Shown piece after piece: positions 1 to 64,000 of a stretch of 64,000 nt of DNA. Source of the DNA: Chromohalobacter nigrandesensis. GTDB lineage: Bacteria; Pseudomonadota; Gammaproteobacteria; Pseudomonadales; Halomonadaceae. The stretch spans positions 62,001-126,000 of the forward strand of contig NZ_JAKGAM010000004.1 of NCBI RefSeq assembly GCF_023061285.1, read 5' to 3'. Each line of letters starts with the position of its first letter. Positions within the stretch are counted from its first letter, which is position 1. Made by a program: the position numbers and the translations under genes. Under the pieces are notes generated by a model. That model was given only the letters and a program-made list of their open reading frames with translations. It was not told the DNA's origin and made no database searches.

Positions 1-1499
1 AGCCATACCGATACCAGCATCAGGGTGATGCCTGCCAGTAGCTGGTTGCTGGTGCCGAACAGCGGCCACAGCAAGTAACCGCCTGAGCCGAAGCCCTTGG
101 GGCCTTCCGGCAGGATCACCAGCGCGGCGCTGGCGATGACGGCGATGCTGGTCGCGACGTGTTTGCGTGCGATCACTGGCATGCCGTATTCGGTGCCCAG
201 TTCGGCGATGATGTAGCGCATCAGACGTATAGCGGTATCCAGCGTGGTGGCAGCGAAGCTGACGACGATTACCGCGACCAGGGTCGAGCCCATGTGCTCG
301 GGAATGCCGAGGTTGCCGATCAGTTGCCCGGCACCTTTCACAAAGGAACCGAGCCCGTTGGAACCGGCGGCCGTAAAGCTTGAATAGGTAGCGGTGAAAT
401 CTGCGCTGGAGGCGAATAGCGTGCCCACGGCGATGATGGCGATCAGTGCCAGCATGCCTTCACCCAAGGCGCCGCCGTAGCCGATCATGCGCGCGTCGGT
501 TTCCTTGTCGATCTGCTTGGAGGTGGTGCCCGAGGCGACCAGGCCATGGAAGCCGGAAATCGCCCCGCAGGCGATGGTGATGAACAGCAGCGGGTACCAA
601 CTGACCTCGGCTTCACCGTTGACGCTGGGTGCGGTCATCTCCGGTGCCCCGAAGAACAACCCCAGATACAGCAGGGCGAGCCCCACCACGAGCTGATGCG
701 AGTTGATATAGTCACGCGGCTGCAAGAGCTTCCAGACCGGCAGCGTCGAGGCGATGTAGACGTAGGCCATCAGCACCACGATCCACACCAGGAAGGCCAT
801 CGAAGTGGCGTTGAAGCCTCCTGCCACCGCTGTGTCGGTGCCGCCGAACCAACTGACCAGATCGAACTGCAGTATCGGGACTTCGCTGGCCAACAACGCG
901 GTGGCATACATGACGACAAGGGCGATCACCGAAGGTAGGAGCATCGACCCTGAATGACGATATACGCGATAGCCGATCCATACTGCCAGCGGAATCTGGA
1001 TGAGCACCGACAGCACGCTGGCAGGGAAGGTGATGAAGAGGTTGGCGATGACCCAGGCGAAGACTGCATTGAGCATCAATACCAGGATCAGAATGATGAA
1101 CAGAAAGAGCAGCTTGGCGCGTTGACCGATCAACTTGTTGGCCAGTGTGCCGACGGAGTGCCCCTTATGACGATTGGAAAGCACCACGGCGCCGAAGTCA
1201 TGCACGCCGGCGGCGAACACGGTCCCCAGCACGACCCACAGGATGGCCGGCAGCCAGCCCCAGTAGATAGCGATGGCAGGCCCCACGATAGGGGCTGCGC
1301 CAGCCACCGAGGTAAAGTGGTGTCCCCATAGAATCCACTTGTTGGTGGGCACGTAGTCGACGCCGTCTTGATAGGTGTGAGCGGGCGTTTGGAAATCGGG
1401 GTCAAGTCGGTAAATGCGTTCAGCGATGAACTTCGAATAGAAGCGATAGCCCATCACGAAACACACGGCGCCGAAGATGGCGATCCAAATAGCGTTCAT
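1..1499 (-). CDS. cstA: carbon starvation protein A, 3' end outside window
   Basis: Reading the minus strand from ATG at 1499 gives an uninterrupted frame to the window edge, about 499 residues of a family usually near 690, so the C-terminus is missing. The product is a polytopic inner-membrane protein. It begins MNAIWIAIFGAVCFVMGYRF and carries conserved CstA blocks such as WGHHFTSVAGAAPIVGPAIA near residue 50 and LWPLFGTSNQLLAG near the end. CstA proteins take up peptides or pyruvate, often on carbon limitation. A good ribosome site (AAGGA) lies 9 nt before the ATG. It is divergent from the cyd operon. The identification is firm; the exact substrate is not readable from sequence. Confidence 0.95.
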   Translation of the reverse strand, partial: MNAIWIAIFGAVCFVMGYRFYSKFIAERIYRLDPDFQTPAHTYQDGVDYVPTNKWILWGHHFTSVAGAAPIVGPAIAIYWGWLPAILWVVLGTVFAAGVHDFGAVVLSNRHKGHSVGTLANKLIGQRAKLLFLFIILILVLMLNAVFAWVIANLFITFPASVLSVLIQIPLAVWIGYRVYRHSGSMLLPSVIALVVMYATALLASEVPILQFDLVSWFGGTDTAVAGGFNATSMAFLVWIVVLMAYVYIASTLPVWKLLQPRDYINSHQLVVGLALLYLGLFFGAPEMTAPSVNGEAEVSWYPLLFITIACGAISGFHGLVASGTTSKQIDKETDARMIGYGGALGEGMLALIAIIAVGTLFASSADFTATYSSFTAAGSNGLGSFVKGAGQLIGNLGIPEHMGSTLVAVIVVSFAATTLDTAIRLMRYIIAELGTEYGMPVIARKHVATSIAVIASAALVILPEGPKGFGSGGYLLWPLFGTSNQLLAGITLMLVSVW

Positions 1500-1836
1500 G
1501 GGTGATCCTTGTCGATAACGAGCATGATGCGATGGCGTTGCGTGCCCGGCAGTGCACGGTTTGAGAGCAATGACCCTACCAAAGAATGATGGCGTTTTCC
1601 GTTAGACGAACGATGCAGAACGAAGGCGGCTGCGACATTGGCGCGCATGCGGCAATTTGCCTTGCGGCAACGCGACACATACGAAACCCCGCCATAGCGC
1701 TTTTTAAGGTTATATAAAGCCTCTACGATGAATGGGTATCGGAGGCGAGATAAGAAAAACCAAACGGTGGCCGTTTTTCGTAGTGACCACCTCATTCCGA
1801 TGACATTTCGACTACGTGGGCTTCAAGGAGTCAGCC
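1500..1836. other. divergent intergenic region cstA/cydA
   Basis: These 337 bases separate two divergent genes and should hold promoters for both. An AT-rich block around 1700-1718 (with TATATAA) could be a -10 for the cyd side, but I see no convincing -35. I find no clear FNR/ANR box (TTGAT-N4-ATCAA). A short hairpin (TTGCC-TTGC-GGCAA) lies near 1656. Open frames running through here are not supported by ribosome sites or recognisable products. Confidence 0.4.
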
Positions 1837-3258
1837 ATGGCGCTAGATCCGATTCTTCTGTCGCGATTGCAGTTCGCATTCGTGGTTTCCTTTCATGCCA
1901 TCTTTCCGGTCTTCACGATCGGGCTGGCATCCTATATCGCCGTGCTGCAGGGCCTTTACGTGTCCACGGGCAACCGCGTCTGGGACCGCCTCGGCCTGTT
2001 CTGGACCAAGGTCTTCGCCGTGGTCTTCGGCATGGGCGTGGTGTCCGGCATCGTGATGGCGTTCCAGTTCGGCACCAACTGGAGCAACTTCTCGCAGATG
2101 GCGGCGAACTTCATCGGCCCGATGTTGAGCTACGAGGTGGTCACGGCTTTCTTCCTCGAAGCCGGCTTCCTGGGGGTCTTGCTGTTCGGCCGGCATCGTG
2201 TCTCGCCGGCGGTGCACTTCTTCGCCGCGCTGATGGTCGCCGTGGGTACCTTCATCTCGGCATTCTGGATCCTGGCCACCAATAGCTGGATGCAGACCCC
2301 CGACGGTTACGAGATTCGCGAGGGTGTGATCCATGTGACCTCCTGGTTCGATGCGATCTTCAACGCCTCCTTCCCGTACCGCTTCACGCACATGGCCTTG
2401 GCGGCGTTCTTGACCGGTGGCTTCGTGGTGACCGGGGTCAGCGCCTGGTTCCTGCTGCGCGGTCGTGAGGTCGATGCCCACAAGCGTGCGCTGTCGATGA
2501 CGCTATGGTTGTTGCTGTTCTTGGCGCCGCTGCAAGCCTTCGTCGGCGATGAACACGGTCTCAATACACTGGAACACCAGCCGATGAAAATCGCTGCCAT
2601 GGAAGGCAACTGGGAAACCCAGTCGAACGTGCCGCTGTTGCTGTTCGCATTGCCGGACCGCGACTTGCAGGCCAACCGCGTGGAGATCGGCATTCCCAAT
2701 GGCGCCAGTCTTATCCTGCGCCACGACCCAGACGGCGTCGTACCGGGGCTCGATCAAATCGACCGTGCGCAGCAGCCGCCAGTGTGGATCACCTTCTATA
2801 GCTTCCGTGTGATGGTGGCGCTGGGGCTCTTGATGATCGCCTTCGCCGTCGCCGGGCTGGTACTACGCAAGGGCGGGCGCGTGTATCGCAGTCGCTGGTT
2901 CTTGCGTGGGCTGCAAGGCATGAGCCTGGCACCGTTCGTCGCGGTGGTCGCGGGTTGGTTCGTGACCGAAACCGGGCGTTCGCCGTGGTTGATCTACGGC
3001 GTGCTCGACTATGCCGATGCCATCACCCCCTCGCTGAGTGGCGGCATGGTGCTGTTCACGCTGCTGGGCTATATCGCCGTCTACGCCGTGATCTTCATCG
3101 CCGGTGTCTATTACCTGTGCAAGGTGATCAATCAGGGCCTTGATGAACACGACGATACGGAGGATTTGGATAGCCACGACCGTCCGGCACGGCCTATGTC
3201 CGCCGCCCACGTGCCCTTCGATGATGCGCGCGACGATCGCGCCCCGAACAGGAGCTAA
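1837..3258 (+). CDS. cydA: cytochrome bd (CIO-type) quinol oxidase subunit I
   Basis: Subunit I of the bd-type terminal oxidase, an inner-membrane protein that oxidises quinol and reduces oxygen to water. The start is set at ATG 1837 because AAGGAG lies 6 nt upstream; a GTG at 1816 would place that site inside the gene. The 473-residue product has His20 (VSFHAIF, heme b595 ligand position), a His in FPYRFTHMALAAF (heme b558 ligand region), the quinol-loop motif MKIAAMEGNWET and the ETGRSPW motif (GRQPW in most homologues). The loop after it is short, as in cyanide-insensitive oxidases (CioA), compared with about 520 residues in E. coli CydA. cydB follows after 3 nt. No cydX-like small ORF is visible between cydB and cydD. 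Confidence 0.95.
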   Translation: MALDPILLSRLQFAFVVSFHAIFPVFTIGLASYIAVLQGLYVSTGNRVWDRLGLFWTKVFAVVFGMGVVSGIVMAFQFGTNWSNFSQMAANFIGPMLSYEVVTAFFLEAGFLGVLLFGRHRVSPAVHFFAALMVAVGTFISAFWILATNSWMQTPDGYEIREGVIHVTSWFDAIFNASFPYRFTHMALAAFLTGGFVVTGVSAWFLLRGREVDAHKRALSMTLWLLLFLAPLQAFVGDEHGLNTLEHQPMKIAAMEGNWETQSNVPLLLFALPDRDLQANRVEIGIPNGASLILRHDPDGVVPGLDQIDRAQQPPVWITFYSFRVMVALGLLMIAFAVAGLVLRKGGRVYRSRWFLRGLQGMSLAPFVAVVAGWFVTETGRSPWLIYGVLDYADAITPSLSGGMVLFTLLGYIAVYAVIFIAGVYYLCKVINQGLDEHDDTEDLDSHDRPARPMSAAHVPFDDARDDRAPNRS

Positions 3259-3261
3259 ACC

Positions 3262-4263
3262 ATGGAAACGTTCGATCTCTCGTTGATCTGGGCCGTCATC
3301 ATCGCCTTCGGTGTGATCATGTACGTGCTCATGGATGGTTTCGACCTGGGGCTGGGGATCCTGTTTCCCTTCGCCCCGGATGAAGACGCGCGTGACGTGA
3401 TGATGAATTCCGTCGCTCCGGTATGGGACGGCAACGAGACGTGGCTGGTACTGGGAGGTGCCGGGCTGATCGGAGCCTTCCCGCTGGTCTATTCGATCCT
3501 CTTGCCGGCGATGTACATCGGGGTCTTTCTGATGCTAGCGGGCTTGATCTTTCGTGGCGTGGCCTTCGAGTTTCGCTTCAAATCGCGGCGTACACGCAAC
3601 TGGTGGAATGCGGCCTTTGCCGGCGGCTCCTTCGTGGCGGCCTTCGCCCAGGGCGCCGTAGTGGGGGCCTATATCGAAGGTTTCGAGACCGCCGATCGCG
3701 TGTTCACCGGTGGGGCGCTCGACTGGCTGACGCCGTTTTCAGTGATTACCGGTCTCGGGCTGGTGGCCGGCTATGCATTGCTCGGTGCGACCTGGCTGGT
3801 GCTCAAGTCCGAAGGCCATGTGCGTGACTGGGCGCGCAGCCTGGTACCCAAGTTGCTCGCTGGCGTGGTGTTGGTCTTCGTCATCGTCAGCTTGTGGACG
3901 CCGTGGATCGATCCGGGCGTCTGGGAGCGCTGGTTCAACCATATGCAGGTGATCTGGCTACTGCCGGCACTGGCCTTGGCTTGCGTGGTCGGCATCTATG
4001 CCGCCAACCGCAAAGGGCGTGAGCTGATGGCGTTTTTGCTCACACTGGGGATGTTCATCTTCACCTACATGGGGTTGCTGGTGAGCCGCTGGCCGTATGT
4101 CATTCCGCCGGACTACACCCTGTGGGATGCGGCATCCGCTCCCGAATCGCAGTTCTTCCTGTTGATCGGCGTACTGTTCGTGGTGCCCATCATCCTGACC
4201 TACACCGCCTGGTCGTACTGGGTATTCCGCGGCAAGGTGCGTGTCGGCGAGGGGTATCACTGA
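3262..4263 (+). CDS. cydB: cytochrome bd quinol oxidase subunit II
   Basis: The 333-residue second subunit of the bd oxidase has the usual length for CydB/CioB. Its N-terminus runs METFDLSLIWAVIIAFGVIM followed by YVLMDGFDLGLGILFPF, the family signature. The WDGNETWLVLGGAGLIGAFP block after residue 54 is also diagnostic. Eight or so hydrophobic segments are evident. It is translated 3 nt after cydA and is followed 3 nt later by cydD, so the four cyd genes form one operon. Its role is structural and heme-stabilising in the inner membrane. Confidence 0.95.
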   Translation: METFDLSLIWAVIIAFGVIMYVLMDGFDLGLGILFPFAPDEDARDVMMNSVAPVWDGNETWLVLGGAGLIGAFPLVYSILLPAMYIGVFLMLAGLIFRGVAFEFRFKSRRTRNWWNAAFAGGSFVAAFAQGAVVGAYIEGFETADRVFTGGALDWLTPFSVITGLGLVAGYALLGATWLVLKSEGHVRDWARSLVPKLLAGVVLVFVIVSLWTPWIDPGVWERWFNHMQVIWLLPALALACVVGIYAANRKGRELMAFLLTLGMFIFTYMGLLVSRWPYVIPPDYTLWDAASAPESQFFLLIGVLFVVPIILTYTAWSYWVFRGKVRVGEGYH

Positions 4264-4266
4264 GCC

Positions 4267-5979
4267 GTGTCTCGATCTCAAGCACAAACCCCGGCGCGTG
4301 CGTCGCGCCAATGGCTGGCCGCGCAATCCCGCGAGGTGCGCGGCTACCTGAGCCTTGCCATCGCTGCCGGTGTCGTCGGCGGGCTGGCGACACTGGCGCA
4401 ACTGGGCCTGATGGCGTGGCTGATCAGCGCCGTCGTGGTCCACGAGTCGGCCTTGGTGACGCTATGGCCTTATGCGGCGGCGTTGGCTGGGGCGGTGATC
4501 GTGCGCAGCCTGGCGCAGTGGCTGCAGGAGACCTGCGGTCTGGAAGCCGGGCTGCGCGTCAAGGCACGCGTGCGCGCCCAGGTGCTCGATCATCTCGCGG
4601 CGCTGGGGCCGGTGTCTCTGGCCGAGCGACATAGCGCCGGCAGCACCGCGCAACTGGTCGATCAGGTCGAGGCGCTGGAAGGCTATATCGCACGGTACGT
4701 ACCTCAGGCCACGCTGGCGGTGGTAATGCCGCTGATCTTTCTCGGTGTGGCATTCTCGCTGGACTGGTTGGCGGCGTTGTTCTTCCTGATCGCGGCGCCG
4801 TTGATTCCGCTGTTCATGGCGTTGATCGGCATGGGGGCCCAGCGCCTCAATGAACAGCAGTTCCAGGCCATGACGCGTCTCGCGGGGCATTTTCTCGACC
4901 GCGTGCGCGGGCTGACCACCTTGCAGCTATTCGGCCGTACCCGCCAGGCCACCGAGGAAGTCACGGCGGTGGCCGACGACTATCGGCGGCGCAATATGAA
5001 AACGCTGCGCGTGGCGTTTCTCTCCTCGGCGGTGCTGGAATTCTTCGCCTCGGTGTCGATTGCGGTGATCGCCATCTACATTGGCTTCGGGCTGCTGGGG
5101 TACATCCAGTTCGGTCCGGCCGATCAACTGACGCTGTTCAGCGGGTTGTTCCTGCTGTTCATGGCGCCGGATTTCTTCCAGCCGCTGCGCTTGCTGGCGC
5201 AGCATTATCATGACCGAGCCAGTGCCCTGGGCGCCGCCGAGGGCTTGCGTGCCTTGCTTGCGCAGACGCCACCCCAGGGCCCACGCATGGCGCCTCTAGA
5301 CAGTGACGACGACACGACGCCACTGCGGGCGCGCCTGACCGAGGTCAGCGTGACGCATACCGGGCGCGGTCGCGTGTTGGGGCCGCTCGATCTCGATATC
5401 GCCGATGGCGAGGTAGTGGCGCTGGTGGGACCCTCGGGCGCCGGCAAGTCGACGCTGCTGCAAGTGCTCGCCGGCTTTGTCGATGCCGAGTCGGGCGAGG
5501 TTTTATTGCATGCCGAGTCACGCTTGGCCTGGCTCGATCAGCGTCCGTTCCTGATGCAGGGCACGCTGGCCGAGAATTTGCGTCTGGTCGCGCCCGAGGC
5601 CAGTGACGCGCGATTGCGCGAGGCACTGAGTGCTGCGCAGCTTGGCGACTTGCTGGCTGCCTTGCCGGAGGGGCTCGACACTTTCCTCGGCGAGCGCGGC
5701 CTGGGGCTGTCCGGCGGGCAGGCCAGCCGCCTGGCGCTGGCACGGGTATTTCTCAGCGATGCGCCGCTGGTGTTGCTCGACGAACCCACGGCGAGCCTCG
5801 ACCCCGACAGCGAGCGCCGCGTGATCGAGGGGCTCAAGCAATTGGCCGCCCAAGGCCGCACCTTGGTGATCGCCACGCACCATCCCGCCGTCATGGCCAT
5901 GGCCGACCGCGTGTTGCGTCTCGAGGCGGGGCAGTTGCATTCACAGGATGTACCGACGTCGCCGGAGGCCTTGTCATGA
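4267..5979 (+). CDS. cydD: thiol reductant ABC exporter subunit CydD
   Basis: Half-transporter of the heterodimeric CydDC ABC exporter, which moves glutathione/cysteine to the periplasm and is needed for bd-oxidase assembly. The 570-residue product has an N-terminal membrane domain (about 1-330) and a C-terminal nucleotide-binding domain with Walker A GPSGAGKSTLL, the signature LSGGQASRLALARVF and Walker B LVLLDEPTASLD. The start is GTG at 4267, 3 nt after the cydB stop. The stop overlaps cydC by 4 nt (ATGA), implying coupled translation. Confidence 0.94.
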   Translation: MSRSQAQTPARASRQWLAAQSREVRGYLSLAIAAGVVGGLATLAQLGLMAWLISAVVVHESALVTLWPYAAALAGAVIVRSLAQWLQETCGLEAGLRVKARVRAQVLDHLAALGPVSLAERHSAGSTAQLVDQVEALEGYIARYVPQATLAVVMPLIFLGVAFSLDWLAALFFLIAAPLIPLFMALIGMGAQRLNEQQFQAMTRLAGHFLDRVRGLTTLQLFGRTRQATEEVTAVADDYRRRNMKTLRVAFLSSAVLEFFASVSIAVIAIYIGFGLLGYIQFGPADQLTLFSGLFLLFMAPDFFQPLRLLAQHYHDRASALGAAEGLRALLAQTPPQGPRMAPLDSDDDTTPLRARLTEVSVTHTGRGRVLGPLDLDIADGEVVALVGPSGAGKSTLLQVLAGFVDAESGEVLLHAESRLAWLDQRPFLMQGTLAENLRLVAPEASDARLREALSAAQLGDLLAALPEGLDTFLGERGLGLSGGQASRLALARVFLSDAPLVLLDEPTASLDPDSERRVIEGLKQLAAQGRTLVIATHHPAVMAMADRVLRLEAGQLHSQDVPTSPEALS

Positions 5980-7766
5980 AGGAGCCCACTATCATGAAAG
6001 GGTCCACTATCATGAAAGGGTCCACTAGAAAGGCGCTGGGCCCATGGTTGCGCCTGATGGCCGAGCGGCGTACACGCTTGTTGATCGGGGCGTTGCTGAT
6101 GCTGGCGACGCTGCTGTTCGCCATCGGTCTGCTGACGCTGTCGGGATGGTTCATTACCGCTACCGCGTTAACCGGCATGACGCTCGCGGCGGGTGGCGCG
6201 GCGACGCTGGACGTCTTCACGCCGGGTAGCGGGATTCGCTTCTTCGCCGTGGGACGCACCGCCGCGCGTTACGCCGAGCGGCTCTATAACCACGACACCG
6301 TGCTGCGCCTGCTGGCGGATATTCGCGGACGGACCTTTGCCGGCTTGTCGCGACTGTCGGGGCGTGAACTGGCGCGCTATCGCGCCGGCGAATGGCTCAA
6401 CCGGCTGACCGCCGACATCGACGCGCTCGACAATCTCTACCTGCGCTTACTGGCGCCGCCGTTGGTGGGGCTGCTGGCGATTCTCGTCGTCGCCGGCATT
6501 CTGGCACTGGCCATGCCTGCACTGGGCGGCGTGCTGCTGGCGATCATGCTGCCATTGTGGATGATCGTCACGCTGGGCATGGCCGTGGCAGGGCGTGGGC
6601 CCAGCGCGCGACGCGTCGAGACGCTGGAACGCTTGCGCGTGCGCGCCCTGGAGCATTTACAAGGCCTGGCCGAGCTGCGCACCTTCGGCGTACTCGGAAC
6701 CCACCGGGAGAAGGTAGAGCACGAACAGCGGGCGTTGCTCGACGATCAGCGGCGTCTGGGCCACCGCACCGCACTGGGTAATGCACTGGTGACTTTGACC
6801 GTGCAAGGCGCCGCCGTGGCGATACTCTGCCTGGCGCTGCTGGCGTTCGCTGCGGGCGACATATCGGCGCCCGTCGCAAGCATGTTGCCGCTGGCGGTAC
6901 TGGCGCTGAATGAAGGCCTTGCCATGCTGCCGGGCGCCTTCGTGCAACTCGGGGCCACGCGTACGGCCGCCGCGCGGCTCAATGCCGAGGCGGCGGTGCC
7001 TGCGAGTGACGACGGCGAGACCACTCTGACGAGTGACGAGGCGCCGTCGCTTACCTTCGAGGCGGTGACGCTGCGTTACCCGGGCATGGGCACTACGCCT
7101 GCGCTCGAAGACGTCACTCTGCATGTGGCTGCCGGTGAGCGTTTCGCCGTGCTGGGCCCCTCGGGTAGTGGCAAGTCGAGCCTTGCCCAACTGGTCGTCC
7201 GCGCGTTCGACCCCGACGCAGGCAGCGTGCAACTGGACGGACAAGATTTACGCCGCTTGGCGCCGCAAGCGTTGCGCGGACGGCTTGCTTACCTGACCCA
7301 GCACACCGAGCTCTTTCATGCCTCGCTGGCGGACAATCTGCGTCTGGGATTGCCGGTGAACCACGACCTGGACGAAGCGGCCGTCGAGCGTGCCTTGTGG
7401 CAGGCGCTATGGATCGTCGATCTGGATGGCTGGGTGCGCCAACTGCCGCACGGACTCGAGACCTGGGTCGGTGAGGCCGGGCGGCAGCTTTCCGGCGGGC
7501 AGGCACGCCGCGTGGCGCTGGCTCGGGTGATCCTCCGCGATGCGCCGCTGGTGTTGCTCGACGAACCGCTGGCGGGACTGGACGCTACCACGGCGGCGAC
7601 GGTGGCCGAGCGTCTCGACACCTGGCTCGACGGGCGCACGGCGCTGATGTTTGCTCATAACTGTGACGCTCTACCGCTTTGCGATAGGGCGTTAGCATTA
7701 CATGCAGCCGTGAAACACGCCTTCGCGAAGGGTGACGCTAGCGTCCTTTCTGATCCCAGGGATTGA
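5976..7766 (+). CDS. cydC: thiol reductant ABC exporter subunit CydC
   Basis: Partner of CydD; 596 residues with an N-terminal six-helix membrane domain and a C-terminal ATPase domain (Walker A GPSGSGKSSLAQL, signature LSGGQARRVALARVI, Walker B LVLLDEPLAGLD). The first codons are three tandem 18-bp units (5976-6029), each beginning with an ATG, so translation could start at 5976, 5994 or 6012. The first ATG overlaps the cydD stop and the first unit contains AAGGAG, which would serve the second ATG. The 3' end overlaps the convergent fitB gene by 29 bp. Confidence 0.94.
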   Translation: MKEPTIMKGSTIMKGSTRKALGPWLRLMAERRTRLLIGALLMLATLLFAIGLLTLSGWFITATALTGMTLAAGGAATLDVFTPGSGIRFFAVGRTAARYAERLYNHDTVLRLLADIRGRTFAGLSRLSGRELARYRAGEWLNRLTADIDALDNLYLRLLAPPLVGLLAILVVAGILALAMPALGGVLLAIMLPLWMIVTLGMAVAGRGPSARRVETLERLRVRALEHLQGLAELRTFGVLGTHREKVEHEQRALLDDQRRLGHRTALGNALVTLTVQGAAVAILCLALLAFAAGDISAPVASMLPLAVLALNEGLAMLPGAFVQLGATRTAAARLNAEAAVPASDDGETTLTSDEAPSLTFEAVTLRYPGMGTTPALEDVTLHVAAGERFAVLGPSGSGKSSLAQLVVRAFDPDAGSVQLDGQDLRRLAPQALRGRLAYLTQHTELFHASLADNLRLGLPVNHDLDEAAVERALWQALWIVDLDGWVRQLPHGLETWVGEAGRQLSGGQARRVALARVILRDAPLVLLDEPLAGLDATTAATVAERLDTWLDGRTALMFAHNCDALPLCDRALALHAAVKHAFAKGDASVLSDPRD

Positions 7767-8163
7767 TGACGTCTACATTGGCCGCTTTAAACGGTGCCGT
7801 GTCACGGGACGCAACCTGGCAGTCCTGTGACATGGCAATGGCTGCAATATAGCCATCCGGTAGGGGGAAGCCTTGCCCGGCAGCTCTAGCTGCTACAGCC
7901 AGTTTGGCATACTGGCGAGCAGCGTCGGTGTCGAAGGACAAGAAGCGTCCCTTGAAAAGCTCCATAAGGCCGTTCAAAGCCTCGTTCAGCCTGTTCTTGC
8001 GCCTTCCATCGGGCAGTGCTGCGATGCCAAACAGCAGCTCTGCCAATGTGACACTGGACAGGTAGAGCGTTTCGGCCGACTGCTCATTGAGCCAAGCTCT
8101 CACGACCGGATCAGGTTCGGGCTTCATGGCCTCGGAAACGACGTTGGTATCCAAGACGATCAT
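7738..8163 (-). CDS. fitB: PIN-domain toxin, FitB/VapC family
   Basis: Toxin of a type II toxin-antitoxin pair; PIN-domain endoribonuclease of 141 residues. It resembles gonococcal FitB along its length: MIVLDTNVVSE at the start (Asp5), TLAELLFG (acidic residue near 42), PDGYIAAIA and SRDTAPF near the end supply the acidic metal-binding set, and it closes with INPWD as FitB closes with FNPWH. It overlaps the antitoxin gene by 4 nt (ATGA). The gene sits tail-to-tail with cydC, its last 29 bp lying inside cydC. The family call is strong; the target RNA is unknown. Confidence 0.9.
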   Translation of the reverse strand: MIVLDTNVVSEAMKPEPDPVVRAWLNEQSAETLYLSSVTLAELLFGIAALPDGRRKNRLNEALNGLMELFKGRFLSFDTDAARQYAKLAVAARAAGQGFPLPDGYIAAIAMSQDCQVASRDTAPFKAANVDVINPWDQKGR

Positions 8164-8414
8164 TCAAACCTCAGTGGTTCTGCCGGCGTTTTGTCGTGTA
8201 CTTGCTCAAGGACGGTAACGTCTTCATTGGTCAGCCCAGCCTGACGGCTCACATCAGCCAGGGCATCGCCCATGTGAAGGCGTGTCTCTGGCCGCGTGAC
8301 TTCTTCCAGAATGGCGCGCACCTCAGCCTCGGCGCTACGGTTGTGCCGTTTGGCGCGTGCTTTCAGCGCATTGTGTACTTCTTCGGGAATATTCCTGACT
8401 GACATCATGCCCAT
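8160..8414 (-). CDS. fitA: FitA-like ribbon-helix-helix antitoxin
   Basis: Antitoxin partner of the PIN toxin. The 84-residue product has the Arc/FitA-type DNA-binding stretch SVRNIPEEVHNALKARAKRH, then RSAEAEVRAILEEV, closely parallel to FitA. The start is chosen at ATG 8414 because AAGGAG sits 9 nt upstream; a GTG at 8435 would place that site inside the gene. The C-terminal part (about 50-84) should bind and block the toxin. It is expected to autoregulate through the repeats just upstream. Confidence 0.88.
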   Translation of the reverse strand: MGMMSVRNIPEEVHNALKARAKRHNRSAEAEVRAILEEVTRPETRLHMGDALADVSRQAGLTNEDVTVLEQVHDKTPAEPLRFE

Positions 8415-8450
8415 AGCGTGTTTCTCCTTCTGCACCCATACATATTAAAT

Positions 8451-8472
8451 GCATTCAATATGCTTTCAATAT
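8451..8472. promoter_or_regulatory. candidate FitAB operator, two 11-bp direct repeats
   Basis: Two adjacent 11-mers, GCATTCAATAT and GCTTTCAATAT, differ by one base and are one helical turn apart, 37-58 bp upstream of the antitoxin start in an AT-rich stretch. Ribbon-helix-helix antitoxins typically bind such arrays, so this is a plausible autoregulatory site. No binding data can be read from sequence. Confidence 0.45.
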
Positions 8473-8533
8473 AGGTATATGCAAGCAAAAAACAAGTGTC
8501 GGTTTGTGCATCTATGTTATAGATAAAACGTAA

Positions 8534-8570
8534 AAGGCCCGAGCCTCGTGGAAAACGGGACTCGGGCCTT
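8534..8570 (-). terminator. rho-independent terminator after glpK
   Basis: A perfect 10-bp stem (AAGGCCCGAG / CTCGGGCCTT) with a 17-nt loop lies about 80 nt beyond the glpK stop. On the minus strand it is followed by TTTTACGTTTTA. It ends the glp transcript before the fitAB promoter. Confidence 0.8.
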
Positions 8571-8651
8571 GTTGCCGGCGATACGAACCATCCAACTTGC
8601 TACCGGGAGCCGTCCGCGTGCGATGGAGACTCTGCAAGGCTTGAACGCGGC

Positions 8652-10166
<1,515 letters not shown>

Positions 10167-10211
10167 TCACTCCTCGTGTTCGTTGCGAAAAAATCGATCA
10201 ATCTGAACGGG

Positions 10212-10940
10212 TTAGTAGACGTAGGCAACAAGCGCCGCCAACGTGCTGCCGATGACAGGGCCCACTATCGGTACCCACGCATAGCGCCAATCGTTAGAGC
10301 CCTTGTTCTTGATGGGCAGTACGGCGTGGGCAATGCGCGGGCCCAGGTCGCGCGCCGGATTGATGGCATAGCCGGTCGTCCCGCCCAGCGAAGCCCCGAT
10401 AGAGACCACCAATAGCGCGACCGCCAAGGGTCCGAGGCCAGACGGCGTGTTACCGAACATGAGGATCACGAAGATCAGCACGAATGTGCCGATGATCTCG
10501 CTGACCAAGTTCCAGCCATAGGATCGGATGGTCGGTGCCGTGGAGAAAGTGGCGAGTTTGAGCGCGCCATCTTCGGTGTCGTCGTACTGTTTCTTGTACG
10601 CCAGATAGCAAACGATCGCCCCTAGAAAACCGCCGATGAACTCGGCCACAAAGTAGGTGAGGGTGGTGACGAAGTTGATCGGAATACCCTCGGCATACTC
10701 TTTGGCCGGGCCGATCAGCAGGGCTAATGTCACGGCTGGATTGATATGCGCACCGGTATCGAAGGCAACGTACACACCGCAGAACACGGCAAGCCCCCAG
10801 CCGAAGAAGATCACGATGCCATCGCTGCCGTTGCCATTCGTTTTGTTAAGCAGGACGTTGGCCACCACGCCGCAACCCAGCAGCGTCAGAAATGCCGTTC
10901 CAGCGATCTCGTGGACCAGTATCGTTTCTACGATGTCCAT
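10212..10940 (-). CDS. glpF: glycerol uptake facilitator (aquaglyceroporin)
   Basis: Inner-membrane MIP-family channel for glycerol, 242 residues, six hydrophobic segments. Both pore signatures are present: GAHINPAVT near residue 65 and YAINPARDLGPR near residue 192. GGGAGG lies about 7 nt before the ATG. It sits 51 nt upstream of glpK, so entering glycerol is trapped by phosphorylation. A 35-codon ORF with its own strong ribosome site ends a few bases inside the glpF start, suggesting translational coupling. Confidence 0.95.
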   Translation of the reverse strand: MDIVETILVHEIAGTAFLTLLGCGVVANVLLNKTNGNGSDGIVIFFGWGLAVFCGVYVAFDTGAHINPAVTLALLIGPAKEYAEGIPINFVTTLTYFVAEFIGGFLGAIVCYLAYKKQYDDTEDGALKLATFSTAPTIRSYGWNLVSEIIGTFVLIFVILMFGNTPSGLGPLAVALLVVSIGASLGGTTGYAINPARDLGPRIAHAVLPIKNKGSNDWRYAWVPIVGPVIGSTLAALVAYVY

Positions 10941-11035
10941 GAGTATTCCTCCCTGTGATGGGAATCACGCGCGGATAAGGCGGGATTTGCATGCCCTGCA
11001 ATGTCGCTGGAGATGCGGGTAAGCTGGCGAGTCAT
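10928..11035 (-). CDS. candidate 35-residue leader ORF overlapping the glpF start
   Basis: On the minus strand an excellent ribosome site (AAGGAGG, 6 nt spacing) precedes ATG 11035. The frame encodes a 35-residue peptide starting MTRQLTRISSDIAGHANPAL and stops 13 nt inside glpF. There is no recognisable domain or signal peptide. It may be a translated leader that couples ribosomes to glpF, or the site may be incidental. The strength and spacing of the ribosome site are the only evidence. Confidence 0.4.
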   Translation of the reverse strand: MTRQLTRISSDIAGHANPALSARDSHHREEYSWTS

Positions 11036-11124
11036 GATTTTCCTCCTTGTTGTTGTGCCACTCGTGCGGATGGCGATTGAATGGGTGTCTTTATTCCTAT
11101 GCGCTACGTGGTGTGCTCCTATGT

Positions 11125-12639
11125 CTATGTATCGGCTTCAGTCGACTCGGCGGAGGAGTAGGTGAGGTAATCGGCGAGCCGGTGTTGTTCGTTTTCATCG
11201 AGACGCAGCCCCAGCTTGGATCGCCGCCAGAGAATGTCCTCGGCCGTGTGTGCCCATTCGTGATCGCGCAGATAATCGACTTCGGCGGCATACAGATCGG
11301 CACCAAAGTGCTCACCCAGATCGTCCAGACTTTTGGCGTCTCCCACGATGTCGCGCACGCGGGTGCCGTAGTTGAAGACCATGCGATTGGCCATGCCCAG
11401 TGGAATGAAGGGATGACTGGCCTGTAGCGACTCGAACAGATGCTGGGGTTTCGCTTCTTCGCCACCGGGCAGTGGATGACCTTTACCGGTCCAGGCTTTT
11501 GCTTGGTGGCCGAGTTCGGGAGCCAGTTGATCGACAGCGTCTTCAGCCAGCCGCCGATAGGTCGTCAACTTGCCGCCGAAGACGTTGAGCAGTACAGCGC
11601 CAGCGGAGGTATCGAGCTGGATGCGGTAATCGCGAGTGATCTCGCTGGCGTTGTCCTCGTGATCATCGAGCAGGGGGCGTACGCCGGAGTAGCTCCAGAC
11701 GATATCGCCAGGGGCGATAGACTGTTCGAAGTAGCGATTGGCCGACTCGCAGAGATACTCGATTTCGTCTTTCGCGATGGTGGCCTCGCCGGGGGCGCCA
11801 TCGTGCTCGACGTCGGTCGTCCCGATGAGCGTGAAGTCGCGCTCGTAGGGAATGGCGAACACGATGCGTCCATCGGGCTGCTGGAAGATGTAAGAGTAGG
11901 CATGGTCGAACAGCTTGTTGACCACGATATGGCTGCCCTTGATCAGGCGCAGCGAATACGGGTGATCCAGCGAAGTGGCCTCGTCGAGAAAGCGCACGGC
12001 CCAGGGCCCGGCCGCATTGACCAGTCCGCGGGCGGCGACCTCGATCGACTCGCCCTCGGCGGTGCGCAGGGTGACGGTCCATCCATCGGAGCCGCGTACG
12101 GCAGTTTCGGCACGCGTGCGGGTCATGATGCGGGCGCCACGATTGGCTGCATCCATGCAGTTGAGCACCACCAGCCGGGCATCCTGAACCCAGGCGTCCG
12201 AGTAGACGAAGCCCTTGGTGAACTCGGGCTTCAGAGGCGCCCCTGCCGGATGGTCGGCAAACTTGATGCCTTGCGAGCCTTCGAGCGTCTGTCGTCCACC
12301 CAGATGGTCATACATGAAAAGCCCGGTGCGGATCATCCAGGCCGGACGTAAATGCTTCTGGTGGGGCAGGATGAAACGCATCGGCCAGATGATGTGCGGT
12401 GCCGCCTTGAGGAGTATCTCGCGCTCGGAGAGGGCTTTGGCCACGAGCTTGAATTCGTACTGCTCGAGATAACGCAGGCCACCGTGGATCAGCTTGGTCG
12501 AAGCGGATGACGTATGGCTGGCGAGATCATCCGCCTCGACGAGTAGCACCGAAAGACCACGGCCTGCCGCATCACGCGCGATGCCCGCACCGTTGATACC
12601 GCCGCCGATGACAATCAGATCGTAGGGTTCGTTGCGCAT
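11125..12639 (-). CDS. glpD: aerobic glycerol-3-phosphate dehydrogenase
   Basis: Membrane-associated FAD enzyme oxidising glycerol 3-phosphate to dihydroxyacetone phosphate and feeding quinone. The 504-residue product begins MRNEPYDLIVIGGGINGAGI (FAD-binding GxGxxG), followed by ARDAAGRGLSVLLVEADDLA. STKLIHGGLRYLEQYEF, AIPYERDFTLIGTTDVEHDG and NVFGGKLTTYRRLAED are GlpD hallmarks. The glpF side begins 184 nt downstream on the same strand. Half-sites resembling GlpR boxes lie at and just upstream of the start. No glpR gene is present in the window. Confidence 0.96.
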   Translation of the reverse strand: MRNEPYDLIVIGGGINGAGIARDAAGRGLSVLLVEADDLASHTSSASTKLIHGGLRYLEQYEFKLVAKALSEREILLKAAPHIIWPMRFILPHQKHLRPAWMIRTGLFMYDHLGGRQTLEGSQGIKFADHPAGAPLKPEFTKGFVYSDAWVQDARLVVLNCMDAANRGARIMTRTRAETAVRGSDGWTVTLRTAEGESIEVAARGLVNAAGPWAVRFLDEATSLDHPYSLRLIKGSHIVVNKLFDHAYSYIFQQPDGRIVFAIPYERDFTLIGTTDVEHDGAPGEATIAKDEIEYLCESANRYFEQSIAPGDIVWSYSGVRPLLDDHEDNASEITRDYRIQLDTSAGAVLLNVFGGKLTTYRRLAEDAVDQLAPELGHQAKAWTGKGHPLPGGEEAKPQHLFESLQASHPFIPLGMANRMVFNYGTRVRDIVGDAKSLDDLGEHFGADLYAAEVDYLRDHEWAHTAEDILWRRSKLGLRLDENEQHRLADYLTYSSAESTEADT

Positions 12640-12695
12640 GTTCGGATCCGCTCACTAGTGTTCGAGTTAGATCATTGTGGCGCGGAATCGAACAT
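12638..12695. promoter_or_regulatory. possible GlpR-type half-sites upstream of glpD
   Basis: ATGTTCG at 12638, TGTTCGA at 12659 and the inverted TCGAACA at 12688 resemble the ATGTTCG/CGAACAT half-sites bound by GlpR in enterobacteria. They are 21 and 29 bp apart and flank the expected glpD promoter. This is a motif match only. Confidence 0.3.
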
Positions 12696-12758
12696 TTTTA
12701 ATTAGGCAAAAAGTAGTAGACGCTATGTCGGTCTATGGCTGAGATCGAGCATATGGAC

Positions 12759-12784
12759 CCGAGGCCGACCTGATAGGGCCTCGG
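12759..12784 (-). terminator. hairpin between sulP and glpD
   Basis: An 8-bp perfect stem (CCGAGGCC / GGCCTCGG) with a 10-nt loop lies 127 nt beyond the sulP stop and upstream of glpD. There is no U-run, so it is at best a weak intrinsic terminator or a processing element. Confidence 0.3.
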
Positions 12785-12910
12785 TGAGCGCATGGTGGGG
12801 TTCGTCAGTGAAAAAGCGAATCGATGTGAAAATTTCGAAATTCGGATCAGAATATTAGCGATCCCCGTCGGCAAGCATGTCGTCGATAAGGTGAAGGCGC
12901 TGGTGGAAGG

Positions 12911-14653
12911 CTAAGAAGACGAGGCGTCCTGAGTCGGTTTCACGACGGTTTTCTCATCGTGTAGCGCTTCCCAGGCGTGATAAGTGCTGAGGAAGACCTC
13001 GCCGGTGAGGTGGTCGAGGAAGTCGCTTTGCTTGAGCCGGTCCATCACCGGGCCCTTCACTTCCGCGAGGTGCAGTTTGACCTGCGAGTCGTTGAGGCGG
13101 GAGTTGATGGCTTCGAGGCTTTCCAGTGCCGAGGCGTCGATGAGGTTGACCGCCGAGCTGATCAGCACGACATGCTTGAGCGCCGGGCGTTCGGCGACCA
13201 TGGCGTAGACGGTGTCCTCGAGATAGCGTGCGTTGGCGAAATAAAGGCTTTCGTCGACGCGCAACAGTGCCACGCTGGGGTCGTGTTCGGTGGTGTAGCG
13301 CTCGACGTTGCGGAAGTGCTCGGTGCCCGGAACGCGGCCCACCAGGGCGCTATGCGGTCGGCTGGTGGTGTAGAGGAACAGTGCCAATGAAAGTCCCACG
13401 CCGACCATTACGCCGACTTCAACGCCGCTGACGAAGGTCAGCACGATGGTCGCCAGCATGGCGGCGAAATCGCGCTTCGAGTAGTGCCAGGTACGCTTGA
13501 GGCCGCGCGCGTCGAGCAACGTGAAGGTCGAGACGATGATGCTGGCGGCGAGCGTGGCGATGGGCAGAAAGTGGATCAGCGGCGTGAGGTAGAGCGTCAC
13601 CAGCGCCACGCCCAGGGCGGCGAAGCTGCCGGCGGCCGGCGTGCGTGCGCCGGCATCGAAGTTGATTACCGTGCGCGACAGGCTGCCCGTCACTGGCATG
13701 CTGCTGCTCACGGCGGCGGCGAGGTTGCTGCCGCCCAGCGCGAAGAGTTCCTGATCGGGCGCAATGCGCTGGCGACGCTTGGCGGCCAGCATCTGTGCCA
13801 GCGATACCGACTCGATGAAGCCCACCAGACTGATCAGAAACGCCGGCATGAGTAGCGTGCTGATCAAGGTCGGGTCGAGCGAGGGCAGCGCCAATGGTGG
13901 GAGATGGCGCGGAATCTCGCCGACCACGGCCACGCCGTACGCCTCCAGGTTGAATGCCCATACCAACAGGGTCGAGATCATGACGGCAATGATCGGCCCG
14001 GCCTTGGTGATGAAGCCACTCAAGGTGGTAGTCATGCCCAGACGGCGCAGCGTGGGACCGGCGCGGCGCATTCCCACCAGAAACGCCAGCGAGCCGAGAC
14101 CGATCAAGGCGGTGAGTACGTTGAAATCCTGCCAGTGCGTGATTAGCCCAGCGAGCTGTTCGATCAGCGTGAAGCCGGACATCGTGATGCCCAGCAAGTT
14201 GCCCAGTTGGCTAGTGGCGATCAACACGCCCGAGGCGCTGAGCAGGCCGGACACGACCGGATGACTCAGAAAGTTGGCGAAGAAGCCCAGCCGGAAGACG
14301 CCCATCAGCATCAGCATGCCGCCGGACAAGAACGCCAGCGTTGCGGCGGCCTCGCTGTAGGCGACGGTCCCCGTGGCGACGATGTTTGATAACGCTGCGG
14401 CCGTCATCAGAGCGACGATTGCCATTGGCCCCACCGCCAGCGTGCGGCTGGTGCCGAAGACGGTATATGCGATCAACGGCAGCATGCTGGCGTAAAGCCC
14501 CGTCACCGCCGGCAATCCGGCGAGCAGGGCATAGGCCAGCGCTTGCGGGATGACCATCAAGGTGACGATGACGGCGGCGAAGAGATCCTGGGATAGCGTT
14601 TGGCGATCGTAGCCTGGCAGCCATTCGACAATGGGAAAGTAACGCTTGAGCAT
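12911..14653 (-). CDS. SulP-family anion permease with STAS domain
   Basis: Inner-membrane transporter of the SLC26/SulP family, about 580 residues from ATG 14653 (a TTG at 14674 would add 7). The N-terminal three quarters is polytopic, starting MLKRYFPIVEWLPGYDRQTL and continuing with the family block VTLMVIPQALAYALLAGLPA. The C-terminal STAS domain contains NLIDASALESL, with the phosphorylatable-Ser position of SpoIIAA-like domains. Substrates in the family include sulfate, bicarbonate and dicarboxylates; none can be assigned here. It stands alone, with flaG upstream on the same strand. Confidence 0.92.
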   Translation of the reverse strand: MLKRYFPIVEWLPGYDRQTLSQDLFAAVIVTLMVIPQALAYALLAGLPAVTGLYASMLPLIAYTVFGTSRTLAVGPMAIVALMTAAALSNIVATGTVAYSEAAATLAFLSGGMLMLMGVFRLGFFANFLSHPVVSGLLSASGVLIATSQLGNLLGITMSGFTLIEQLAGLITHWQDFNVLTALIGLGSLAFLVGMRRAGPTLRRLGMTTTLSGFITKAGPIIAVMISTLLVWAFNLEAYGVAVVGEIPRHLPPLALPSLDPTLISTLLMPAFLISLVGFIESVSLAQMLAAKRRQRIAPDQELFALGGSNLAAAVSSSMPVTGSLSRTVINFDAGARTPAAGSFAALGVALVTLYLTPLIHFLPIATLAASIIVSTFTLLDARGLKRTWHYSKRDFAAMLATIVLTFVSGVEVGVMVGVGLSLALFLYTTSRPHSALVGRVPGTEHFRNVERYTTEHDPSVALLRVDESLYFANARYLEDTVYAMVAERPALKHVVLISSAVNLIDASALESLEAINSRLNDSQVKLHLAEVKGPVMDRLKQSDFLDHLTGEVFLSTYHAWEALHDEKTVVKPTQDASSS

Positions 14654-14794
14654 CCGGGTCTCGTTGGTGTGCAAGGAGGTCAGGTTTCTGAGCGAAAAGA
14701 TATAACGCTAGAAGTATTGCTAATAGTCACTAATGGTGCGGCGTGCGGGCCGTGTGTGCAAGTGCGAAGGGGTGACGCAAGGCGTCTGCTAAAA

Positions 14795-15172
14795 TCACGC
14801 TTCCCAATCGACAAGCCGGCCCTGGCGTTGCGCCAGGGTTTCGGCGATGCGCAGCACTTCTTCGCTGGGGATCTGGCGGATCAGTTCCTGGCTTTCGCGG
14901 TCGACGATACGGGTCACGATCCGCCCCTCGTATTCCGACAACTCGAATTGGATGTTATAGGAGCGCATGACGGCGTTGACGCGGTCGATGGGCTTGGCGA
15001 GCTCGCTCATGGTCAAGTCCGATGATGACGCCGAGATCCCCAGCGCATCATTATCGGGCTGGATGTGGGCCAGGGCCATGTCCAGTCGCTGGCGGCCGCT
15101 CAGCGGGTTGGGTGTGATGTTGGCGGTGGCAGGACCGCTGTTGACGGGAAATTCAGGAATGTTCGACGACAT
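14795..15172 (-). CDS. flaG: FlaG family flagellar protein
   Basis: A small protein of 125 residues whose C-terminal half is the FlaG domain: SYNIQFELSEYEGRIVTRIV then DRESQELIRQIPSEEVLRIA. FlaG proteins are linked to filament length control and are usually encoded between fliC and fliD. Here the gene is about 10 kb from fliC, beside a sulfate-type permease, and no fliD or fliS is in the window. No FliA-type promoter is visible within 100 nt upstream. Confidence 0.88.
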   Translation of the reverse strand: MSSNIPEFPVNSGPATANITPNPLSGRQRLDMALAHIQPDNDALGISASSSDLTMSELAKPIDRVNAVMRSYNIQFELSEYEGRIVTRIVDRESQELIRQIPSEEVLRIAETLAQRQGRLVDWEA

Positions 15173-15274
15173 ATACGTCCCCTGCGTTGTTATCGATCTT
15201 GTTGTCGAGTGCGGCCTCGTTCAAGCGGTAGGCGCTTTTCAGAGAGAGGCCCAGAGCACTCGCTGGCAACCGGA

Positions 15275-15754
15275 TCACGTCATCATGTCGATGTGCGTGT
15301 GTCCGGCATCGTCGCCGACACCGATGTCGACGAAGAAGGCATGTAAAAAGCTGCTATCGTGCTTGTAAGCTTGGATCTTCTTGATGTCCTGATGCTTACC
15401 GAAGCTGTTGGTGCTTTTTTGCACCTCGATGGCGGCAAGATTTTCGTGGGTTCCGCGGTGATGAATGATGATGTCGGGGTAGGCAGTACGCGCATCGGTG
15501 TCGGCGGTATTGGTCACGCAGGTCATGTGGCGGGTGCGTTTGCAAGGCCCCGACCAGCGATTGTATTCGCAATCGATATCCCAATCGGGAAACGCCTGTT
15601 GCAGATACATGGCCAGGCGGAAGGAGAGCGAACGCTCCGTCGCCGATGCCTTGAGCAGGGGGGCGTCGCGCTCGAGAAGCGTTTCAAGGGCATGGTTCAG
15701 CTTCTCTTGAATACTGGTGTCGGATTCGGTGATGAATGTACCGATATGGGTCAT
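15275..15754 (-). CDS. unknown protein with nuclease-like PD...ExQK pattern
   Basis: I do not recognise this 159-residue protein. The start is taken at ATG 15754 because GAGG lies 7 nt before it; a GTG at 15766 overlaps that site. A strand-rich segment near residues 97-120, reading YPDIIIHH then NLAAIEVQKSTNS, resembles the core of PD-(D/E)XK nucleases, with EVQK where the family usually has ExK. A His-rich tail ends HTHIDMMT. It sits between flaG and a membrane protein, all on the minus strand. A nuclease-fold role is a guess from the pattern. Confidence 0.6.
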   Translation of the reverse strand: MTHIGTFITESDTSIQEKLNHALETLLERDAPLLKASATERSLSFRLAMYLQQAFPDWDIDCEYNRWSGPCKRTRHMTCVTNTADTDARTAYPDIIIHHRGTHENLAAIEVQKSTNSFGKHQDIKKIQAYKHDSSFLHAFFVDIGVGDDAGHTHIDMMT

Positions 15755-15853
15755 CGGGTGCCTCACTTTTTTTCTTCGTTAGCGCGATAATAACGGTGTA
15801 ATGCCCTGCTAAGTAGTTATCGGCGATGCCCGCCCAAACTTTAACGGCGCGTA

Positions 15854-16423
15854 TTAAACGGGCCGAAATTCGGCATGCAGTTTGCCGTCGCGCACCATCA
15901 CATACGCCATGTTGCGTTTGCCGGTTTCGTCTAACCAGTCGAGTTCATTGACCCCCGGTTTGAGCACCGATTCAGCCGCTGCGAGTGATGTCGCGGCGGT
16001 ACCATTGACCGATATCACCACCGCGCCGAGCGGCAAGCGGCTGTGCAAAGGACTTTCCGCGCCGATGTCGACGAGCTGAAGACCGGTGCTGGCGGGGTTG
16101 GCGGGTGCCTCTTCTTTTTTTGGGCGCGGCGAGCCTGAGGGACGCGCCTTGGGCTGGGGGGCAGGCGACGGCGGTGCTTCACGCTGGCTCTGCGAATGGC
16201 CCTGACGCAACTGCGAATGAGCAGAGGTCACTAGCAGCAATATACCGACCAGAAGCACGATCATGGCAATATTGGCAAAGAGCAACGCGGGCAAGTGGGC
16301 ACTGAGTAGTGACGGTGCATAGCGTTGGAAGAGCAATATTTTGTATGTCGTATAAGGCAGGGTTGCCATCACCGCTACCCATATCACCACGAGAAAGATC
16401 TGACTGCGCAATAATGTCCGCAT
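15854..16423 (-). CDS. two-TM membrane protein with Pro-rich linker and C-terminal PDZ-like domain
   Basis: Unrecognised protein of 189 residues. It has hydrophobic helices at about 8-30 and 43-66, then a Pro/Lys-rich linker (about 80-108), then a compact globular tail. The tail contains LQLVDIGAESPLHSRLPLGA followed by VVISVNGTAATSLAAAESVL, which reads like a small PDZ-type fold (hydrophobic strand, I-x-VNG turn, helix). The architecture resembles periplasm-facing scaffold proteins, for example of secretion or pilus systems, but nothing nearby supports that. No strong ribosome site is visible. Confidence 0.6.
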   Translation of the reverse strand: MRTLLRSQIFLVVIWVAVMATLPYTTYKILLFQRYAPSLLSAHLPALLFANIAMIVLLVGILLLVTSAHSQLRQGHSQSQREAPPSPAPQPKARPSGSPRPKKEEAPANPASTGLQLVDIGAESPLHSRLPLGAVVISVNGTAATSLAAAESVLKPGVNELDWLDETGKRNMAYVMVRDGKLHAEFRPV

Positions 16424-16573
16424 GGTGTGCTAGCCATATTCAAATAAGTCCAGGAGGTTTAACGCATTACACGAAAAAATCAAGTACTCCAGTCTAAAGT
16501 TACGCACGTACTTTCGTCATGAGCGCACAAATCAGACGATTAATACGCGCAGCAGCTAATACGTGCCGCAGCA

Positions 16574-16927
16574 CTACTGGCGCGCATGCGCCTTGACCTG
16601 ATCGTAGAGTAATCTTGCGTTATCCAGGGCGATGGCCTCGTTTTCATCCAACTGCAAGAGAGAACTGCCAGTACGGTCGCCGTTCTGGGTGGCGCGGATC
16701 ACCGTCGCATGGCGGCGCGATACGCTGGCGACATTCATGCGGATGGACAGCAGCATCAGCTCGAAACGGCGCTTCTGATCCTCGCGGCGCTCACGCTCCT
16801 CGGCGGATTCGGTGGTTTCGATGAGCGACGCCAGGGTCGTATTGATCAACCTCTCGACCAGATCGAGGCGCGGCACGATCTCGTCATTCAGCTCATTGAC
16901 GGTGATTTGGGTACGGGGAGAAGACAT
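16574..16927 (-). CDS. unknown 117-residue protein downstream of a FliA promoter
   Basis: The product (from ATG 16927; AGG 7 nt upstream) starts MSSPRTQITVNELNDEIVPR and is mainly charged helices with a run of Glu/Arg (SAEERERREDQKRRFELMLL). It has no signal peptide or membrane segment and I recognise no family. The promoter about 150 nt upstream is a perfect sigma28 match, which would make this a class 3 flagellar gene. A terminator-like hairpin lies between promoter and start, so expression would require readthrough or antitermination. A longer in-frame ATG at 17020 would translate through the hairpin and lacks a ribosome site. Confidence 0.65.
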   Translation of the reverse strand: MSSPRTQITVNELNDEIVPRLDLVERLINTTLASLIETTESAEERERREDQKRRFELMLLSIRMNVASVSRRHATVIRATQNGDRTGSSLLQLDENEAIALDNARLLYDQVKAHARQ

Positions 16928-16971
16928 GGCAATGCCTGAGTGATAAAAGGCCATAAAATGAGATGGATGAC

Positions 16972-17071
16972 AAAAGGGCCAGCCAAGCTGGCCCAAGGCT
17001 CGCCGGTTGGCAAGCGTCATACACAGCGAGTGTCGGTAGTCACGGCACTTGAAACGGTCGCGATACCTACG
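16972..17071 (-). ncRNA. candidate FliA-dependent small RNA, about 100 nt
   Basis: A transcript starting about 7 nt after the FliA -10 (near 17071) and stopping at the hairpin ending near 16972 would be about 100 nt and would not contain the downstream ORF. Promoter and terminator are read directly from sequence; the existence of a stable RNA is inference. FliA-dependent sRNAs are known in E. coli. Confidence 0.35.
16976..16994 (-). terminator. terminator-like hairpin between FliA promoter and ORF
   Basis: GGGCCAGC-CAA-GCTGGCCC forms a perfect 8-bp GC-rich stem with a 3-nt loop. On the minus strand it is followed by TTTTG. It lies 49 nt before the start of the 117-residue ORF and about 80 nt after the predicted FliA start site. 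Confidence 0.6.
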
Positions 17072-17077
17072 TGCATC

Positions 17078-17104
17078 TTATCGGCCCATGCGTGTTGAAC
17101 TTTA
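17078..17104 (-). promoter_or_regulatory. FliA (sigma28) promoter, perfect consensus
   Basis: On the minus strand TAAAG is followed by 14 bases and GCCGATAA, identical in both elements and in spacing to the FliA consensus and to the fliC promoter in this window. It lies just beyond the stop of the PilZ/HD-GYP-like gene and points to the 117-residue ORF. Confidence 0.85.
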
Positions 17105-17125
17105 ATTCGCGTTGTTCTTCTTGAT

Positions 17126-18856
17126 TCAATGCTTATGATCGACGCGGTGGTCGTCAGGATTGACGATACCTACGAGCCGGCCAATTTGCATGAAATCGGT
17201 CGATGACAAGACGGTATCGATATGCGCATCGATAAAAGCGAGGTTCTTGACGACATGAACCTGGGTCGGTACGCCCTTGCTATCGATATCCATGATCCAA
17301 GCGAGGAAGCCTCTAGAAAACTTGGCCAGGCTGCCGATGGGGTATAAGCCGTATTGTTGGATGTACTCGGTGAGAATCGCGTGGTCGTAGAGCTCGTCGT
17401 GTTCATGCACCCAGCGATAAGCATCCAGTGGTGTGCATGGCTCAACACCATTGCGTGCATGCGTGTATTTATTGACCGCCTTGATGACGGAAATGTGCTT
17501 GACGAGCTCCGAGAGTTCATCTCCCGTCTTGCCCGCAGGGTAACCGCTGCCATCGAGCAATTCGTTAGCGTTCTGGATGATATCCAGGCAGCCTTCGCTA
17601 GGGTACCAATCCAGCTCAGAGAGCTTCTCGAGCAGCTTATCGACATGGCCGAGGAGGAGCTCTTTTTGCTGAGGCGTCATGTTGGCTTTCAGTGAGGGAA
17701 GCTTTTCACTCATCAAAAGCGGCTTGCCCATGGTATGCATCAGTGTGCCTGCGACGGCCTCGCGCAAGTGACTTGAATGCGGATCACGCGACGTGACCAT
17801 GTCCGCCAGAAAGCCGGCTACCTGGATGGCATGTCGTACCCACTCCGGTTGATCGCGCAGGAAGGAAAGCGCGTATAACAGCTCCTTGCGATTCTGCTTG
17901 ACGAGATAGAGCAATGAGTCGGTGCAGTCGTAAAGCGTCTCCTCGGGGAAGGTATTCCAATTCTTGGTGAAGATCAGCACGGCCTGAAGTTGGCGTGCGA
18001 TGGTCCGTACCCCCTTGACCATCGGTGGAGCGTTGGGAGAATCATCCTGATTGTGGCTGGCATGTTTCAGAATGCTATCTTCCTTTTTCCGGGGGATGTA
18101 AACGGCCGACTGGCTGACGCTGCGGCCATCGACGCCGGCCCGATAAGCGGCCTCACGCTCGGACTCGGAAACGACATGGAACAGCGTATTCTCCATGTCG
18201 CGTTCCACCTCGACGAACTGAATGCCCAGCGCCGCATGTCCCTCACTACCGAAAGGACGCATGTGGCGTATGCATCCGCGGGCGTAGAAATACTCGCCAT
18301 TGGGAAATTCCAGCGTGATGCTGGGCAGCACCTGGTTGACGTAAAGCGGCAGGCTGTCTTCCATGGCGATGTCGATCATGCAGCCACCGGTGGAGATATT
18401 GCGCAGCCGCCCCTTGATGGTCAACTCATTGGCGAACACCTCGAGTCTGGCACGCGCATACATACCGAGGATCAGCGGAATACGTACCGCACCACGCGTT
18501 TCCTCGGTGAACAACGCATCCGCCAGTTGGCACTGGATATCGTAGGAATCGGCCTCCTTCCTGAGCGGTTTGGCCTTGATCTTCTCGAAATTGTAGATCT
18601 CCGTGGCCTCCTCATCGGATGGCGCGGAGATCTCGATATCGAAGGATAAATACCCTCGATAGATGTACGACTCTATGTCGGCCTTTTCATCGGAGACGCT
18701 AAGATCAAAAGCCCCGGTTTCCGTATCCAGGTTGAAGATTTCGCCCTGAAGCGGGTTAGTCGTCTTCTTGGAAAACACCGTTATGGTGTGTTCCTTGGCG
18801 ATCAGAGCGCGAAGAACGCCCGCCAGGTGATTGCCTGAGTATTGGTGTGACAGCAT
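17126..18856 (-). CDS. PilZ-domain protein with degenerate HD-GYP-like C-terminus
   Basis: A 576-residue cytoplasmic protein. Residues about 1-110 look like a YcgR-type N-terminal domain. About 115-230 is PilZ, with Arg-rich ARARLEVFANELTIKGRLR and then NISTGG, the c-di-GMP binding Nx(S)xxG element. About 300-530 resembles an HD-GYP domain: LLDGSGYPAGKTGDELSELV matches the GYP signature. The metal-binding HD is lost (HTMGK where HDIGK is usual), so phosphodiesterase activity is doubtful. This suggests a c-di-GMP receptor rather than a degrading enzyme. Lying between flagellar-linked genes, it may tune motility. AGG before the ATG is a weak ribosome site. Confidence 0.8.
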   Translation of the reverse strand: MLSHQYSGNHLAGVLRALIAKEHTITVFSKKTTNPLQGEIFNLDTETGAFDLSVSDEKADIESYIYRGYLSFDIEISAPSDEEATEIYNFEKIKAKPLRKEADSYDIQCQLADALFTEETRGAVRIPLILGMYARARLEVFANELTIKGRLRNISTGGCMIDIAMEDSLPLYVNQVLPSITLEFPNGEYFYARGCIRHMRPFGSEGHAALGIQFVEVERDMENTLFHVVSESEREAAYRAGVDGRSVSQSAVYIPRKKEDSILKHASHNQDDSPNAPPMVKGVRTIARQLQAVLIFTKNWNTFPEETLYDCTDSLLYLVKQNRKELLYALSFLRDQPEWVRHAIQVAGFLADMVTSRDPHSSHLREAVAGTLMHTMGKPLLMSEKLPSLKANMTPQQKELLLGHVDKLLEKLSELDWYPSEGCLDIIQNANELLDGSGYPAGKTGDELSELVKHISVIKAVNKYTHARNGVEPCTPLDAYRWVHEHDELYDHAILTEYIQQYGLYPIGSLAKFSRGFLAWIMDIDSKGVPTQVHVVKNLAFIDAHIDTVLSSTDFMQIGRLVGIVNPDDHRVDHKH

Positions 18857-19071
18857 ATGCGTACCTATGAGTCCATTGCCGGGGCGATGTACGGTTCGTA
18901 TGTTCTTTTATTGTAATAGTATTTTTTTATTTTAATCGTGCTTATACGTGGTGCTTGCGCTGCCAGGCCGTATGGATAGGTGCGCCGGAAGCGTCACCGA
19001 TAACGACCATGTCTCCCTTATATCATAGATAGACAGGATGGGGCGTAGGGTAGATTAAGTATGTTCGGTGA

Positions 19072-19395
19072 GTGCCTGGCAACCATATCATCGACTGGAT
19101 GATCCAACTGCCCAAAGGGTTGGAACCGGAGTTTTTGCAGGCGGTTTACGCCATTGAGGAGGAGAAGAAAATGCCTTACATCAACACGGCTGAGCGTCTG
19201 GGGCTTGAGAAGGGGCTTGAAAAGGGACGCCAAGAAGGGCTCCAGGAAGGGCGTCAGGAAGGCCAGCTAGAAGCCAGGCAAGCAACCGCTCGTAACCTGA
19301 TCAAGCTGGGGGTGCTGAGCGATGAACAGATTGTTGAAGCCACCGGGCTGACAGTGGCTGAGGTGCAGGAATTGCGAGTCGACGACAGACACTGA
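19072..19395 (+). pseudogene. C-terminal remnant of an Rpn-family nuclease/transposase-like gene
   Basis: The frame encodes only the C-terminal third of a protein of the Rpn (recombination-promoting nuclease, formerly YhgA-like) family. It has IIDWMIQLPKGLEPEFLQAV, EEEKKMPYINTAERLG, then the repetitive tail GLEKGLEKGRQEGLQEGRQ and ATGLTVAEVQELRVDD. The N-terminal PD-(D/E)XK nuclease domain (about 200 residues) is absent upstream. The last 21 codons and following hairpin recur as a second copy at 20080-20177. Confidence 0.75.
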
Positions 19396-19430
19396 CTGAT
19401 CTAATGGCCAGCCCTGCCGAGCGGCTGGCC
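19333..19430 (+). repeat. 98-bp direct repeat, copy 1 (Rpn gene tail plus hairpin)
   Basis: This covers the last codons of the Rpn remnant, its TGA and a hairpin (GGCCAGCC / GGCTGGCC). By hand alignment it matches 20080-20177 at 86 of 98 positions, without gaps. Confidence 0.85.
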
Positions 19431-19520
19431 GGCCCCGCGAGCGCTGAATACCCATTGAAGTGCTCCAATTGGAGCGGACAAACCGAGACGTCGTCCCGAT
19501 GCGTCACCGTAGTCGTCGCC

Positions 19521-19548
19521 TTGACGACACGCACGCTATAACTACAAT
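19521..19548 (+). promoter_or_regulatory. sigma70-type promoter of brnTA
   Basis: TTGACG and TACAAT are 16 bp apart, ending 7 bp before the brnT ATG. The predicted start site coincides with the ATG, so the message may be leaderless; no ribosome site is visible. Confidence 0.5.
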
Positions 19549-19555
19549 GTAATGC

Positions 19556-19849
19556 ATGAGCCATCTTACCTTTGACTGGGATCCTCGCAAGGATGCTGCC
19601 AATCGCAAAAAGCATGACGTCTCGTTCCACGAGGCTAAGACTGCTTTTACGGACGAGTTTGGCCGACTTATAGCAGACCCTGACCATTCTGATGAGGAGG
19701 ACCGGTTCATACTCCTCGCAACGAGTATTCATTCGCGTTTGCTGGTGGTATGCCACTGCGTTAGAGAGGGTGAGACAATTCGAATCATCTCTGCGCGTAA
19801 GGCAGACAAGCGAGAGCGAAAGACATATGAAGGGTATCGACATGCGTGA
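19556..19849 (+). CDS. brnT: BrnT family toxin
   Basis: A 97-residue ribonuclease toxin of the RelE-like BrnT family: LTFDWDPRKDAANRKKHDVS and FHEAKTAFTD at the N-terminus, DPDHSDEEDRFILLATS in the middle and IRIISARKADKRERKTYE near the end are all typical. The partner brnA overlaps its last 8 bases. It is flanked by two copies of an Rpn gene tail. A sigma70-like promoter ends 7 bp before the ATG and there is no ribosome site. Confidence 0.92.
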   Translation: MSHLTFDWDPRKDAANRKKHDVSFHEAKTAFTDEFGRLIADPDHSDEEDRFILLATSIHSRLLVVCHCVREGETIRIISARKADKRERKTYEGYRHA

Positions 19850-20051
19850 TCATTACGATTTTTCTCAGTCCGTCAAGAATCCATACGCCAAAAAACTCAA
19901 GAAGCAGGTTACGATCCGACTTGATGAAGACACCATTGCGTATTTCAAGAACCTTGCCGAGGAAAAAGACCTTCCGTATCAGAGCCTCATTAATCTCTAT
20001 CTGCGCGACTGCGCACAGTCACATAAAGACCTTAAAATTGAGTGGCAGTAA
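19842..20051 (+). CDS. brnA: BrnA family antitoxin
   Basis: A 69-residue antitoxin from ATG 19842 (AAGGG 8 nt upstream); an alternative ATG at 19827 would add 5 residues. It has the BrnA ribbon-helix-helix segment LKKQVTIRLDEDTIAYFKNL, then QSLINLYLRDCAQ, which dimerises, binds the operator and neutralises BrnT. It overlaps brnT, so the two are co-translated. The stop is followed after 28 bp by the second copy of the 98-bp repeat. Confidence 0.9.
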   Translation: MRDHYDFSQSVKNPYAKKLKKQVTIRLDEDTIAYFKNLAEEKDLPYQSLINLYLRDCAQSHKDLKIEWQ

Positions 20052-20079
20052 ACAATTATCAAGCGTTAGAGCGGCGGTT

Positions 20080-20177
20080 GTCGAAGCTACCGGGCTGACA
20101 GTGGCCGAGGTAAAGGCACTGCGAGTCGACGACAGGCACTGACTGATTTAGTGGCCAGCCCAGCCGTGCGGCTGGCC
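20080..20177 (+). repeat. 98-bp direct repeat, copy 2
   Basis: A second copy of the Rpn gene tail, including codons for TVAEVKALRVDDRH, the TGA and the GGCCAGCC/GGCTGGCC hairpin, but without the body of the gene. It differs from 19333-19430 at 12 positions. The pair brackets brnTA. The hairpin may serve as the brnTA terminator. Confidence 0.85.
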
Positions 20178-20196
20178 CGCTCACCGCAGCGGCCTC

Positions 20197-20254
20197 GTGG
20201 GAGCGAATTTATTCGCGATTATCCCACCGCCATCGCGAACGAGTTCGTTCCCAC
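20197..20254. repeat. REP-like inverted pair (BIME-type)
   Basis: The element opens GTGGGAGC and closes with GTTCCCAC in inverse orientation. It contains two palindromic cores, GCGAATTTATTCGC and CGAACGAGTTCG. This matches the pattern of Pseudomonas/Halomonas REP pairs, which sit in intergenic positions and are spread by REP-associated transposases. No other copy was noticed in the window. Confidence 0.65.
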
Positions 20255-20281
20255 AACCTCACCTATCCCCAACTATGGGCG

Positions 20282-20728
20282 TCAACAGGCCGCTTGCCAC
20301 AAGTCACCCCAGCTATCCGGTGGGTTGCCGTTCTTGAGCATCTTGCGGAAGACAGCATAAGCGTCGTGCTTGCTGTCATAGGCGCGTTGGGTGGATTCGT
20401 CGTTGACCCAGGCGTAAATGAGGATCTTGCTGGCGAGGTCGTAGCGAAAGGACAACTGGTATTGCGGGTAGAATTTTGCTCGTTGCCAATGGGTATGAGT
20501 CGTTCCGAGCGTGTTCCCTTGGCGATACTGAGGGCCGGATGGGTCCTGGGGGATATCGTTCAACGCCAGCTTCACAATCGCGGCCAGACGCTTGGTGGCG
20601 GGTTTGCTCTGATATCCAGCCGGATCTTTCGCTTGCAGCCGTTTCACCTTGTCGGTCAACGCATCGACCTGCTCCAGGAAGAGTGGATGGGCGTAGATCG
20701 TCCATCCATTGATCTTCAGCGGGCTCAT
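20282..20728 (-). CDS. yhaV: YhaV family toxin
   Basis: A ribosome-dependent RNase toxin of 148 residues, the usual length. Family features are INGWTIYAHPLFLEQVDALT at the start, GNTLGTTHTHWQRAKFYPQY in the middle and LIYAWVNDESTQRAYDSKHD then AYAVFRKMLKNGNPPDSW at the end. It overlaps prlF by 4 nt and forms with it a type II toxin-antitoxin operon on the minus strand. Confidence 0.93.
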   Translation of the reverse strand: MSPLKINGWTIYAHPLFLEQVDALTDKVKRLQAKDPAGYQSKPATKRLAAIVKLALNDIPQDPSGPQYRQGNTLGTTHTHWQRAKFYPQYQLSFRYDLASKILIYAWVNDESTQRAYDSKHDAYAVFRKMLKNGNPPDSWGDLWQAAC

Positions 20729-21060
20729 GCGTCGTCATCGTCCACTGGCAGCGTCTCATCGAGGTCTACCTCAATGCCTGACGTCAGGCGTTCAGCCTCG
20801 GCAAAGGTGCTGGTGGTGGCAGGACGAATGTTCTCCGGATGCGCCTGTAGATCGCGCTCCAGAAATGCCAAGAAGCCAGCTACCACGGGGTCTTGGCTAG
20901 GCTCATCACCGGCACGCGAGAGCACGACTTCTCCATTGGGACGAACCGTATAGTGAAGCCGATCGCGACGCTTCAGTTTCAGTGCGCGTCGGATCGATGC
21001 CGGCACGGTCGTCTGGTAGCGATCCGTCAGGGTGGAGTCATCCTCAATGACCGTGTTCAT
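20725..21060 (-). CDS. prlF: PrlF (SohA) antitoxin
   Basis: AbrB/SpoVT-fold antitoxin of YhaV, 111 residues from ATG 21060, chosen because GGAGG lies 6 nt upstream. The swapped-hairpin DNA-binding region reads STLTDRYQTTVPASIRRALK then RDRLHYTVRPNGEVVLSRAG. The acidic tail (VDLDETLPVDDDDA) probably contacts the toxin. It is the first gene of the operon, and a 14-bp palindrome lies 46 bp upstream as a likely autoregulatory site. Confidence 0.92.
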   Translation of the reverse strand: MNTVIEDDSTLTDRYQTTVPASIRRALKLKRRDRLHYTVRPNGEVVLSRAGDEPSQDPVVAGFLAFLERDLQAHPENIRPATTSTFAEAERLTSGIEVDLDETLPVDDDDA

Positions 21061-21105
21061 GATTGGCCTCCGCTCGATGGCAATGCAAGGGAATAGAGAG
21101 AAGGT

Positions 21106-21119
21106 AATGCAATTGCATT
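21106..21119. promoter_or_regulatory. candidate PrlF operator, 14-bp perfect palindrome
   Basis: AATGCAATTGCATT is a perfect palindrome upstream of prlF. On the minus strand a TTGACC lies just before it at -35-like distance, so a bound repressor would occlude the promoter. Confidence 0.5.
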
Positions 21120-21190
21120 GTGCGGTCAATATGGACTGTTCCCTTCAAAGCTGCGCTACGAGCCTGTAAGGCTTTGGAGGAAACGGACCC

Positions 21191-21218
21191 ACAAGCCGGC
21201 GACTTGGTACCGGCTTGT
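21191..21218 (-). terminator. hairpin after cysC
   Basis: ACAAGCCGG and CCGGCTTGT form a perfect 9-bp stem with a 10-nt loop 30 nt beyond the cysC stop. There is no clear U-run, so termination is only likely. Confidence 0.4.
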
Positions 21219-21247
21219 CGGCCTCGTTTCATAGCAAGCTGAGCGTT

Positions 21248-21844
21248 TTACTGACCAAGGTAGCCATTGGCTTGCAGATGGCGGATGACCTGCTCGGCTG
21301 ATTCGTGCGGTTGGATACCGTCATTCACGATACGTAGCTCAGGTGCTTCAGGCGGCTCGTAGGCCGAGTCGATGCCGGTGAAGTGCTTGATTTCACCGTT
21401 GCGTGCTCGATGATACAGCCCCTTGGGATCACGCTGCTCGCAGGTAGCAAGCGGTGTGTCGATGAAGACCTCAATGAAATCACCTTCTCCCATCAGCTCA
21501 CGCACGTTATTCCGGTCGACACGAAAAGGGGAGATGAACGCGGCCAGCGTGATCATCCCTGCATCGACGAACAACCGTGCCAGCTCGCCAATGCGGCGGA
21601 TGTTCTCAAACCTGTCCGCGTCGGAAAATCCCAGATCCCCGTTCAAGCCATGACGCACGTTGTCACCATCGAGCAGATAGGTGCGCTTGCCCATGGCATG
21701 CAGTTTTTCCTCCACCAGACCGGCAATGGTGGATTTGCCTGAACCGCTCAGCCCCGTGAACCATAACAGGCACGTCCGGTGCCCGTTGAGGTGCTCGCGA
21801 TATGAGCAGTTGATGTTGTGATTTTTATTAAAATTTATGCTCAG
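21248..21844 (-). CDS. cysC: adenylylsulfate kinase, apparently starting at CTG
   Basis: APS kinase makes PAPS (the sulfate donor) from APS and ATP. The P-loop [29 protein letters not shown] and the [20 protein letters not shown] block are present. The P-loop lies upstream of the first GTG (21715), so that GTG cannot be the start. The frame is open back to the TAA of the preceding gene with no ATG, GTG or TTG. Translation from CTG 21844 would give a natural N-terminus ([20 protein letters not shown]) and 198 residues, near the usual 200. An ATG-to-CTG change is the simplest reading. Whether it is functional is uncertain. Sulfation of the flagellin glycan would be a speculative link to its neighbours. 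Confidence 0.75.
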
Positions 21845-21856
21845 GTGTTTCGTGCT

Positions 21857-24800
21857 TTATTGGGGGGTTTTGCAGTACTGTTCCCATAAAGCCTCCACCT
21901 TTTTAGGGTCTACGTTTTTCTTTATTTTGAATACGCCGGCCGTTTCTTCTTTTTCTACTAAGTCCAGAAAATCCAGTATTTCGTGGTAATGTTTTCTATT
22001 CCAGAAATCGTGGATGAATATTCTAGTCTCTGCTGGCGTGGGTGAATATGTGAGAGTGTGTTGTATTGCTGATAGTGTACAAGCCACACGAAAGCGGCCA
22101 TCAACCAGTATGAAGTCGAAAGGCTTTGGGTGGTCAAAGATAGCTTGGCTATATTGCGGAAACTTGCCTGAATTCTCCAGTGAAGCTGGAAACCCCCATT
22201 CTTTAGTTGGGCCAATATCTACAGCTTCGACTTGGCAATTCTTTCCAAGCTTGCCTTGTAATGCACATACCCAATCATTATCGCTTTCAACGCCATGAAC
22301 TGTTAAGCCCTCATTGGCTGCCCAGACAGTAGATCCACCAGAGCCGAATTCAAAGTAGTTTTTTACATTTTTTAAGTAGCTTCTGAAAAGCTCTTTTTCT
22401 CCCGGGGACATATGAGGAGCTTCAGGTGTTGAAATGCTCGTTGTTGCTTTATTTTCGGCATCGGGGCTATTGGTTGGGTACAGTGTCTCTTTATTTGAAG
22501 GCTTGAGGCTTTCTTCTTCGATATAACTTTGTGCTTTTGAAAAATCAATGCCGGCTAAAAGTGTGTAAGATACATCCTTTACGCCAAACACCGTATGCAA
22601 CAAAAATGCGAGCCGAGTCCGTTGGTTATCAGAAAGCGAGTCCATGCGCTCATGACTGGGCAGCAGCAGTGCATCCGCACTTGTCAGCTCAGTGGCTTGG
22701 CGCTGGGCTTCGGGCACTTCTTCCGGGAGGTGGCTGCGATGTTGAGGCTCGTGTAGCCGGTAGAAACGGAAGCCGTTACGGCTGGCCCAGTGTTGCAGTT
22801 CTGCCAGGTTGGGTTGGCGCTCGTGCGTGGGTTGAAACGCGACCTTTACCTGGAGAAGCAGGGTGTCTTTCAGCGCTTGGGTGCCGTTGTCGAGAATCGC
22901 GGTGGCGTCGTTGAGGTCATCCAATACCAGCCAGTCGATGGCGGGGAGGCCGTCGATGCTGTCGAGTTTGATGGTATTCAGCGGTAGTCGGGTGAGCACC
23001 TGGCTGCTTTTGCGAATGGCCTCGGGCTGGTAGTCGTCGTCCAGTGGTGCCAAGCTAGCGCTAAGCTTGGGGTTGAGGCACGCATGTAGTTGCCCTGGCT
23101 GGCCGTCGCCGAGTGTGGCGTTGGGGTAGTAGTGCACGCCCTTGTGCTGCTTCAGCGAGGTGTCCAGCGCTTGGCTGCTGGGGTCGAAGGCGATGAGTTC
23201 GAGGGCGTCACGCTGCAGTAACTGGCGGATGACCTCGTTAGTGAGCAATTGCCCGCCGTTATCGACGGCGATGAGTTTGCCTTCGAATTGCCATTGAAAC
23301 TCGGCATCTTCTTCTGGTGCTTCTGCGTAGTGGATCTCAACTGGAGCGTCTTCATCCTCGAACCGGGCTTCGCCCTCCTTGTTGAAGGTCAACGCGGCGG
23401 GGGCCTTGTCGTCGCAGTAACGCTGCCAGATGGCGCGCATGGCATCCGTGAAATGCCGAGCAAAGCGTGGGCCGTCGCAGACAGGAGATTGCAGCAGTAT
23501 GTCGCGCAGGTGCTGGCGAATCGTGCCCAAGCTTTCCAGGTCACTGGCGAGCTCGATCACGCGGGCGCGATACTCCTCCCAGCTATTGACCACCAGCTCC
23601 GGCATGCCGGCGTGAACGAGGTGTGTCGCACTATGCCGGCCGGCAAAGGTCGGGCCGGGGAGCGTCACCACCGGCACCCCCATAATGAATGATTCGCAGG
23701 TCGTCAAGCCGCCCGAGTAGGGCCAAGGGTCCAGGGCGATGTCCGCGCGGTTGTAGGCTTCCAGCATTTCATAGTTATTACCGGGGCCCTCGATGATCAA
23801 ACGCTCGCGAGCGATGCCCTCCGCTTCAAGCGTGGCATACAAGCGCTCGCAGAAACTGTCGCTGGTGTAGGGGCGGCCCTTGAGTAACAACCGAGAATTG
23901 GGCAACTCATGCATGATGCTCGCCCATTGCTTGAGCGCGACATCATTGAGTTTGGTGGGGTTGTTGAAGCACGCCAGGGTGATGTAACCATTGTGCTGCG
24001 CGGGTGGCGAACTCAACGCAGGCAGCTTTTCGGGTGGATTGAAAACGATATAGTCATCCGGCATGCGAATGAGTTTCTCGGTGTAGTACTCGTCTTCGCC
24101 TTCCGGCGTCTCGACATGATCGCTGATCAGATAGTCAATGGCTTGCACACCCGTGGTGTTGATCAAGCCGCCGACCCATTTGACGATCAACGGCGCCGGT
24201 TGAATGGCAACTGCACGCATCCTCGAGCCCGTGTTATGGCCCGAAAGGTCGATAAGAATATCGATTTCGTCGTCACGAATCTGCTGGGCAAATTCCTCGT
24301 CGCCAAGGCGACTAATTGGTTGCCAATACTGCGCACAACGCTGAATCCGTTTGGTGACAACGTCCACTGCATCACTCGTGGTATAGCAATAAAGCTCAAA
24401 TTGTCCCTTAGGAAGTTGCTCCAGACATCGGGTGATCATCTTGCCTACGGGGTGCTTGCGAAAGCCATCCGATAGCAGTCCTAGGCGTAATTTTTGCTCG
24501 GCCGCTGCATTAGGGCGCTTTGGCCGTGGTGGCACAAGATGACTGGCGGGCGCGAAGCGTTCTTCCCAAGACTTGGCAAATGCCATGAGCTCTTCCCGAG
24601 ATACTCTGGGATCATAGTGAAGAGCCGTCAGGTGATTGGAGTAGGGAATAGGGTGCTGGCCTACTTTGTTTGCCTGCTTATAATAGGTGTAAGACTCATT
24701 GAGACGCCCCAGGTCCCGGAGCATGTTGCCGGCATTATTCCAGGAGGAGAAATCTTTTGGTACCAGCTTCGTAAGATGACGGTAAAGGTCAAAGGCTTCT

Positions 24801-25252
24801 TCGTAGCGGAATAGGCCGCTAAGGGTACTGGCGAGTGTATCAATAGCGGGGATGTGCTGGGGCGACACCTCGTAGGCTTTTTGTGCATATTCCAGGCCTT
24901 GCTGAAATTCGCTGCGATCAATATGCAGCCTGGCGAGTGTCACAAGTCCGAGGGTGTGTGTCGGTTTTTGCGACAGTGCATCGTGCAAAAAAGTCAGTGC
25001 GTCTTGTGACCGGTTCTGGTGATAGGCGACATGCCCTAGCCATGCTTTTTGATCGATGTTGTCCGGTCGCAAAATTTGCGCTTGTTCGAGTGCTTCTCTG
25101 GCGTTCTGCCAGTCTTTCTGCTCGACTAGTAGGCGCCCCAGTGCCAGCCAGGCATCAGGGTCTGATGGGGAAAGCTGTGTTTTCTTGCGTGCCTGAGCCA
25201 GAGTGGGCGTGTCGTTCGTGCTTGCGTGACGGCGATTGCGTTTCTTGGACAT
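21857..25252 (-). CDS. TPR / O-GlcNAc transferase (GT41) / methyltransferase-like fusion, probable flagellin glycosyltransferase
   Basis: An 1131-residue cytoplasmic multidomain protein. About 30-220: tetratricopeptide repeats. About 245-625: SPINDLY/OGT-type glycosyltransferase with ILIDLSGHNTGSRM, ALDPWPYSGGLTTCESFIMG and VPVVTLPGPTFAGRHSATHL. About 655-880: a degenerate FkbM-like methyltransferase region (AVDNGGQ, AFDPSSQALDTSL, NTIKLDSIDGL). About 945-1131: a second methyltransferase-like domain with FEFGSGGSTVWAAN and FDFILVDGRFRVA. The last part is visibly AT-rich against its neighbours, suggesting separate acquisition. It is directly downstream of fliC, separated by a terminator, so flagellin O-glycosylation is the likely job; the sugar is unknown. 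cysC follows in the same frame after the TAA. Confidence 0.85.
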   Translation of the reverse strand: MSKKRNRRHASTNDTPTLAQARKKTQLSPSDPDAWLALGRLLVEQKDWQNAREALEQAQILRPDNIDQKAWLGHVAYHQNRSQDALTFLHDALSQKPTHTLGLVTLARLHIDRSEFQQGLEYAQKAYEVSPQHIPAIDTLASTLSGLFRYEEAFDLYRHLTKLVPKDFSSWNNAGNMLRDLGRLNESYTYYKQANKVGQHPIPYSNHLTALHYDPRVSREELMAFAKSWEERFAPASHLVPPRPKRPNAAAEQKLRLGLLSDGFRKHPVGKMITRCLEQLPKGQFELYCYTTSDAVDVVTKRIQRCAQYWQPISRLGDEEFAQQIRDDEIDILIDLSGHNTGSRMRAVAIQPAPLIVKWVGGLINTTGVQAIDYLISDHVETPEGEDEYYTEKLIRMPDDYIVFNPPEKLPALSSPPAQHNGYITLACFNNPTKLNDVALKQWASIMHELPNSRLLLKGRPYTSDSFCERLYATLEAEGIARERLIIEGPGNNYEMLEAYNRADIALDPWPYSGGLTTCESFIMGVPVVTLPGPTFAGRHSATHLVHAGMPELVVNSWEEYRARVIELASDLESLGTIRQHLRDILLQSPVCDGPRFARHFTDAMRAIWQRYCDDKAPAALTFNKEGEARFEDEDAPVEIHYAEAPEEDAEFQWQFEGKLIAVDNGGQLLTNEVIRQLLQRDALELIAFDPSSQALDTSLKQHKGVHYYPNATLGDGQPGQLHACLNPKLSASLAPLDDDYQPEAIRKSSQVLTRLPLNTIKLDSIDGLPAIDWLVLDDLNDATAILDNGTQALKDTLLLQVKVAFQPTHERQPNLAELQHWASRNGFRFYRLHEPQHRSHLPEEVPEAQRQATELTSADALLLPSHERMDSLSDNQRTRLAFLLHTVFGVKDVSYTLLAGIDFSKAQSYIEEESLKPSNKETLYPTNSPDAENKATTSISTPEAPHMSPGEKELFRSYLKNVKNYFEFGSGGSTVWAANEGLTVHGVESDNDWVCALQGKLGKNCQVEAVDIGPTKEWGFPASLENSGKFPQYSQAIFDHPKPFDFILVDGRFRVACTLSAIQHTLTYSPTPAETRIFIHDFWNRKHYHEILDFLDLVEKEETAGVFKIKKNVDPKKVEALWEQYCKTPQ

Positions 25253-25395
25253 AGGGATCGCATGGTGATGGTGATGGTGATTGATACCACCACTATAAAG
25301 GGCTGTGACGATGTCAAAGGCGGGAAAAGCTCGCTAGGAAGTAGACTTTTACGGCTTTTGCGATGGATAGGCTGAGAAGAGAAGAAAGAAGAACT

Positions 25396-25422
25396 GAAAA
25401 AGCGGGCCCGGATGGGCCCGCT
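25396..25422 (-). terminator. rho-independent terminator of fliC
   Basis: AGCGGGCCC-GGAT-GGGCCCGCT is a perfect 9-bp stem with a 4-nt loop, followed on the minus strand by TTTTTC. It lies 39 nt beyond the fliC stop and insulates the downstream glycosyltransferase gene. Confidence 0.85.
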
Positions 25423-25460
25423 TCGTTGTTACTACGCAGTCTGTCGCTGAAGGCGGGTGC

Positions 25461-26639
25461 TTAGCCCAGCAGTGACAGGGCGTTCTGCGGCAACTGGTTG
25501 GCTTGCGCCAGCACGGAGGTACCGGCCTGCTGCAGAATCTGGTTCTGGGTCATGTTGGCGACTTCATCTGCGTAGTCGGCATCTTCGATGCGCGAACGTG
25601 CGGCGGAGAGGTTAGTCTCGGTGGTGCTCAGATTGGTAATTGCCGAGTCAAAGCGGTTCTGCAAGGCACCCAATTCGGAGCGCTGGCTATCGACTTGGCC
25701 GATGGCAGTATCCAATGCAGCCAGAGGAGAGGTTGTAGCACTTTCAGTATCGTCCTCGGTGATATTAACCGCTTCTGCATCCTCAGCCACGGTGTAGTTA
25801 ACTGTTGCTGAGTCCGTGCCGTCGGCAGTTTCTGCTGTTAGTTCAGCCGCGTAGTAATTGGTTTCTCCGCCATTCTCGTTTTTGACGTAGGCATTGCCAT
25901 CAGCATCGCTGACGATGGAGTTAGTACCGTTTTCAATGGGGGTGTCAGCAATAGCCGCACCAGTGGCTGCGCTGATAGCACCAGTGGAGATTTCGGTGTC
26001 ACCAGAAGTTGTTGAGGCAGTGCCAGTCACCGCAGTGAAGTCTTGACCATCAACAGTGATGGTGTCGCCTTCTGCGAGGCTTTCCACATTGCCAGTAGTG
26101 GCCAGTGTCGGGCCGTTGACGTTGAAATCACCCAGATCCAATGTTTCGGAGTTAACTTCGCTGAGGTTCATGCTGATGGTCTGGCCATCTTCGGAACCCA
26201 CCTGAATGGACAGCTCCTGATCGCTGGCGAGCACATCGACGCCGTTGAAGCTGGTTTCTTCGGAGATACGGTCGATCTCGTTCAGGCGCGCGCCGATTTC
26301 GTCCTGGATGGAATCCAGGTCTTCCTGGCTGTTGGTGCCGTTTTCCGCCTGAACGGTCAGCTCGCGAACGCGCTGCAGGTTGTCGTTGACCTGGTTGAGG
26401 GCGCCCTCAGTGGTCTGCGCGACGGAGATGCCGTCGTTGGCATTGCTCTGTGCCTGGCCGAGGCCACTGATCTGGCTGGTCATGCGGTTGGCGATGGCCT
26501 GGCCAGCGGCATCGTCGGCGGCGCTGTTGATCTTCAACCCTGAGGAAAGACGCTCCATGGAGGTTGAAAGGGCGTTTTCAGACTTGCTGAGGTTCTGCTG
26601 GCCGATCATGGCCGTGATGTTGGTATTGATCACTGACAT
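25461..26639 (-). CDS. fliC: flagellin
   Basis: Filament subunit, 392 residues. The conserved N-terminal D0/D1 (SVINTNITAMIGQQNLSKSE, MERLSSGLKINSAADDAAGQ) and C-terminal D1/D0 (RSRIEDADYADEVANMTQNQ, ILQQAGTSVLAQANQLPQNA) regions frame a variable domain (about 150-300). That domain is rich in Asp, Glu, Thr, Ser and Ala, with no Cys and few basic residues, as expected for a halophile, and offers many Ser/Thr for O-glycosylation. A perfect FliA promoter lies 92 bp upstream and a strong terminator follows. Confidence 0.97.
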   Translation of the reverse strand: MSVINTNITAMIGQQNLSKSENALSTSMERLSSGLKINSAADDAAGQAIANRMTSQISGLGQAQSNANDGISVAQTTEGALNQVNDNLQRVRELTVQAENGTNSQEDLDSIQDEIGARLNEIDRISEETSFNGVDVLASDQELSIQVGSEDGQTISMNLSEVNSETLDLGDFNVNGPTLATTGNVESLAEGDTITVDGQDFTAVTGTASTTSGDTEISTGAISAATGAAIADTPIENGTNSIVSDADGNAYVKNENGGETNYYAAELTAETADGTDSATVNYTVAEDAEAVNITEDDTESATTSPLAALDTAIGQVDSQRSELGALQNRFDSAITNLSTTETNLSAARSRIEDADYADEVANMTQNQILQQAGTSVLAQANQLPQNALSLLG

Positions 26640-26730
26640 GTGATGTTCCTTCCTCTCTGTTTGGGCTCCATTGGCCTGCCGTCGGTAATTCCGGGGCTTG
26701 CCACAACGGCGCCGTTGGCCGTTACCTCAT

Positions 26731-26757
26731 TTATCGGCGCAGGGGGAATTTGCTTTA
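26731..26757 (-). promoter_or_regulatory. FliA (sigma28) promoter of fliC
   Basis: On the minus strand TAAAG-N14-GCCGATAA matches the FliA consensus at every defined position, with the -10 ending 92 bp before the fliC ATG. This confirms class 3 control of flagellin. Confidence 0.92.
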
Positions 26758-26837
26758 GGGATAAATTGCAAATTTTTTCAGGCGCCGTGGCTGGGTATAC
26801 TTGGCGTCTGTTTATTCACCCGGAGCTTGCGCTCGCC

Positions 26838-27074
26838 ATGCCGTCGCTGGATATCATGCTCGACCTATCGCTGGAGACCTGCCGTTACCATTATGAAGGC
26901 GCGATGCAAACGGTGATCGCCACCAGCGTGGATGGGCGCCTGGTTAGCTTCCCCGCCACGGCGTTACGGCGCATCGTCACGCCGGATGGCGCACACGGTG
27001 TGTTCCGGCTGACGTTCAGCGAGGAGGGCAAGTTCATGTCGATGGTGGCGGTACAGCGTTGGGCGGGGGAATGA
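26838..27074 (+). CDS. DUF2835 family protein
   Basis: A small cytoplasmic protein of 78 residues matching DUF2835: LDLSLETCRYHYEGAMQTVI then ATSVDGRLVSFPATALRRIV and HGVFRLTFSEEGKFMSMVAV. The function of the family is unknown. The start is taken at ATG 26838, since the family is about 70 residues and the upstream part of the frame is the fliC promoter region; an ATG at 26853 is also possible. It is divergent from fliC. Confidence 0.8.
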   Translation: MPSLDIMLDLSLETCRYHYEGAMQTVIATSVDGRLVSFPATALRRIVTPDGAHGVFRLTFSEEGKFMSMVAVQRWAGE

Positions 27075-27134
27075 GGGGCGTTATACGTATATCAATATGG
27101 ATACTATAATATCTAAAAAATTATAATAAGTGCT

Positions 27135-27148
27135 ATAATAGCTATTAT
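27135..27148. promoter_or_regulatory. candidate HipB operator, 14-bp palindrome
   Basis: ATAATAGCTATTAT is a perfect palindrome 22 bp before hipB, overlapping a TATAAT (27134-27139). The surrounding 90 bp is very AT-rich against the neighbouring genes. Repression by the HipAB complex is plausible. Confidence 0.45.
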
Positions 27149-27170
27149 GGTATCTATAAAGGCGGTCTAA

Positions 27171-27449
27171 ATGCATCTGTCTCTTTTGACGGCGGCGGAC
27201 GTACAGCATGAGCTGGCGGGGGCGGTGCGTACGCGTCGCCGGGCACTCAAGTGGTCGCGCCAGCGCCTGGCGGAACGCAGCGGCGTGCCGGCGCCCACGA
27301 TCAAGAAGTTCGAGACGACAGGGCAGATCTCGCTGCGCCAGTTCCTGCTGCTGTGGCAGTGTGTCGACCGGCTGGAGCGTGTGGCCGCGCTCAGCGAGGC
27401 GCCGACACAAACGCCTCGCAGCATCGACGAGGTGCTCGCCGATGAGTGA
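27171..27449 (+). CDS. hipB: HipB-type XRE antitoxin
   Basis: A 92-residue helix-turn-helix protein: RTRRRALKWSRQRLAERSGV then PAPTIKKFETTGQISLRQFL is an XRE-family DNA-binding domain (about 15-70). It overlaps hipA by 8 bp (GATGAGTGA) and is the antitoxin/repressor of a hipBA pair. Its coding sequence recurs as two fragments, in swapped order, at 30150-30326 and 30760-30792. Confidence 0.88.
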   Translation: MHLSLLTAADVQHELAGAVRTRRRALKWSRQRLAERSGVPAPTIKKFETTGQISLRQFLLLWQCVDRLERVAALSEAPTQTPRSIDEVLADE

Positions 27450-28734
27450 CTTTCAGCCCGTGCGGAAACTGGAGGTTGTGCGTCGTTTGCAACAAGGCGG
27501 CGAATGCCGCGTCGGTGTGCTGGCACAGAGCACGAGAGGCGTGTTCTTTCAGTACGATGACGCCTACGTGGACGCCTATCACAGTCTGTCGCCATTTCTG
27601 TTGCCTTTCGATACCCAACTACATACGGCGCCGGCTTCTCCCCATCACGGTATCCATGGCCTTTTTGCGGACTCCTTGCCGGATGGATGGGGTTTGATGT
27701 TGATGGATCGTGTTTTTCGTCAACATGGCATCGCGCCTCGGCAGGTGACGGCGATGGATCGCCTGGCTTATGTCGGGGATCGCGGCATGGGAGCGTTGCG
27801 TTTTCGCCCGCTGTCACCTTACGTCCATCAGCCGAGCGATCACTGGATCGATATAGGCCGATTGGGCGAAGAAGCCAGGCAGTTGTTCGAAGGGCAAACC
27901 GAGACAGTGTTAGAGGCGCTCGCGGAAGCAGGAAGTTCCGGGGGGGCGCGGCCGAAAGCGCAGCTTTATTTCTCATCGGCATCGTCACAGCATGCCAGTA
28001 CCCACCCTCAGGAAGGGCTTTCGCCGTGGCTGGTGAAATTCACGTCGTCCTCACTATCGCTCGGCCATGAGGAGGGGCTTTGCGAAGCCGCTTATCTCTC
28101 GATGGCCGCGAGCGCGGGAATCGATGTGCCTGAATGGCGCTTGCTACCGCCACCCAATGGGGCGCCAGCGGTGGCCTGGTTGGCCACGAAGCGATTCGAT
28201 TGCGCCACGCAGAACGGGCAAGGGCGTTATCACTTGCATAGTGCCTGTGGGCTATTGGATGCAGACTTCCGATTACCTTCGCTGGACTACGAAGACCTGA
28301 TAAAAGCCGGTCAGATTTTGTGCGGCGCCCCGCGTGTTGGGCAAGCCTTGTTTCGTCGGGCGATATTCAACCTTCTGGCGGTCAATCAGGATGACCACAG
28401 CAAGAACTGGGCGTTTCTCATGGACGATGCCGGCCAATGGTCCTTGGCGCCATTTTATGATGTCACGTTCAGTCCGAGCCCTTTTGGGGAACATGCCACG
28501 GCGTATTGCGGTCATGGCAAGACACCGCCCCGCAATACGCTCCAGCGATTGGCCGATCAAGCGGGCTTCACTCGTTGGTCGCAGGCGCGCGAGGTGATCG
28601 AGGAGGTAGCCGATGGCGTCCAGCAGTGGGCGCGAGTGTCGGATGAGCTTGGTGTTTCTCGCGGCACACGTCAGCTTATTCAGAAGGCGCTGGATGATAC
28701 CCACGAGTACGCTAAGACGCTCTTGGCTGGTTGA
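27442..28734 (+). CDS. hipA: HipA family serine/threonine kinase toxin
   Basis: The 430-residue toxin kinase is of normal length. The start ATG 27442 overlaps the hipB stop, with GAGG upstream. Features: N-terminal subdomain with GLFADSLPDGWGLMLMDRVF, the Ser-rich Gly loop EAGSSGGARPKAQLYF, the catalytic NQDDHSKNWAFLMDD (Asp, His, Asn) and the DFG-like region YDVTFSP. HipA proteins phosphorylate aminoacyl-tRNA synthetases and induce persistence. The gene appears intact. Confidence 0.92.
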   Translation: MSDFQPVRKLEVVRRLQQGGECRVGVLAQSTRGVFFQYDDAYVDAYHSLSPFLLPFDTQLHTAPASPHHGIHGLFADSLPDGWGLMLMDRVFRQHGIAPRQVTAMDRLAYVGDRGMGALRFRPLSPYVHQPSDHWIDIGRLGEEARQLFEGQTETVLEALAEAGSSGGARPKAQLYFSSASSQHASTHPQEGLSPWLVKFTSSSLSLGHEEGLCEAAYLSMAASAGIDVPEWRLLPPPNGAPAVAWLATKRFDCATQNGQGRYHLHSACGLLDADFRLPSLDYEDLIKAGQILCGAPRVGQALFRRAIFNLLAVNQDDHSKNWAFLMDDAGQWSLAPFYDVTFSPSPFGEHATAYCGHGKTPPRNTLQRLADQAGFTRWSQAREVIEEVADGVQQWARVSDELGVSRGTRQLIQKALDDTHEYAKTLLAG

Positions 28735-28767
28735 CCCGAGACCGTAGAGCCGGCCACCTTCGCCCAG

Positions 28768-29048
28768 CTAACTATCTTGAAATTCCTGGGCGATGTAGCC
28801 GAGTTGCTTCATTATCTCGGTGTCGCGCGCCAGCGCATGAGCATCGGGTTGGAGTAGAGCCACGATCAAAATAGGTATGGTTCGTTGAAGATCGAGTCAC
28901 GTCCGAACGTTTCTGGCAAGTCGGCGGTTTCAGACGAAACGTAAGCGTAGAAGCTGTTCAGAATATCCTGCCGAAGGGAAGGATACCTCTCCGACAAGTC
29001 ACTCAATGCCTGATCAAAGAGGGGGTGCGTGTCGATCTGAACGGACAT
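28768..29048 (-). pseudogene. yafO: YafO-family toxin remnant, internally deleted and frameshifted
   Basis: The first frame (ATG 29048 to stop 28866) encodes 60 residues with ADLPETFGRDSIFNEPY, matching the LPDIFGRD segment of E. coli YafO. Then, shifted by one base, the DNA encodes LIVALLQPDAHALARDTEIM and KQLGYIAQEFQDS to TAG at 28768, matching the YafO C-terminus (LIAILKPEPHKLARDNNQMH). The roughly 55 residues normally between these two blocks are missing. So the gene carries an internal deletion plus a frameshift and is probably dead. A 179-residue ORF lies directly upstream in antitoxin position. Confidence 0.7.
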
Positions 29049-29062
29049 GTGCATGCCGTGTT

Positions 29063-29602
29063 CTATCCGCACTTTTCTCGGAGAAGCCGGGTGTTGACGC
29101 GTGCAAGCTCTCGCAGACCTTCCGGGTCTGCCGTGGAAGGAACACTGGACTGTGCCCCTGGCGTCTTTTGCCGAATCAGGTTTACTACGAGGCTGGCATT
29201 GGAGCGAGCTTTTGCTGTCGCGCGGCGCAATGGCATCATAATGTCGCGAATAACCTGGTGCTCGGCCATGCCCCTGTCCATCTCGGCCTCGCTTTCGCGC
29301 ATCTCGTCGAGCATTCTTTGAAAGGGCGCCGCACTTGGGGGCTTACCAGGGACTTCGGTCTCTAGAATCCGGTAGGTGGCCCACAGCAATTCAGCTAGCT
29401 CGAGAGAGTCTTTGCGTGTTTCCTCGCATACAGCGCGTAACTTGGCTACTGCTGATTGAGTATCGGCAGTAGCCGGTTGGTGAGAAAGCGCATCGGTTGC
29501 GCGCAGGGCGTTGCCCACTCCCATCGCTGTGGCGTAGGCCGATGCCATCACCTCGAAGTCGGGCTGCTTGGGTGGTGTGTGTTGCTGAAAATCCATCATC
29601 AT
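29063..29602 (-). CDS. unknown protein in antitoxin position upstream of yafO remnant
   Basis: An unrecognised 179-residue, largely helical and charged protein starting MMMDFQQHTPPKQPDFEVMA, with no membrane segment. A good ribosome site (GGAGG, 8 nt) precedes three consecutive ATG codons. Its stop lies 14 nt before the yafO remnant, the layout of an antitoxin-toxin operon. It is unlike the Phd-family YafN antitoxin of E. coli. It may be an alternative antitoxin or simply a neighbour. Confidence 0.6.
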   Translation of the reverse strand: MMMDFQQHTPPKQPDFEVMASAYATAMGVGNALRATDALSHQPATADTQSAVAKLRAVCEETRKDSLELAELLWATYRILETEVPGKPPSAAPFQRMLDEMRESEAEMDRGMAEHQVIRDIMMPLRRATAKARSNASLVVNLIRQKTPGAQSSVPSTADPEGLRELARVNTRLLREKCG

Positions 29603-29841
29603 GTGTGGATCCTCCGGGAGGAAGCCTCATTCTATGTGGCGCCATTTAATCGGACACCGAGTCGTTATTCTAGTTCTGTCATGACACAACGTCTATGGGG
29701 CACAGGGCTCTCGAATGCTGAGGGATTCGGGGTTAAGCGGTAGAGCGGCCTGTGAGCCCGGGGGCGTCATGATGCGCAGCCCCCAGAAAAAGACGATAAT
29801 GCCGGATACTAACGGCTGTAACTGAATATGAGGTTTATGCC

Positions 29842-30129
29842 ATGTCGATGAAAAACCCTCCGCATCCGGGGAGGATGTTGCGGCGTCGCATCGTTCCTGC
29901 CCTGAATATGAGCGTGACCGAGCTAGCGGAAAAGTTGGGCATGTCTCGCAACTCGGTGTCTCGCGTGTTGAATGAGCATGCTGCCATTTCTCCCGATTTC
30001 GCCGTTCGCCTTGAGTCTGGCGGCCTCGGTGAGGCAGCGCATTGGCTGCGCATGCAGGCGGCTCACGATCTCGCCGAGGCGAAAGCCAAAGAAAAGAACC
30101 ACATTGAGAGCTTCGCTCAGACTGCGTAA
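29842..30129 (+). CDS. higA: HigA family antitoxin without an adjacent higB
   Basis: A 95-residue XRE-family antitoxin: NPPHPGRMLRRRIVPALNMS then VTELAEKLGMSRNSVSRVLN and EHAAISPDFAVRLES is the classic HigA sequence. GAGG lies 8 nt before the ATG. HigB is normally encoded immediately upstream, but the 240 bp before higA carry no RelE-like frame, so this is an orphan. The stop codon is the first part of a 22-bp repeat shared with the end of the DUF2442 gene. Confidence 0.88.
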   Translation: MSMKNPPHPGRMLRRRIVPALNMSVTELAEKLGMSRNSVSRVLNEHAAISPDFAVRLESGGLGEAAHWLRMQAAHDLAEAKAKEKNHIESFAQTA

Positions 30130-30144
30130 GTCTCTGCGCAGGCC
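30123..30144 (+). repeat. 22-bp repeat R1 at the higA stop
   Basis: It begins TGCGTAAGTCTCTGC, includes the last bases and TAA of higA, and ends CAGGCC. It matches 30733-30754 at 21 of 22 positions. In both copies the TAA is the stop codon of the gene to the left, and the sequence to the right is a piece of hipB. Confidence 0.8.
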
Positions 30145-30149
30145 TAGCA

Positions 30150-30326
30150 GAGCGCAGCGGCGTGCCGGCGCCCACGATCAAGAAGTTCGAGACGACAGGG
30201 CAGATCTCGCTGCGCCAGTTCCTGCTGCTGTGGCAATGTGTCGACCGGCTGGAGCGTGTGGCCGCGCTCAGCGAGACGCCGACACAAACGCCCCGCAGCA
30301 TCGACGAGGTGCTCGCCGATGAGTGA
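30150..30326 (+). pseudogene. hipB duplicate, 3' part
   Basis: This matches 27273-27449 of hipB with 4 mismatches in 177 bp, including the final GATGAGTGA. It lacks the first third of the gene. The missing upstream piece is found 430 bp further on at 30760-30792. The copied end supplies the ribosome site and ATG for the next ORF. Confidence 0.88.
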
Positions 30327-30483
30327 TGTCGAGCGTGAGAAGGTCGCAAAGTTCTGGCTGGATCCCGTTGAGCTACAATCGAGCAAACGCCTGCGTGCCC
30401 ATGAGATTAATCAGCTTTGCAAGATAGTCGAACGGCATCAGGTCCAGTTTTTGGAGGCATGGTATGCGTACTTTGAATCTTGA
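30319..30483 (+). CDS. truncated DUF4160 protein started from captured hipB sequence
   Basis: A 54-residue ORF with KVAKFWLDPVELQSSKRLRA then HEINQLCKIVERHQVQFLEA WY, the C-terminal half of DUF4160, a family usually paired with DUF2442 in candidate toxin-antitoxin modules. The N-terminal half is gone. The ATG and the GAGGTG ribosome site come from the hipB duplicate, at exactly the position where hipA starts after the real hipB. It overlaps the DUF2442 gene by 20 bp. It is probably non-functional, though translatable. Confidence 0.65.
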   Translation: MSDVEREKVAKFWLDPVELQSSKRLRAHEINQLCKIVERHQVQFLEAWYAYFES

Positions 30484-30739
30484 ATCCGATCCGTTGGCTG
30501 TTGAAGTTAGCTTCACGGCTGACACGTTTCGTGTCGCGCTGGACGATGGCCGAGAGCTGTCGATTCCGCTGGCGTGGTTTCCTCGTCTTCTGCATGCCAC
30601 CTCGGAGCAGCGTGAACAGTGGGAGCTGATTGGGCGTGGCGAAGGTCTGCACTGGGAAGCGCTGGACGAGGATATTTCCGTTGCCGGTCTGCTGGCCGGT
30701 CGTGGCGATCAGACTCGCGGCCGTAAGGACGTTGCGTAA
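30464..30739 (+). CDS. DUF2442 family protein (partner of DUF4160)
   Basis: A 91-residue protein with the DUF2442 pattern: VEVSFTADTFRVALDDGREL then SIPLAWFPRLLHATSEQREQ, and GRGEGLHWEALDEDISVAGL with LLAG. GGAG lies 8 nt before the ATG. It overlaps the truncated DUF4160 frame, as in intact pairs. The stop codon lies within the second copy of the 22-bp repeat. Confidence 0.85.
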   Translation: MRTLNLESDPLAVEVSFTADTFRVALDDGRELSIPLAWFPRLLHATSEQREQWELIGRGEGLHWEALDEDISVAGLLAGRGDQTRGRKDVA

Positions 30740-30754
30740 GTCTCTGCACAGGCC
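30733..30754 (+). repeat. 22-bp repeat R2 at the DUF2442 stop
   Basis: The second copy of the repeat found at 30123-30144, with one mismatch. It contains the GCG TAA end of the DUF2442 gene and is followed by a hipB fragment. Confidence 0.8.
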
Positions 30755-30759
30755 CGAAG

Positions 30760-30792
30760 CGGGCACTCAAGTGGTCGCGCGAGCGCCTCGCG
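30760..30792 (+). pseudogene. hipB duplicate, upstream fragment
   Basis: This matches hipB 27240-27272 with 2 mismatches in 33 bp. Its right end is the exact base before the left end of the other fragment (27273), so the two pieces together rebuild hipB 27240-27449, but in swapped order. Confidence 0.75.
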
Positions 30793-30903
30793 AAGTGTTG
30801 TTGTCAGGTGGTGGGGTGTCGGTAGCCACGAATGACGCCATTGGCATCCGGTTACTCCTTGATGCATCCTTGACCGAACGGACAGCATGAGGTGAAAGAC
30901 GCG

Positions 30904-31920
30904 ATGACGACGAGCGAGACGGCGATGACGGCTTGGCTGCGAGCGTTGCCCAAGGCGGAGCTGCACCTGCATATCGAGGGCACGCTGGAGCCGGAGCTGA
31001 TGTTCGCCCTGGCCGAGCGCAATGGTGTGACGTTACCGCACGACTCGGTAGAGGCGGTGCGCGCGGCATACGATTTCGAGGATCTGCCGTCGTTCCTCGG
31101 TTTGTATTACCAGGGTATGAGCGTGCTGCACACGCAGGACGATTTCTACGATCTGGCGATGGCGTATTTCGCCCGTGCCAAGGAAGATGGCGTGGCGCAT
31201 GTCGAGCTGTCGTTCGATCCGCAGGCGCATTTGGTGCGTGGCGTGCCGCTCGAGGCGCCGTTCGAGGGGCTGCTGGCCGCGTGTCGTGAGGCCGAGTCGC
31301 GCTACGCTATTTCCTCGGCGTTGATCATGAGCTTTCTGCGCGATCGCGATTCTGCCGAGGCGCTGGAGGTGTTCGAACAGGCGACGCCGTGGCACGCGAT
31401 GATCGATGCGGTGGGGCTGGATAGCGCTGAGCGTGACAATCCGCCGGGGCGTTTTGCCGAGGTGTTCGCGCGAGCGCGTGAGAAGGGTATTCCTGGTGTG
31501 GCGCATGCCGGAGAAGAAGGCCCCGCCGCTTATATCCGCGAAGCCTGGGAGGCGCTTGAGGTGTGCCGCATCGATCACGGCGTGCGCTGCCTGGAAGACC
31601 CCGACCTGGTCGCGCGGTTGCGCGATGCCCGCATACCGCTGACGGTGTGCCCGCTGTCCAACGTCAAGCTCAAGGTGACCGACACGCTGGCCGAGCATCC
31701 GTTGCCCGCCCTGCGCGAAGCGGGGCTCAACGTTACCCTCAATTCGGACGACCCCGCCTATTTCGGCGGCGGCATGCTGGATAACTACGCCGCCTGCCAT
31801 ACCGCCTTCGACTGGACCCGCGACGACTTCATCGATATGACTCGCAACGCCCTGCAGGCCGCCTTCATGGCTGAAGAAAGGCGTGAGGCGTTGTTGGAAA
31901 AGCTGCGAGGGGTTGCTTGA
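30904..31920 (+). CDS. adenine deaminase (adenosine deaminase superfamily)
   Basis: A cytoplasmic zinc enzyme of purine salvage. The 338-residue product (ATG 30904; GAGG about 10 nt upstream, GTG 30892 less likely) has the HxH zinc site in KAELHLHIEGTLEPELMFAL, then VAHAGEEGP, RIDHGVR and LNSDDPAYFGGG. The EGTLEPELMFALAERN and FDPQAH segments match bacterial and fungal adenine aminohydrolases (for example the Pseudomonas enzyme) better than true adenosine deaminases, so adenine to hypoxanthine is the likely reaction. It sits alone between two toxin-antitoxin remnants. Confidence 0.85.
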   Translation: MTTSETAMTAWLRALPKAELHLHIEGTLEPELMFALAERNGVTLPHDSVEAVRAAYDFEDLPSFLGLYYQGMSVLHTQDDFYDLAMAYFARAKEDGVAHVELSFDPQAHLVRGVPLEAPFEGLLAACREAESRYAISSALIMSFLRDRDSAEALEVFEQATPWHAMIDAVGLDSAERDNPPGRFAEVFARAREKGIPGVAHAGEEGPAAYIREAWEALEVCRIDHGVRCLEDPDLVARLRDARIPLTVCPLSNVKLKVTDTLAEHPLPALREAGLNVTLNSDDPAYFGGGMLDNYAACHTAFDWTRDDFIDMTRNALQAAFMAEERREALLEKLRGVA

Positions 31921-31993
31921 ATTCAGGGCGGTGAAGGGCAGTTTTGCAGTGCTGTAAGTCCCCAGCTATTGGGTAGCCGTTGCCAGTGGGCGA

Positions 31994-32155
31994 TCAACTT
32001 GCGCTTGTGTTCGGGGTGCATCGGCGCGTCTTGAAGAAGTCACGAAATGCCGTATCGAAGGTCATGACGTTACGTCCCCCTTGATAGCCGACCAAATGGC
32101 CGACACGCGTGCCGTGCAAGCTGATTTCGAGCACGGAGACAGACTCGTTCTTCAT
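31994..32155 (-). pseudogene. hipA2, truncated after about 45 codons
   Basis: Directly overlapping the hipB2 stop (ATGA), a 53-codon frame reads VSVLEISLHGTRVGHLVGYQ then GGRNVMTFDTAFRDFF, the N-terminal strand pattern of HipA, and then runs into unrelated residues and a stop. The rest of hipA (over 350 residues) is absent; adenine deaminase lies beyond. A further short frame (31929-32025, starting MHPEHKRKLIAHWQRLPNSW) is not recognised. Confidence 0.6.
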
Positions 32156-32466
32156 GCGTCATGCCCGTGCGATGAACTGTCGGGCCCATCCAGCAGGCCT
32201 TGCCAGGGGTCGGCATCGAGCGGGCGCTCGGTAACGCCACGCTGGCCACCGAGTACCGCCTGGACGGCATACAGCTTGTCTTGGGGGATGAGCATCAATT
32301 CGGCATTGAGCCCTGCGGCGACAAGGGTAAGGGAATCAAGGCGTGGATTGCCGCCGGCTTCCAGCCGTTGATATTGCTGGCGGCTCATGCCGATGCGTGG
32401 CTGCATATCGTGTTGCGTCAGCCCTAGGGCCTGGCGGCGATGCTTGATCTGATCGTGTAGTGACAT
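32152..32466 (-). CDS. HipB2, XRE-family regulator without a complete toxin
   Basis: A 104-residue helix-turn-helix protein: LHDQIKHRRQALGLTQHDMQ then PRIGMSRQQYQRLEAGGNPR. The C-terminal part (about 60-104) is acidic and of unknown role. ATG 32466 has no ribosome site. A perfect 9-bp inverted repeat lies 16-48 bp upstream as a likely operator. Its toxin gene is only a stub, so it survives as an orphan antitoxin or regulator. Confidence 0.82.
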   Translation of the reverse strand: MSLHDQIKHRRQALGLTQHDMQPRIGMSRQQYQRLEAGGNPRLDSLTLVAAGLNAELMLIPQDKLYAVQAVLGGQRGVTERPLDADPWQGLLDGPDSSSHGHDA

Positions 32467-32481
32467 ATTGCTTAGCAACTC

Positions 32482-32514
32482 ATAAGTTTCATTAAGGTCA
32501 ATATAGAAACTTAT
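32482..32514. promoter_or_regulatory. candidate HipB2 operator, inverted repeat
   Basis: ATAAGTTTC and GAAACTTAT are perfect inverted repeats separated by 15 bp, just upstream of hipB2 and overlapping a TTGACC on the minus strand. Further out, GCAACG-CATA-CGTTGC (32537-32552) is a second palindrome. Confidence 0.5.
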
Positions 32515-32578
32515 CCGTTGCTATACAAGCCATAAAGCAACGCATACGTTGCTGGTGGCATCCACTCGAACGAAAAAA

Positions 32579-32600
32579 GCCCCGTCCAAAAGGGCGGGGC
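32579..32600 (-). terminator. rho-independent terminator upstream of hipB2
   Basis: GCCCCGTCC-AAAA-GGGCGGGGC forms a 9-bp stem (one G-T pair) followed on the minus strand by TTTTTTCG. It would stop minus-strand transcripts coming from the 32.7-33 kb side. Confidence 0.75.
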
Positions 32601-32707
32601 GAAGCTTTGTACGCAGAGACTAGACTTGGGATGCAGCGTCGTCTCGAGGCGTATTCTATCCTGCCGGGCTGGCGACCTTAGCGATGAATTGGGCTCATTA
32701 ACCTACG

Positions 32708-32899
32708 TTAATCTTTGTGTTTGTGCAGTTTGTATCGGTGCAGGCAACGTGCCGGCGGTTTGGGTGGACGTCGTTGGCAATGGCTGAAACGTTCGGGGCC
32801 GTAATGCTGGGGTCTGCGCGCTTGCGTCTGGGATGGCGTGTCGTCGTGCAAGGCAAGGCGGATCAATAACAGGCTGAGAGCAACGGCGATGAGGTCCAT
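32708..32899 (-). CDS. small putative membrane protein
   Basis: A 63-residue ORF with GGGGGAG 8 nt before the ATG. It opens with one hydrophobic helix (MDLIAVALSLLLIRLAL) and continues with a basic, Pro- and His-rich tail. There is no recognised family. It is followed 108 nt later by a strong terminator on the same strand, supporting a transcription unit. Coding status is uncertain; an overlapping frame in this stretch has no ribosome site. Confidence 0.45.
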   Translation of the reverse strand: MDLIAVALSLLLIRLALHDDTPSQTQARRPQHYGPERFSHCQRRPPKPPARCLHRYKLHKHKD

Positions 32900-33039
32900 G
32901 GCATGACTCCCCCTGGGGCGTTGAGCATGCCATCAGTATGGTTCATTTCGGTAGGTTTCTCATGCCTGCTTAGCAAGTACACAAGGCGAAGGAAAAGGTT
33001 GTCACAGAGGCTTGGAAAGAGGCGGAGTCGGTGCGCTTA

Positions 33040-33492
33040 CTATACCCGCGAGCTGATGCGATTGAGCCCTTTGTGGCGTGAGCGCCCGTCGGCTTCGTAC
33101 ATCGTGCTGCCGGCGGCTTCCTTCAGGAAGTTGAGCATGCGCTGGTTCTGTTCCATGCGGTTCATGGCCAGCAAGCCATTGATGCGGTTGAGCTGACGCG
33201 CTTCTTCGCCGGTAGTGCGCAGTTGGTGCCAGCTTTCTTGTCGCTGTACCTCGATCGCGGCACGCTCGGCGCCTTGGCGGCTTTCGCCATGGCCTTGTTC
33301 ATGCAGCAGGCGGCGGCGTTCGGCGTCGAGCGTTTCCAGTTCGGCGGCGACCTGGGACTTGGCCTCGGCGAGGCGTTCCAGTTCGGGGCCATCGACCTCG
33401 CCCTGGGACAAGGATTGCCGTTCCTCGCGCAGCAAGGTGACGAAGCGCTGCATGGCGTCGAGTTGGCGATCCAGGGTGTCGGCGAGGGACAT
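33040..33492 (-). CDS. flgN: flagellar export chaperone FlgN
   Basis: The 150-residue chaperone for hook-filament junction proteins FlgK and FlgL. From ATG 33492 (AGGAACC just before it) it reads SLADTLDRQLDAMQRFVTLL then REERQSLSQGEVDGPELERL. It is helical throughout, with the C-terminal NRINGLLAMNRMEQNQRMLN typical of FlgN. It follows flgM on the same transcript, as in enterobacteria, so it is under the FliA promoter at 33874-33900. Confidence 0.88.
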   Translation of the reverse strand: MSLADTLDRQLDAMQRFVTLLREERQSLSQGEVDGPELERLAEAKSQVAAELETLDAERRRLLHEQGHGESRQGAERAAIEVQRQESWHQLRTTGEEARQLNRINGLLAMNRMEQNQRMLNFLKEAAGSTMYEADGRSRHKGLNRISSRV

Positions 33493-33548
33493 GGTTCCTT
33501 GTTCCTGTATTGATGGCGTTAATGGCAAGTCTGCTGCGGGCCTAGGCG

Positions 33549-33839
33549 TTAGCTCTTGGGCGTGTCGCCGAGCAGGTCGCGGACACTGTCGATCAAGCCA
33601 TCGGCGATCTTGCCTGTGTCGAGCTCCATCTGGCCATCGCTGATGGCCTGGCGGATCTCGTCGACACGCGCGGTGTCGATGTCCTGGCTGGTGTCGGCTT
33701 CATTGCTCTGACTCAGCGTGGTGATACTTGCCGGTGAATCGGTTTGTGCGGTGTCACTGCCATGCGGTGTACGCTGGGCAGCGTCACTTTGCTCACTCGG
33801 TGAGGGCTGAGTCGGTGGATGTAGATTGGAAATTTTCAC
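33549..33839 (-). CDS. flgM: anti-sigma28 factor FlgM
   Basis: It binds FliA until the hook is complete, then is exported. The start is GTG 33839, giving (M)KISNLHPPTQPSPSEQSD, the usual FlgM opening; the frame extends further upstream but crosses the promoter. The 96-residue protein has a disordered acidic N-terminal half and the FliA-binding helices DTARVDEIRQAISDGQMELD then TGKIADGLIDSVRDLLGDTP. A FliA promoter lies 35 bp upstream, giving autoregulatory feedback. Confidence 0.92.
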   Translation of the reverse strand: MKISNLHPPTQPSPSEQSDAAQRTPHGSDTAQTDSPASITTLSQSNEADTSQDIDTARVDEIRQAISDGQMELDTGKIADGLIDSVRDLLGDTPKS

Positions 33840-33873
33840 AATTGAGCTCTCTTGCAGCGCGGGCTTGTACCCT

Positions 33874-33900
33874 TTATCGGCCACGGTGATAAAAACTGTA
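33874..33900 (-). promoter_or_regulatory. FliA (sigma28) promoter of flgMN
   Basis: On the minus strand TACAGTTT-N11-GCCGATAA has one mismatch to the -35 and a perfect -10 and spacing, ending 35 bp before the flgM GTG. Confidence 0.85.
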
Positions 33901-33977
33901 GGGCACTGACCACACCTTTTTGCATGAGGTGAGCCACTGCCACGCTGCCGGTATTGTAGCGTCTGTTGACGTGTCTA

Positions 33978-34697
33978 TCAGTAACGGACTGCGAGTCTTC
34001 CTCGTGCATCCACCTGGCCTTGAAGCACTTTCCCATCCGGCATGCGGGCGCGGATCGAGTCGCCTTTGCCGCCATTGTTCAATGCCTCGCCTTCGCGTGT
34101 CACCGAAAAGCCCTCGCCGCCGGCGATGAGCGTCACGGATTCGCCGCGATGCACGAGATAGGGCTGGCGAAGCCTGTCGCCGCGCAGGGCCATGCCTTGG
34201 GCGAGGCGCTGAGTGACGACCTTGCCGATGGCCTGGCTGGGGTCATCAAGGGCATTGCGAGGGCGGCGCGAGACATCGGCGCGTTCCCAGTCGAGCATGT
34301 CGGCGCTAAGGCGCTCACCGTGCTTGATCGCCGTGGACGCTACCAAAAAGCGCACGCTAGCGGTGACGGTAGCCTGTACATAGCGCACTTGCTCATCGTT
34401 GCTGCACCGTATGCCGACCATGACCCGTCCCTGTGGGACGCCTTTGCGAGGCAAAAACGGCTGCGGCGAGTGGCATTCGGGAAGCCGCGAGGTGTCGCTT
34501 TTAAGCTCGACGCCGACATCGTCTCCCAAGGATGCGGCCTGCCCCATCAAGAAATGCCGGGTGGCCTGGGCGATGGGGTCATCCGGTGTAGCCAGCGCGG
34601 CGGGCGTTGCCGTTAACGCCACCAAACCCAGCACAAGCCCACCTAGAAGGTGGGTGAGGCTGAATGCTTGGATTGCCTTACCAACGATGCGCTGCAT
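33978..34697 (-). CDS. flgA: P-ring assembly chaperone FlgA
   Basis: A periplasmic chaperone for FlgI. The 239-residue product has a hydrophobic signal sequence (about 13-36: LTHLLGGLVLGLVALTATPA) and the C-terminal SAF/ChapFlgA domain with VASTAIKHGERLSADMLDWE, AIGKVVTQRLAQGMALRGDR and GKGDSIRARMPDGKVLQGQV. It is divergent from flgB, and flgM lies downstream behind its own promoter, as in enterobacteria. Confidence 0.92.
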   Translation of the reverse strand: MQRIVGKAIQAFSLTHLLGGLVLGLVALTATPAALATPDDPIAQATRHFLMGQAASLGDDVGVELKSDTSRLPECHSPQPFLPRKGVPQGRVMVGIRCSNDEQVRYVQATVTASVRFLVASTAIKHGERLSADMLDWERADVSRRPRNALDDPSQAIGKVVTQRLAQGMALRGDRLRQPYLVHRGESVTLIAGGEGFSVTREGEALNNGGKGDSIRARMPDGKVLQGQVDARGRLAVRY

Positions 34698-34724
34698 TGA
34701 GTAAGCCTGAAAGAGTGCTAGGTC

Positions 34725-34776
34725 AAAAGCCGATGGCTCGATTCTAGTGCGAGAGCGCCATAAGCAAAGGTGGAAA
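34725..34776. promoter_or_regulatory. shared motifs in the flgA/flgB divergent region
   Basis: AAAAGCCGATG (34725-34735) and AAAGGTGGAAA (34766-34776) both recur, the second with one extra G, in the fliF/fliE divergent region at 57395-57414. These are the two places where class 2 flagellar operons should be switched on, so a shared activator or promoter element is plausible. I cannot match it firmly to the FlhDC box. Confidence 0.4.
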
Positions 34777-34909
34777 TGGCGCTCAAATGTCGGCCTGTTT
34801 AATCGTTTGCTGGGACGGCAGCGCGTCTATTCTGCATCGTGAACATTTCCCCATGTCTAGCGAAGGGGAAACGAACCGCGAAACGAACGCGATGACAGGG
34901 ACACAAGGC

Positions 34910-35332
34910 ATGATCGACAAGCTTGCAGGCTACCTGGACCACCACCAGGAGGCGCTTGGCCTTCGCAACGAGCGCCAGAAGGTATTGGCCAACAATATTG
35001 CCAATGCCGATACGCCGAATTATAAGGCGCGCGACTTCGACTTCTCGTCGGAACTGGATCGCGCCATGGAGTCCGGTGGAGGTGGCCGCGAGGGCGGCTT
35101 GTCGCTTGCCACGACATCCACGCATCACCTTCCCGCGCAGGCGCCGGGTGGTGGCGGTGCCCACGACCTGCTGTACCGCGTTCCCGAGCAGCCGAGCCTG
35201 GATGGCAATACCGTTGATATGGATCGCGAGCGCGCTGCGTTCGCTGACAACGCGATGCGTTATCAGGCCAATACCACGATTTTGACTAGCAAGATCCAGG
35301 GCATCAAAGGTGCCATGCAGCCTGAAGGCTAA
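34910..35332 (+). CDS. flgB: flagellar basal-body rod protein FlgB
   Basis: Proximal rod subunit, 140 residues from ATG 34910, which gives the family start MIDKLAGYLDHHQEALGLRN. ATG codons at 34853 and 34892 are in frame but extend beyond the usual length. VLANNIANADTPNYKARDFD is the rod/hook signature. The C-terminal DNAMRYQANTTILTSKIQGI is also typical. First gene of the flgBCDEFGHIJ operon. Confidence 0.93.
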   Translation: MIDKLAGYLDHHQEALGLRNERQKVLANNIANADTPNYKARDFDFSSELDRAMESGGGGREGGLSLATTSTHHLPAQAPGGGGAHDLLYRVPEQPSLDGNTVDMDRERAAFADNAMRYQANTTILTSKIQGIKGAMQPEG

Positions 35333-35341
35333 GGAAACGAT

Positions 35342-35749
35342 ATGTCCATGTTCAGCATTTTCGATATTTCCTCTTCGGCGATGAGTGCGCAGTCGCAGCG
35401 CATGAATACCACCGCCAGCAATATGGCCAACGCCGATAGCGTGGCCGGCCCCGATGGCGAGCCGTATCGCGCCAAGCACGTCATGTTTCAGGCGCAGTCG
35501 CAGGGCGGCAGCGAGCTGGGTGGCGTGCGCGCGACCGAGGTGGTCGAGGACGATACGCCTCCGCGCATGGAGTACCGTCCCGAGCATCCCTTGGCGGATG
35601 AAGAGGGCTACGTGGCCATGCCCAACGTCAACCCGGTCGACGAAATGGTCGACATGATCGCGGCATCACGTTCCTACCAGGCCAACGTCGAGGTCATGAA
35701 CACCAGTAAGTCATTGATGAGCCAGACGCTCACCATCGGACAAGGTTAA
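35342..35749 (+). CDS. flgC: flagellar basal-body rod protein FlgC
   Basis: Proximal rod subunit, 135 residues, starting 9 nt after flgB. SAMSAQSQRMNTTASNMANA is the N-terminal rod motif. PNVNPVDEMVDMIAASRSYQ and ANVEVMNTSKSLMSQTLTIG form the C-terminal coiled-coil half. Length and features are normal for the family. Confidence 0.95.
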   Translation: MSMFSIFDISSSAMSAQSQRMNTTASNMANADSVAGPDGEPYRAKHVMFQAQSQGGSELGGVRATEVVEDDTPPRMEYRPEHPLADEEGYVAMPNVNPVDEMVDMIAASRSYQANVEVMNTSKSLMSQTLTIGQG

Positions 35750-35760
35750 CGGAGAGAGAT

Positions 35761-36474
35761 ATGGCTAGCCCCGTCATCGGCAGCAATGCGCTTGCCTCGA
35801 TCAACGGCACCCCCAATGCCAGCGCCAACGAAGCGAACGAGACCCGTACCACGGGTGCGGAGTCCTCGCAGGATCTCAACGACCGCTTCATGACGTTGTT
35901 GATCACCCAGATGCAGAACCAAGATCCGACGAAGCCGATGGACAACTCGGATATGACGGCGCAACTGGCGCAGATCAATACCGTCAGCGGCATTCAGGAA
36001 CTCAACGACTCGCTGGGCGAGATCAATAACCAGATTGATGCCGGCAAGACATTGCAGGCTTCGTCGTTGATCGGCGAGGGCGTGATGGTGCCGGGCAGTA
36101 CCGTGCGCGTGGGTGAAGGTGAAGACGGTAGCACCGTGGCCACACCGCTGGGTGCCGAGCTGGAGACGGGCGCCGACGAGCTTGAGATCACCATCACCAA
36201 TGGCTCCGGCCAGGTGGTTCACCAGAGTGTCGAGGAAAACGTGCCGGAAGGCGTGCAGGCTTTCGATTGGCCGGGTACGGGCATGGATGGCAATGCTGTG
36301 GCCGAGGGTGCCTATAACGTCGAGATGACGGCCAAGGTCGGTGGTGAAGACGTCTCCGTTACGCCGCTCAACTACGCCATGGTGCAAGGGGTGACTTCGG
36401 GTGAGAGCGGGCCGACCCTCGACTTGGGGACATCCGATAGCGTCGCCCTAGACGACGTGCGCCAGATTCTTTGA
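35761..36474 (+). CDS. flgD: hook assembly scaffold FlgD
   Basis: The hook-capping protein, 237 residues. The conserved N-terminal block FMTLLITQMQNQDPTKPMDN then SDMTAQLAQINTVSGIQELN is present. The C-terminal FlgD Ig-like/tudor domain includes PEGVQAFDWPGTGMDGNAVA. It is strongly acidic, as elsewhere in this genome. It is 11 nt downstream of flgC with GGAGAG before the ATG. Confidence 0.95.
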   Translation: MASPVIGSNALASINGTPNASANEANETRTTGAESSQDLNDRFMTLLITQMQNQDPTKPMDNSDMTAQLAQINTVSGIQELNDSLGEINNQIDAGKTLQASSLIGEGVMVPGSTVRVGEGEDGSTVATPLGAELETGADELEITITNGSGQVVHQSVEENVPEGVQAFDWPGTGMDGNAVAEGAYNVEMTAKVGGEDVSVTPLNYAMVQGVTSGESGPTLDLGTSDSVALDDVRQIL

Positions 36475-36527
36475 TCACGACTTACTCTTTGATGTTTTTA
36501 CGACTTCTATAACGCGGGGAAGAGAAA

Positions 36528-37757
36528 ATGGGCTTTGCACAATCATTGAGCGGGGTTAACGCAGCCTCGTCGCAGTTGGACACCATCGGCAATAATATCT
36601 CCAACTCGCAGACCGTGGGTTTCAAGAGTGGCACGACGCAGTTTGCGGATATCTTCGCTAACGGTCAGGGGCTGGGCACGCGCGTCTCGGACACGGTACA
36701 GAACTTCGGTACCGGCAGCCTCGAAACCACCGGACGCGATCTTGACCTGGCCATCGCCGGTGAGGGGTTCTTCCAGTTCTCGCAGAACGAGCAAATGGCG
36801 TATTCGCGCAACGGTCAGTTGAGCATGAGCGCCGACGGCTATTTCGAGAATGCCCAGGGCGCGCGCCTGACCGACCAGCAGGGCGAGCCGCTGCAGGTCA
36901 CCGAGTTCAGTCAGGCTGCCCAGGCAACGGGCACTGAAACTGGCGCTCAGGCGGAGTTCAACCTGGATGCCGAGGCTGAAACGATTGATCGTGCTGCGAA
37001 TGATTTTGATCCTGAGAACGCGGACACGTATTCCTATGCAACCAACGCTGGCAGCGTTTATGACTCGCAAGGTGTCGCGCATGATATGACGCTCTATTAC
37101 ACCAAAACAGGGGGTAATCAATGGGAAGCTCGGGCGTCAATTTCTAACCCGTATGACCCGAATGGTGCTGCTGTTTTCAGTGACCCTGATTTTTCTGAGA
37201 CGGGTGGAAACGAGATTACTTTCGATGCCAATGGGGCAATCGATACGGGTGCACAGATTGAAGACATGGAATTTGACTTAACCCAAGGTGGAACGCTTAA
37301 CGTCGGAGCCGATAACCCTGAATTCGATCTCGACTTAGCTAATACCACCCAGTATGGCGCTGACTTCGAACTGAGAAACTTTGCTCAAGACGGACGTAGC
37401 TCGGGCACTTTCGTGGGCGTGGATATCACCGAGAACGGTGAGATCATGGCCAACTATTCCAACGGTAATAGCGGTGAAGTCGGTACCATCGGCATGGCCA
37501 GCTTCCGCAATCCCGAAGGGCTGACGCCAGAGGGCGATAACCTGTGGACGGCGACCGAGGCCTCCGGCGCGGCACTGACAGGGCAGGCCGGTACCGGTCA
37601 GATGGGGAGCCTGGAATCGGGCACCGTGGAAGCCTCCAACGTCGACCTGACCCAGGAGCTGGTGGACATGATCATCGCCCAGCGCAACTTCCAGGCCAAC
37701 AACAACGCCATCCAGACCCAGTCCGATATTCTGGAAACGGTCACCAACTTGCGCTAA
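36528..37757 (+). CDS. flgE: flagellar hook protein FlgE
   Basis: Hook subunit, 409 residues. N-terminal SGVNAASSQLDTIGNNISNS and C-terminal AQRNFQANNNAIQTQSDILE are the conserved axial regions. The variable outer domain (about residues 150-290; 36980-37400) is noticeably richer in A/T and in Asp/Asn than the flanks, which suggests a mosaic or exchanged segment. GGGGAAGAG precedes the ATG. A hairpin follows the stop. Confidence 0.95.
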   Translation: MGFAQSLSGVNAASSQLDTIGNNISNSQTVGFKSGTTQFADIFANGQGLGTRVSDTVQNFGTGSLETTGRDLDLAIAGEGFFQFSQNEQMAYSRNGQLSMSADGYFENAQGARLTDQQGEPLQVTEFSQAAQATGTETGAQAEFNLDAEAETIDRAANDFDPENADTYSYATNAGSVYDSQGVAHDMTLYYTKTGGNQWEARASISNPYDPNGAAVFSDPDFSETGGNEITFDANGAIDTGAQIEDMEFDLTQGGTLNVGADNPEFDLDLANTTQYGADFELRNFAQDGRSSGTFVGVDITENGEIMANYSNGNSGEVGTIGMASFRNPEGLTPEGDNLWTATEASGAALTGQAGTGQMGSLESGTVEASNVDLTQELVDMIIAQRNFQANNNAIQTQSDILETVTNLR

Positions 37758-37768
37758 TCCCTGAGCCG

Positions 37769-37787
37769 GCCGGCCGTTTTGGCCGGC
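37769..37787 (+). terminator. hairpin between flgE and flgF
   Basis: GCCGGCC-GTTTT-GGCCGGC is a perfect 7-bp stem with a further overlapping GCCGGC copy upstream. It is followed by TTCATTC, not a full U-run. It may reduce transcription into flgF, leaving hook protein in excess. Confidence 0.5.
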
Positions 37788-37820
37788 TTCATTCGTTGTG
37801 AGTCGAGCAGGACGATCAGC

Positions 37821-38585
37821 ATGGATCGGATCATCTATACCGCCGGTAGCGGCGCCAGCCAATCGATGAATCAGCAGGCGGTGGTCAGTCACAATCTGTC
37901 CAACGTCTCGACACCGGGGTTTCGCGCTGAGCTCGATGCGATGCGCGCGGTGCCGGTGGAAGGCGATGGCCGCCTGGAGACACGCACCACGGTGGCAGCG
38001 ACCACGCCGGGTACGGATTTCTCGCCGGGTACCATGAACGCGACAGGGCGGCGCCTGGATGTCGCCATGCAAGAGAATGCCTTTCTGGCCATTCAGGATC
38101 CGCAAGGCGGCGAGGCTTATACCAAGCGTGGCGATTTGCAGGTGAGTGCGGATGGCATGTTGACCGTCAAGGGCGAGCCGGTCATGGGCGATAACAACGC
38201 GCCGGTCGTGGTGCCGCCGGATGCGGATTTCTCGATTGGCTCGGACGGTTCGATCAGTGTCATCGAAGCCGGCGCCAATCCCGATGAAGTCGCGCCGGTG
38301 GGCCGCTTGAAGCTGGTCACGCCGGACCAGCAGGAATTGACGCGTGGCGACGATGGCTGGTTTCGCCTGCCGCCGGGTGAGGATGCCGAGATAGCAGCGC
38401 CGCAACCCCAGAACGAGGATGCGCGCTTGCGCTCCGGCGTGCTGGAAGGCAGTAACGTCAGCGCCACGGATGCCATGGTCGCGATGATCGACGGCGCGCG
38501 TCGCTACGACATGCAGATGAAGGTGATCGAGAGCGCCGACCAGAATGCGCAACGCGCCAACAGCTTGTTGTCGATTCAAGCCTAA
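37821..38585 (+). CDS. flgF: flagellar basal-body rod protein FlgF
   Basis: Rod protein of 254 residues from ATG 37821 (AGGA upstream). MDRIIYTAGSGASQSMNQQA then VVSHNLSNVSTPGFRAELDA is the standard FlgF start. The C-terminal RSGVLEGSNVSATDAMVAMI is the flg_bbr_C region. It follows the flgE hairpin and is 55 nt before flgG. Confidence 0.94.
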   Translation: MDRIIYTAGSGASQSMNQQAVVSHNLSNVSTPGFRAELDAMRAVPVEGDGRLETRTTVAATTPGTDFSPGTMNATGRRLDVAMQENAFLAIQDPQGGEAYTKRGDLQVSADGMLTVKGEPVMGDNNAPVVVPPDADFSIGSDGSISVIEAGANPDEVAPVGRLKLVTPDQQELTRGDDGWFRLPPGEDAEIAAPQPQNEDARLRSGVLEGSNVSATDAMVAMIDGARRYDMQMKVIESADQNAQRANSLLSIQA

Positions 38586-38640
38586 TCGCGCCAACGAATT
38601 TCCGGCATCGCTCTGCGGTGCCCTCTAACAGGTAAGAGTC

Positions 38641-39423
38641 ATGATTAGATCGCTGTGGACGGCCAAGACGGGGCTTGAATCCCAACAGGTCAAGCTCGAC
38701 GTCATTTCCAACAACCTCTCCAACGTGTCGACCAATGGCTTCAAGCGCTCGCGGCCGGTTTTCGAGGATCTGCTCTATCAGAACGTGCGCCAACCCGGTG
38801 CGCAGGCCACGGCGGTGGATACATTGCCTTCCGGCTTGCAGGTGGGCACTGGGGTGCGGCCGGTTGCCACCGAGCGTTTGCACACCCAGGGTGGCTTGCA
38901 GAACACCGATAACTCCAAGGACCTGGCCATCAATGGCGACGGCTTCTTCGCGGTACAGATGCCCGACGGGACTGCGGCATATACCCGTGACGGCAGCTTC
39001 CAGATCGACCAGAACGGCCAGATGGTCACCGCAGGAGGGTATCCGCTCGATCCGCCCATCGTGATTCCCGAGAACGCGCTATCGGTGACGGTGGGCCAGG
39101 ATGGCGTGGTCTCCGTCACCCAGCCTGGCGATAACGCCACGCAGGAAGTCGGGCAGCTCACGGTCTCCAAGTTCATCAACCCTGCCGGCCTGGAGAGCAT
39201 GGGCGAGAACCTTTATCAAGAAACCGATGCCTCCGGTCCGCGCAATGATTTGATTCCGGGCATGGAAGGTGCAGGGCGGCTGTATCAAGGCTACGTCGAA
39301 ACCTCCAACGTCAACGTGGTGGAGGAGATGGTCAGCATGATCGAGACCCAGCGTGCCTATGAAATCAACAGCAAGGCGGTGGAAACCTCCGATCAGATGC
39401 TGTCGCGCTTGACGCAGCTTTGA
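38641..39423 (+). CDS. flgG: distal rod protein FlgG
   Basis: The 260-residue distal rod subunit. [20 protein letters not shown] then [20 protein letters not shown] and [15 protein letters not shown] are diagnostic, as is the C-terminal [20 protein letters not shown]. Length equals that of E. coli FlgG. The stop overlaps the flgH start by one base. Confidence 0.96.
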
Positions 39424-40163
39424 TGAGGAGTCGCGTCGTGAAGGGAGTGGAAGTGGAAAGCGCGATGGGCGGATTAATGGCTGGCCGCGACGGGCTGGGC
39501 ATCTTGGCACGCGTGCTATGCCTGCTCGTGCTGTTGATCATGAGCGGCTGTGCGCAGTTGCCGCATGAGTCGGTGGTGCCCGATACCGGTCCGGTGAGCT
39601 ATCCCGAGTCACCCATGTCGCAGCCCAACGGGGCGATTTATCAGGCGCGCTACGGATATCAGCCGCTCTTTCAGGACCGGCGTCCGCGTCAGATCGGCGA
39701 CATCATCACCATCACGATCAACGAAGATGTCAGCGCCAGCAAGGACTCCTCGGCCAATGCCAACCGCGAGGGCAGCGCGGCGCTGGATCTGGAGACGATC
39801 CCCGATCTGATGAGCTTTCTCGAAGAGTACGGTACGGATATCTCGGGTGAGAACGACTTCGAAGGTAGTGGTGGTGCGAGCGCCAGTAACACCTTCACGG
39901 GCACTCTGACGGCGACGGTAGTGGATATCCTGCCCAACGGCAATCTTAGTATCCGCGGGGAAAAACGTATCGCCATCAATCAGGGCACCGAGTACATCCG
40001 CTTCTCTGGGGTCGTCGATCCGCGTTCGGTGACGACGCAGAACACCGTTCCCTCGGGGCAGGTGGCCGATGCACGTATCGAATACGTGGGTGATGGTTAC
40101 ATCAACGAGGCGCAGCACATGGGTTGGCTCCAGCGCCTTTGGTTGAACATTGCGCCTTTCTGA
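39423..40163 (+). CDS. flgH: L-ring lipoprotein FlgH
   Basis: Outer-membrane L-ring subunit. From ATG 39423 the product has 246 residues with a hydrophobic leader and lipobox LIMSGC (Cys near 43), so the leader is long and a later ATG (39465 or 39477) may be the true start. [20 protein letters not shown] then [20 protein letters not shown] and the C-terminal [20 protein letters not shown] are typical. Its last codons and stop are part of a 17-bp tandem duplication. Confidence 0.93.
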
Positions 40164-40184
40164 TGAGTGCGCCTTTCTGATGAG
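40151..40184 (+). repeat. 17-bp tandem duplication at the flgH stop
   Basis: TGCGCCTTTCTGATGAG occurs twice in immediate succession. The first copy contains the flgH stop. The second repeats it in the flgH-flgI spacer. Confidence 0.9.
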
Positions 40185-40197
40185 GATGAGATACGTC

Positions 40198-41307
40198 ATG
40201 AGAAGTTTGCAGCGGTGGATGGGCGTGCTGTTGTTGTGTGGCCTCTGCGCCGCCCCCGCGCAGGCCGAGCGCATTCGTGACCTGGCGAGCTTTGCCGGAG
40301 TCCGCGAGAACCAGTTGGTGGGCTATGGTCTGGTCGTGGGGCTGGATGGCTCGGGCGACCAGACGACGCAGACGCCGTTCACGGGCCAGACGTTGATCAA
40401 CATGCTCTCGCAGTTGGGCGTGACCATTCCCGAAGGGACCAACATGCAGTTGCGCAATGTGGCGGCGGTCATGGTCACGGCGCAGATGCCTCCCTTCGCG
40501 CGTCAGGGACAGGAGATGGATATCACCGTCTCCTCGATGGGTAACGCCGACAGCCTGCGTGGCGGTACGCTACTGATGACGCCGCTGCGTGGGGTGGATG
40601 GCAACGTCTACGCGATGGCACAGGGCAACTTGCTGGTCGGCGGCGTCGGTGCCCAGCAGGCCGGCAATAGTGTTCAGGTCAACCACACGGCGGCTGGGCG
40701 GATTCCCGGTGGGGCCACTGTCGAGCAGGAAGTGGCTCTGCGCCTGGGGCGCGGTGACGGCACGCTGGATCTTTACCTCAATGAGTCCGACTTTACTACG
40801 GCGCAGCGTGTGGTCGAGGCCATCAACCAAGACTTCGGTACACCAGTCGCGGCAGCGATGGATGGTCGCTTGATTCGCCTGAAATCGCCTAGTGACAGTA
40901 ACTCGCGGGTCAATTTCATGGCGCGTATCCAGAACCTGGATGTCACACCCAACGAAGGCCCGGCCAAGGTCATCGTCAATTCGCGTACCGGTTCGGTGGT
41001 CCTCAACCGTGAGGTGACATTGGACCGCGCGGCGGTAGCGCACGGCAATCTCTCGGTGACCATCGATTCCACTCCTCAGGTCAGCCAGCCCAATCCTCTG
41101 GGTGAGGGCGAGACCGTGGTGGTGCCGGATGCGGATGTTTCCATCCAGCAAGAAGGCGGAGCGCTGCAAATGGTCAATACCAGCGCCGATCTCATGGATG
41201 TCGTCAATGCGCTCAATGCGCTGGGCGCCGATCCGCAGGATTTGATGTCGATTCTGCAGGCGCTGAAGTCGGCGGGCTCACTCAATGCAGAACTGGAGAT
41301 CATTTGA
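40198..41307 (+). CDS. flgI: P-ring protein FlgI
   Basis: Periplasmic P-ring subunit of 369 residues from ATG 40198, with a cleavable signal peptide ([16 protein letters not shown] then [20 protein letters not shown]). [20 protein letters not shown] and the C-terminal [20 protein letters not shown] then [18 protein letters not shown] are family hallmarks. Upstream in-frame ATGs lie in the duplicated spacer and are less likely starts. The stop overlaps the flgJ ATG by one base. Confidence 0.95.
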
Positions 41308-42404
41308 TGAGTGTCGATGGGCTCAGCAATCAGTTCGCACTCGATGTGCAGTCGTTGTCGCGGCTCAAGCATACGGCCAGTCAATCGCCCGAGAAGGGGC
41401 TCTCCCAGGCGGCGGATCAGTTCGAGGCGGTGTTCCTGCAGATGATGCTCAAGAGCATGCGCGACGCGATTCCGCAGTCCGATCTGCTCAACAGCAATGA
41501 GACCGATACCTATACCTCGATGCTCGACAAGCAATGGGCACAAAAGCTCTCGGGTGACGTTGGGCTCTCGGATATGTTGGTCGAGCAGTTGCAGGGGAGA
41601 GGCATTGTCGGCCGTGATGACGATGTCACGCGCAGCGATCTGATCGCCGGTATTCCGCGAGGCACGCCGCAGGTGCTGAGCGATCCGGTGGTTCCCAAGG
41701 ATGATGCAGCTCCCAAGGATGACGCTGCGACGCAGGCATCCGGCGCGTCGTCTTCACCGTCAGCGTCGTCGGAAGTGGCGGAAAATAGTGAGGCACGGTC
41801 GCCGGCGTCTGAAGTCGACACTGGCGAGACACGCACGGCGCCGCATGTCGAGGAATTCGTGTCACGCTTGCGTGAGCCTGCCGAGGTGGCTGCCCAGGAT
41901 AGTGGCGTGCCTTCGTCATTGATTCTGGCGCAAGCGGCATTGGAAACCGGCTGGGGCGAGCGCGAGATCCCCACCCGCGATGGTGGCAATAGCCATAATC
42001 TCTTCGGTATCAAGGCCAGCGATGGCTGGGACGGTGATGCCACTAGCATCATGACCACGGAGTATGTCGACGGGCGTGCTCGTCAGCAAAGCGATGAGTT
42101 CCGTGTCTACGACTCCTTCGAGGCTGCGTTCAAGGACTACGCCCAATTGATCGGTAACAACCCGCGTTACGAGGGCGTGGTCACCGCATCGACACCTGAG
42201 AACGCGGCGCGCGCCTTGCAGTCCGGCGGCTATGCCACCGATCCGAACTATGCCGATAAGGTGATCGATGTCATGGCGCAGATCGATGACGGTTCCGTGA
42301 GTGGCCCGGCGTTGGCCAGTGCCGCCGAGCGTTCTGGCACAGGTGCAGACGCTGACAATGCCGACCCCTATGGTGTGTCGCGTATGCCCACGGGCATTTT
42401 CTGA
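41307..42404 (+). CDS. flgJ: rod assembly protein and peptidoglycan hydrolase FlgJ
   Basis: A dual-domain protein of 365 residues. The rod-capping N-terminal domain (about 30-100) has ADQFEAVFLQMMLKSMRDAI. An acidic Ala/Ser/Pro linker (about 130-190) leads to a C-terminal GH73 glucosaminidase (about 200-325) with SLILAQAALETGWGEREI (catalytic Glu) and NSHNLFGIKASDGWDG. It digests the wall locally as the rod passes. Confidence 0.95.
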   Translation: MSVDGLSNQFALDVQSLSRLKHTASQSPEKGLSQAADQFEAVFLQMMLKSMRDAIPQSDLLNSNETDTYTSMLDKQWAQKLSGDVGLSDMLVEQLQGRGIVGRDDDVTRSDLIAGIPRGTPQVLSDPVVPKDDAAPKDDAATQASGASSSPSASSEVAENSEARSPASEVDTGETRTAPHVEEFVSRLREPAEVAAQDSGVPSSLILAQAALETGWGEREIPTRDGGNSHNLFGIKASDGWDGDATSIMTTEYVDGRARQQSDEFRVYDSFEAAFKDYAQLIGNNPRYEGVVTASTPENAARALQSGGYATDPNYADKVIDVMAQIDDGSVSGPALASAAERSGTGADADNADPYGVSRMPTGIF

Positions 42405-42424
42405 GCGTCTGTATGGATTTTTCC

Positions 42425-42451
42425 TCAAGTCGTGCGTGGGCTTGCCGATAC
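42425..42451 (+). promoter_or_regulatory. FliA (sigma28) promoter of flgKL
   Basis: TCAAG-N14-GCCGATAC has 4 of 5 and 7 of 8 matches with exact spacing, 73 bp before flgK. It allows class 3 expression of the hook-filament junction genes. Confidence 0.75.
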
Positions 42452-42524
42452 AACAAGTAATCACTATTCGTCGTGCCGGCTACCCTTGGTAGCGCCCCGG
42501 TACCCCTAGCCAGGAAAACGTGTC

Positions 42525-44147
42525 ATGAGCATTTTCTCGATCGGCCTGAGTGGCCTCAGTGCGGCCCAGACAGCGTTGTCGACCACCAGTAATAACCTGA
42601 GCAACGTCAACACCGAGGGCTACAATCGCCAGTTGCCGATTCTCGGGGAAAGTTACAGCGACGGTTCGACGGGCACCGGGGTCTCGGTCGACGAGGTACA
42701 GCGCCAGTTCAATAGCTACGTCACCGAGCAGTATAACGACGCCAACAGTCAGACAAGCGCCCTGGAGAGCTATCAGAGCCAGGTTTCGCAGATCGATAAC
42801 CTGCTGGCCGATAGCGATGCGGGGCTGGCGCCCCTGATGCAGGACTTCTTCTCCAGCCTGGACGATCTTTCCGGTGCAGCATCCGATCCCGCCGCCCGCG
42901 AAGGGGTGCTGGGCTCGGCGTCGTCCATGGCGGCGCAGTTTCGTTCGTTCGATTCTTACCTGGGCGACATGCGCAGCAGCCTCAACGGTCAGCTCGAAGG
43001 GACGGTGACGGATATCAATAACACTGCCACGCAGATCGCCTCGCTCAACGACCAGATCACCCAGGCGCGCGCCAAATCCGGTGGTGAAGAACCCAACACA
43101 TTGCTCAACAAGCGCGACAAGCTGGTGTCAGACCTCAATGGATTGGTAGGCGCGGACCTGAACGTTCAGGATGGCGATACCTACAACATCAATCTGGAAA
43201 ATGGCCAGCCGCTGGTCTCGGGCACGAATAGCTATGACCTTGAAGCGGTGTCTTCCAGCGAAGATCCATCGCGTACGGTGATCGGGTATCGCGATGCCGG
43301 CGGGAATCTGAACGAGATCGATGACGGCGCCTTCGAGAACGGTGAACTGGGCGGCTTGCTGTCGTTTCGTAGCGAGACGCTGGACAGTGTGCAGAACCAG
43401 CTCGGCCGCATGACGGCGGTGCTGGGATCGGAATTCAACGCCGTGCATGAGCAGGGCGTCGATCTCAATGGTGACGATGGCGAGGCCTTCTTCAATGTTG
43501 GCTCGCCGCGGGTACTAAGCAATAGCGAGAATGACGGCGACGGTGCGATCACCGCTGAATACAGCAACGTCAACGAGCTGACCTCGAGCGATTATCGTAT
43601 TACTTATGCGGAGGGGGAGTATCAAGCCGAGAAATTATCGGACGGCACGACTACTACCTTGACCCCAAATGGTGACGGCGATGTCGAGTTTGACGGTATG
43701 ACCTTGAATATCTCCGGCACTGCGCAGGAAGGCGATAGCTTTATGCTGCAGCCGACACGGACCGCCTCGCAGGACTTCGAGGTCGCGATTAGCGAAGGCG
43801 CGGAGATCGCTGCTGCCAGTCAGGAGGGGGGAAGTGGCAACAATGAAAACGCCCTGGCGCTGCTCGACTTGCAGAGCGAGAAGATCGTCGGCGGGACATC
43901 GTCGGTCAGCGACGCCTACGCTTCCCTGGTCAATGACGTGGGCAATACCACCAACATCACGCAGGTCAATCTGGACGCGCAATCCGGACTCACCGAGCAA
44001 CTGCGCGAGTATCAGCAGTCCGAGTCGGGCGTGAACCTGGATGAAGAGTACGCCAATCTGGTCCGTTATCAGCAGTATTACCAGGCCAATGCACGGGTCA
44101 TCGACGTGGGTTCCCAGGTCCTCGATTCGGTTCTGCAGTTGCGTTGA
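42525..44147 (+). CDS. flgK: hook-filament junction protein FlgK (HAP1)
   Basis: A 540-residue junction protein. The N-terminal SIFSIGLSGLSAAQTALSTT then SNNLSNVNTEGYNRQLPILG and the C-terminal NLDEEYANLVRYQQYYQANA then RVIDVGSQVLDSVLQLR are conserved. The middle is acidic and variable. AGGA precedes the ATG. It is probably transcribed both from the flg operon and from its own FliA promoter, with flgL. Confidence 0.95.
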   Translation: MSIFSIGLSGLSAAQTALSTTSNNLSNVNTEGYNRQLPILGESYSDGSTGTGVSVDEVQRQFNSYVTEQYNDANSQTSALESYQSQVSQIDNLLADSDAGLAPLMQDFFSSLDDLSGAASDPAAREGVLGSASSMAAQFRSFDSYLGDMRSSLNGQLEGTVTDINNTATQIASLNDQITQARAKSGGEEPNTLLNKRDKLVSDLNGLVGADLNVQDGDTYNINLENGQPLVSGTNSYDLEAVSSSEDPSRTVIGYRDAGGNLNEIDDGAFENGELGGLLSFRSETLDSVQNQLGRMTAVLGSEFNAVHEQGVDLNGDDGEAFFNVGSPRVLSNSENDGDGAITAEYSNVNELTSSDYRITYAEGEYQAEKLSDGTTTTLTPNGDGDVEFDGMTLNISGTAQEGDSFMLQPTRTASQDFEVAISEGAEIAAASQEGGSGNNENALALLDLQSEKIVGGTSSVSDAYASLVNDVGNTTNITQVNLDAQSGLTEQLREYQQSESGVNLDEEYANLVRYQQYYQANARVIDVGSQVLDSVLQLR

Positions 44148-44268
44148 TGTTGTGGGCTGAGCGCCGCGTAACGCCATGACGGTTGGCGAAGGCAGGGTGC
44201 TCGAAGACAAGATTCCCGAAGACAATACGACGCTGGGTAAACGCAGCGTGGTGACGAGGTAAGCAAAG

Positions 44269-45510
44269 ATGCGTATCAGCACCGTAACGATGTACGAGCA
44301 AGGCGTTTCGGCGATGAACCGCCAGCAGGCCGATTTCACCGAGGTCGGTCAGCAGATCGCTTCCGGCAAGCGTGTGGTGAATCCTTCCGATGCCCCGCGC
44401 GACGCCTCGCGCGCGGTGGGTGTATCGCAGTCTTTGGCCGTCAATGCGCAGCAAGAAAGCAGCCGGACGACCGCGCGTAACTCTCTTGGTCAGGAGGAAA
44501 GCGTCCTCAACAGCGTCAGCGATGCCATCGGGTCGGCCAAGTCCATGGTCGTGCAAGCCGGTAACGGTACCTTGAGCGATGCCGACCGCGAGTCGCTGGC
44601 GTCCGATCTCGAGGGTACCTATGAAACGCTGGTGGGGCTGGGTAACACCACCGATGGCAATGGCACCTACTTGTTCAGCGGTTATCAGGATAACGCCAAA
44701 GCCTTCTCGCGCACCGATGACGGCGATGGTGTCGATACCATCAGTTATGAAGGCGACCAGGGCGTCAAGCAGCAGAAGGTCGATGCCGAGCGCTCGATGA
44801 ACACCAGCGATACGGGTTCCGACGTGTTCATGAAATTCTCGTCGGGCAGTGAATATATCGCCGAAGCCGGTGAGGGCAATACGGGAAGCATGACCTTCTC
44901 GGGCCCGGATGTTCGTGATGCCGCTGCCGACGGTTACGGTGATGCGTACGAGATCTCGTTCGCGGAAAATGGCGACGGTGATCTCGAATATACCGTTACC
45001 AACACCAACAGTGGTGATGACGTGGCAACGGCTGAGTACACCGACGGTGAAACTATCGAATTCGGCGGTGTGGCGCTGACGCTGGAAGGCGAGCCGGCAG
45101 ACGGTGATTCCTTGAACGTCACGCCGGGTGGCGATATGAATGAGGAGCAGGCCAGCCTGTTCAAGACCATCGGCGATACCATCAATGCCCTGCGTCAGCC
45201 CGTCGAGACCGATGCCGATCAAGCAGCGCTGGACAACACTCTGTCTACCGCGAGCCGCAAGTTGGATGCCTCGCTGGATAACGTGCTGACCACACGGGCC
45301 TCGGTCGGCGCACGCATGAATGAACTGGACGCCCTGGACGATGTCGGCGGCAACCGCGAGATTGCCTACGAGCAGACACGCTCCGATCTGGTCGATGTGG
45401 ATTACAACTCGGCGATTTCCGACTATATGCTCAGCCAGGTGGGGCTGCAGGCATCACAGAAATCGTTCGCCGATATTCAGCAGATGTCCCTGTTCCAGTA
45501 TCTCAACTAG
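44269..45510 (+). CDS. flgL: hook-filament junction protein FlgL (HAP3)
   Basis: A 413-residue flagellin-like junction protein. MRISTVTMYEQGVSAMNRQQ then ADFTEVGQQIASGKRVVNPS and the C-terminal ALDNTLSTASRKLDASLDNV, MNELDALDDVGGNREIAYEQ are conserved. The central domain (about 130-290) is highly acidic. It is longer than E. coli FlgL (317). Last gene of the flg cluster, followed by a strong bidirectional terminator. Confidence 0.95.
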   Translation: MRISTVTMYEQGVSAMNRQQADFTEVGQQIASGKRVVNPSDAPRDASRAVGVSQSLAVNAQQESSRTTARNSLGQEESVLNSVSDAIGSAKSMVVQAGNGTLSDADRESLASDLEGTYETLVGLGNTTDGNGTYLFSGYQDNAKAFSRTDDGDGVDTISYEGDQGVKQQKVDAERSMNTSDTGSDVFMKFSSGSEYIAEAGEGNTGSMTFSGPDVRDAAADGYGDAYEISFAENGDGDLEYTVTNTNSGDDVATAEYTDGETIEFGGVALTLEGEPADGDSLNVTPGGDMNEEQASLFKTIGDTINALRQPVETDADQAALDNTLSTASRKLDASLDNVLTTRASVGARMNELDALDDVGGNREIAYEQTRSDLVDVDYNSAISDYMLSQVGLQASQKSFADIQQMSLFQYLN

Positions 45511-45570
45511 GCTGGGGTCATGTAAGCACCTGCCGCACGCCATAGAGCACGCCATAGAGTATGCGCAAGC

Positions 45571-45602
45571 AAAACGCCACGTCCGCAAGGACGTGGCGTT
45601 TT
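45571..45602. terminator. bidirectional terminator between flgL and fliR
   Basis: AAAACGCCACGTCC-GCAA-GGACGTGGCGTTTT is a perfect 14-bp stem with a 4-nt loop and A/T ends on both sides. It can end both the flg (plus) and fli (minus) transcripts. Confidence 0.92.
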
Positions 45603-45640
45603 ACGTTCAGCCGGAAGGGCAGAACCCAGGCGTTCATCGT

Positions 45641-46426
45641 CTAGCCGCCCGCCAAGCGCTGCACCACTTCCTGCATGGTATTCAGGCTATCGGTGAAGAT
45701 GATCTCAAGAAAGCGCAGCAGGTCCGGCATCAGCGTCATCAGCAGCGCTAGGCCGGTGGTCAGGGTCATGGGGAAGCCTATCGAGAAGATCGACAACTGC
45801 GGCGAGGCACGGTTGAGCACACCCAGTGTCAGGTTGATGGTCAGTAGCGAGACGATCAAGGGCAATGCCAGCAGCACGCCGGATTTGAAGATTTCTCCTC
45901 CCCAGTAGGCGATGAGTTCGCCGGCGCTGCCGTCCACTCTGGGGCCGCCGATCGGCAGGGTCTGGAAGGAATTGGCGAGTATCTCCAGGGTCATCAAATG
46001 CCCGTTGAGCGCCAGGAACATGAGCAGGGTGGTCATTTGAAAAATGCGCGACAGCACCATGCTGTTGCCCACGCCCGGCGTGAAGAAGGTGGCAAACGCC
46101 AGCCCCATTTGCAGGCCGATGAATTCGCCGGCGGCCTGTACGATCGCGATGGTGACGCGCAGGACCATTCCCATGGCGATCCCGATCAGCATTTCCTGTA
46201 TGAGAATGCCGAGCGCCGCCACCGAGAACATCGGCGTGTCGGGCATGGGCGGCAGCGTCGGTGCGATGACCACTGCCAGCAGTGCTCCCAGTACGATCGA
46301 CACCTGGCGCGGTACGCCGTGCTGGTTCCATATCGGTGTCGCCGCGAGGAAAGCCAGGATGCGCACGAACGGCCAAAAGAATAGCGTCAGCCACCCATGC
46401 AATTGGTCGAACGTTACCTCAACCAT
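45641..46426 (-). CDS. fliR: flagellar export gate protein FliR
   Basis: A 261-residue inner-membrane protein of the type III export gate, with about six hydrophobic segments. VRILAFLAATPIWNQHGVPR and AAGEFIGLQMGLAFATFFTP are conserved FliR blocks. It is the last gene of fliLMNOPQR, with 6 nt between fliQ and fliR, and ends near a bidirectional terminator. Confidence 0.95.
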   Translation of the reverse strand: MVEVTFDQLHGWLTLFFWPFVRILAFLAATPIWNQHGVPRQVSIVLGALLAVVIAPTLPPMPDTPMFSVAALGILIQEMLIGIAMGMVLRVTIAIVQAAGEFIGLQMGLAFATFFTPGVGNSMVLSRIFQMTTLLMFLALNGHLMTLEILANSFQTLPIGGPRVDGSAGELIAYWGGEIFKSGVLLALPLIVSLLTINLTLGVLNRASPQLSIFSIGFPMTLTTGLALLMTLMPDLLRFLEIIFTDSLNTMQEVVQRLAGG

Positions 46427-46432
46427 GGATGT

Positions 46433-46702
46433 CTAGCTGACCATCGTGGGTAGGTTCTGAAACAGCTCGCGGGTAAAGTCGACAATGACTTGGATCAGCC
46501 ATGGGCCTGCCACGACCAAGGCGCCGAAAACGCCCAGTATCTTGGGGATGAAGGTCAACGTCATCTCGTTGATCTGCGTGGCCGCTTGAAACAAGCTGAC
46601 CAGCAGGCCGATCAGCAAGGCCGTCATCAGTAGGGGACCGGCGAGCATGAGGGTGACCTTCATGCCTCGGTAAGCCAATCCCATGACCATTTCGGGTGTC
46701 AT
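46433..46702 (-). CDS. fliQ: flagellar export gate protein FliQ
   Basis: An 89-residue two-helix membrane subunit of the export gate: MTPEMVMGLAYRGMKVTLML then AGPLLMTALLIGLLVSLFQA and TQINEMTLTFIPKILGVFGA. Length is the same as in enterobacteria. It lies between fliP and fliR. Confidence 0.95.
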   Translation of the reverse strand: MTPEMVMGLAYRGMKVTLMLAGPLLMTALLIGLLVSLFQAATQINEMTLTFIPKILGVFGALVVAGPWLIQVIVDFTRELFQNLPTMVS

Positions 46703-46764
46703 GGCAGCGTCTCCTCAATCTCGGTGGCAGGGGCGTCGTCGGTGTGCGCTCATGCCGTGTCTAC

Positions 46765-47541
46765 CTACATATAGAAGCTTTCGGCCAGCGAACCGATGAG
46801 CAAATTCCAGCCGTCGACGAGCACGAATAGCATGAGCTTGAAGGGCAGGGAAATCGTCGCCGGGGGCACCATCATCATCCCCAGTGCCATCAGCACACTG
46901 GCAACCACCAGATCGATGATCAGAAACGGAATGAAGATACTGAAGCCGATCTGAAAGGCGGTCTTGAGTTCGCTGGTCATGAACGCGGGTACCAGCAGGC
47001 GCATAGGCACGTCCTCGGGGCCCTGCATTTCCTCGGCGTCGGCCATGCGCGCGAAGAGTGCCAGGTCGGTTTCACGCGTCTGGGCGAACATGAACTCGCG
47101 AAAAGGCTGACTGCCTTGCTCCATGGCCTGCTCGAGGCTGATCTGATCCTCAGAGAAAGGCACCCACGCCTGCTCATGCACGCGGTCGATCACCGGCGAC
47201 ATGATGAAAAACGTCATGAACAACGCTAGGCCCAGCAAGACCTGGTTGGGCGGCGTCGACTGGGTGCCGATGGCCGTGCGCAGCAGGCTCAACACGATGA
47301 TGATGCGGGTAAAGCAGGTCATGCCCAGGAGCAGTGCGGGCAAGAAGGCCAGCGAGCTGAGAAACAGCAGCGTCTGCAGGCTCAACGACCATTGCTGACC
47401 GCCGTCTCCTGTGGGCTCGGTGACAATGCCCGGGATCTCCTGCCCCCAGCCCAGCGCGGGCCAGGCTAGCAGCAGTAGCGCCAGTCCACGACGCAGCATG
47501 ACGGCGACGTCTATCCGATTGAGGATGGCGGCGACATTCAT
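46765..47541 (-). CDS. fliP: flagellar export gate protein FliP
   Basis: A 258-residue gate protein with a cleavable signal sequence (about 14-34). The conserved FliP cores are [40 protein letters not shown] and [20 protein letters not shown]. The start overlaps the fliO stop by 4 nt. Confidence 0.95.
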
Positions 47542-48014
47542 CGATCGGCTTCCTTGTCCGCAGTAGCGCCGTCCTGAGATCGCGAGGTAGACGGAGTCGG
47601 CGATTTACGCCCCATATTCTGCGCCAGCGCCTGGCGAAAGCGTTGTGCGAAGCTGCCGCTAAGGGGGGACGGGGACGCTGGCGTCGGTGCGTCGCTGGCC
47701 TCGGCGGCCGGCATATCCTTGAGCAGGGTGACCTGGTTGCCGCCGACGCCGAGCACCAGCCAGCGTCCGTCGATCTCGACGACGGTCACGCGCTCGCGTT
47801 GGCCGATGGCGGTGTTGGACACCACCTTGACGTGCTGGGACGCGCGCAGTCGCCCCGGTGTCAGTCGGCGCAGCAGCCAGGCACACAGCAATATAATGGC
47901 GACGATCAACGCCAGGGAGAGGGCGGTCTTGCCTACCCAGGCCATCCCTATTGCGGCGTCACCGCCACTGTCGAGCGAGACGGCCGCCTCGCGTGCGCTG
48001 TCGGCGACACTCAT
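47538..48014 (-). CDS. fliO: flagellar biosynthetic protein FliO
   Basis: A 158-residue single-pass membrane protein that helps assemble the FliP ring. It has one helix (about 29-47: [20 protein letters not shown]) and then a cytoplasmic domain with [20 protein letters not shown]-like sequence (residues about 60-95) and [14 protein letters not shown]. The tail is Pro/Ser-rich. It overlaps fliN and fliP by 4 nt each. Confidence 0.9.
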
Positions 48015-48637
48015 TTATTCAGCTTTTTGACGCGTTCCGAGGGAGTGATGATCTCGGTGATGCGGATGCCGTACTTGTCATCCACGACCACGACTTCTCC
48101 CTGCGCGATCAGGTAGCTGTTGATGAGAATATCCATGGGTTCGCCGGCCAGGCCATCCAGTTCGATCACCGAGCCTTGGGCAAGCTCGAGTAGCTGCTTG
48201 ATGGTGATGCGTGTGCGCCCCAGTTCAACGCTGAGTTTGACCGGGATATCCATGATCATCTCGAGATCGCGCGGCGTCGTGCCGGCGGCGCCCTCGTCGA
48301 GCTGCTTGAACACTTCGTGGTCGGCGTTTTTCGCCCGTGATGCGTTTTCGCCCGACGTGATGTCGGCGCTTTCTTCCTCGGTCGACTGCTGCTCGGCCAT
48401 TGCCGCCGCCCACAGGTCTTCTTCCGCGTCGGCAGTGTTCTCATCGGCGTCCTTGGACGTACCGGTGTCCTCGGTCGCGTCGGCAGTGTTCTCATCGGCG
48501 TCCTTGGACGTACCGGCGTCCTCGGTCGCGTCGGTATCTTCGGACGCGTCGCGGTCCTTGGACGCATCTTGCTCTGCCATGGCCTCGGCCCACTCGTCCT
48601 CGGTGCCTTTCTGATCGGGGTTCTTGGAATCAGTCAT
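48011..48637 (-). CDS. fliN: flagellar motor switch protein FliN with long acidic N-terminus
   Basis: C-ring subunit. The C-terminal SpoA domain (about 130-208; MDIPVKLSVELGRTRITIKQ then LLELAQGSVIELDGLAGEPM) is standard. The N-terminal 120 residues are unusually long and acidic, giving 208 residues against about 137 in E. coli. They contain a 17-residue tandem duplication (TSKDADENTADATED) encoded by two 51-bp units. ATG 48637 is taken as start; it overlaps the fliM stop. Confidence 0.93.
   Translation of the reverse strand: MTDSKNPDQKGTEDEWAEAMAEQDASKDRDASEDTDATEDAGTSKDADENTADATEDTGTSKDADENTADAEEDLWAAAMAEQQSTEEESADITSGENASRAKNADHEVFKQLDEGAAGTTPRDLEMIMDIPVKLSVELGRTRITIKQLLELAQGSVIELDGLAGEPMDILINSYLIAQGEVVVVDDKYGIRITEIITPSERVKKLNK
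48429..48530 (-). repeat. 51-bp tandem duplication inside fliN
   Basis: Units 48429-48479 and 48480-48530 match at 50 of 51 positions. Each encodes 17 residues of the acidic FliN N-terminus, in frame. The near identity implies a recent event or ongoing homogenisation. Confidence 0.92.
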
Positions 48638-49646
48638 CTTTCGGATCCTTCGCTGCAACTTGGCTCGAGCCGTGTTCGATGAGGTGCCGGACGCGCAACG
48701 CGCGTTGGAATTTCTGGCTGCCGTAATCGCATGTCATCACGGGAATGCCATCGACGCTGACACTCACCGTCTCGGGTAATTCGATGGGGATGATGTCGCC
48801 CACCGATAGCTGGGTGACATCCCGCAGACGCAAGGGAATGTCGACGAAACCAGCGGTTAGCTCCACGTCCGAGTGGCGGATCTCTTGAGCCATGCGCGCT
48901 TCCCACTGCTGCTCCTCGTCGGGATGCGTGTCGTGCAGCGGGCTGGCAAGCGTGTCGCGGATCGGCTCGATCATCGAGTAAGGAATGCAGATATTGAACT
49001 CGCTGGAAAGATTGCCGACCTCGACGTGGAAGGTGGTGTTGACGACGATCTCGTTGGGCGAGTTGGTGATGTTGGCGAACTTCACCTGCAGTTCCGAGCG
49101 TGTGTATTCGATATCCAGTGGATAGACCGATTTCCACGATTCGCTGTAGCCGTCCAGCGCCAGTTTGAGCATGCGGTGGATGATGCGCTGTTCGGTGCGC
49201 GTGAACTCACGCCCCTCGGATTTGGTGAGGAAGCGCCCGTCACCACCGAACAAGTTGTCGACCACCATGAAGACCAGGCTGGGCGGAAATACCACCAGCG
49301 CCGAGCCACGCAATGGTTTCATGGTGATCAGGTTGAGGTTGGTGGGCACCGGCAGGTTGCGCGAGAATTCGCTATAGCTTTGATAGCGAACGCTTTCCAC
49401 CGTGATGTCGGCGCTACGCCGCATCAGGTTGAAAAGCGCCACGCGGAACTGACGGGCAAAGCGTTCGTTGATGATATCCAGCGCATGGAGCCGCTCGCGT
49501 ATGATGCGATGCTGCTTGGCGGGATCGAACGGACGCACCTTCCCCTCGCGCGAAGTATTGTCTTCCTTCGCGCTATCCTCGTTACCGCTCACGCCCTTTA
49601 GGAGCGCGTCGACCTCTTCCTGCGAGAGCAGATCGTCTTGGGACAT
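48630..49646 (-). CDS. fliM: flagellar motor switch protein FliM
   Basis: C-ring protein, 338 residues. The N-terminal CheY-binding segment DDLLSQEEVDALLKGVSG is present, followed by PFDPAKQHRIIRERLHALDI then INERFARQFRVALFNLMRRS and the C-terminal SpoA domain with LRDVTQLSVGDIIPIELPET. All are typical. It overlaps fliN by 8 nt and follows fliL by 6 nt. Confidence 0.96.
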   Translation of the reverse strand: MSQDDLLSQEEVDALLKGVSGNEDSAKEDNTSREGKVRPFDPAKQHRIIRERLHALDIINERFARQFRVALFNLMRRSADITVESVRYQSYSEFSRNLPVPTNLNLITMKPLRGSALVVFPPSLVFMVVDNLFGGDGRFLTKSEGREFTRTEQRIIHRMLKLALDGYSESWKSVYPLDIEYTRSELQVKFANITNSPNEIVVNTTFHVEVGNLSSEFNICIPYSMIEPIRDTLASPLHDTHPDEEQQWEARMAQEIRHSDVELTAGFVDIPLRLRDVTQLSVGDIIPIELPETVSVSVDGIPVMTCDYGSQKFQRALRVRHLIEHGSSQVAAKDPKDD

Positions 49647-49652
49647 GTCGTC

Positions 49653-50126
49653 TTATTGCACAATGAATTCGGAAAATAGTACGCCGGTGATGTCCAGAGT
49701 CGGCTGCGGCTCGGCCAACGGTTCGTCGAACAGCTCCAGAATCTGATTGGCAAGGCGTTGCTTGCCCTTGGGTTCGACGAGAGCCCCGACCTCTTGGTCG
49801 GAAAGCAGCATCAGCAAGCGACTGCGTACCTCCGGCATGTATTGCTCGAGGATTTCTTTCGTCTTGTCGTCACCCACCTTCAAGGAGAGCCCGACATAGA
49901 GCAGACGCTCTCTGTATTCGTCGTCCTGCAAGTTGACCGTGAACGGTTCGATCTCGACGAAAATCGGGTCCGGCGCTTCCTCGGGTTCGCTCTGCTCCTC
50001 GTCGGCCGATGCCTCCTGCTGCGAGTCCATGAGCAGGTAAACGCCAATGGAACTGCCGACCGAGAACAGGACGATCAGCAGTCCTATCAGCCATAGAGAC
50101 TTGCCGCGCTTGTTGGGTTTGGCCAT
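49653..50126 (-). CDS. fliL: stator-associated protein FliL
   Basis: A 157-residue single-pass inner-membrane protein with helix about 10-32 (LWLIGLLIVLFSVGSSIGVY) and an acidic periplasmic stretch. The stomatin-like domain has IEPFTVNLQDDEYRERLLYV. It is the first gene of the fliLMNOPQR block; the 155 bp upstream hold a hairpin and a perfect FliA-type -10. Confidence 0.93.
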   Translation of the reverse strand: MAKPNKRGKSLWLIGLLIVLFSVGSSIGVYLLMDSQQEASADEEQSEPEEAPDPIFVEIEPFTVNLQDDEYRERLLYVGLSLKVGDDKTKEILEQYMPEVRSRLLMLLSDQEVGALVEPKGKQRLANQILELFDEPLAEPQPTLDITGVLFSEFIVQ

Positions 50127-50173
50127 CGTTTATGTCATTCGCTTCGACGTAGATGAGTGGGCCGAGTATGGCG

Positions 50174-50273
50174 ATAGAAAGCGCTATTCGATTGCTCGAA
50201 TAGAAAGCTTCACGCATGCCACTTCGGGCTTTGTCGAGACGTTTATTGTGGACGTCTCTCAAGTGTTATCGGC
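50174..50273 (-). promoter_or_regulatory. fliK-fliL intergenic hairpin and FliA-like -10
   Basis: GCCGATAA (minus strand, 50266-50273) matches the FliA -10 exactly, but the -35 at the right spacing (TTTAT) does not match TAAAG. Between it and fliL lies a perfect 8-bp hairpin (CTATTCGA-TTGC-TCGAATAG, 50184-50203) bounded by two copies of ATAGAAAGC. Its AATAGCG edge recalls part of the FlhDC box. Confidence 0.4.
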
Positions 50274-50281
50274 AGCGAGGG

Positions 50282-51718
50282 CTAGGCATAAAGGTTAATG
50301 CCCGAAGACGCGACATATTGCAGTGGCGTTTCGCTTAGACTCGGCATATCAGCGTTCGCGTCACCGGTAGCGAAAAGCCCACCTTGGGCGTCACCGCGAG
50401 AGCCGGGTTGGCCTTGTTGCTCGCCGGATTGCTGCTGGAATTGATCCTGTTCACCGACGGAGGTCTCGCCGAGGGCGATGCCGCTATCGGCCAGGGCCTC
50501 ACGTAGCTGCGGAATGGCCGCTTCCAGCGCATGGCGCACCGCGCCATGCGGCGAGAAGAACTGCAGGTTGGCTTGCTGCTGGTCGTTCATCTTGAGCGAG
50601 ACGTTCATCGGCCCGAGCTCGGCGGGGTGCAGCCGCAATTCGACTTGCTGGTCACCGCGCTGTGCCATGCGCACGACCTGCTGTCCCAGCGACTGCCCCC
50701 ATTCGGCCATGCCGACCTGGGGCGTGAGTGTCGCGGTGGCGGATGCGCCAGCGGCGCTGGCCGCAGCACTGGCATTGGCGGCGGTGCCGGCGGTGGCGTT
50801 ACCGGAGGCGGCATTGTGGCCCAGATTGGTGAACAGCGATGAGTCGCTGCCTTGGCGTTCCAGGCTCTGCTGGCCGGTCAGCGTGTCGCCACGCTGTGTG
50901 TCGGCCACAGCTTGTGCCTGTTGGACCAGGGTGGCACCGAAGGCCGCCGTCGGGGAGACCTGGCCATTGCCTTGTGATGACTGCCCCGTGGCGCTCTGTG
51001 CATTCTGCATCAGTTGGGCGAGGGACTGTGTGTCCTGGCCTTTACCTGTGTTCGACGCGGCATTGGTAAGCTGGGCCATGAAGTCCTGTCGTGAGAGAGT
51101 ATCGCCCGCGCTGTCCTGCATACCGCTGGAGGATTGCGTGCCGCTTGAGGATTGCATGCCGCTTGAGGATTGCTGAATGAGCAGCATGCGTTGTTGGATG
51201 TCGTTGAGCGAAAGTTCGCCACTTTGGCTGCCGAGTGCACCGCCGGCTCCTCCCTGAGCTTGCGCGGTGCCCTTGGCATTGGCTGCGGCATTCGTCGGTA
51301 GCTGCGCGGCGAGTAACGCCGCCAGAGCGTCGGTGGAGAGTTCCGAATCGCCTTGTGACGCATCACCGCCCATCGCTTGTTGTATTTCCGCCAGGCGTTG
51401 AGTGAGGGCGTCGAACTGATCGGCGTCGCCGCTTTCGAGCCAGTCGCTGAGCAGCTTGGCGTCATCGCTGTCTTGCATCAACTCGTTGAGCGCCGCGACG
51501 AGGCCGCTACCGTCCTGGCTCGGAGTGTCCTTGGACAGCAAGGCGGTGCTGGCATCGCTCTTGGCATCCGAGCCGCTGCGGGCCTTGCCCAGGAGGCTCG
51601 CGAACGGCGAGGCGCTGTCGTCGACATTTCTACCGCCACGCGTCTCGCCCGCGTTGCCGAGGTTGGTCGCGGAGGCTTGTTGACTGCCTTGAAGGTTGGT
51701 GAGCAGGGCAATATCCAT
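50282..51718 (-). CDS. fliK: hook-length control protein FliK
   Basis: The 478-residue molecular ruler and export-switch protein. ATG 51718 is chosen since GAGG lies 7 nt upstream. The long N-terminal part is low-complexity, rich in Ala, Ser, Gln and Gly, with an in-frame triple 18-bp repeat. The C-terminal Flg_hook domain (about 325-410) has QVELRLHPAELGPMNVSLKM and FFSPHGAVRHALEAAIPQLR then EALADSGIALGETSV. Confidence 0.93.
   Translation of the reverse strand: MDIALLTNLQGSQQASATNLGNAGETRGGRNVDDSASPFASLLGKARSGSDAKSDASTALLSKDTPSQDGSGLVAALNELMQDSDDAKLLSDWLESGDADQFDALTQRLAEIQQAMGGDASQGDSELSTDALAALLAAQLPTNAAANAKGTAQAQGGAGGALGSQSGELSLNDIQQRMLLIQQSSSGMQSSSGTQSSSGMQDSAGDTLSRQDFMAQLTNAASNTGKGQDTQSLAQLMQNAQSATGQSSQGNGQVSPTAAFGATLVQQAQAVADTQRGDTLTGQQSLERQGSDSSLFTNLGHNAASGNATAGTAANASAAASAAGASATATLTPQVGMAEWGQSLGQQVVRMAQRGDQQVELRLHPAELGPMNVSLKMNDQQQANLQFFSPHGAVRHALEAAIPQLREALADSGIALGETSVGEQDQFQQQSGEQQGQPGSRGDAQGGLFATGDANADMPSLSETPLQYVASSGINLYA
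51123..51176 (-). repeat. three 18-bp tandem repeats inside fliK
   Basis: Units starting at 51123, 51141 and 51159 follow the pattern CCGCTTGAGGATTGC with small changes and encode repeats of SSGMQS/SSGTQS. The reading frame is kept. Length change here would alter the FliK ruler region by six residues per unit. Confidence 0.85.
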
Positions 51719-51730
51719 GAGCATGCCTCG

Positions 51731-52228
51731 TCAAAAGCGGTTATTGGAATGTGTCGTGTTCGTCGAGGTGGTATCGAGGCCACGGTCGTTTTCCTGCTGG
51801 CGCGACATGCGCGCCGACATCTCATCGAAGAGCTGCTGCTCACGCCGCGTGGCGCGTTTCTGCTCGACCTGTTCACGGCGTGACACCAGCGTATCGTAAG
51901 TATTGAGCTTGCGCCGCTCGCCTTGCCATGCTTGTTGCTGGCGATCGAGCTGGCGCTGCTGGTCGTTGAGCACCTTACGCTGGCTGGCGATGGCCTGATC
52001 GAGTGAAGTCAGAAATTGTTGGTAATTGTGCCAGTTGGCGGGCTCGATGCCCTTTTCCATGCTCTTGTCGAGACGCTGACGGTACTCGTGCCGATAGTTC
52101 AAGAGCTGGTCCAGGCGCTGTTGCGTTTCCTGCAGGCTGCGCCGGGAATGCCCCACCGACTGCGCCGCCTGATCGCAGGTTTCCTGCGCCAGTTCCTTGA
52201 GTGTGGTAAGCGGTGAGCGTGCGTTCAT
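51731..52228 (-). CDS. fliJ: flagellar export chaperone FliJ
   Basis: A 165-residue coiled-coil stalk protein of the export ATPase: SPLTTLKELAQETCDQAAQS then RRSLQETQQRLDQLLNYRHE and NWHNYQQFLTSLDQAIASQR, rich in Gln, Arg and Glu. AAGGAG lies 5 nt before the ATG. It is placed between fliI and fliK as usual. Confidence 0.92.
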   Translation of the reverse strand: MNARSPLTTLKELAQETCDQAAQSVGHSRRSLQETQQRLDQLLNYRHEYRQRLDKSMEKGIEPANWHNYQQFLTSLDQAIASQRKVLNDQQRQLDRQQQAWQGERRKLNTYDTLVSRREQVEQKRATRREQQLFDEMSARMSRQQENDRGLDTTSTNTTHSNNRF

Positions 52229-52262
52229 GAGAACTCCTTACCGCAATGCAGAGTGAATGACA

Positions 52263-53669
52263 TCAACGCGTCTCCGGGAATAGCGATGCCAAGGCATCCA
52301 GGGTCGTGGTGACATCGGCTTGTTCGTAGATTCCCTGCTGGAGGAAACCCTCGAGGCGCGGATAAAGGGTGACGGCGCGGTCGAGCTGCGGGTCGTGCCC
52401 CGCGGCGTAAGCGCCGACGCTGATCAGGTCACGATTGCGTTGATAACGCGAAAAAAGCTGCTTGAAGCGTTGTGCCCGGCGCTGGTGGGCGCCCTCGGTG
52501 ATCTCGGTCATCGCGCGGCTGATCGACGCTTCGATATCGATGGCGGGGTAGTGCCCGCTTTCTGCCAGGTCCCGCGAAAGCACGACGTGGCCATCGAGGA
52601 TGGCGCGTGCGGCATCGGCGATGGGGTCCTGCTGGTCGTCGCCCTCGGTCAGCACGGTATAAAAGGCGGTGATCGAGCCGCCACCGGGTTTGCCGTTACC
52701 GGCGCGTTCGACGAGCCCTGGCAGGCGTGCGAAGACGGACGGCGGATAGCCCTTGGTCGCGGGCGGCTCGCCGACGGCCAGGGCGATCTCGCGCATGGCC
52801 ATGGCGTAGCGTGTCAGGGAGTCCATGATCAACAGGACGTTACGTCCTTCGTCACGGAAGCCTTCGGCGATGCGCGTGGCATAGGCGGCACCTTGCAGAC
52901 GCTGCAACGGCGAGACATCGGCGGGCGCGGCGACGACCACGGCGCGCTCGCGCCCCTCGGCACCGAGGATATTCTCGATGAAGTCCTTGACCTCGCGGCC
53001 ACGCTCGCCGATCAGTCCGACGACGATGACATCGGCCTGGGTGTAGCGTGACATCATGCCTAGCAAGACACTCTTGCCGACCCCTGAGCCGGCGAAAAGC
53101 CCCATACGCTGGCCACGCCCGACGCTCAACAAGCCATTGATGGCGCGAATGCCGACATCGATGACGGACTCGATGGGAGCGCGGTCGAGTGGGTTGATGG
53201 GGGGCGTGCTCAGGGGCGCATGGGGAGCGTGTTCCAGCGAGCCTTTGCCGTCGAGGGCGCGGCCGTTGCCGTCCAGCACGCGTCCGAGGAGTGCATCGCC
53301 GAGCGGGAAGCGGCGTGCGCTGGCAGCATCGCGCTGGTTGTTGCCCAGCATCAGTATGCGCGCTCCCGGCACCAGGCCTTGAGTGTCGCCAAGCGGCATG
53401 AGAAACAGTCGATCGCCGGCAAAGCCTACGACTTCGGCTTCGGCATAGTCGGTATGCCCATGCTGAGCGAGTTCCACCAGGCAAGCACTGCCCAGGGGCA
53501 GGCGCAGCCCCGTCGCTTCGAGTACCAGGCCGGTGGCACGTACGACCTTGCCGTGGGGGCGGCGTGAATCCAGCCCCTCGATACGCTGCGTGACCTTGCC
53601 CAAGGCACGCTGCCAATGGGCGCCATGAGAGGTCACGTTGTGTGCGTCGGCAAGGTGCGTTTCAGTCAT
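52263..53669 (-). CDS. fliI: flagellum-specific export ATPase FliI
   Basis: A 468-residue F1-beta-like ATPase (ATG 53669, GGAGG 6 nt upstream). Walker A reads [32 protein letters not shown] and [20 protein letters not shown] (Walker B) are present, with the C-terminal export region. It overlaps fliH by 8 nt. It energises the type III export apparatus. Confidence 0.96.
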
Positions 53670-54429
53670 CACCGGCCTCCTGCTGGCCCGTTGCCGGGGA
53701 GGGCGCGACATGGCGCTGACGACGCTGGTTCAACGCGGCCTGCCAGCGGGTCTCGAGCGTGGCGTCGAGTCCGCCGGTGGCGCTCTCGGCACGACAACCG
53801 CCGCGTTGCAGCGTGGCGTCTTCATGTAGCGTCCACTGGGCGGTTTCGAGCTCGTTGCCCACGTGCTCGTTGACCAGGGCCAAGTCGTCGGGGTGCAGCC
53901 ACACTTGGCAGGGGCCATCGAGCACGGGCTCTTCGTGGAGTAGTTGACGGACGAGCGTCACGACATGCTCGGGTGTGGCGTCGAGTGCTTCGTCGGCGAG
54001 GTGCTTGCCGGTCAGCATGGCCAACTCGACGAGTTGGTCGGCGAGTTGGGTGTCGATCGTATCCAGTGCGGTGCGGAACTCGCCGGCCAGTTGGCCGAGT
54101 GGGGCGAGGGCGGCGTCGAGCTGGCGTTTGGCTTCCTGTTCGCCGGCTTCGCGGCCTTCCTGGAGGCCTTGTTCATAGCCGGCCTGACGACCTTCTTCGA
54201 AGCCGGCATCATAGCCTTCGCGATAGGCGCTCTCGCGGGTCTTGTCGTGCAGCGCCTGACGCTCTTCGATGAGGCGCTGACGCTGCTGTCGCCGGCGTTG
54301 TTCGAAGCGTTGCGCACGATCGAACTGATCGCCGCCATCGCCACGCGGCAACTCCTCCATGTGCCAGGGGCGCCAGCGTTGGTCGTCCGGCGTATGAATG
54401 ACGTCGTCGGATAGCGGCTTGTCAGACAT
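53662..54429 (-). CDS. fliH: export apparatus protein FliH
   Basis: A 255-residue regulator of FliI. A charged N-terminal helix rich in Arg/Gln (about 30-65) is followed by the glycine-repeat segment [20 protein letters not shown] then [13 protein letters not shown] (GxxxG motifs typical of FliH) and the C-terminal V-ATPase-E-like domain. It overlaps fliG and fliI by 8 nt each. Confidence 0.93.
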
Positions 54430-55417
54430 AACTGTCGTCCCCTCCGCTGAGTACTATTTCGCCGTTGTCGGCCAGGCGTCGTACCACCTGCAGGATTGCT
54501 TTTTGCTCGGTCTCGACCTGGGAAACGCGTACCGGGCCGCGTGCTTCGAGGTCTTCGCGCATCAGCGCGGCTGCGCGTTGCGACATGTTCTGGGTGATCT
54601 TGTCGATCAGCGCTTCTTGAGCACCCTTGAGGGCCACCACCAGCGAGTTGGTGTCGACTTCCTTGAGGATGAGCTGGATGCCACGATCGTCGATGTCGAG
54701 GATGTTCTCGAACAGGAACATCTCGTCGATGATGCGCTGCGCGAGGTCGTCGTTGTGAGCCCGGACGGCGTCGATGACGACTTCTTCCTGCGACGAGTTC
54801 ATCAGGTTGAGGATCTCGGCCGCCGTTCTCACGCCGCCCATCTTGCTGCGCTTGACGTTCTGGCCGTCGAGCATGCTGCCGAGCACTTCGGTGAGTTCCT
54901 GCAATGCCGCCGGCTGAACGCCGTTGAAGGTGGCGATACGCAGCACGACGTCGTTGCGCAGCTTGTCGTCGAGCTGCTCGAGTACATCGGCGGCCAGGTT
55001 GCGATCCAGGTGGATGACGATGGTAGCGATGATCTGCGGGTGCTCGTCGCGGATCAGCTCGGAGACGGTGGTGCTTTCCATCAAGTTCAGCGCGTCGATG
55101 CCCGAGGCGGAGCCGGTCGTCTCGAGGATGTCCTCGATCAGGCTGTTGGCGCGCTCGCTGCCCAGCGCCTTGGTGAGCACGGTGCGAATGTGCTCGCTGC
55201 TGTGCAGGTTGACGGCAGAGAACTGCTCCACTTCATCGTGGAACTCGCTCAGCGCTTCTTCCATCTCCTCGTGCGAGATCTGGCTCAAGGAGGCCATCTC
55301 CAGGCTGATTTCCTGGACCTCCTTGTTGTTCAAGTACTTGAATACCTCGGCGGCGCTGTCCTCGTCCAACGAGAGCAGCAGAATTGCGCTTCGGCGAGCG
55401 CCACTCATCTTACTCAT
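54422..55417 (-). CDS. fliG: flagellar motor switch protein FliG
   Basis: The 331-residue torque-generating C-ring subunit of normal length. Blocks: SGARRSAILLLSLDEDSAAE, the EHPQIIATIVIHL segment with AADVLEQLDDKLRNDVVLRI, and the C-terminal charged torque helix near DIDDRGIQLILKEVDTNSLV then VALKGAQEALIDKITQNMSQ. It overlaps fliF by 8 nt. Confidence 0.96.
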   Translation of the reverse strand: MSKMSGARRSAILLLSLDEDSAAEVFKYLNNKEVQEISLEMASLSQISHEEMEEALSEFHDEVEQFSAVNLHSSEHIRTVLTKALGSERANSLIEDILETTGSASGIDALNLMESTTVSELIRDEHPQIIATIVIHLDRNLAADVLEQLDDKLRNDVVLRIATFNGVQPAALQELTEVLGSMLDGQNVKRSKMGGVRTAAEILNLMNSSQEEVVIDAVRAHNDDLAQRIIDEMFLFENILDIDDRGIQLILKEVDTNSLVVALKGAQEALIDKITQNMSQRAAALMREDLEARGPVRVSQVETEQKAILQVVRRLADNGEIVLSGGDDSYV

Positions 55418-57230
55418 GGGAATCCATCCACCCTCTGACGATCATGGCGACGAGACGCGGGTCTTCCTGAGCCATCTCACGTACGTCACGGAGATTTTGT
55501 TCGTAGCCGGCCGAACGCCGCTCGCGACGTTTCTGGACCGGCACCTGCGGTTCTTCTTCGGGGCCTGCTGTCTCGGCTTGAGTCGTTGCGTAGGCGTCGG
55601 CACCACCGCCCGCACCGGCACCTGTGGCCGCACCTGCGGTCGCACCGGCAGGGCTCGGCGTGGCCGGCGTAAAGGCAGGCCGGTCGGTCTGGCGCTGAAT
55701 CAGTGGGCGCAGCACCTTGAACCACAAGAACAGGGCGACCAGCGCGATCAGCAGATATTTACCCAGCGTGGCGGCCAGTGACCACATCATCGGAGACTCC
55801 CACCATTGCGGCTCGGCCGGTTCCTCGGTGGTGTCGTTGAAGGGCGAATTGACGACCTCTAGCTGATCGCCACGTGCTGCCGAGAAGCCCATGGCCTGCT
55901 GCACGAGGCTGCGGATGCTGGCGATTTCGTCATCATCCAAGGGCACTTGCGTCGGGTTGCCGTCTTCGTCGACGCCGTCGCGGTAATTGACCACGATGGC
56001 GGCATTGAGACGCTCGATGGCACCTGTCTGGTGCTGAACGTGCTCGACCTCATGATCGACTTCGTAGTTGATGGTGTTGTCGTGGCTGGTACGCCCCTGG
56101 GCGGCGTTTTCCTGATCTGCGACGTCTTCGTCACCTTCGGCCTGTGCGTCATCACCTTGAGCGTCGTCGTCTTCGCCATCATCGCCTTCCTGCGGCGCGT
56201 TGATGGGGGACGCTGCAGCACCGGGCGGTTGGTTGCTCAAGGCGCCGGGAATCCCCATGGCCAGGTCGGCATCGCCGCTGTAGCTGATGCTCGATTGCTC
56301 GCTGCGCACGGCGGCTTCATTGGGCGCCTGGTTGGGGGAGTAGGTTTCGCTGGTGCCTTCGCGCTTGGAGAAGTCGAGCTGAGCGGAGACCTCAGCCTTG
56401 ACGTTATCCGCGCCGAGGATGGGGGCCAGGATCGACTCGATGCGTTCGGCATAGTTGCGCTCGACGCGGGATACGTAATCCAGTTGTGTGCCGCTGAGTG
56501 CGTCGTTGCCATCGCTGGCAGGGGAGAGCAGGCGACCTGCTTGATCGACGATGGATACATCACCGGTCGCCAGCTCGGAAACGCTGCTCGAGACCAGATG
56601 CATGATGGCTTGCACCTGGCCTTCGCCGAGAACGCGGCCGCGCTGTAGATCGAGCATGACGGAGGCACTGGCAGGCTCGCTTTCGCGCACGAATACCGAA
56701 GGCTTGGCCATGGCGAGGTGAATGCGAGCATGGGAGACTGGACCAAGGTCTTCGATGGTACGCGCGAGTTCGCCCTCGAGCGCGCGCTGGTAGTTAACGT
56801 GTTCGGCGAACTGGCTGATACCGAACGACTGCTCGTCCATCAGCTCGTAGCCCACGCCGGAGGCTTCCGGCAGGCCTTGTTCGGCGAGCTGCATACGCAG
56901 CTTGTTGACCCTGTCGGCGGGCACCAGCAGCGCCTGGCCGTTCTCGCTGAACTCGTAGGGCACGCCCATGGTGTCGAGCTCTGCGACGATCTTGCCGCCA
57001 TCTTCCTGGGTGAGCGTCGAATAAAGCACGCGGTAATCGGGCGAGCTTGCCCACATCAACAGCGCTGCGATGACCGCGACGGACGCGGCGGCGGCGATAA
57101 TCAGCGGTACGCGCGGGTTACTGCGCAGTCGGTCGACAAACGATTGGGCGTTGCCCGAGGCGGCGTTGCCTTGACGTTGTCCTGACGTACCTTGATTGGC
57201 CTCGGTCGAGGAGGATGCTGCTGTGCTCAT
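55410..57230 (-). CDS. fliF: MS-ring protein FliF
   Basis: The 606-residue MS-ring protein. The start is ATG 57230 (GGAGG 5 nt upstream); an earlier in-frame ATG lacks support. The first membrane helix is at about 44-63, followed by the YscJ-like ring domain (YRVLYSTLTQEDGGKIVAEL), an acidic Asp/Glu-rich loop (about 350-395), the second helix (about 490-515, LGKYLLIALVALFLWFKVLR) and the FliG-binding tail ending MAQEDPRLVAMIVRGWM. First gene of fliFGHIJK. Confidence 0.95.
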   Translation of the reverse strand: MSTAASSSTEANQGTSGQRQGNAASGNAQSFVDRLRSNPRVPLIIAAAASVAVIAALLMWASSPDYRVLYSTLTQEDGGKIVAELDTMGVPYEFSENGQALLVPADRVNKLRMQLAEQGLPEASGVGYELMDEQSFGISQFAEHVNYQRALEGELARTIEDLGPVSHARIHLAMAKPSVFVRESEPASASVMLDLQRGRVLGEGQVQAIMHLVSSSVSELATGDVSIVDQAGRLLSPASDGNDALSGTQLDYVSRVERNYAERIESILAPILGADNVKAEVSAQLDFSKREGTSETYSPNQAPNEAAVRSEQSSISYSGDADLAMGIPGALSNQPPGAAASPINAPQEGDDGEDDDAQGDDAQAEGDEDVADQENAAQGRTSHDNTINYEVDHEVEHVQHQTGAIERLNAAIVVNYRDGVDEDGNPTQVPLDDDEIASIRSLVQQAMGFSAARGDQLEVVNSPFNDTTEEPAEPQWWESPMMWSLAATLGKYLLIALVALFLWFKVLRPLIQRQTDRPAFTPATPSPAGATAGAATGAGAGGGADAYATTQAETAGPEEEPQVPVQKRRERRSAGYEQNLRDVREMAQEDPRLVAMIVRGWMDSHE

Positions 57231-57391
57231 GTCATCCTCCGGCAACGCCGGGGTAGGCACTGAAAAGGTCCAGCGGCAAGCATGGGGGTGTCCAACTCCA
57301 AAATTCGGCGCATCGTTTCCTCGTGACGGTGCGATCGATACCGTCACAAGGCGTATGTATGATGACCGCCATTATGTGCAGTCAAGAAAAC

Positions 57392-57421
57392 CCTAAAGGG
57401 TGGAAAAGCCGATGTTTTAGG
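57392..57421. promoter_or_regulatory. shared class 2 motifs between fliF and fliE
   Basis: AAAGGGTGGAAA runs directly into AAAAGCCGATG here (57395-57414), framed by CCTAAA and TTTAGG. The same two motifs occur, separated, upstream of flgA/flgB. The spacing TAAAG-N9-GCCGAT is too short for a FliA promoter. Confidence 0.4.
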
Positions 57422-57514
57422 TCTCAATTGCAGATATGATGCAAGCCAGGTTGCTGATAGGGTTCATCAACGTATTCCAGAGCTGTTCGATCAGCGGAGA
57501 GGCGGAGAATAGTC

Positions 57515-57838
57515 ATGAGTGCACCGGCCATTTCCCAGGCACTTCAGCAAATGCAGTCCATGGCCAATCAGGCGGGCCAGGCGCCTGGGACCCAGGTCAA
57601 TACGTCGGTCGGCAGCGGTGGTTTTACCGGCGAATTGCATAGTGCGATTTCACGCATCAATAGCTTAAAGCAGAGCGCCAATACGCAGGCGGAAGCCTTT
57701 GAGGCGGGGGCTCCCGGCGTGGAGCTCAACGATGTGATGGTCGATATGCAAAAGGCGAGCATCGCCTTCGAAATGGGCAAGCAGGTGCGTAACCGCGTGG
57801 TGACTGCCTATAAAGATGTCATGAATATGCAGGTGTGA
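57515..57838 (+). CDS. fliE: MS-ring/rod junction protein FliE
   Basis: A 107-residue junction protein: ISQALQQMQSMANQAGQAPG at the start and PGVELNDVMVDMQKASIAFE then MGKQVRNRVVTAYKDVMNMQ at the end are the conserved FliE region. Divergent from fliF and transcribed alone, as in enterobacteria. Confidence 0.94.
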   Translation: MSAPAISQALQQMQSMANQAGQAPGTQVNTSVGSGGFTGELHSAISRINSLKQSANTQAEAFEAGAPGVELNDVMVDMQKASIAFEMGKQVRNRVVTAYKDVMNMQV

Positions 57839-57874
57839 CGTGCCTGTGGGCATGTATCGCTGATATCGCCTGCG

Positions 57875-57896
57875 GCACCGTCTTCCCCGACGGTGC
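57875..57896. terminator. hairpin between fliE and the convergent flavoprotein gene
   Basis: GCACCGTC-TTCCCC-GACGGTGC forms a perfect 8-bp stem in the 94-bp convergent spacer. T-rich sequence follows only at a distance on the plus strand. Confidence 0.4.
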
Positions 57897-57932
57897 GACG
57901 CATCGTTGCTCTTTTCGTGAGCCGGTGCCTAC

Positions 57933-59033
57933 CTACCGATAATGCCGCAAGAAGCGCGCATCGATATAGCGCTTGAGCCGCAAGGCCAGGCGACCGCCTC
58001 GCCAGCGTTCCCCGTAAAGCGCCAATCCCTTGTCGTGCATGTCCACGATGGCCAGTGCCGTTGCCGGTGGGTGGTAGTCGCGTAGTGGCGTGCCATTCTG
58101 CAAGGCAATCAGGTTCTGCAATAGCACCGGGCCTTGACGGACACCTTCGATACCGCGTTTGGGAAGGCTGTGGTCGATCAGCGAGGCGCAGTCGCCGACG
58201 GCGAAGATTGTCGGGTGTTCTTCGCTTTGTAGCGTCGCCTTGATACGGATGCCGTTGTCGTCGAGTGCCAGTGGCAGGTCGGCGACGCAGTACGCGGGGC
58301 GCAATCCCGTGGCGAGAACGATGTCATCGGGCGAGACATCGAGGCTGTCGAGCCATCCGGCGCCGCCGTCGAGCACCACATCGGGGTACCAGTCGACGCC
58401 CAGACGCGCGAGTTGACGGCTGGCCCAGCGGGACGCGGCGTCCGGTGCGGCAGGCAAGAGGCGGGCGTGGCGCGTGACTAGCCGAATGTCGTTGGCGACC
58501 CCGAGGCGCTGGCTCAGTCCCGCCAGATTGGCAGCCATTTCCACGCCGGAAGGCCCGCCGCCGACCACGACCATATGCAAAGCCTGGCGTTGCCGTGCGG
58601 CATCGAGCACATGCTGGTACAGCGCGTCGAGGCGCTCGATGGGCTTGACGTGCCAGTAGCGTGTGTTTCCCCAACTGGGCACGGTCGCACCGCTCGGGGT
58701 TGGCGGGACGACGTCGCTGCCCACATTGAGTGAGAGTACGTCGAAGTCGATATGATGTCCGTCGGCCAGAAAGACATGCTTGGCGTGCACGTCGAGCGCC
58801 ACGAAGGGTGCTGTGACATGCTCGATGCCATGGCGTGCGGAAAGGGCAGCCACGTCGAGGCTGCAGGCATCGCGCGGCGCACCGCCGAGCAGTCGTGCGG
58901 CCATGCCTGAATACCAGAAGCGCGTGGGGGCCACGAGCGTGATGCGATAGCCGGCGCGACGTAACGCGGTCGCGTGTTTCAGCAAGTGGAGGTGCGTGTG
59001 ACCGGCACCCACCAGCACCAGATGCGTCGTCAT
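57933..59033 (-). CDS. NDH-2-like FAD/NAD(P)-dependent oxidoreductase
   Basis: A 366-residue flavoprotein with FAD-binding HLVLVGAGHTHLHLLKHA at the N-terminus, the NAD(P) motif HMVVVGGGPSGVEMAANLAG near residue 155 and FAVGDCASL near 280. The GHTHLHLL start and the FWYSGMAARLLGG block resemble the oxidoreductases related to type II NADH dehydrogenases and to the domain fused to SelD in some bacteria. Electron acceptor and physiological role are unknown. It is monocistronic. Confidence 0.82.
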   Translation of the reverse strand: MTTHLVLVGAGHTHLHLLKHATALRRAGYRITLVAPTRFWYSGMAARLLGGAPRDACSLDVAALSARHGIEHVTAPFVALDVHAKHVFLADGHHIDFDVLSLNVGSDVVPPTPSGATVPSWGNTRYWHVKPIERLDALYQHVLDAARQRQALHMVVVGGGPSGVEMAANLAGLSQRLGVANDIRLVTRHARLLPAAPDAASRWASRQLARLGVDWYPDVVLDGGAGWLDSLDVSPDDIVLATGLRPAYCVADLPLALDDNGIRIKATLQSEEHPTIFAVGDCASLIDHSLPKRGIEGVRQGPVLLQNLIALQNGTPLRDYHPPATALAIVDMHDKGLALYGERWRGGRLALRLKRYIDARFLRHYR

Positions 59034-59128
59034 GAAGGCGTGTTTCCTCGGGCCAGGCGGTTGTCGCGAGACACGTCGCGGCGACCATGCATTTCACTCT
59101 AGACGATATTGGCGCCGTGACGCATGAC

Positions 59129-60088
59129 TTACTTTGCGCCAGCATCCCTGCCTTGCCAGGCGGAAAGCGAATACAGTGCTAGCCCCAACCAGATGAGCAC
59201 GAAGGTCACGAGTTGCAGGGTGCCCAATGGCTCGCGAAAGATCAGCAGTGCGATCAAGAATTGCAGTGTGGGGTTGATATACATCAAGAATCCCACTGTC
59301 GACAGCCGCAGTCGCCGCGCGGCCCCGGCGAAGGCCAGCAATGGCAGAGCCGTCAGAGCACCGCTGGCGATCAGCAGCGTGGTGTTGTGCGCGGTATCCC
59401 CGAAATGGGATAGGCCGGCAATCTCGAACCAGGCGACGGCGAGCAAGCCGAGGGGCAGCAATATGAGTGTCTCGACGAACAGCCCCGAAAGGCCATCCAG
59501 GCTAATCTGTTTGCGCAATAGACCATAGGTACCGAAGCTTAGCGCAAGACAGATGCTGATCCACGGCAAGCCGCCTAGCCCCACCAGTTGAACGCCGATG
59601 GCGATGATGGCAATGGCCACGGCGGCGCCTTGCAGCCGCGACATGCGTTCGCGCAGCACCAGCATGCCCAGGGCCACATTGACCAGCGGTGTCATGAAAT
59701 AACCCAGGCTGGCCTGGAGGACGTGGTGGGTTTCCACGGCGTAGATGTAAAGCCCCCAGTTGAAGCCAATGAGCAGGGCGCAGCCCAGCACGCGCCCCAG
59801 CAGGCGCGGCGCGCGCAAGGCGGCGTTGACCGGTTGCCAGCGTCCCAAAAGGGTGACGACCAGGGCCAGGAACAGGCACGCCCAGAGGATGCGGTGGGTG
59901 AGGATTTCCCAGGCGGGCACGCCTTCGAAAAGCGCGAAAAAGAGCGGAAAGCAGCCCCATAGCGTATAGGCGATCACGCCGAACGAAACGCCTTTGACCG
60001 CGTCTTTATCGGCGGCGGTCGTCGATGCGAAAGACGTGTCTTGCGGGGCGCGCTCTTTAGCGCTCTCTTTGGCACTTTCTCGAGCCAT
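59129..60088 (-). CDS. rarD: RarD, EamA-family permease
   Basis: A 319-residue inner-membrane protein with ten predicted helices. GVSFGVIAYTLWGCFPLFFA, FEGVPAWEILTHRILWACLF and NWGLYIYAVETHHVLQASLG then YFMTPLVNVALGMLVLRERM are RarD hallmarks. The substrate is unknown. The N-terminal 30 residues are charged and repetitive (ESAKESAKERA), an unusual extension. Confidence 0.92.
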   Translation of the reverse strand: MARESAKESAKERAPQDTSFASTTAADKDAVKGVSFGVIAYTLWGCFPLFFALFEGVPAWEILTHRILWACLFLALVVTLLGRWQPVNAALRAPRLLGRVLGCALLIGFNWGLYIYAVETHHVLQASLGYFMTPLVNVALGMLVLRERMSRLQGAAVAIAIIAIGVQLVGLGGLPWISICLALSFGTYGLLRKQISLDGLSGLFVETLILLPLGLLAVAWFEIAGLSHFGDTAHNTTLLIASGALTALPLLAFAGAARRLRLSTVGFLMYINPTLQFLIALLIFREPLGTLQLVTFVLIWLGLALYSLSAWQGRDAGAK

Positions 60089-60208
60089 GGGGACCTCGGT
60101 ATGGGCGGCAAAACGAATAGGCGAGCGCTAATCTAACATGGGAGATAAGGGACTTGCCGCCGCCCTGAGCTGGCCTTCAGACTGAATCATCAAACCGGGA
60201 GGTGTGTG

Positions 60209-61012
60209 ATGAGTGAATTGCGTACGACCCTGGTGCAGGCCGACCTGCGCTGGGAAGATCCCCAAGCCAATTGCCGCATGCTCGAAGAGAGCCTGGGCAC
60301 GCTCTCGGCGGACGATACGGACCTGATCGTGCTGCCGGAAATGTTCGCCACGGGGTTCACCATGAATTCCCGCGAGATGGCCGAGCCCATGGCGCAGAGC
60401 GCCACCGTCGGCTGGATGGTCGAACAAGCCCGCCAGCGTGGTTGCGTTGTGACCGGCAGCGTGGCTGTGGTCGAGGACGGCGAGTATTTCAATCGTCTGA
60501 TCTGGGCGCGCCCGGATGGCGATATCACGCATTACGATAAGCGCCACCTGTTCCGCATGGCCGGCGAGCATGAGCGCTATGGCATGGGCAGTGAGCGTGT
60601 CATTGTCGAGCTCAAGGGCTTTCGCATCCTGTTGAGTGTCTGCTATGACCTGCGATTTCCCGTATGGCTGCGCCAGCAGCCCGCGCCGGGCGAGCATTTC
60701 GAGTATGATGCGCTGCTGTGCGTCGCCAACTGGCCCGCGCCCCGTCGTCAGCCTTGGCGGACCCTGCTACAGGCACGTGCCGTCGAAAACCTCTGCTATG
60801 TGATCGGCGTCAACCGCGTAGGGGAAGACGCCAAGGGGCTGGCGTACGCGGGCGATTCGATGCTCGTCGACTTCAAGGGCGAGCCCTTGATCGATGAGCC
60901 GCGCGACGCGCCTTTCATGCGCACCGATCGCCTGGATCGCCAGGCGCTGAGTGCGTTCCGTGACAAATTTCCGGCCTGGATGGACGCCGATCGTTTCCAG
61001 GTCGAGGAGTGA
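60209..61012 (+). CDS. omega-amidase (nitrilase superfamily, YafV type)
   Basis: A 267-residue C-N hydrolase; ATG 60209 follows GGGAGG by 4 nt. The catalytic triad is visible: Glu in VLPEMFATGFTMN, Lys in HYDKRHLFRMAGEH and Cys in LLSVCYDLRFPVWLR. YafV-type enzymes hydrolyse alpha-ketoglutaramate or ketosuccinamate, as in methionine-salvage repair. It precedes rsuA by 9 nt, so the two are probably co-transcribed. Confidence 0.9.
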   Translation: MSELRTTLVQADLRWEDPQANCRMLEESLGTLSADDTDLIVLPEMFATGFTMNSREMAEPMAQSATVGWMVEQARQRGCVVTGSVAVVEDGEYFNRLIWARPDGDITHYDKRHLFRMAGEHERYGMGSERVIVELKGFRILLSVCYDLRFPVWLRQQPAPGEHFEYDALLCVANWPAPRRQPWRTLLQARAVENLCYVIGVNRVGEDAKGLAYAGDSMLVDFKGEPLIDEPRDAPFMRTDRLDRQALSAFRDKFPAWMDADRFQVEE

Positions 61013-61021
61013 ATTTCCTGC

Positions 61022-61729
61022 ATGCGTCTCGACCGTTTTTTAAGTGAAAGTACCGAGCTGACGCGCTCGCTGGCCAAGAAAGCCCTGCACCGCGGCGAGG
61101 TCGAGGTGGATGGTGAAGTGATCAAGAATGCCGCCTTTAAACTCGATGACAAACAGGACGTACGCTGGATGGGGGCGCCGTTGGCCCTGGTCGGTGTGCG
61201 CTATCTGATGCTCAACAAGCCTACGGGCTATGAGTGCACGACACGGCCTGGACGCTATCCTTCGGTGGTCGAACTGCTGGATGTCACCAAGCGCGAGCGC
61301 CTGCACATCGCCGGGCGCCTGGATGTGGACACCACCGGGCTGGTGCTGATCACCGAAGACGGGCAATGGTCGCATCGACTGACATCCCCCAAGCGACGTT
61401 GTGACAAGCACTATCTGGTGACGCTGGCCCAGCCGCTGGCGGACGGGGCGGAAGATTCCCTGGCGGCGGGGTTGATGCTGGCAGGGGAAGACAAGCCGAC
61501 ATTGCCCGCGCGTCTCGAGCGACTGCCGACGCCGGCCGAAGACGAGAGGATTCAGGTGCGTCTGATCATTCAGGAAGGCCGCTACCATCAGATCAAGCGC
61601 ATGTTCGCGGCGCTGGGTAACGAGGTCGTGGCACTGCATCGCGAACGGATCGGCGACATCGTCCTCGACTCAGCGTTAGCGCCGGGCGAGTGGCGAGAAA
61701 TGACTGAGGTGGAAATCGCTTCCATCTAG
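61022..61729 (+). CDS. rsuA: 16S rRNA pseudouridine(516) synthase RsuA
   Basis: A 235-residue RNA-modifying enzyme with an N-terminal S4 domain (MRLDRFLSESTELTRSLAKK then ALHRGEVEVDGEVI) and a catalytic domain with the Asp motif AGRLDVDTTGLVLITEDG near residue 100. IQEGRYHQIKRMFAALGNEV is also conserved. It lies 9 nt after the amidase gene. Confidence 0.93.
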   Translation: MRLDRFLSESTELTRSLAKKALHRGEVEVDGEVIKNAAFKLDDKQDVRWMGAPLALVGVRYLMLNKPTGYECTTRPGRYPSVVELLDVTKRERLHIAGRLDVDTTGLVLITEDGQWSHRLTSPKRRCDKHYLVTLAQPLADGAEDSLAAGLMLAGEDKPTLPARLERLPTPAEDERIQVRLIIQEGRYHQIKRMFAALGNEVVALHRERIGDIVLDSALAPGEWREMTEVEIASI

Positions 61730-61802
61730 TTTATACCGTTATCTATTTTAGCGCTTATCGCTTCTTAACCTGTCGAGCCCGCCACAAGTAGCTAAAAGGT
61801 CG

Positions 61803-63398
61803 TCAAATATCGAAATGCAGTCCCGAAGCGTCGAGGAGGCGCTTCGTATAGGGCGCCTGAGGCTGCTGAAGTAGCGTCTCACAGTCGCCTTGCTCGACGA
61901 TCTCCCCGTCCTTGAGGACGACGATGCGGTGTGCCATGGCGCGCACCACGGCGAGGTCGTGGCTGATGAACAGGTAGCTAAGCCCGCGTCGTGCCTGGAG
62001 ATCGCGCAGCAAGCCGATGAGCTGTTTTTGCACGCTGCGATCGAGCGCGGAGGTCGGTTCGTCGAGTACCACCAGATCGGGCTCGAGAATGATGGCGCGT
62101 GCCACGGCGATACGCTGGCGCTGGCCCCCCGAGAACTCGTGCGGATAGCGTGCCGCGCAATTCGCCGGCAGGCCGACTTCCTCGAGGGTGGTGGCGACCC
62201 GCTGCTCGACTTCCTCATCGCTGAGCTTGGGGTGATGGAAGCGCAACCCTTCGCTGACGATATCCATGACCGGCATGCGCGGCGAGAGCGAACCGTAAGG
62301 ATCCTGGAAGACGACCTGAAAGCGACGTCGACGACGGCGTAACGCGTTGCCGCGTAACGCATCCAGACGTTCGCCATCGAAGACGATCTCGCCGTCAGCA
62401 GCGGTCAGACGTAGAAGCGCCAATGCCAGGGTCGTCTTGCCGGAGCCGGATTCCCCGACCAGGCCCAGGGTTTCACCGCGCGCCAGGGTGATATCCAGTG
62501 GTTGGACGGCTACGAACGGAGCGGGACGACGCCCGAACCAGGACTTGCTCCGCGCGAAGGAGACACCGAGGCGGTGTGCCTCGAGCAGCATCGTGCGAGA
62601 CTCCGGCAGCGGCGCGGCGTGGCCTTCCGGGTTGGCGGCGAGCAGGTGCTGAGTATAAGCCGCGCGAGGGGCGTCGAAGACGCGTGTGACGCTACCGCTT
62701 TCGACCAGCCGGCCGTGCTGCATGACATGCACGCTGTCGGCATGGCGGCGCACCAGATTGAGGTCGTGGGTGATGAACAGCATGGCCATGCCATTGGCAT
62801 CGCGTAACCGGGCCAGCAAGGCCAGGATTTCCTGTTGAACGGTGACATCGAGCGCCGTTGTCGGCTCATCGGCGATGAGCAGTCGTGGTGCGTTGGCGAT
62901 GGCCATGGCGATCACCACGCGCTGACGTTGTCCGCCCGAAAGCTGATGGGGATGCGCCTCGAGCATTTCGTCGGGACGTGGCAACTGTACTTCTACGAGC
63001 AGTTCGCGGGCGCGCTGGCGGGCGTCACGGCCGCGCAGTCCTTGATGAAGACGTAGCGTTTCGCCGAGCTGCTTGCCGACCGTGTGCAAGGGGTTGAGCG
63101 AGGTCGTCGGCTCCTGGAAGACGAAGCCGACCTGGCCGCCGCGCAGCGTGTTCCAGCGCCGCGGCGATAGCCCTTCGAGGGATTGTCCGCAGAGCCGGCG
63201 TCCGCCCTCGACGCGCGCGCCGGGCGGCAGCAGATCGAGGGCGCCCAAGGCGGAGACCGACTTGCCAGAGCCCGATTCGCCAACCAGCGCCGCGGTTTCG
63301 CCACGCCGTATGGTCAGCGACAGGTCCTCGACGACGCGCATGTCGCCGAAGGCGATGCTCAGCGTATCGAGTTCGAAGACGACGTCGTCATTGGCCAT
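61803..63398 (-). CDS. yejF: oligopeptide/microcin C ABC transporter ATP-binding protein YejF
   Basis: A 531-residue protein with two fused ATPase domains: Walker A ALVGESGSGKSVSALG with HQLSGGQRQRVVIAMAIANA in the first, and LGLVGESGSGKTTLALALLR with HEFSGGQRQRIAVARAIILE in the second. This arrangement is typical of YejF, the energy subunit of the YejABEF importer. ATG 63398 (GGGAGA upstream) is chosen; the frame extends further but into yejE. It overlaps yejE by 11 nt. Confidence 0.94.
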   Translation of the reverse strand: MANDDVVFELDTLSIAFGDMRVVEDLSLTIRRGETAALVGESGSGKSVSALGALDLLPPGARVEGGRRLCGQSLEGLSPRRWNTLRGGQVGFVFQEPTTSLNPLHTVGKQLGETLRLHQGLRGRDARQRARELLVEVQLPRPDEMLEAHPHQLSGGQRQRVVIAMAIANAPRLLIADEPTTALDVTVQQEILALLARLRDANGMAMLFITHDLNLVRRHADSVHVMQHGRLVESGSVTRVFDAPRAAYTQHLLAANPEGHAAPLPESRTMLLEAHRLGVSFARSKSWFGRRPAPFVAVQPLDITLARGETLGLVGESGSGKTTLALALLRLTAADGEIVFDGERLDALRGNALRRRRRRFQVVFQDPYGSLSPRMPVMDIVSEGLRFHHPKLSDEEVEQRVATTLEEVGLPANCAARYPHEFSGGQRQRIAVARAIILEPDLVVLDEPTSALDRSVQKQLIGLLRDLQARRGLSYLFISHDLAVVRAMAHRIVVLKDGEIVEQGDCETLLQQPQAPYTKRLLDASGLHFDI

Positions 63399-64000
63399 GC
63401 GCGGTTCTCCCGGGTAGATCGTCGCTATCGGTGGAAGTCGACGGAGTGCTGCTGGGCACGTGGCGCGGGTCGAAGGCGTCACGCAATCCTTCGCCGATGA
63501 AGACCAGCAGCGAAAGCATGATCCCCAGGCTCAGGAAGGCCGTGATGCCGAGCCAAGGGGCCTGCAGATTGTTCTTGCCCTGGGCGACGAGTTCGCCCAG
63601 CGAGGGCGAGCCTGGCGGTAGGCCGAAGCCCAGGAAATCCAGCGCGGTGAGGGTGGTGATCGCGCCGGTGAACAGAAACGGGATGAAGGTCAGGGTGGCG
63701 ACCATGGCGTTGGGCAGCACATGGCGCCACATGATCAGGCGCGATGGCAGTCCCATGGCGCGCGCCGCGCGCACGTACTCGAGGTTGCGTGCGCGCAGGA
63801 ATTCGGCGCGCACGATGTCGACCAGCCCCAGCCAGGAAAACAGCAGCATGATGCCCAGCAGCCACCACAGGTTGGGCTGTACCAGGCTGGCGAGGATAAT
63901 CAGCAGGAACAGCACCGGCATGCCCGACCAGATCTCGATGATGCGCTGGCCGATCAAGTCGACCTTACCGCCGAAATAGCCCTGTACGCCGCCGAACAAC
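63388..64000 (-). CDS. yejE: ABC transporter permease YejE, 5' end outside window
   Basis: The C-terminal 203 residues or so of an inner-membrane permease, running off the window edge. The EAA loop is clear (EYVRAARAMGLPSRLIMWRH then VLPNAMVATLTFIPFLFTGA), and DFLGFGLPPGSPSLGELVAQ then GKNNLQAPWLGITAFLSLGI matches YejE. It overlaps yejF, indicating one operon with upstream yejA/yejB presumably beyond the window. Confidence 0.93.
   Translation of the reverse strand, partial: LFGGVQGYFGGKVDLIGQRIIEIWSGMPVLFLLIILASLVQPNLWWLLGIMLLFSWLGLVDIVRAEFLRARNLEYVRAARAMGLPSRLIMWRHVLPNAMVATLTFIPFLFTGAITTLTALDFLGFGLPPGSPSLGELVAQGKNNLQAPWLGITAFLSLGIMLSLLVFIGEGLRDAFDPRHVPSSTPSTSTDSDDLPGRTAHGQ

Follow-up and report, generated by a model that had tools for sequence, protein, structure and literature searches.

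The DUF4160 and DUF2442 domains form a gene pair that has been reported, in the portion of the publication considered here, to work as a toxin-antitoxin system, dhiTA, in Dickeya dadantii and Escherichia coli (PMC8198452). The sections of a second publication used here propose that a Thermus plasmid pair, which had no visible effect in E. coli, acts alike; deletion of its second open reading frame (ORF) gave no transformants, and for this reason that ORF is regarded as the antitoxin (PMC12724237). The pair is also listed in a marine survey, within the excerpt used here (PMC12654330). The locus described in the current study lies in a window of 64,000 nucleotides from Chromohalobacter nigrandesensis, the whole stretch of DNA that was analyzed. 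Like dhiTA of D. dadantii 3937, as given in the same portion of that report (PMC8198452), the window contains this domain pair with the toxin gene first and the two genes overlapping, but its predicted toxin gene lacks approximately 30 N-terminal residues and uses the start codon of hipA. Domain pair and order are likewise those of the Thermus 'Persistence Enhancing Module' (DUF4160/DUF2442), which the cited sections describe as plasmid-borne and intact (PMC12724237), whereas the pair in the window is chromosomal and broken.

All features of the locus lie on the plus strand unless stated otherwise. As in the known hipBA system, the open hipA toxin gene (27442..28734, 430 aa) matches both HipA domains (Pfam HipA_C and Couple_hipA, above cut-off), and its start is overlapped by the hipB-like antitoxin gene that precedes it (27171..27449, 92 aa, HTH), the parent copy in what follows; unlike that system, hipB matches its models (HTH_31, HTH_3, and couple_hipB) only below the curated cut-offs. 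On the minus strand follow a truncated yafO toxin gene (28866..29072), a remnant with no Pfam match in which 155 nt are missing between 28871 and 28873 compared to G007 and G014, two relatives from the genus, and an adjoining open ORF of 179 aa (29063..29602), which is the same in these two relatives. The intact yafO homologue of G007 (152 aa) matches YafO_toxin. Pfam and NCBIfam searches with the 179-aa ORF gave no match, and judged by its position alone it is a possible antitoxin gene. The higA antitoxin gene (29842..30129; NCBIfam antidote_HigA, 87.2 bits, cut-off 47.7) has no higB partner; the genome contains six HigB-like_toxin matches, on contigs C1, C4, C17, and C23, with none on the contig that carries higA.

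Between higA and add, an adenosine deaminase gene (30892..31920, Pfam A_deaminase) that forms the right flank, lies an insert of 610 bp composed of a copied 3' part of hipB (30150..30326), the remainder of the DUF4160 toxin gene (dhiT', 30319..30483), the complete DUF2442 antitoxin gene (dhiA, 30464..30739, 91 aa; Pfam DUF2442, 86.1 bits), and the second copy of a 22-nt direct repeat, R. In the hipB copy the first in-frame ATG, GTG, or TTG is an internal GTG at 30162, and dhiT' continues in frame after the hipA start, ATG AGT GA, with approximately 30 N-terminal residues gone. The Pfam matches of toxin and antitoxin are adjacent, toxin first, at 30319-30480 and 30464-30736. Because dhiT' covers only positions 24-64 of the 65 of the DUF4160 profile (it aligns to residues 32-80 of an intact relative of 80 aa), dhiTA is called here a broken module with a complete, putative antitoxin gene. 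DhiA, the sole complete product predicted, may act as an unpaired antitoxin gene behind higA. The block is closest at the nucleotide level to G144 (89%), and the dN/dS of dhiA against three relatives is approximately 0.05-0.07 (Nei-Gojobori, with two of the three dS values above 1), a ratio that mostly reflects time before the rearrangement. An Rfam search of 26.0-32.5 kb gave no match, and a promoter scan of 29600-30950 gave no site on the plus strand.

The initial annotation had described two fragments of hipB that occur in swapped order on the two sides of DUF4160'-DUF2442, and this arrangement is real. The 3' fragment (27273-27449) and its copy (30150-30326) differ at 4 of 177 columns when aligned within the window, and the 5' fragment (27240-27272) is identical to 30760-30792 at 31 of 33 positions; hipB aligned to 30755-30891 scored 29, compared to a maximum of 19 among 1000 dinucleotide shuffles. 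The two fragments had also been said to abut exactly at 27272/27273. Both are present, but the 3' copy aligns back to 27265, giving a longer repeat (27265-27449 and 30142-30326) with 6 mismatches in 185 columns (97% identity). The copies of R (R1, 30123..30144; R2, 30733..30754) are identical at 21 of 22 positions, and at up to 3 mismatches R has two sites in the window, compared to none in 100 shuffles. Of the interval that may have been duplicated, only the hipB 3' part and R are present twice. Positions 30778-30792 hold a predicted stem (CGCGAG-CGC-CTCGCG), classed as terminator-like, in which both differences between hipB and the 30760-30792 fragment fall on paired positions; its folding is not better than that of shuffled sequences.

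The insert was searched for in 275 genomes of the family, this one included, with 29800-30900 as the query, and 79 of them matched somewhere. The genus is represented by ten genomes, again including this one, and the junction of the higA end with add is present in six of the other nine (G012, G007, G014, G006, G011, and G008; at the G011 junction the alignment to higA is limited to its final 36 nt). All six lack the insert, so that among the seven genomes with the junction the additional 610 bp occur in this one only. For the remaining three, the stretches compared show that in G010 only about 110 bp lie between the match to the DUF2835 gene and the match to add and that in G013 the match begins at add, while G009 has no match to 29800-30900. 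DhiA was found at E <= 0.001 in one of the ten genus genomes, this one, and in none of the nine relatives. This comparison shows the old site to be the end of higA, R, a short relic, and add without an insert. Unpermuted R-hipB-DUF4160'-DUF2442, which the initial annotation had proposed to look for in related genomes, was found in none of the nine genus relatives, and among plasmid and phage collections, 35 and 2 records matched, with none covering more than 16% of 26500-31900.

The empty site also determines what R is. The repeat consists of the final codon and the stop of higA followed by 15 nt of intergenic DNA, and since the six genus relatives share the order higA end (R), short tract, add without an insert, the sequence comparison identifies R as the end of higA and not as a cassette repeat. 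A cassette of R and hipB, as had been suggested for this locus, is not supported by these observations, as the true hipB at 27171 has no R attached to it and R has its close copies only here: the entire genome (3.64 Mb) contains two, with one further site at 3 mismatches on another contig. R as a dispersed site, or one resembling attC or dif, was likewise rejected, R being the end of higA in relatives and not dispersed; R-like matches at G000 C3, G009 C4, and G010 C5 share one common, unrelated gene context that is not higA. An integron-type or other site-specific cassette finds no support either, as searches for PF00589 and PF00239 gave no nearby recombinase and R is not present in several places.

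Integration of an excised circle, or of a mobile cassette using R or the hipB relic as its site, agrees with a gene order that is a circular permutation of R-hipB-dhiT'-dhiA and with the direct repeats R that flank the insert. However, R is the end of higA in relatives and has only two close copies in the genome, and of the five tyrosine recombinase (PF00589) matches in the genome none lies in the window, the nearest being about 92 kb from the insert (C34:185110). In addition, a genome search for serine recombinases (PF00239) found none, and there is no tRNA gene in the window. A circle is compatible with the sequence because unequal crossover and excision with reintegration leave the same product, but nothing specific supports one, and we consider this explanation quite improbable. 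A broader version, in which direct hipB repeats at both ends of the fliC-add hotspot drive repeated excision and re-insertion of circles, producing permuted arrays in which antitoxins are kept and toxins lost, is very improbable in our judgment. A DNA hairpin at the hipB breakpoint was rejected as a cause, with five folds giving z values of -0.54 to 0.77 compared to shuffles.

The hipB 5' fragment belongs to the old site. R2 is continuous with this site, and the tract containing the fragment (30760..30792) aligns in the six genus relatives. When the tract behind R was compared with hipB, the similarity was clear in G012 (score 27; best of 300 shuffles 16) and G007 (30; 15) and weaker in G011 (19; 14) and G008 (22; 19), while G014 (14; 14) and G006 (14; 15) gave no hipB signal. 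We therefore call the tract an old hipB fragment that has decayed to differing degrees across the relatives, and the alignment of the tract itself argues for one shared relic in all six. The 5' fragment at 30760 is a relic older than the hipB 3' copy and independent of it. Independent duplications with different breakpoints, which had been named as evidence against a permuted duplicate, are partly borne out, namely for this fragment.

The left end of the insert leads back to the same relic. Three of the six mismatches that separate the hipB copy from its parent lie within its first 11 columns (P = 0.003 if mismatches were placed uniformly, with the division chosen post hoc), and these first columns match the relic upstream of add in G007 better than they match hipB. 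The left junction (30143..30152) reads CCTAGCAGAG, as does the G007 relic, and does not fit hipB; G014, G006, and G011 have TTAGCAGAG further on. CTAGCAGAG was found solely at the left junction and in the G007 relic (nine genus stretches, both strands). The hipB genes of five relatives have CTGGCGGAA or CTTGCGGAA at this position. The codon frame of hipB is kept through the junction (LAERSGVPAPT). Because the first columns fit the G007 relic better than hipB, the junction would sit inside a zone where hipB and the relic recombined. Compared to the G007 relic, that of the window (CCTCGCGAAGTG) is the poorer fit to the left junction, which argues that the relic present today at 30760 is not the parent.

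This resemblance to G007 raises the possibility that the insert was formed in another strain and entered through homologous recombination across higA and add. Beyond the junction decamer, at three sites past 27275 the copy has the bases of other species: A at 27359, as in G012; A at 27399, as in G007, G008, and G011; and C at 27416, as in G012, G007, G008, and G011. With n=3, these bases are only a hint of a foreign origin. Import would merely shift the origin to another strain, however, and the flanks match G012 at 95% on both sides of the insert; we regard it as unlikely. Since the last 177 columns hold 4 differences between copy and parent, compared to 9 between either of them and G012, the event would be younger than the split from G012, or the copy would derive from a close strain.

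An earlier arrangement of the genes is suggested by G012, where a relic of dhiA (44 nt, same strand, one gap, 86%) lies 7 nt past the hipA stop codon; its score of 30 compares to a best of 20 among 1000 shuffles and suggests a former hipBA-dhiTA array. Behind hipB or hipA in four other genus stretches and in the window, scores of 11-15 amounted to nothing, and in other genomes neither hipA nor hipB was found beside dhiA in any of 80 loci, many of which are ended by contig ends. Unequal crossover followed by deletion within the resulting tandem duplication is a general mechanism, and we place a little more belief than doubt in a reading of the locus as a recombination scar of this kind, situated in a hotspot for toxin-antitoxin genes that is flanked by the flagellin gene and add, with duplication between hipB and its relic and then deletions. 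The ancestor would have had the order hipB-hipA-dhiT-dhiA ... higA-R-relic. In it, hipB and the hipB relic would have acted as direct repeats, and recombination between them would have duplicated the interval, a hipB...higA unit, producing higA-R-relic/hipB 3'-hipA-dhiT-dhiA ... higA-R-relic-add. Three later deletions at very short repeats would have followed: one of about 35 bp behind R1, between GCC(T) repeats, one that took out hipA together with the 5' end of dhiT, and one that reached from the end of dhiA through to the last codon of the second higA. The first unit would have lost dhiTA. The remaining order would read as a circular permutation. At the right-hand joint, dhiA ends in GTTGC-A/C/T-TGA in G144, G264, and Ectothiorhodospira mobilis (the end varies in other relatives), whereas in the window GTTGC passes straight into R, and R2 now provides the last codon and the stop.

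Duplication between hipB and relic with later deletions accounts for the two copies of R, for the swapped order of the hipB parts, and for a left joint that keeps the reading frame; relatives have the empty site, and there are homologous repeats where the crossover would have occurred. With the general process it has in common direct repeats as substrate and a permuted remaining order, but the intermediate is not observed here or in any relative. It costs one duplication and at least three deletions, and against it no remnant of the second hipA or of the body of the second higA exists, the witnesses being R and the hipB 3' part alone. Fewer steps would be needed if, during repair, a fork that had copied higA-R had changed template at the hipB relic, moving to a hipB-dhiT'-dhiA array already without hipA, and had returned at the start of R; with a point of return upstream of the point of exit, R would be copied twice. 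Two switches suffice in such template switching, which also accounts for the absence of hipA and of a second higA, and the joints share approximately 3 bases (GCC on the left, TGC on the right). On the other hand, it requires a hipB-dhiT'-dhiA array that is unseen in the relatives searched, and a left joint that is relic-like with the hipB frame kept points to longer homology; we consider it possible but doubtful. The initial annotation had offered a circular intermediate or a tandem array of cassettes later deleted. Of these, a form of the array with deletion is favoured, both because the hipB 5' fragment and one R belong to the old site of the relatives and because the added block (the other R, hipB 3', dhiT', and dhiA) passes at its left end from relic-like sequence into hipB without a change of frame.

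It is also important to consider that the assembly is a draft of 50 contigs, in which similar hipB sequences might have been joined erroneously. However, the genome contains only one match to the insert's DhiA, so another locus has not been pasted in, and both flanks match relatives; an assembly artefact is extremely improbable.

The region from the DUF2835 gene to add (27074-30833) is a hotspot whose content depends on the species, including hipBA, yafO, a hicA-like ORF (G011), a cluster of three to four lipoprotein-like ORFs (G012, G008, and G006), or, in G010, next to nothing; we presume the names flagellin, hicA, and lipoprotein from the sequences and not from family searches. In the hotspot of this genome the toxin genes dhiT and yafO are truncated and higA lacks a higB on its contig, while dhiA and higA remain open and hipBA looks whole, which fits a decay in which the toxin gene goes first, with only weak support from a tally across the family. 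In this tally, the toxin carried a stop, was split, or aligned over a short length in 12 of 45 neighbouring DhiT-DhiA pairs, compared to one antitoxin with a stop; short or split alignments were scored as damage for toxins and not for antitoxins, and two of the 12 damaged toxins (G199 and G079) align only from residue 11-12 and may be whole. No DhiT was found within 500 nt of 14 of 59 strong DhiA rows, and 9 of 55 DhiT rows had no strong DhiA. DhiA rows below about 72 bits were left out, five of which adjoin DhiT rows (G135, G222, G237:C230, G258:C5, and G267), including two with an internal stop (G237:C230 and G258:C5). Restoring them gives 50 pairs, lowers the DhiT rows that lack DhiA from 9 to 4, and raises the antitoxins with a stop from 1 to 3. 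Compared like for like by a hand recount of internal stops only, 5 toxins and 3 antitoxins are affected in 50 pairs, and for this reason the tally alone does not show decay of toxins first. In four individual loci (L064, L065, L069, and L067) dhiA is open, while dhiT contains a stop in E. mobilis and a frameshift in Modicisalibacter luteus, differs at its 5' end in Halomonas ventosae, and is reduced to a 3' tail in Halomonas sp. LH_M4. In the Halomonas loci L067, L068, and L069, dhiA is followed at distances of 60 bp to approximately 750 bp by a homologue of higA (about 55% identity) in the opposite orientation.

The event at this locus is ordinary in kind, and the empty site documents it well. 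Together with six relatives in which the site is empty, it illustrates how recombination between a gene and an old fragment of itself can give rise to a permuted gene order that is puzzling at first sight.
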